Assembly (NCBI GenBank): GCA_024741835.1
Contig: JAENRP010000632.1
Location: 1 to 14,292, forward strand
Source of the DNA: Diplocarpon mali
Taxonomy: Eukaryota > Ascomycota > Leotiomycetes > Helotiales > Drepanopezizaceae
Direction of reading: 5' to 3'
DNA length: 14,292 bases
The position numbers and the translations under genes are program-made. The notes beneath the pieces were generated by a model, which made no database searches, was not told the origin of the DNA, and worked only from the letters and a program-made list of their open reading frames with translations. Of the stretch, positions 1 through 14,292 are shown piece after piece (position 1 is the first letter of the stretch; every line of letters starts with the position of its first letter).

Positions 1-54
1 ACGCGCCCTAAGGTGTGGATTCACATTTTGGCCGAGCGGTATTATGCACGACAG
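1..54 (+). repeat. 54-bp direct repeat, copy 1
   Basis: Bases 1-54 match 414-467 perfectly; identity ends at 54/467, where TTATGA and GACTTC follow. The copy starts at the window edge, so its true left end is unknown and 54 bp is a minimum. It contains TGGCCGAGCGG (29-39), which fits the RNA polymerase III A-box pattern TRGYNNARNNG, but there is no convincing B box at a normal distance. Confidence 0.9.
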
Positions 55-413
55 TTATGAGCCCCGTGAGCGCAGCGATAATTCTTTCGCATTCCTCTTG
101 CGCGAGGTTTAGCCGACGTTTCTCGCTTCGAAGTTCTACCGGTAAACCACTTTTCAAAGAATTCGGCAATGATCATACTCGGTTTCGACTGCATCGACAG
201 AAGTTTCGACAGATTTGAATAAAACGACCTCCGACGTATGGCCGAAGAAAAATGCATTCCGGCCCTTCCGACCACCTATTTTCTACTGGCTTAGCGGTCT
301 GTGCGCCATATCTACGCTACCACAGACTGGGCTAGTACTTAGGCCGCTGGAAAAACTGTTCTTCCGGCGACCTAGGGGGTGTGTTGTGCAGAAAATAGGC
401 TAAATATGCTAGT

Positions 414-467
414 ACGCGCCCTAAGGTGTGGATTCACATTTTGGCCGAGCGGTATTATGCACGACAG
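414..467 (+). repeat. 54-bp direct repeat, copy 2
   Basis: This is a perfect match to 1-54. It forms the exact right boundary of the GC-balanced segment: from 468 on, the sequence belongs to the decayed minus-strand gene B. The A-box-like TGGCCGAGCGG is at 442-452. The gene B frame happens to remain open through this copy down to 372, but that part has no counterpart in paralogue A. Confidence 0.9.
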
Positions 468-1403
468 GACTTCTCTATCATATGCTGATTCCACTTGTAG
501 GCCGGGCCTACGAGTTAGATTTTCCTTATTAGTTAGTTCCGCTAAGGGTAGTAGCATTTTCTAAGCAGCAGGAACTACAAATTCCTATCTCTCTGTTTTA
601 TTATTAAAATAGTTTATAGTATACTCGGCGAGATAGATCATCTTTTCTTTTGTAATAAGTAGACTATATTATGACTATTATAGGCCGAGGGTGTTTAAAA
701 TTATCTAATCAGAAAGGGCCAGACTGTTATGCCACGCGGGATCGTCTTTTATAGTCTAAATAGTAGCGTGTATAATAGTGCTTAAGAAACTAATAAATTT
801 TCTACCTCTTACCTTATTGCCTTAGAGTTTCTTTATACCTTCTTAGATAGTGAAATGATTTAACACCTATATAGCCTTTGCCACTAGTTAGTATATCTTA
901 AAAATTTTGCCAAGCCCTTGTAGGGCGTTATTAGCGGTGATATCAGTTATAAAGTAGGTCTGGAAAAGTGTACTACAAATGCTATCTATAAATTGCATTA
1001 ACCTTTTCATATACTTATTTTTCTTATCTCAGTTCTTTTGAAATAAATTAATTAAATTAGCATACCCTTAATACTCTTATAAAAACTTCTCTCGATTAAT
1101 ACCTTTGCCTTAGAGTTCCTTATCTAAGAAATCATCGAAACCTAAGAATCCTTCCTTAATAGTAGAAATTCTATAGTTAAGCACCTTAATAGATAAATTC
1201 AGGAATACCTGCTGTTCTATCTCGCCTAACGTTCTATAGGTGCTTATAATATCTTCTAATAATTAAAGAGTCTTCTTATCTTATGAGAATCCACCTTCTA
1301 ATATTAGTTTATTGCTAGATATTGCCAAAGACTTGCTGCCTAAGGCAATAAGTGATATATTCTTTTTAGGTATGACCTTTTTGCCTATGCTAAGGGGGGC
1401 CAT
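468..1403 (-). pseudogene. Decayed gene B, N-terminal part of an unrecognised paralogous family, truncated
   Basis: Reading the minus strand from an ATG at 1403-1401 gives one frame (starting MAPLSIGKKV) to 468, broken only by TAG/TAA/TGA and without a frameshift. I do not recognise the protein. It is clearly related to the N-terminal part of gene A: both have STY-x-x-LG-(D/E)-IE about 40-60 residues in, EL-x-x-KGI-x-(K/R)-E-x-FL, then AKAI-x-(I/V)-LN, QEG and a basic GN-(R/K)-(I/V)-R-x-R-x-FI block near 870-770, then YSLLI and YFNNK/FFNNK. Palindrome copy 1 (493-515) is read in frame as LTRRPGLQVES, at the place equivalent to copy 4 in gene A. The gene is cut at 467/468 by the GC-balanced repeat segment, losing about two thirds of the length seen in A. 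Function is unknown; a mobile-element or repeated gene is likely because it was subject to RIP. Confidence 0.65.
493..515. repeat. 23-bp palindrome, copy 1 (in gene B)
   Basis: Left arm ACTTGTAGGCC, centre G, right arm GGCCTACGAGT. This is the best-preserved copy, with a single mismatch between arms (C-to-T type). On the minus strand it lies in the gene B frame in the common phase and reads T-R-R-P-G-L-Q-V. It is the copy nearest the non-RIPed segment. Confidence 0.9.
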
Positions 1404-1877
1404 AATAAATTATTTGACAAAAGTGATAAGGTTCCTTACTAAGGAATAAATCTCTAGAAAGAATTTTATTAAGATAGGAGGCTTAGATTAGAAAAGATTA
1501 ATGATAGAAAGACAGTACTAGTAGTATTATTAGTGCTAGTAGGGTTATAGAAGAAGTAAAAAAAAAGTAAAATCGTAGTGCGGGAAAAGGCTTATTTATA
1601 GAGTTTGGAATTGTACTAGTGCATAAAGAAAAAGTGGGTATAATAAGCCTGGAAGTAGGAATAAAAGTGGGATGTAATATATATAAGGACCTACTTTTGG
1701 TAAATAACAATTGTCAAAGGTAAGGACGATATTTCAAAGGTAAGCGTTAGAAAGTTGCATATAAAGGAAATAATTAAAGGATAGATTATATAAAGAATGA
1801 AGTAAATAAAGAATATATATAGAATGGAACAATAGGTTGAGAATAAAGAGGGGCAGGTGTATAGAAGGTAGATAATC
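1404..1877. other. Intergenic region, probable promoter side of gene B
   Basis: No coding frame was found. The plus strand is purine-rich with long A/G runs, so the strand upstream of gene B is pyrimidine-rich, as is common in fungal promoters. It separates the stop of gene A (1878-1889) from the ATG of gene B (1403). I see no terminator, no LTR pair and no palindrome copy here. Confidence 0.45.
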
Positions 1878-2139
1878 CTAAAAAATTCAACTTCTAATTT
1901 GCAATTTCTCTAAATGATTTTTCAAAGGGGGTAGTAGACTCGATTCTCCAGATCGTTCGACTTAATTATCAGTTTTATTATCACTTCGGAGTCTTCTTCT
2001 CTTGCATTAGTTCTCGCTTCTTAGTGATTTTTCAGCTTTAGGGACCTCTCTCAAAGGATCTTCTATTAGTACCCTTAGATTTAGTGGCTGAAGTTTATCC
2101 GAACTATCTTATAGGCTAAAGCTGGCCGAGTCCAACCTT

Positions 2140-2162
2140 ACTCGCGGGCCAGGCTTGCGAGT
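2140..2162. repeat. 23-bp palindrome, copy 2 (in gene A)
   Basis: Left arm ACTCGCGGGCC, centre A, right arm GGCTTGCGAGT, with two arm mismatches. On the minus strand it lies in the gene A frame in the common phase and reads T-R-K-P-G-P-R-V, in the polar C-terminal part of the protein. Confidence 0.9.
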
Positions 2163-3024
2163 CAGTCTTGGCGTCTCTAAGCTTAAGGGTAAAAATAAGG
2201 GATTGGTTCTTAAATCAGGGTCTAGCACTATACTAGTATTACAGCTTATCTCTTTTTCGAATTTTCTTATAATAATATCTTTATTAATTAGTGCATTAGG
2301 CTCTTAAATAGCATTTACTTTATCGCATTATCCTTAAGACTTAAGTCTATAAAGAAGCGACTTAGTATTTGTAATATTCGTCTAAGCCTTAATAAGGGCA
2401 TTAAAGAGCTTCTGATTATATTTTATAAGGTAGATTTTCAATTTATCTTTATTAAGAAGAAATAACTCTTATACTTCGATTATAACTGATAGATCTATCT
2501 AAGAGCGTCGACCAATAATAGCTTTAAAGAGGCTGCCGCAGTTCTTAAGATAAAAAGCTGCCTTGAAAGGTGCAGTAGTCCTACTTATATTAATCTATCG
2601 AGGTACTAGAGGTTGCTTTAGAGCAAAGACTGAAAAGATAAGATTAGAGATTTGAGTCTTATTTTCCAAGGTGTTCTTATTGCGAATGGCTATATAGTTG
2701 TTACAAAAGGCCATAAAACCACTAGTCCTATAAGGATTGTCCGAAAGCATTTTAAGAAGGTGTCCCTATTTTATTATTACTATAATTAGATTGCTATTAT
2801 TAGTAATAGGTCGCAAGATCTCCTTTTGCTTTAATTTTGCGATCATTTAAGCTAGTTGAGATTTTAAACTAAGTGCTTAAGAAGTCTATCGACTTATCTT
2901 CTTCGCAGATAAAGTGAGTTTTACATTTGATTAAGAGCTGACCTACTTATTAAGGCTTCTAGAAGCTGGCCCTTGTCCGATTGGTAGGATCTAATAATCT
3001 AAGACTTGCTTTCTAATAAAATTA

Positions 3025-3047
3025 ACTCATAGGCTAGGACCGCGAGT
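3025..3047. repeat. 23-bp palindrome, copy 3 (in gene A)
   Basis: Left arm ACTCATAGGCT, centre A, right arm GGACCGCGAGT. The left arm has decayed with C-to-T and G-to-A changes. In the gene A frame (minus, common phase) it reads T-R-G-P-S-L-stop-V; the stop is TGA, consistent with an original CGA (Arg). Confidence 0.88.
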
Positions 3048-4410
3048 GAAAATCGGAATTTCTTTATTAGCAGCACTTATATCTCTCTTTATTAAAACGA
3101 CTTAATTATAAAGACTAAGGCCAATCAATTAAGGAGGTTTAGGGTAGGCTATAAGCTGATAGGCTCCTCCACTTTTCGCTATTATAGCTAAGAGGTAGAG
3201 TCTATAATGCATCCAAAGGACTTATTAAGTAAGACTAAATATCATATTATAAAGAAAATAAGAAGGTATAGAGGTCGCGTTATCTATAGGGCAGAAGTGA
3301 TAAAGGTATATCTCTACTTCTTATCTTATAATAGAGAGGAATGTACTTATAAAAGCACTATTATTAGTAGTAAAATTGTCGGTTAGGAAGCGGTATCCGA
3401 AGGGTTTAGGCATTATAATTAACCCTTCTTCCTTTATTTCCTCTTACTATTTATTACTTAATAATATCGAAAAGAAAGAGTTATTCTATTTAATCGGCTT
3501 TAACGCCTTTAAGGCTTCAGGATCAGCCTTGAATTTTACAGCACTTAGAGATGCCTCTATTATTAATAGGTTGGATTTGCATATCTTTGAAGAGACAAAG
3601 AATTGATTATTAAGGTAGATTAGAAAAAGATCGATATCTTCTACTATATAGAGAAGTTTAAGGTATTTAATAGTTTTATTAATATCAAATCCTTTATAAT
3701 TAAGACTATAGTAAACCGAAAGAGAGCAAATATAAAGGTCGCAAAGTCTTCTCCCTTCGATTCCTACGCTAGGAAGATACTATCGAAAGCAAGTCTTTAT
3801 TATAGAGGATACTTAAATGTTATATCGTTCTCTAAGCTTAAGGTTGAGAATGACCGATTGAGGCACGTTGCTATAATTACAAATGTCCTAATCAATAGAT
3901 TCCTCTTTGCATTCTCTTTCTTATAAGACAAAATAGTCTCGCTTAGCATCTGAGAGACTAGGTTCTTGACTTTTATAATTATTAAAGAATTGAATAATAT
4001 CTATAGGGGCGAACTTGTTTAGGATAAGCTATTAAATCTATCTAATAGCTCTCTTAATTGTCTTTAGAGTAATAGGAATAGGGTCTTCCCCTATATTGTC
4101 GTTTTTAAAACGGTTGTATATAAATATAAAGAAGTCAAGAACTAGCTCCTTTAAGTTATTAGGAAAGGAGTCTAAGTGAGCGCGCAATCCTTTGGTTTTA
4201 AATTGCAAATTAGCTAAGGTAGCTATTAAATGATTTATCTTTCTTAAAGGTCGAGCTAAAATAGGTTGTTCAATTAGAGGAGAGTCCCTTGAAGATTCCG
4301 AAAATTCCAAAGAGGCTATACTAAGCGTTTAAGCAGTTTGTTCGACAGCGGTTTTTAAAATCATTTCGGCAAAAGGTAGGTTAGGTCCAGTTCTAAAATT
4401 CTCATTTCTA

Positions 4411-4433
4411 ACTCCTAGTCCAGGACTGCGAGT
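4411..4433. repeat. 23-bp palindrome, copy 4 (in gene A)
   Basis: Left arm ACTCCTAGTCC, centre A, right arm GGACTGCGAGT. In the gene A frame (minus, common phase) it reads T-R-S-P-G-L-G-V. It sits at the position matching copy 1 in paralogue B. The flank GTGATTTG before ACTCGC on the minus strand is shared with copy 8. Confidence 0.9.
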
Positions 4434-5279
4434 CAAATCACGTAGTTTAGCACTTATTATATCTTTAGATTAAGAAGCGAATTTCAAGGCAGGCTTAACC
4501 ATAAATAACTAATTCCCTTTTTTATTATTAAAGAAATCTCATTTAAACCTTAGTATAGGAGTCTAGTTCTCTTTTAAAATAAGCAAACTATAAGTAGACG
4601 CGCGGAGCCTTAGTATATTGATAATAGTACTATTAGGTAGGGTAATATCTATAGCTTAATTTGATCTTTTTATAGCTTTATCAGCTGCTATAAGTACTGC
4701 ATTAGATAAGCCTATAAATCTGCGACTGCGAATTCGATTGCCTTAGAATTTTACTACTCCTTCTTAAATGATAAAGAAATTGAGAATCTAAATAGCTTTA
4801 GCTATAGGAGTGTTTTCTTTGAGAATTTTTAATAACACTTGCCTTTTATTATTAGAATCAATATTTATTAGAAAGCGCGAATGAAACAGGAGTCCTCTCT
4901 TATTAGTGGCTAAATTATCCAGTCGTTAGATAGATTCTTCTCTTTTATCTTAGTCCATTTTGAAAGTATCGGCCAAGGTTATGTATTAATCTGCGTCAGC
5001 TAAGAATTCCTCTTTAGAGATTCCCTTTAGTCTTAATTCTTCAGTTAGGAAGTTGTTAAATTAGAGAATTCTAAGGGCCACTTAGGTTAAAAGGTTGTTA
5101 ATAGCATTCGCGTAAGCTAAAAGGAGTTTTTATTACTCTATATCTCCTAAGGCTGCGTAGGTCGATTTAAAGCTCTCTAATAATACAATAGCTCTACTGT
5201 CCTAAGAGAAGTTTATAACTAGTGCTTATTTATCTCCTATCGCAGTAGATAAAACCATTTGTGAGTTCTTTAAAGGCAT

Positions 5280-5551
5280 ATTACTTATAAAAGATGGGGA
5301 GTATAAATAAGAGAATTTAATAAGATATAAGATTAAAAGCGCATACAAGCTGCAATAGGTTTGCTTTATATATATCAAGGAAATTGGACTTTTTATTTAT
5401 TATTTAAGGAAAGTAATAGGAATATTATAATTAAAGGCCAATATCAAGAATGCAAAATAAGTCAAAGCAGGCAAGAATTTAAGGTGATCCTAAAAGATCC
5501 ATATCTTAAATAATAAAGGAGGCGACCTCGCCGAAAATGTAAAAATAAGGA
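5280..5551. other. Gap between gypsy pol end and gene A start
   Basis: There is no coding frame. It is AT-rich and purine-rich on the plus strand, so pyrimidine-rich upstream of the gene A ATG. A gypsy 3' LTR would be expected here if gene A is independent, but I could not find a matching repeat upstream of gag. This leaves open that gene A is a third ORF of the retroelement. Confidence 0.4.
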
Positions 5552-5672
5552 TTAGAGGAAGGTAAGACAATTGATAGGCTAGAAAATCGTTTAGTATTCC
5601 TACTTGCGTTCTTCAGATATTTTAGGAATAATAACTTAAGGTTGCGATTAATTAGGTATTTTAATATTCTTC

Positions 5673-5695
5673 ACTCGTAGGACCGGCTTATAAGT
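5673..5695. repeat. 23-bp palindrome, copy 5 (in gypsy pol, after integrase)
   Basis: Left arm ACTCGTAGGAC, centre C, right arm GGCTTATAAGT. In the pol frame (minus, common phase) it reads T-Y-K-P-V-L-R-V, in the C-terminal tail past the GPF module. The minus-strand flank is AATTTG. Confidence 0.88.
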
Positions 5696-7107
5696 CAAAT
5701 TAGAAAAATCTTAGTCTTTATCTAAGGGTTTAAAATTGCTTATATTGCTATCAGTTCCTGCAGAAGATTCAGAGGTTGTATTAATTTCTAATTCGTCTTC
5801 TAAAGGGAATAAGGTCTGGTCGCGTTGATAAAAGCGCTTTAGTCGGTTGGCTGCGAAGGTTCCTTTAATATCGACTCCGTTAAATTCCTAAAGAGAATAG
5901 TATCCCTTTTCTTCCTACTTAGATTTAACCTTAAATGGACCAAGCTATCGATAGTCAAGTTTAGTATCAGCTAATATATCAATACTTCTTATAACGTTAT
6001 AGACTAGGATAAGATCATCTTTTCAAATAGGGTGCGTTTTAAGTACTTTAGAAGTAGCTTATGCTTCCTTAGCTTTTTCCTAATATCGTTTCTTTTATAG
6101 AATGATTTCCTTTATATCTATATCTTAAAGCTTAAGTTGTTAGCATCTTATTGCTAGTAAATCGGAACGGTTCTGAATTTGACTATAGTTAAACAATCTC
6201 TAAATAGGCTATTGGGATTTAAGAGGGAGCTATGCCTCTCTGTTATAAATAAGGAAAAATAGTATAACTCCAGTCGGTTTATAGATTATCGTTCGATAAG
6301 CAAAGAGTATTTTATAAAAGTATTTTATCTAATTCTTAAATCCTCTATAGGTAACTTTAGATAGCTTATCTAAAATATTGCAATATCCTTACTCTACTAT
6401 TCCATTAGCTTTCGAGTTATATGCTAAGATTTGAACCTGTTTGATGCTATATTTTCGCGAAAAAGCTTTAATTACTCCTTTATTTTCAAGGCCTCTATTA
6501 ACAGTTAGTCTGCTAAAAAGTCTATAGCAACAGACTACGTCTTTCTAAAGGAACTTTGCAATAGATTCAAAGTTAGCAGATCTTAAAGGTTGTCCTTTAA
6601 GCCATCTTAATAGGTCTTCCTTTATTAGAATAAAATATATAATCCCATTTTCGGTTATTAATACTTATATAATATTAAGACTAACTTTATAGAAAAGGCC
6701 TAATGGCCAGGTTAGGAATAGAGGATTCTCTTTATAACTAGGTTTTCGTTTCTAATAGGGGACGCAACTTTTCACAAAGGCTTTGCAATCCTTAAAAGAA
6801 CCTTTTTAAAAGAATTTCCTTAAGAGTTAGTGGTAGGTGGACTCAGCTCCTTAGTAGCCAGTCTCCTTGTGAATATCTTAAATAGCCTTAGCTTGCAGTT
6901 TGTTATCATTTAAATAGAGCTATATAAGAAATGAGTTATTACTCCTTTTGAACAATTGTCTTTCTTATACTAAATAAATCAGAGCTTTAGCTTTGAATTT
7001 CTAAAAATCCTTAGGAGCAACTATCTTTAGTTGTTTAAGCGTGATTAAAAATTTTGCGATTTCTTTAGAGTCACTTGAGTAGTTAGGTGATAAAATTCTC
7101 TTATTTG

Positions 7108-7130
7108 ACTCGCGGGCTAGGACCGCGAGT
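7108..7130. repeat. 23-bp palindrome, copy 6 (RNase H-integrase linker)
   Basis: Left arm ACTCGCGGGCT, centre A, right arm GGACCGCGAGT, extended by G/C to 25 bp. The pol frame passes through it unchanged (RNase H and integrase are in the same frame), but in a different phase from the other coding copies, reading L-A-V-L-A-R-E-S. On the minus strand, ACTCG is doubled at its entry (ACTCGACTCGCGG). Confidence 0.9.
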
Positions 7131-9074
7131 CGAGTCCCTTTAAGGCGATATATTAATAGATAACTAACTTCGTTCTTTACTTACTTATTAATATCTATTT
7201 CGTCTTTTTCAATCAAATCAGAAGGGTAAGAACGAGTTCTTCTTAAAAGGCCGTTAGCGGTAGTGTTTTTCATTCCTGGAATGTGTTTGACTTCAAAGTC
7301 CATTAGTCTTATTTAAGCAATCCATTTTATTAGCAAGGCTCTAGGTAGGTCGCTTGCAGCTCTATTCAGTTGTTCTACTAGCACTTTAGCATTAATTTCA
7401 AAGATAAAGTAAGTGCTATAAAGGTCGCTTCTTATCTTTTTTATTGCTTTTAAGGCTCCTTTATATTCCTATTTAATAGTATTATACTTTATCTTCGCTG
7501 GATTCTAAAGACTACTTTCAAAGCGAGCTAGATGTCTTCTCTACTAGCTATTAGCTTATTGAAGGACGGCACTTTATCTGATTAAGCTTGCGTCAACTGT
7601 TAGTATAATTAGCTTAGCATCAGCTCTATAGTCTATTTTAATCAGATATAGCGCTTTAAGCAACGCCTGCTTTAGTTGTTTTATAGCCTCTATTTAGGGT
7701 TCCTCCTACTGAAACTCAGCCCCTTTCCAGAATAAGGAATAAATAGGTGCTGCCTTTTTAGCAAAATCCTTGATCTATATGCGATAGTATACTATAATGC
7801 TAATGAACGCGCGAGCTTCTGCTATATCGTCATACTTCTTCCATTTGTCGATTTTAAGTACTTTAGCCCTTTGAGGACTTCGGCTATTGGAATCTGTAAT
7901 AAAACTAACAATTTCCATTAATAGGAGATAGTATTATAACTTCGGACTAACTATTGCTCCTGCCCTTTCGAATTGTATAAGTACCTAGTCTAGGTTCTGA
8001 ATGTATTCTATTATAAATCGTTATATGCTAAGGAGAACTTCTTCGTAGTTATAAAATGATCTTGATCCTTTTACTCCTATATCGTCTATATAAGGGAGTG
8101 CAATATTAGGTATGCAATCTACTAGTATCTTATAGATTACTTAGACAAATTAAGCGATCGAATTTGTAACCTCTTAAGGTAATCTTATCATCTGAAGTAG
8201 CTTAAGAGGGGTTTGAATTGCTATTATATCTCTTGATTTAATATTAAGAATAAATTGATTATATTTAGAAAAGAAGTTAATAAGAGAGCTGCGGGTTAAT
8301 CCTGCGAATTTATTTAAGAACTCATCTATATTCGGAGGAATGTTGGCGTCTTTAACAGTTACTCGGTTCATCTCTACTACTGCTATTATTAGTTTATAAG
8401 TTCCCTTCTCTTTTTTAGCAACTAGGAACTATTTATTCTTATAAGGGCTATTATAGAACTCGAGAACACCTTGCTTTAGCTTATCCTTTAACATTTCAAT
8501 TACCTTTTCTTAAAGAGCTTTAGGGACCTTAAATGTTTTCTCTTGCCAAGCTTTATAAGGTATTGTCTTAATCTTAATATAAGGTATGACTTCTTCTCGA
8601 ATCTGACCTAGTTCCGTCTAGTTAAAAGCTAAGGCGTCCTCTCGATTTATCAAGGTTTTATAAAGGAGTTCGCGTTCTTACTCTATTAAGTCATCTCCAA
8701 TTTTCAATATATCGAAACGTTCTTTTATTAGCCGATATCCGATGGGTTTATTAGAAAATCTGCCTATAATGAACTTGTCGAATTTGCCACCCAGCTTCGG
8801 AGGTCGACGCTTCTTATCTTATTTAAACTAATTATCCAGTCCTCTAGGCTTTGAGCTATTAAAGATTCCCTAATCCACTAGTCGTACTTTGTTAGCCTTG
8901 CTTTTATATATAGTTTGAATATTAGCTAGTACTATGCTTTTCTACTTCTTTCCTTTTTTATTAAATCCTATAAAACGGTCCGAATTTTCCTTTTTAAAAA
9001 TAAATAAAAGATTTTCTAAGTCGTCAATTTGAAGTGCGTAAATGGAAATATTATTAGTAATTTTATTATTTTTC

Positions 9075-9097
9075 ACTTGCGGGTCTGGCCTATAAGT
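9075..9097. repeat. 23-bp palindrome, copy 7 (protease-RT linker)
   Basis: Left arm ACTTGCGGGTC, centre T, right arm GGCCTATAAGT. In the pol frame (minus, common phase) it reads T-Y-R-P-D-P-Q-V, in the low-complexity linker ahead of the RT domain. Confidence 0.88.
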
Positions 9098-9236
9098 GGT
9101 TTTTAGGTTTTTTAAAATGATTAATAAATTATCAAAATTTGTAAAATAAACTCTCTTCTCTACCTTATTTTTCTTTTTTCTTAATTATTAAGCTAATAAA
9201 ACGCTAATTGCACTATTTTTCAAAATTCTAGATTTG

Positions 9237-9259
9237 ACTCCTGGTCTAGGACTGCAAAT
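9237..9259. repeat. 23-bp palindrome, copy 8 (protease-RT linker)
   Basis: Left arm ACTCCTGGTCT, centre A, right arm GGACTGCAAAT. In the pol frame (minus, common phase) it reads I-C-S-P-R-P-G-V. The symmetry extends outward: GATTTG on the left and CAAATC on the right, giving a 35-bp imperfect palindrome (9231-9265). Confidence 0.88.
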
Positions 9260-9360
9260 CAAATCACTATTATTCAAAATCGACAAACTTACCTTTCTTT
9301 CGCTATAACTCCTCGCTAGGTGCCTTCTCTTACTAGTATTAAGCCTAGCCCTTATGCTAG

Positions 9361-12300
9361 CTAATCGTTTTCCAAAACCTCATTCTAGAATTCGGCTATA
9401 TCTCTTGCAATAACCATTTGTCCTTTTAAGGATCGATCTGTATTCTAAAGACTAGCTTTTATAAGACTATCTCTAGGATAGTTAAATGTTAGCTGAAATT
9501 TTAAAATAAAGGGCATTCTTAAAAGAATATTATTTAAAGAATTTTCCATTATTAGAAAGTTAGTATAATTAACGATTCCTCTGACTCTAACCTTTACGTT
9601 TTTCACCTATCTATTAAAATTGTATTTCGATCTAAAGATAGTCAAATAAATAAGGAGTCGATCGCTAACAATTATTAATTGAGCTATTTCTGCCACTTTT
9701 CTAATTATTGCATTAACTTCTAAATTATAATCGATTAAAGCCTTTGCTTTAACTGATTCTTCCATTAAACAAATAACAATAGGACTTTTTATTACAATTG
9801 CTAAACAATTTCAATTAATATTCTAAGATATTAAAGCTATCGCTATAATATTATAGTACCTTTAGGTTCCTTTATCTTTTACAATCTAAAGACATTTGAT
9901 TAAGGCTAAGTGCTTCTTAGAGTTCTTTTGCATTATAATTTCCATTTCCTTATTATTATTCAAATCTTTAAAAGCAACTGGGATATGCTTTCTTAGCACT
10001 TTATTAAAGCGTCCAGTCAAACCAAATAGGTCTTTAAACGTAAGGTTAATTTGCTAAGCTATAACATTCTCTATAGCTTTCTCTATTACAGTTGAACTAG
10101 TGTATTTATCGACGAATTTCTCCTATTTTAATATCTGTCTCTTTCGCTTAAGGTTAAAGGTCTACGCAATAACTTCAACTTCTTAATCTTTAAGCTTAAA
10201 GCTATCTTCGTCTATTATATCTCTGATCAATTCGTCTACTATATTGGCTTTATCCTTATCTACTGCAGTTCTAGACTATTAGGTATCTTTTAGCATTTAG
10301 ACTCTATATTAAGATTCCTAAGTTGCACGCGCTGATTTCTGGACTTTAGCTGGTTTTATTAGTGCTAGTAGAGTAGAAGATCTAAAAGGACGCTAAGAAT
10401 TCCAAGGGTTCCTAAATATAAAAGTAGTATTAATATTAGCTGAAATATTATTATTAACCTATCTTAAGATAAAGATGCCTCTAACTTCTATAGCTATTTG
10501 ATTAGAAGCTAGGTCCTTGAGAACTCCCTTAGGTAGATTATTAATTAGACTTATATATATATAAGTTGGAATTTTAGCGTTTATATCTATAATACGCTAT
10601 CGTTCGACTAAATTCTCGTCCTATTTTATACTATATATCATCGTTCGAACAGTCTATAACTATAAGCAATTCTAGTGCTTTTTAATAAGGATAGCTTCTG
10701 GCCTAGGATCTCTAATACAAAGTATCCTATACTTATTAATATGCATAACCCTAGTGTTAATAAAACAAAGGAAAAGAGGACAATCGTTGCAATACTTATA
10801 TAAAGCGCAGTTAAGTTCTTCGTTATTGCAAAAGTTGCAGGTTAGTTGTCTTCTATTGCCATTTCCTTAGTACCCTATAGCATTAATATTAGCAAAGTGC
10901 TAGCTAGGATCAATTCCTCCTTCTTTAGCCAGCTATTACATTCTTATATTAGCTGGTTGTTCCAAATGATAAGAAGCAGGAGTCTAGTAATAAGAACTAC
11001 TAGGTTGGCTTATAGTGGCTGAGTTTTGCCTATTACCAAATTGCAGAATATGCTATTTTTCCTATAAGAGATTATTAATCTTAGTTTCTAAGCTCTAGAT
11101 TTAAAGTTTTACAAATTGGGTCTTAAGTTCCTTAATTCTAAGGTTGGATCTTACTCTTAAGTCAGGCCTGCGAGTGAAAGGTATAACCACTAGGTTCTTC
11201 TTTGCCTCTTCTATAACTTTTAAAGCTTTCGAGTGTTCTTGGACCAGGCTCTTAAGGTCTTTAGTATAAAAGGGAGTAAGGGCTTTTTCCTACTCTATAG
11301 CATTAATAGTTCTCTCACTAAGATCTGATTTCAAAGCAAAGGCCGAGAATTCCTTAAATAAGGCGAAGGTTATAGGGTCTTGCTTATTGATCCTAAAATG
11401 CTTGATAATCTTATTTCAAAGGCCAGTAGGTAATCCAAGTAAGAAAAGGCGGCCTTATTTAACTTTGCTAAGTATTTTCTAGCTGATTAAGGTATTTGAT
11501 ATATAAGTAAAAGTCCGATAGTAGTTCTTAAGTTCCTTAGGAGTTTAAGTGACTAGAATAAATTCCTTTAAGAAAGCTAGAGTATTGCAAATCTGCTATC
11601 TGTCAAATTCTCGGAATTCAGACTTAAGAGCCTTAATAAGGAGTTCCTATAAATTATACGTCTTCTATTCAAAGAGGGATTTGATAATATCTTTACTTAT
11701 ATAGTTATAGTAGCGAGGGAGCCGAGAAATCATATCTGCTTATAAAATACTAAAATCGTAATAAGTTTCCTTATATTACTTAAGGAAATTAGTAATATTA
11801 GCTCTTATAAAGTGAAGAGCACTAGGGGAACTAAGGAGGGGAAAGTGGCTAGTAATAGCCTTAAATGCGGCCATTATTGTTTTATACTAACTGTCTAGGT
11901 TAATAGAATCTATAGGAGGCATAGGGGAAGCCTTAATATTATATAATTAGTTACTAAGAGGAGTACTTCGAAATTCAAAAGGGCTTAAAGAATATTCAAA
12001 ATCTGAGTTAATCTTAAAGTAACTAGGACGAGTTTGAAAAGATTTAAATAAAGGGTTAGTAAAAAGTTTAAAATTGTTATTATTTTTAATGTTTTCTAAT
12101 ATTAATATTAAAAAAGTAAGTGGCAATCTTAAGTTGTTTAAGGACGTCTTTTTATCCTCCTACTTATAAGCTAAGCTTAGGAGTAGAATTCCGGATTCTA
12201 TTAAAAGTTTAATCCGAGTTTGCTAAGAGATTTTAAGTAGGTGCTAAATAGCTAATAGGATTATTATAACTAATCGCAATAAGATAAGGTTTACCTAATC

Positions 12301-12570
12301 TAAGACCAATTTCTAAGATAAGGTTTATATCTAAGATTCTTCTTAGCCTTTAGGCTAATTCCTATTAGTCTTTAAAATAAAGGGGTCTTTAGAGACGATT
12401 CCGAGGCAATTTTTAGAGTTTTATCAAGCTGAGGCGGCTGAATTATCAAATTCGGATTTCTAAGGATTCTAAGAAGGCACTTCCAGTTGAAGTTTGCGCT
12501 TAGTATTACTTAAGTACTTGAAACTACTGCTATTTGAGATTGCTATTATAAGGTCTGCTAAACTTTTCAT
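9361..12570 (-). pseudogene. gag-pro: Decayed Ty3/gypsy gag-protease polyprotein
   Basis: An ATG at 12570-12568 (MKSLADLIIA) opens a minus-strand frame of 1,070 codons to TAG 9363-9361, broken by stops at Gln/Trp sites but not by indels. The N-terminal 220 or so residues are polar and unrecognised. A Gag capsid-like part follows (about 11820-11300; SEFREFDR, LKNYYRTFTYI, RLFLLGLPTGL). A Cys-rich knuckle at about 10840-10780 has spacing C-x2-C-x6-C-x5-C-x2-C followed by PLFL; its His is probably lost by CAT-to-TAT. The aspartic protease core is ALIDYNLEVN, with catalytic Asp at 9732-9730 (DSG/DTG in the family, here DYN), and a later MPFILKFQLTFNYPRD block. Palindrome copy 9 is in frame between capsid and knuckle. 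Pol follows in the -1 frame. It is structural Gag plus processing protease, now dead. Confidence 0.88.
11153..11175. repeat. 23-bp palindrome, copy 9 (in gag)
   Basis: Left arm ACTCTTAAGTC, centre A, right arm GGCCTGCGAGT. In the gag frame (minus, common phase) it reads T-R-R-P-D-L-R-V, between the capsid-like part and the Cys-rich knuckle. The gag frame is the same before and after it. Confidence 0.9.
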
Positions 12571-13168
12571 ACTAGGAAGCCGAAAATTCCGAAAATCTCA
12601 GAGTTAAGGAAGAAAATAGGGGTTTTCGAAGCAGAGCCGAAAAGGGAAAATCTGAGGTTATTAATAGTTGCTAAACGAAAATCGACAGTTCTAAATAACT
12701 AGGCGATTAAGGATAAGGTTTTTAGAGTTGATCAAAATGCTATAAGTGTTTCGAAGATATATTTTTCAAAAGGCCAGTCTCTTATCTGCAAATCAAGAGA
12801 TTGATAAGGTTATATAAGGACGGAAATCTTAAGAAATCGGTCCCTGCGTAGGTTACTAATATAAAACAGAAGGGAGACAATATAAGAATAAGCCTAAGGG
12901 AAGACCTAAAAACAAGAGGAAGAAGCACTATAAGCGGGCTCTCTTAGATAAGATATTAAGAATAAGTCCTAAGTATGGGGTATATTTAGTACTATAGCAA
13001 TACGCGCTATCTCTATATATAGAAGATGGCCCTTTTATCCTCCTACTATCCTGCGCCGATTATATAATATATGTCACGAGACCTATCCGTCCCAGGTCTC
13101 CATATTAAGTATCTCTTTAAATTAAAAACAATCAATTAATAGCAACCTCTATTAAAATCACTAATCCT
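12571..13168. other. Non-coding gap between gypsy gag and copia 3' end; LTRs expected
   Basis: No protein frame was recognised. By position it should hold the gypsy 5' LTR/leader and the copia 3' LTR. The 12600-12960 part is purine-rich on the plus strand. On the minus strand, 13030-13000 has a TATATATAGAG box and the sequence around 13100 starts TGGAGACCTGGG, which could be an LTR start. No partner copy lies in the window to confirm either LTR. Confidence 0.35.
13078..13100. repeat. Small perfect hairpin, 7-bp arms
   Basis: GAGACCT and AGGTCTC flank a 9-nt spacer (ATCCGTCCC). It is GC-rich compared with its surroundings and lies in the putative copia LTR region. It does not belong to the 23-bp ACTCGC palindrome family, although its length is the same. 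Role unknown. Confidence 0.6.
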
Positions 13169-13191
13169 ACTTGCAAGGCGGGACTAGGAGT
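13169..13191. repeat. 23-bp palindrome, copy 10
   Basis: Left arm ACTTGCAAGGC, centre G, right arm GGACTAGGAGT. It is the first of three copies in the non-coding region 3' of copia pol. The right flank CAAATTT resembles the flanks of copies 4, 5 and 8. Confidence 0.85.
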
Positions 13192-13234
13192 CAAATTTCT
13201 TAAAAGATATTCCTTTATAAGACTATATAACTTA

Positions 13235-13257
13235 ACTTGCAGTCTAGGCCTAAGAGT
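13235..13257. repeat. 23-bp palindrome, copy 11
   Basis: Left arm ACTTGCAGTCT, centre A, right arm GGCCTAAGAGT. It is the middle member of the tandem array and is preceded by the first copy of the 28-bp spacer repeat, whose last four bases (ACTT) are the start of the palindrome. Confidence 0.85.
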
Positions 13258-13295
13258 CGATTTAAAAACTTTCCTTTATAAGACTATATAACTTA

Positions 13296-13318
13296 ACTTA
13301 TAGGGCGGGCCTAGGAGT
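13296..13318. repeat. 23-bp palindrome, copy 12
   Basis: Left arm ACTTATAGGGC, centre G, right arm GGCCTAGGAGT. It is the last member of the array and is preceded by the second copy of the 28-bp spacer repeat. Confidence 0.85.
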
Positions 13319-13350
13319 CGTCTTTAAGCCTGCTAAGCCCCTACTATCTT

Positions 13351-14292
13351 TTACAACCCTAGTATATCTTTAAATGCTTTAAACTTTACAACTATCTTTA
13401 GTGGCTTTATAAATCCATTTGCTACTATTCGATCGGTTGGGATATAGGTAATTAATAATTTATTCTTTATAATAAGGTTGCAGATAAAGTAGTAGGTAAT
13501 ATTAATATATTTCGACTGCTTATATAAGTATAGGTTCTTTGCGAGTGCAATCGCCCTTGTATTATCTGCTTAAAGATTAAAACAGTTCCTGTCTTATTTA
13601 ATATACTTAGCGAAACTTATATCTTTTAGAACTTAGGCGATTTATAATCCTTATTTGCAATTTGATAATATTAATATATATTCGGCCTTAGTGCTTGCGG
13701 TAGCTATTGATTTCTACTTCCTACTTCTTTATAATATAGGTCTGCTATATAGTACTATTACGCTTCCAGATATACTTTTCCGACCTTTTATATTTGCCTA
13801 GTTAGAATCGGTATATACCTTAAGCTTTGCGCTTATATATTTCATTAGTCTATATCTTACCTTCTATATAATTATCAATCGAAGGTACCTTTTAAGTCGC
13901 TTGACTATATTCTTATATCAAATCGTCAGATCCTTTAGGTTCTGACTAAGTTGCTTAATAATAAAGGCAATATCTGGTCTTATATATACTATAGTATATA
14001 TAATTGCTCTAATATCCTATTAGTACTTCTTTAGATCTCCTCTCTACTTATTTTTATTAGCAGGCTCTAACTTATTATACTTTCCTTCGATTAGAGTACG
14101 CTTTAGCTTAAAGTTGGGAGTATAAGTAGAGAGTCCCATTCGGTCTAGGATCTTCTTAATATACTGCTCTTAATCTAATTAGAGTTCTTAAGTAGAGCGG
14201 TTCCTTATAATATAGATGCTAAGGATCTTATAAATTCCCTTTAGATCCTTAGTATTAAAACGTTTCCGAATTATTATAAAGAACTAATCTAA
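13351..14292 (-). pseudogene. pol: Decayed Ty1/copia pol, C-terminal part (end of RT and RNase H)
   Basis: The minus strand from the window edge to TAA 13353-13351 is one frame with stops at Gln/Trp-like positions. It begins inside the C-terminal part of the copia reverse transcriptase (YIKKILDRMGLSTYTPNFKL, about 14165-14105). Then come YIRPDIAF and the connection. RNase H starts at KVYTDSN (Asp 13809-13807), followed by GRKSISGSV, STKAEY (Glu), and the ADNTRAIAL box (Asp). The end is the usual copia tail, YIPTDRIVANGFIKPL then FKDILGL-stop. All three RNase H acidic residues remain, though stops make the gene dead. Gag, protease, integrase and the RT core lie outside the window to the right. 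There are no palindromes inside this coding part; three lie just after its stop. Confidence 0.9.

Follow-up and report, generated by a model that had tools for sequence, protein, structure and literature searches.

The window analysed here, a stretch of 14,292 nt on contig JAENRP010000632.1 of Diplocarpon mali (assembly 49.4 Mb), holds a decayed gypsy element, with its gag and pol frames, and two further genes, A and B, which are collinear paralogues with 31.7% identity (measured in locus L017). Gene B is represented by its N-terminal part. None of the three pieces of gene A matched Pfam, and a homologue search with a gene A piece at E 0.001 found nothing; Pfam likewise detected no domain in the gag pieces or in the pol piece around 9075. 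Short palindromes are scattered through these frames, nine of which, from 493 to 11153 in the list below, match ACTCGCRGGCCNGGCCYGCGAGT in at least 16 of 23 positions. Three more matches at this threshold (13169, 13235 and 13296) lie beyond the range covered by the preliminary description. In the list, phase 0 denotes the reading ACT CGC RGG CCN GGC CYG CGA GTN.

468..1500, minus strand: gene B, N-terminal part; other copies run on past the contig join at ~467
493..515, minus strand: gene B palindrome, phase 0, LTRRPGLQV
1850..5400, minus strand: gene A, in three pieces, collinear paralogue of gene B
2140..2162, minus strand: gene A palindrome, phase 0, LTRKPGPRV
3025..3047, minus strand: decayed gene A palindrome, phase 0, FTRGPSL-stop-V
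4411..4433, minus strand: gene A palindrome, phase 0, LTRSPGLGV, aligning with gene B's palindrome at 493
5650..12100, minus strand: decayed gypsy element, its gag and pol frames read from stop profiles and its RNase H and H2C2 placed by Pfam
5673..5695, minus strand: pol palindrome towards the C-terminal end, phase 0, LTYKPVLRV
7108..7130, minus strand: interdomain palindrome (RNase H/integrase H2C2), phase 1, the sole exception
9075..9097, minus strand: pol-frame palindrome, N-terminal part, phase 0, TYRPDPQV
9237..9259, minus strand: pol-frame palindrome upstream of that at 9075, phase 0
11153..11175, minus strand: gag-region palindrome, phase 0, FTRRPDLRV
12162..12184, strand not assigned: decayed palindrome (14/23), probably 5' untranslated, not phase 0
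13169..13318, strand not assigned: three palindromes beside a copia-type element, with spacings of 66 and 61 nt

A chance origin of the palindromes can be ruled out: a scan of the 49.4-Mb genome allowing up to 3 mismatches found 1317 places, against 0 for the reversed control, and 20 first-order Markov replicates gave a single match of 16 and nothing above it. In the window and the sampled loci (L002 left out), 186 places with at least 16 of 23 matches fell into 34 context clusters, five of which are chance-like (single, off-consensus and mostly GC-rich), the other 29 lying in surroundings of 0.27 to 0.47 G+C. The elements that bear palindromes are the window gypsy with genes A and B, a shorter gypsy relative, which shares the gag palindrome at 11153, a second gypsy and a copia; the trio at 13169..13318, whose second spacing (61 nt) is no multiple of three, adjoins a second copia. 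The palindrome at 2140 has 16 copies in the sampled loci, all with at least 20 of 23 matches, most of them picked as good matches. The decayed palindrome at 12162 sits, by alignment offset, approximately where L011:5984 and L013:8440 have a better one. At the 7108 site, GACTCG adjoins the palindrome's own ACTCGC. The prokaryote genomes and viral contigs that were searched contained no exact match, and a literature search, conducted mostly outside subscription papers, recognised no description of this palindrome family.

The unit had been put at 24 nt, that is, the 23-nt core plus one base, but base preferences run 6 nt past the core on each side, giving instead a unit of ~35 nt common to different places. 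Across 21 site clusters, outer-arm positions 1, 2, 3, 5, 6 and 8 rise above the 95% null, positions 2 and 6 also above the 99.9% null, and position 4 does not exceed the 95% level; all 42 half-flanks have a purine (A or G) at position 2. The core is usually a near-palindrome, since just 7 of 29 site representatives have its positions 5 and 19 paired, and only 11 of 21 representatives fold into hairpins at least 2 s.d. better than shuffles. At L006:229, a homologous copy of the palindrome at 9237, the full 35-nt hairpin reaches -21.4 kcal/mol, compared with -6.4 kcal/mol for shuffled sequence. Compensatory evolution of the arms did not reach significance when the arms were shuffled (224 of 319 paired versus 218.8 +- 6.7, with 1222 of 5000 shuffles reaching 224). 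A 35-base palindrome pattern was also tried and discarded: all of its 26 places look, from coordinates or flanks, like the 7108 site.

Gene frames were assigned from gene-wide stop rates after masking the palindromes together with 6 nt of flank at both ends. These rates single out one frame in gene B (0.058 versus 0.104 and 0.110), gene A (0.046 versus 0.106 and 0.116), pol (0.045 versus 0.100 and 0.133) and gag (0.050 versus 0.096 and 0.144), and the frame is kept across all nine palindromes, in agreement with the preliminary description; at 7108, RNase H and integrase H2C2 matches to Pfam flank the palindrome in one common frame. At 3025, where the local stop counts are weak (7 versus 9 and 11), the phase is that of the gene-wide frame. 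The earlier count of eight palindromes in nine in phase 0 also stands, 7108 being in phase 1 (P = 9.7e-4 at a chance of 1/3), and the bias extends to further genic copies, with 42 of 43 in phase 0 in the window plus seven other loci (13 gene stretches), or 38 of 39 without L011:3781 to 3997, four copies that are doubtful in lying outside L011's match to gene B. When arrays are counted once, 15 of 16 places are in phase 0 (P = 7.7e-7 at 1/3), and when the three A/B homologues are dropped as well, 12 of 13 (P 1.7e-5 at 1/3 and 1.7e-3 at 1/2). The phase count excludes clusters 2, 4, 5, 8, 12, 17 and 26, for which no gene frame could be assigned. Gene-wide frames superseded both pooled two-strand stop rates, in which the strands were often tied, and the calls from strict 240-nt flanks, which phased only 7 of 21 clusters (4 in phase 0, 2 in phase 1 and 1 in phase 2). 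Within stop-free ORFs of at least 110 aa, a few palindromes are in phase 2 on one strand, namely L015:3403, which is the 7108 site, and L011:5984 and L013:8440, which belong to cluster 12.

The peptide added in phase 0 is L/F-T-x-x-P-x-x-x-V. This phase is indeed open, as had been pointed out, but its openness is no sufficient cause of the bias, because another phase is open too. Checked by hand, the 23-nt core is stop-free in every phase, and TGA appears in one other phase solely via the outer arms, which leaves the 35-nt unit open in one further phase; stops as the sole cause of the bias were thus rejected. Nor is strand symmetry special to phase 0, as had been suggested, since any palindrome reads alike from both strands in every phase. 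In translational bypass elements the ribosome skips the insert and phase is irrelevant; the phase bias of the palindromes therefore disfavours such bypass here. The proposal that the palindromes lie between domains is borne out at the four places with placeable domains, all outside Pfam domains: the 7108 site, two copia sites (one separating gag from a protease-type domain, the other separating the SH3-like domain of integrase from reverse transcriptase) and one site in the second gypsy, after RNase H.

In the sampled loci, the high copy number of the palindromes goes back to amplification of their host elements. Independent recent insertion at the 1317 places is unsupported, because copies of one family have palindromes at the same places. 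At the 7108 site, 147 of 147 scored matches are full length (274 candidates, 127 unscored). Of 695 aligned pairs of copies, 680 retain the palindrome; of the 15 others, 8 differ in their arrays, 6 align gene B with its paralogue gene A and 1 involves a decayed copy. The sampled loci revealed neither an empty site lacking just the palindrome nor a target-site duplication (the flank preferences form inverted rather than direct repeats), and no encoded enzyme. Targeting of palindromes by nested insertion, of the kind outlined in PMC6911290, was set aside because nothing is inserted at them. The exact indels measure 45 and 54 nt, as against the added blocks of 24, 27 or 30 nt considered in the preliminary description, and each consists of a palindrome plus spacer; L019 and L010 have the 54-nt (18-codon) tandem unit, which L051 lacks, and palindrome arrays have periods of 39, 45, 48 and 54 nt. 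Among the copia matches listed, four, of which one was inspected, fall 30 to 60 nt below the usual 552. Gene A lacks 20 residues at the position of gene B's second palindrome, a gap exceeding a lone palindrome, and places aligned between genes A and B hold different unit variants (e.g. L006:5060 and 8981), a pattern that fits separate arrivals. The window bears a RIP-like signature (CpA 0.54, TpG 0.53, TpA/ApT 1.32).

Around gene B, the palindromes show 0, 0 and 1 transversions where 6.3, 7.0 and 6.5 are expected from the surroundings, in three mutually dependent subfamily comparisons, and this deficit suggests maintenance rather than neutral tolerance. In pooled within-cluster pairs, transversions amount to 0.4% in the palindrome versus 2.4% in the flanks, with equal transitions (12.4% and 12.7%). 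For the gag palindrome, four comparisons of the two gypsy relatives give no clear deficit (1 versus 1.9 to 2.2).

Such maintenance could reflect a functional cis-motif, that is, a binding site or RNA hairpin acting in expression, packaging or reverse transcription, which would be kept by selection in several LTR families and exchanged by recombination, the linkers merely bearing it. Several families have the palindrome at places without a gene frame, and match scores there are high, as in cluster 5 (11 of 11 copies with at least 22/23 matches) and cluster 2 (13 of 13 with at least 21/23), although the copies were mostly picked for good match. The transversion deficits in the gene B and pooled comparisons and the low hairpin energies of 11 of the 21 representatives also speak for a motif. 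However, an element has at least nine copies at irregular places, positions 5 and 19 are usually mispaired, arm covariation is not significant, the gag palindrome lacks a clear transversion deficit, and a DNA or RNA motif has no need of a strong phase bias; we regard this explanation as possible but unlikely.

The arrays could also indicate an in-frame minisatellite, in which a palindromic unit plus spacer of 39 to 54 nt would change in number by slippage or unequal exchange and move between elements only by ordinary recombination. The array periods, the variation in copy number between copies, the exact 54-nt unit that distinguishes L019 and L010 from L051 and the four short copia matches among those listed (one inspected) agree with this, but many places hold a single copy, and what places have in common is ~35 nt alone, the spacers differing between arrays, which makes a minisatellite distinctly unlikely. 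It is very unlikely that the peptide itself is what selection retains between domains, with TxxPxxxV acting as a site of polyprotein processing or as a preferred flexible linker. The phase bias and the sites in copia and after RNase H in the second gypsy would suit such a function, whereas the 7108 site is out of phase yet full length in every scored match, base preferences reach codon third positions and the outer arms, and three sites lie in gene A, a gene without known processing.

The best explanation, to which we give a probability of about one in two, is a family of coding palindromes, similar to Rickettsia palindromic elements (RPEs) or GC clusters, that was dispersed among LTR retrotransposons before these amplified and died. 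Near-palindromes of ~35 nt with a GC-rich core, many of them hairpin-capable, would have been scattered among the gypsy and copia elements of a fungal-type nuclear genome, and copies landing between protein domains or in untranslated parts would have survived, nearly all surviving genic copies examined adding a peptide in a single codon phase. The host elements would later have amplified and carried the palindromes along, certain places would have grown into tandem arrays with the frame retained, and RIP-like mutation would then have killed the elements. This dispersal reading draws on the placement, phase bias, common unit, carriage by amplification, arrays and RIP-like signature seen in the sampled loci, and it implies that the unit would once have been mobile; copying between retroelement RNAs during reverse transcription and repair-mediated copying are candidate routes. 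Phase 0 may have prevailed because stops remove one phase, in which case the loss of the other would call for peptide tolerance or in-frame copying. An extended version, speculative and improbable as a whole, would have a selfish palindrome parasitising LTR retrotransposons as a class, spread between co-packaged RNAs during reverse transcription, carried by amplification and surviving in genes only in a harmless-linker phase, as a retroelement-restricted eukaryotic counterpart of RPEs.

In-frame coding palindromes have so far been described for a few prokaryotes. If the present family is nuclear, tied to retrotransposons and nearly uniform in phase, the idea of coding palindromes would extend to eukaryotic mobile elements; such a family would also provide natural evidence of the positions at which gag and pol accept extra peptide and a test case for the dispersal of very short hairpins without an enzyme of their own.

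The parallel with RPEs drawn in the preliminary description holds insofar as in-frame palindromes occupy many unrelated coding places here as well. According to PMC2996958, PMC10969869 and PMC2229807, RPEs and the coding palindromes of Wolbachia and Methanocaldococcus are dispersed, lie in frame in unrelated genes and occupy tolerated positions, as do those described here; compared by description, however, RPE units measure 105 to ~150 nt and reside in prokaryote genes, whereas the present unit of ~35 nt is found in a eukaryotic-type genome. Unlike RPEs, it has so far been seen only in or beside LTR retrotransposons, host genes having been barely sampled. MITEs are likewise dispersed short inverted repeats, but the palindrome is far shorter and, in contrast to them, shows no target-site duplication. 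The GC clusters of yeast mitochondria (GC42), as outlined in PMC4478555, share its shape, being short GC-rich palindromes in AT-rich surroundings, and their stems are under constraint and undergo merging and shuffling; further fungal mitochondrial palindromes are catalogued in PMC7218506. These clusters are mitochondrial, whereas the present palindromes lie within LTR retrotransposons of a 49.4-Mb assembly and are read in frame, and PMC4478555 reports for GC42 between-strain presence or absence and a target dinucleotide, neither of which was observed here. PARCELs, according to PMC2996958, are palindromic tandem coding units linked to mobile elements in some taxa, but the PARCEL is a 25-residue amphipathic unit in ORFs of unassigned function, in contrast to a ~35-nt unit that is often single and encodes another peptide. 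Finally, fungal GalEa copia elements, as summarised in PMC5445492, also carry a conserved palindrome-based hairpin within LTR elements, but theirs occupies one site by the 5' LTR, at the would-be primer binding site, whereas the palindromes described here occupy many coding sites.

All nine palindromes claimed for the genes of the window (at 493, 2140, 3025, 4411, 5673, 7108, 9075, 9237 and 11153; each a 23-nt core, scored out of 23) are present, and 20 Markov replicates yielded a single 16/23 match and none higher. With gene-wide frames called after masking the palindromes and six flanking bases, the shared codon phase proposed for eight of them (phase 0, reading the core from ACT CGC) holds for eight of the nine, local stop support being weak at 3025, whereas 7108 lies in phase 1.

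The contig, from an assembly of 49.4 Mb in 676 contigs, carries on its minus strand a decayed gypsy element with gag, pol and genes A and B, whose frames were derived from stop profiles. Most of the window is AT-rich (G+C of about 0.28 to 0.36 in 1-kb steps, the left end excepted), and its dinucleotides bear the mark of repeat-induced point mutation (CpA 0.54, TpG 0.53, TpA/ApT 1.32). Together with the types of element present, this points to a filamentous fungus as the probable source. Pfam recognised RNase H and integrase H2C2 in pol pieces and matched none of three gag, two other pol and three gene A pieces. Gene B is a collinear paralogue of gene A (31.7% identity over 1060 aligned residues in L017, one of the loci L001 to L054 from elsewhere in the genome). 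These two long genes lie downstream of pol (window 468-5400; L017:1702-9268), A having no Pfam match, and an element containing both would reach 15 to 16 kb, as summed from stretches of two copies. Positions 1-467 are GC-richer (0.50 vs 0.33), an exact copy of their first 54 bases stands at 414-467, and gypsy matches to most other copies end at 467 to 497; this stretch looks like an assembly join or contig-end repeat. Next to a copia-type RT, L011 has a 93% match to the right end of the window, 13725 to 14292. At 13169-13318, three palindromes spaced 66 and 61 nt apart adjoin an element of copia type; adjacent 61-nt units, 80% alike, contain two of the three.

A search of the genome for the pattern with at most three mismatches found 1317 places, and the reversed control pattern none. 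In the window, L001 and L003 to L054 (L002 being a duplicate), 186 places with at least 16/23 group by their flanks into 34 clusters. Of these, 5 resemble chance matches, 21 (sites or arrays) serve as representatives, and 8 are small clusters or split-off array members. The loci are not a random sample because most were picked for a good palindrome match. Palindrome-bearing elements include the gypsy of the window, a gypsy relative of ~3 kb that appears to be shorter, a second gypsy with RVT_1 and RNase H, and a copia with gag, pre-integrase, protease-type, SH3-like and RVT_2 domains; additional palindromes adjoin a second copia. Across the loci sampled, presence in several LTR families is solid. 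Fixed-position stretches of 5 kb, ten in all from ten contigs, contained three chance-looking matches of 16 or 17 but nothing reaching 18/23, a weak test given the ~1.3 copies of at least 20/23 expected under uniform density. A decayed DDE_3 transposon family occupies 34 places in the genome; in the four stretches checked no palindrome reached 15/23, and a DDE_1 locus has one off-consensus 15. Prokaryote genome contigs and viral contigs gave no exact match.

The phase bias, suggested as a check over genic copies, extends beyond the window. In 13 gene stretches selected from stop profiles in the window and seven loci (L009, L010, L011, L014, L017, L019, L021), 42 of 43 palindromes are in phase 0. 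For four of them (L011:3781, 3871, 3910, 3997) the gene is doubtful because they lie beyond the match of L011 to gene B of other copies, and without them the count is 38/39; the local stop evidence is likewise weak at L009:6476, L014:6704 and L014:6749. With arrays counted once, phase 0 is found at 15 of 16 places (P = 7.7e-7 at 1/3), and at 12 of 13 when three A/B homologues are left out (1.7e-5 at 1/3, 1.7e-3 at 1/2); of the 16, the gypsy of the window contributes 12, and the copia and the second gypsy two each. The count covers places with an assignable gene frame, and the bias is solid for the loci sampled.

Absence of stops, put forward in the preliminary description as a property of this phase, does apply to its core, but, worked through by hand, the bare core proves equally open in its other two phases. 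Base preferences extend six bases past the core on both sides, and TGA enters one other phase through a left-hand TTG-ACT or a right-hand GAGT-GA; the third phase of the extended unit is open, yet unseen among the counted places. We therefore infer that peptide tolerance, or copying from one in-frame place to another, adds to stop avoidance. A function of the encoded peptide remains a rival explanation. So does a maintained cis-motif, on which sequence conservation bears. Among three gene B subfamilies, ~76% identical and compared at five palindromes (four in gene B), palindrome transversions were 0 against 6.3 expected (L017-L011), 0 against 7.0 (L008-L011) and 1 against 6.5 (L017-L008); for L024-L011 the count was 1 (6.8 expected), and for a stretch of A aligned to its paralogue B (L017-L008) it was 2 (5.7 expected), these comparisons being mutually dependent and somewhat biased downwards, since sites were found by query match. 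The gag palindrome displays no clear deficit between two gypsy relatives (1 vs 1.9 to 2.2 in four comparisons), L012-L013 gave 2 vs 3.5 for it, and gene A of the window and L013 gave 0 vs 0.6. Pooled within clusters, transitions are equal (palindrome 12.4%, flank 12.7%), and transversions amount to 0.4% vs 2.4%, some flanks not being fully homologous. Arm pairing does not exceed that of shuffled arms, positions 5/19 are paired in 7/29 representatives, and folding is at least 2 sd better than in mononucleotide shuffles for 11/21.

An in-frame minisatellite remains a further rival, and differences between copies bear on it. In the second gypsy, L009 has one palindrome and L014 two, a difference of 45 nt; among the matches listed, 57 have the one-palindrome length, 2 are longer by 45 nt, and the others start only at residue 31 to 42 and are read as the two-palindrome form, as checked in L014 alone. 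Where the copia copies L019 and L010 have two tandem units, L051 has one fewer, a difference of exactly 54 nt, and four of the copia matches listed are 30 to 60 nt shorter than the usual 552. Linkers at the copia integrase-RT site span 519 to 633 nt in full or nearly full matches, lengths taken from translated matches in which only multiples of three are detectable. Arrays of unequal length, with a 48-bp unit and the palindrome as its core, occupy L011:6943-7196 and L019:7142-7308. Gene B of L017 has four palindromes. Two of them, the first and third, align with palindromes in A and the fourth is close to one; the second falls where A is short by 20 residues. Aligned pairs of copies keep the palindrome in 680 of 695 cases; the remainder are eight array differences, one decayed copy and six alignments in which the second site of B falls on gene A of other copies at 56 to 58% identity; A is palindrome-free there, with gaps of 1 to 12 nt. 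Palindrome copy number reflects amplification, since 147 scored matches (of 274 candidates) span 7108 and none has an internal length change (144 are of 777 nt, three end one or two residues early); palindrome-less copies could be among the 127 unscored candidates.

As for the proposed likeness to Rickettsia palindromic elements, the best available reading is a once mobile, dispersed palindrome similar to these elements and to the GC clusters of mitochondria, but none of the copies compared showed a lone unit inserted.
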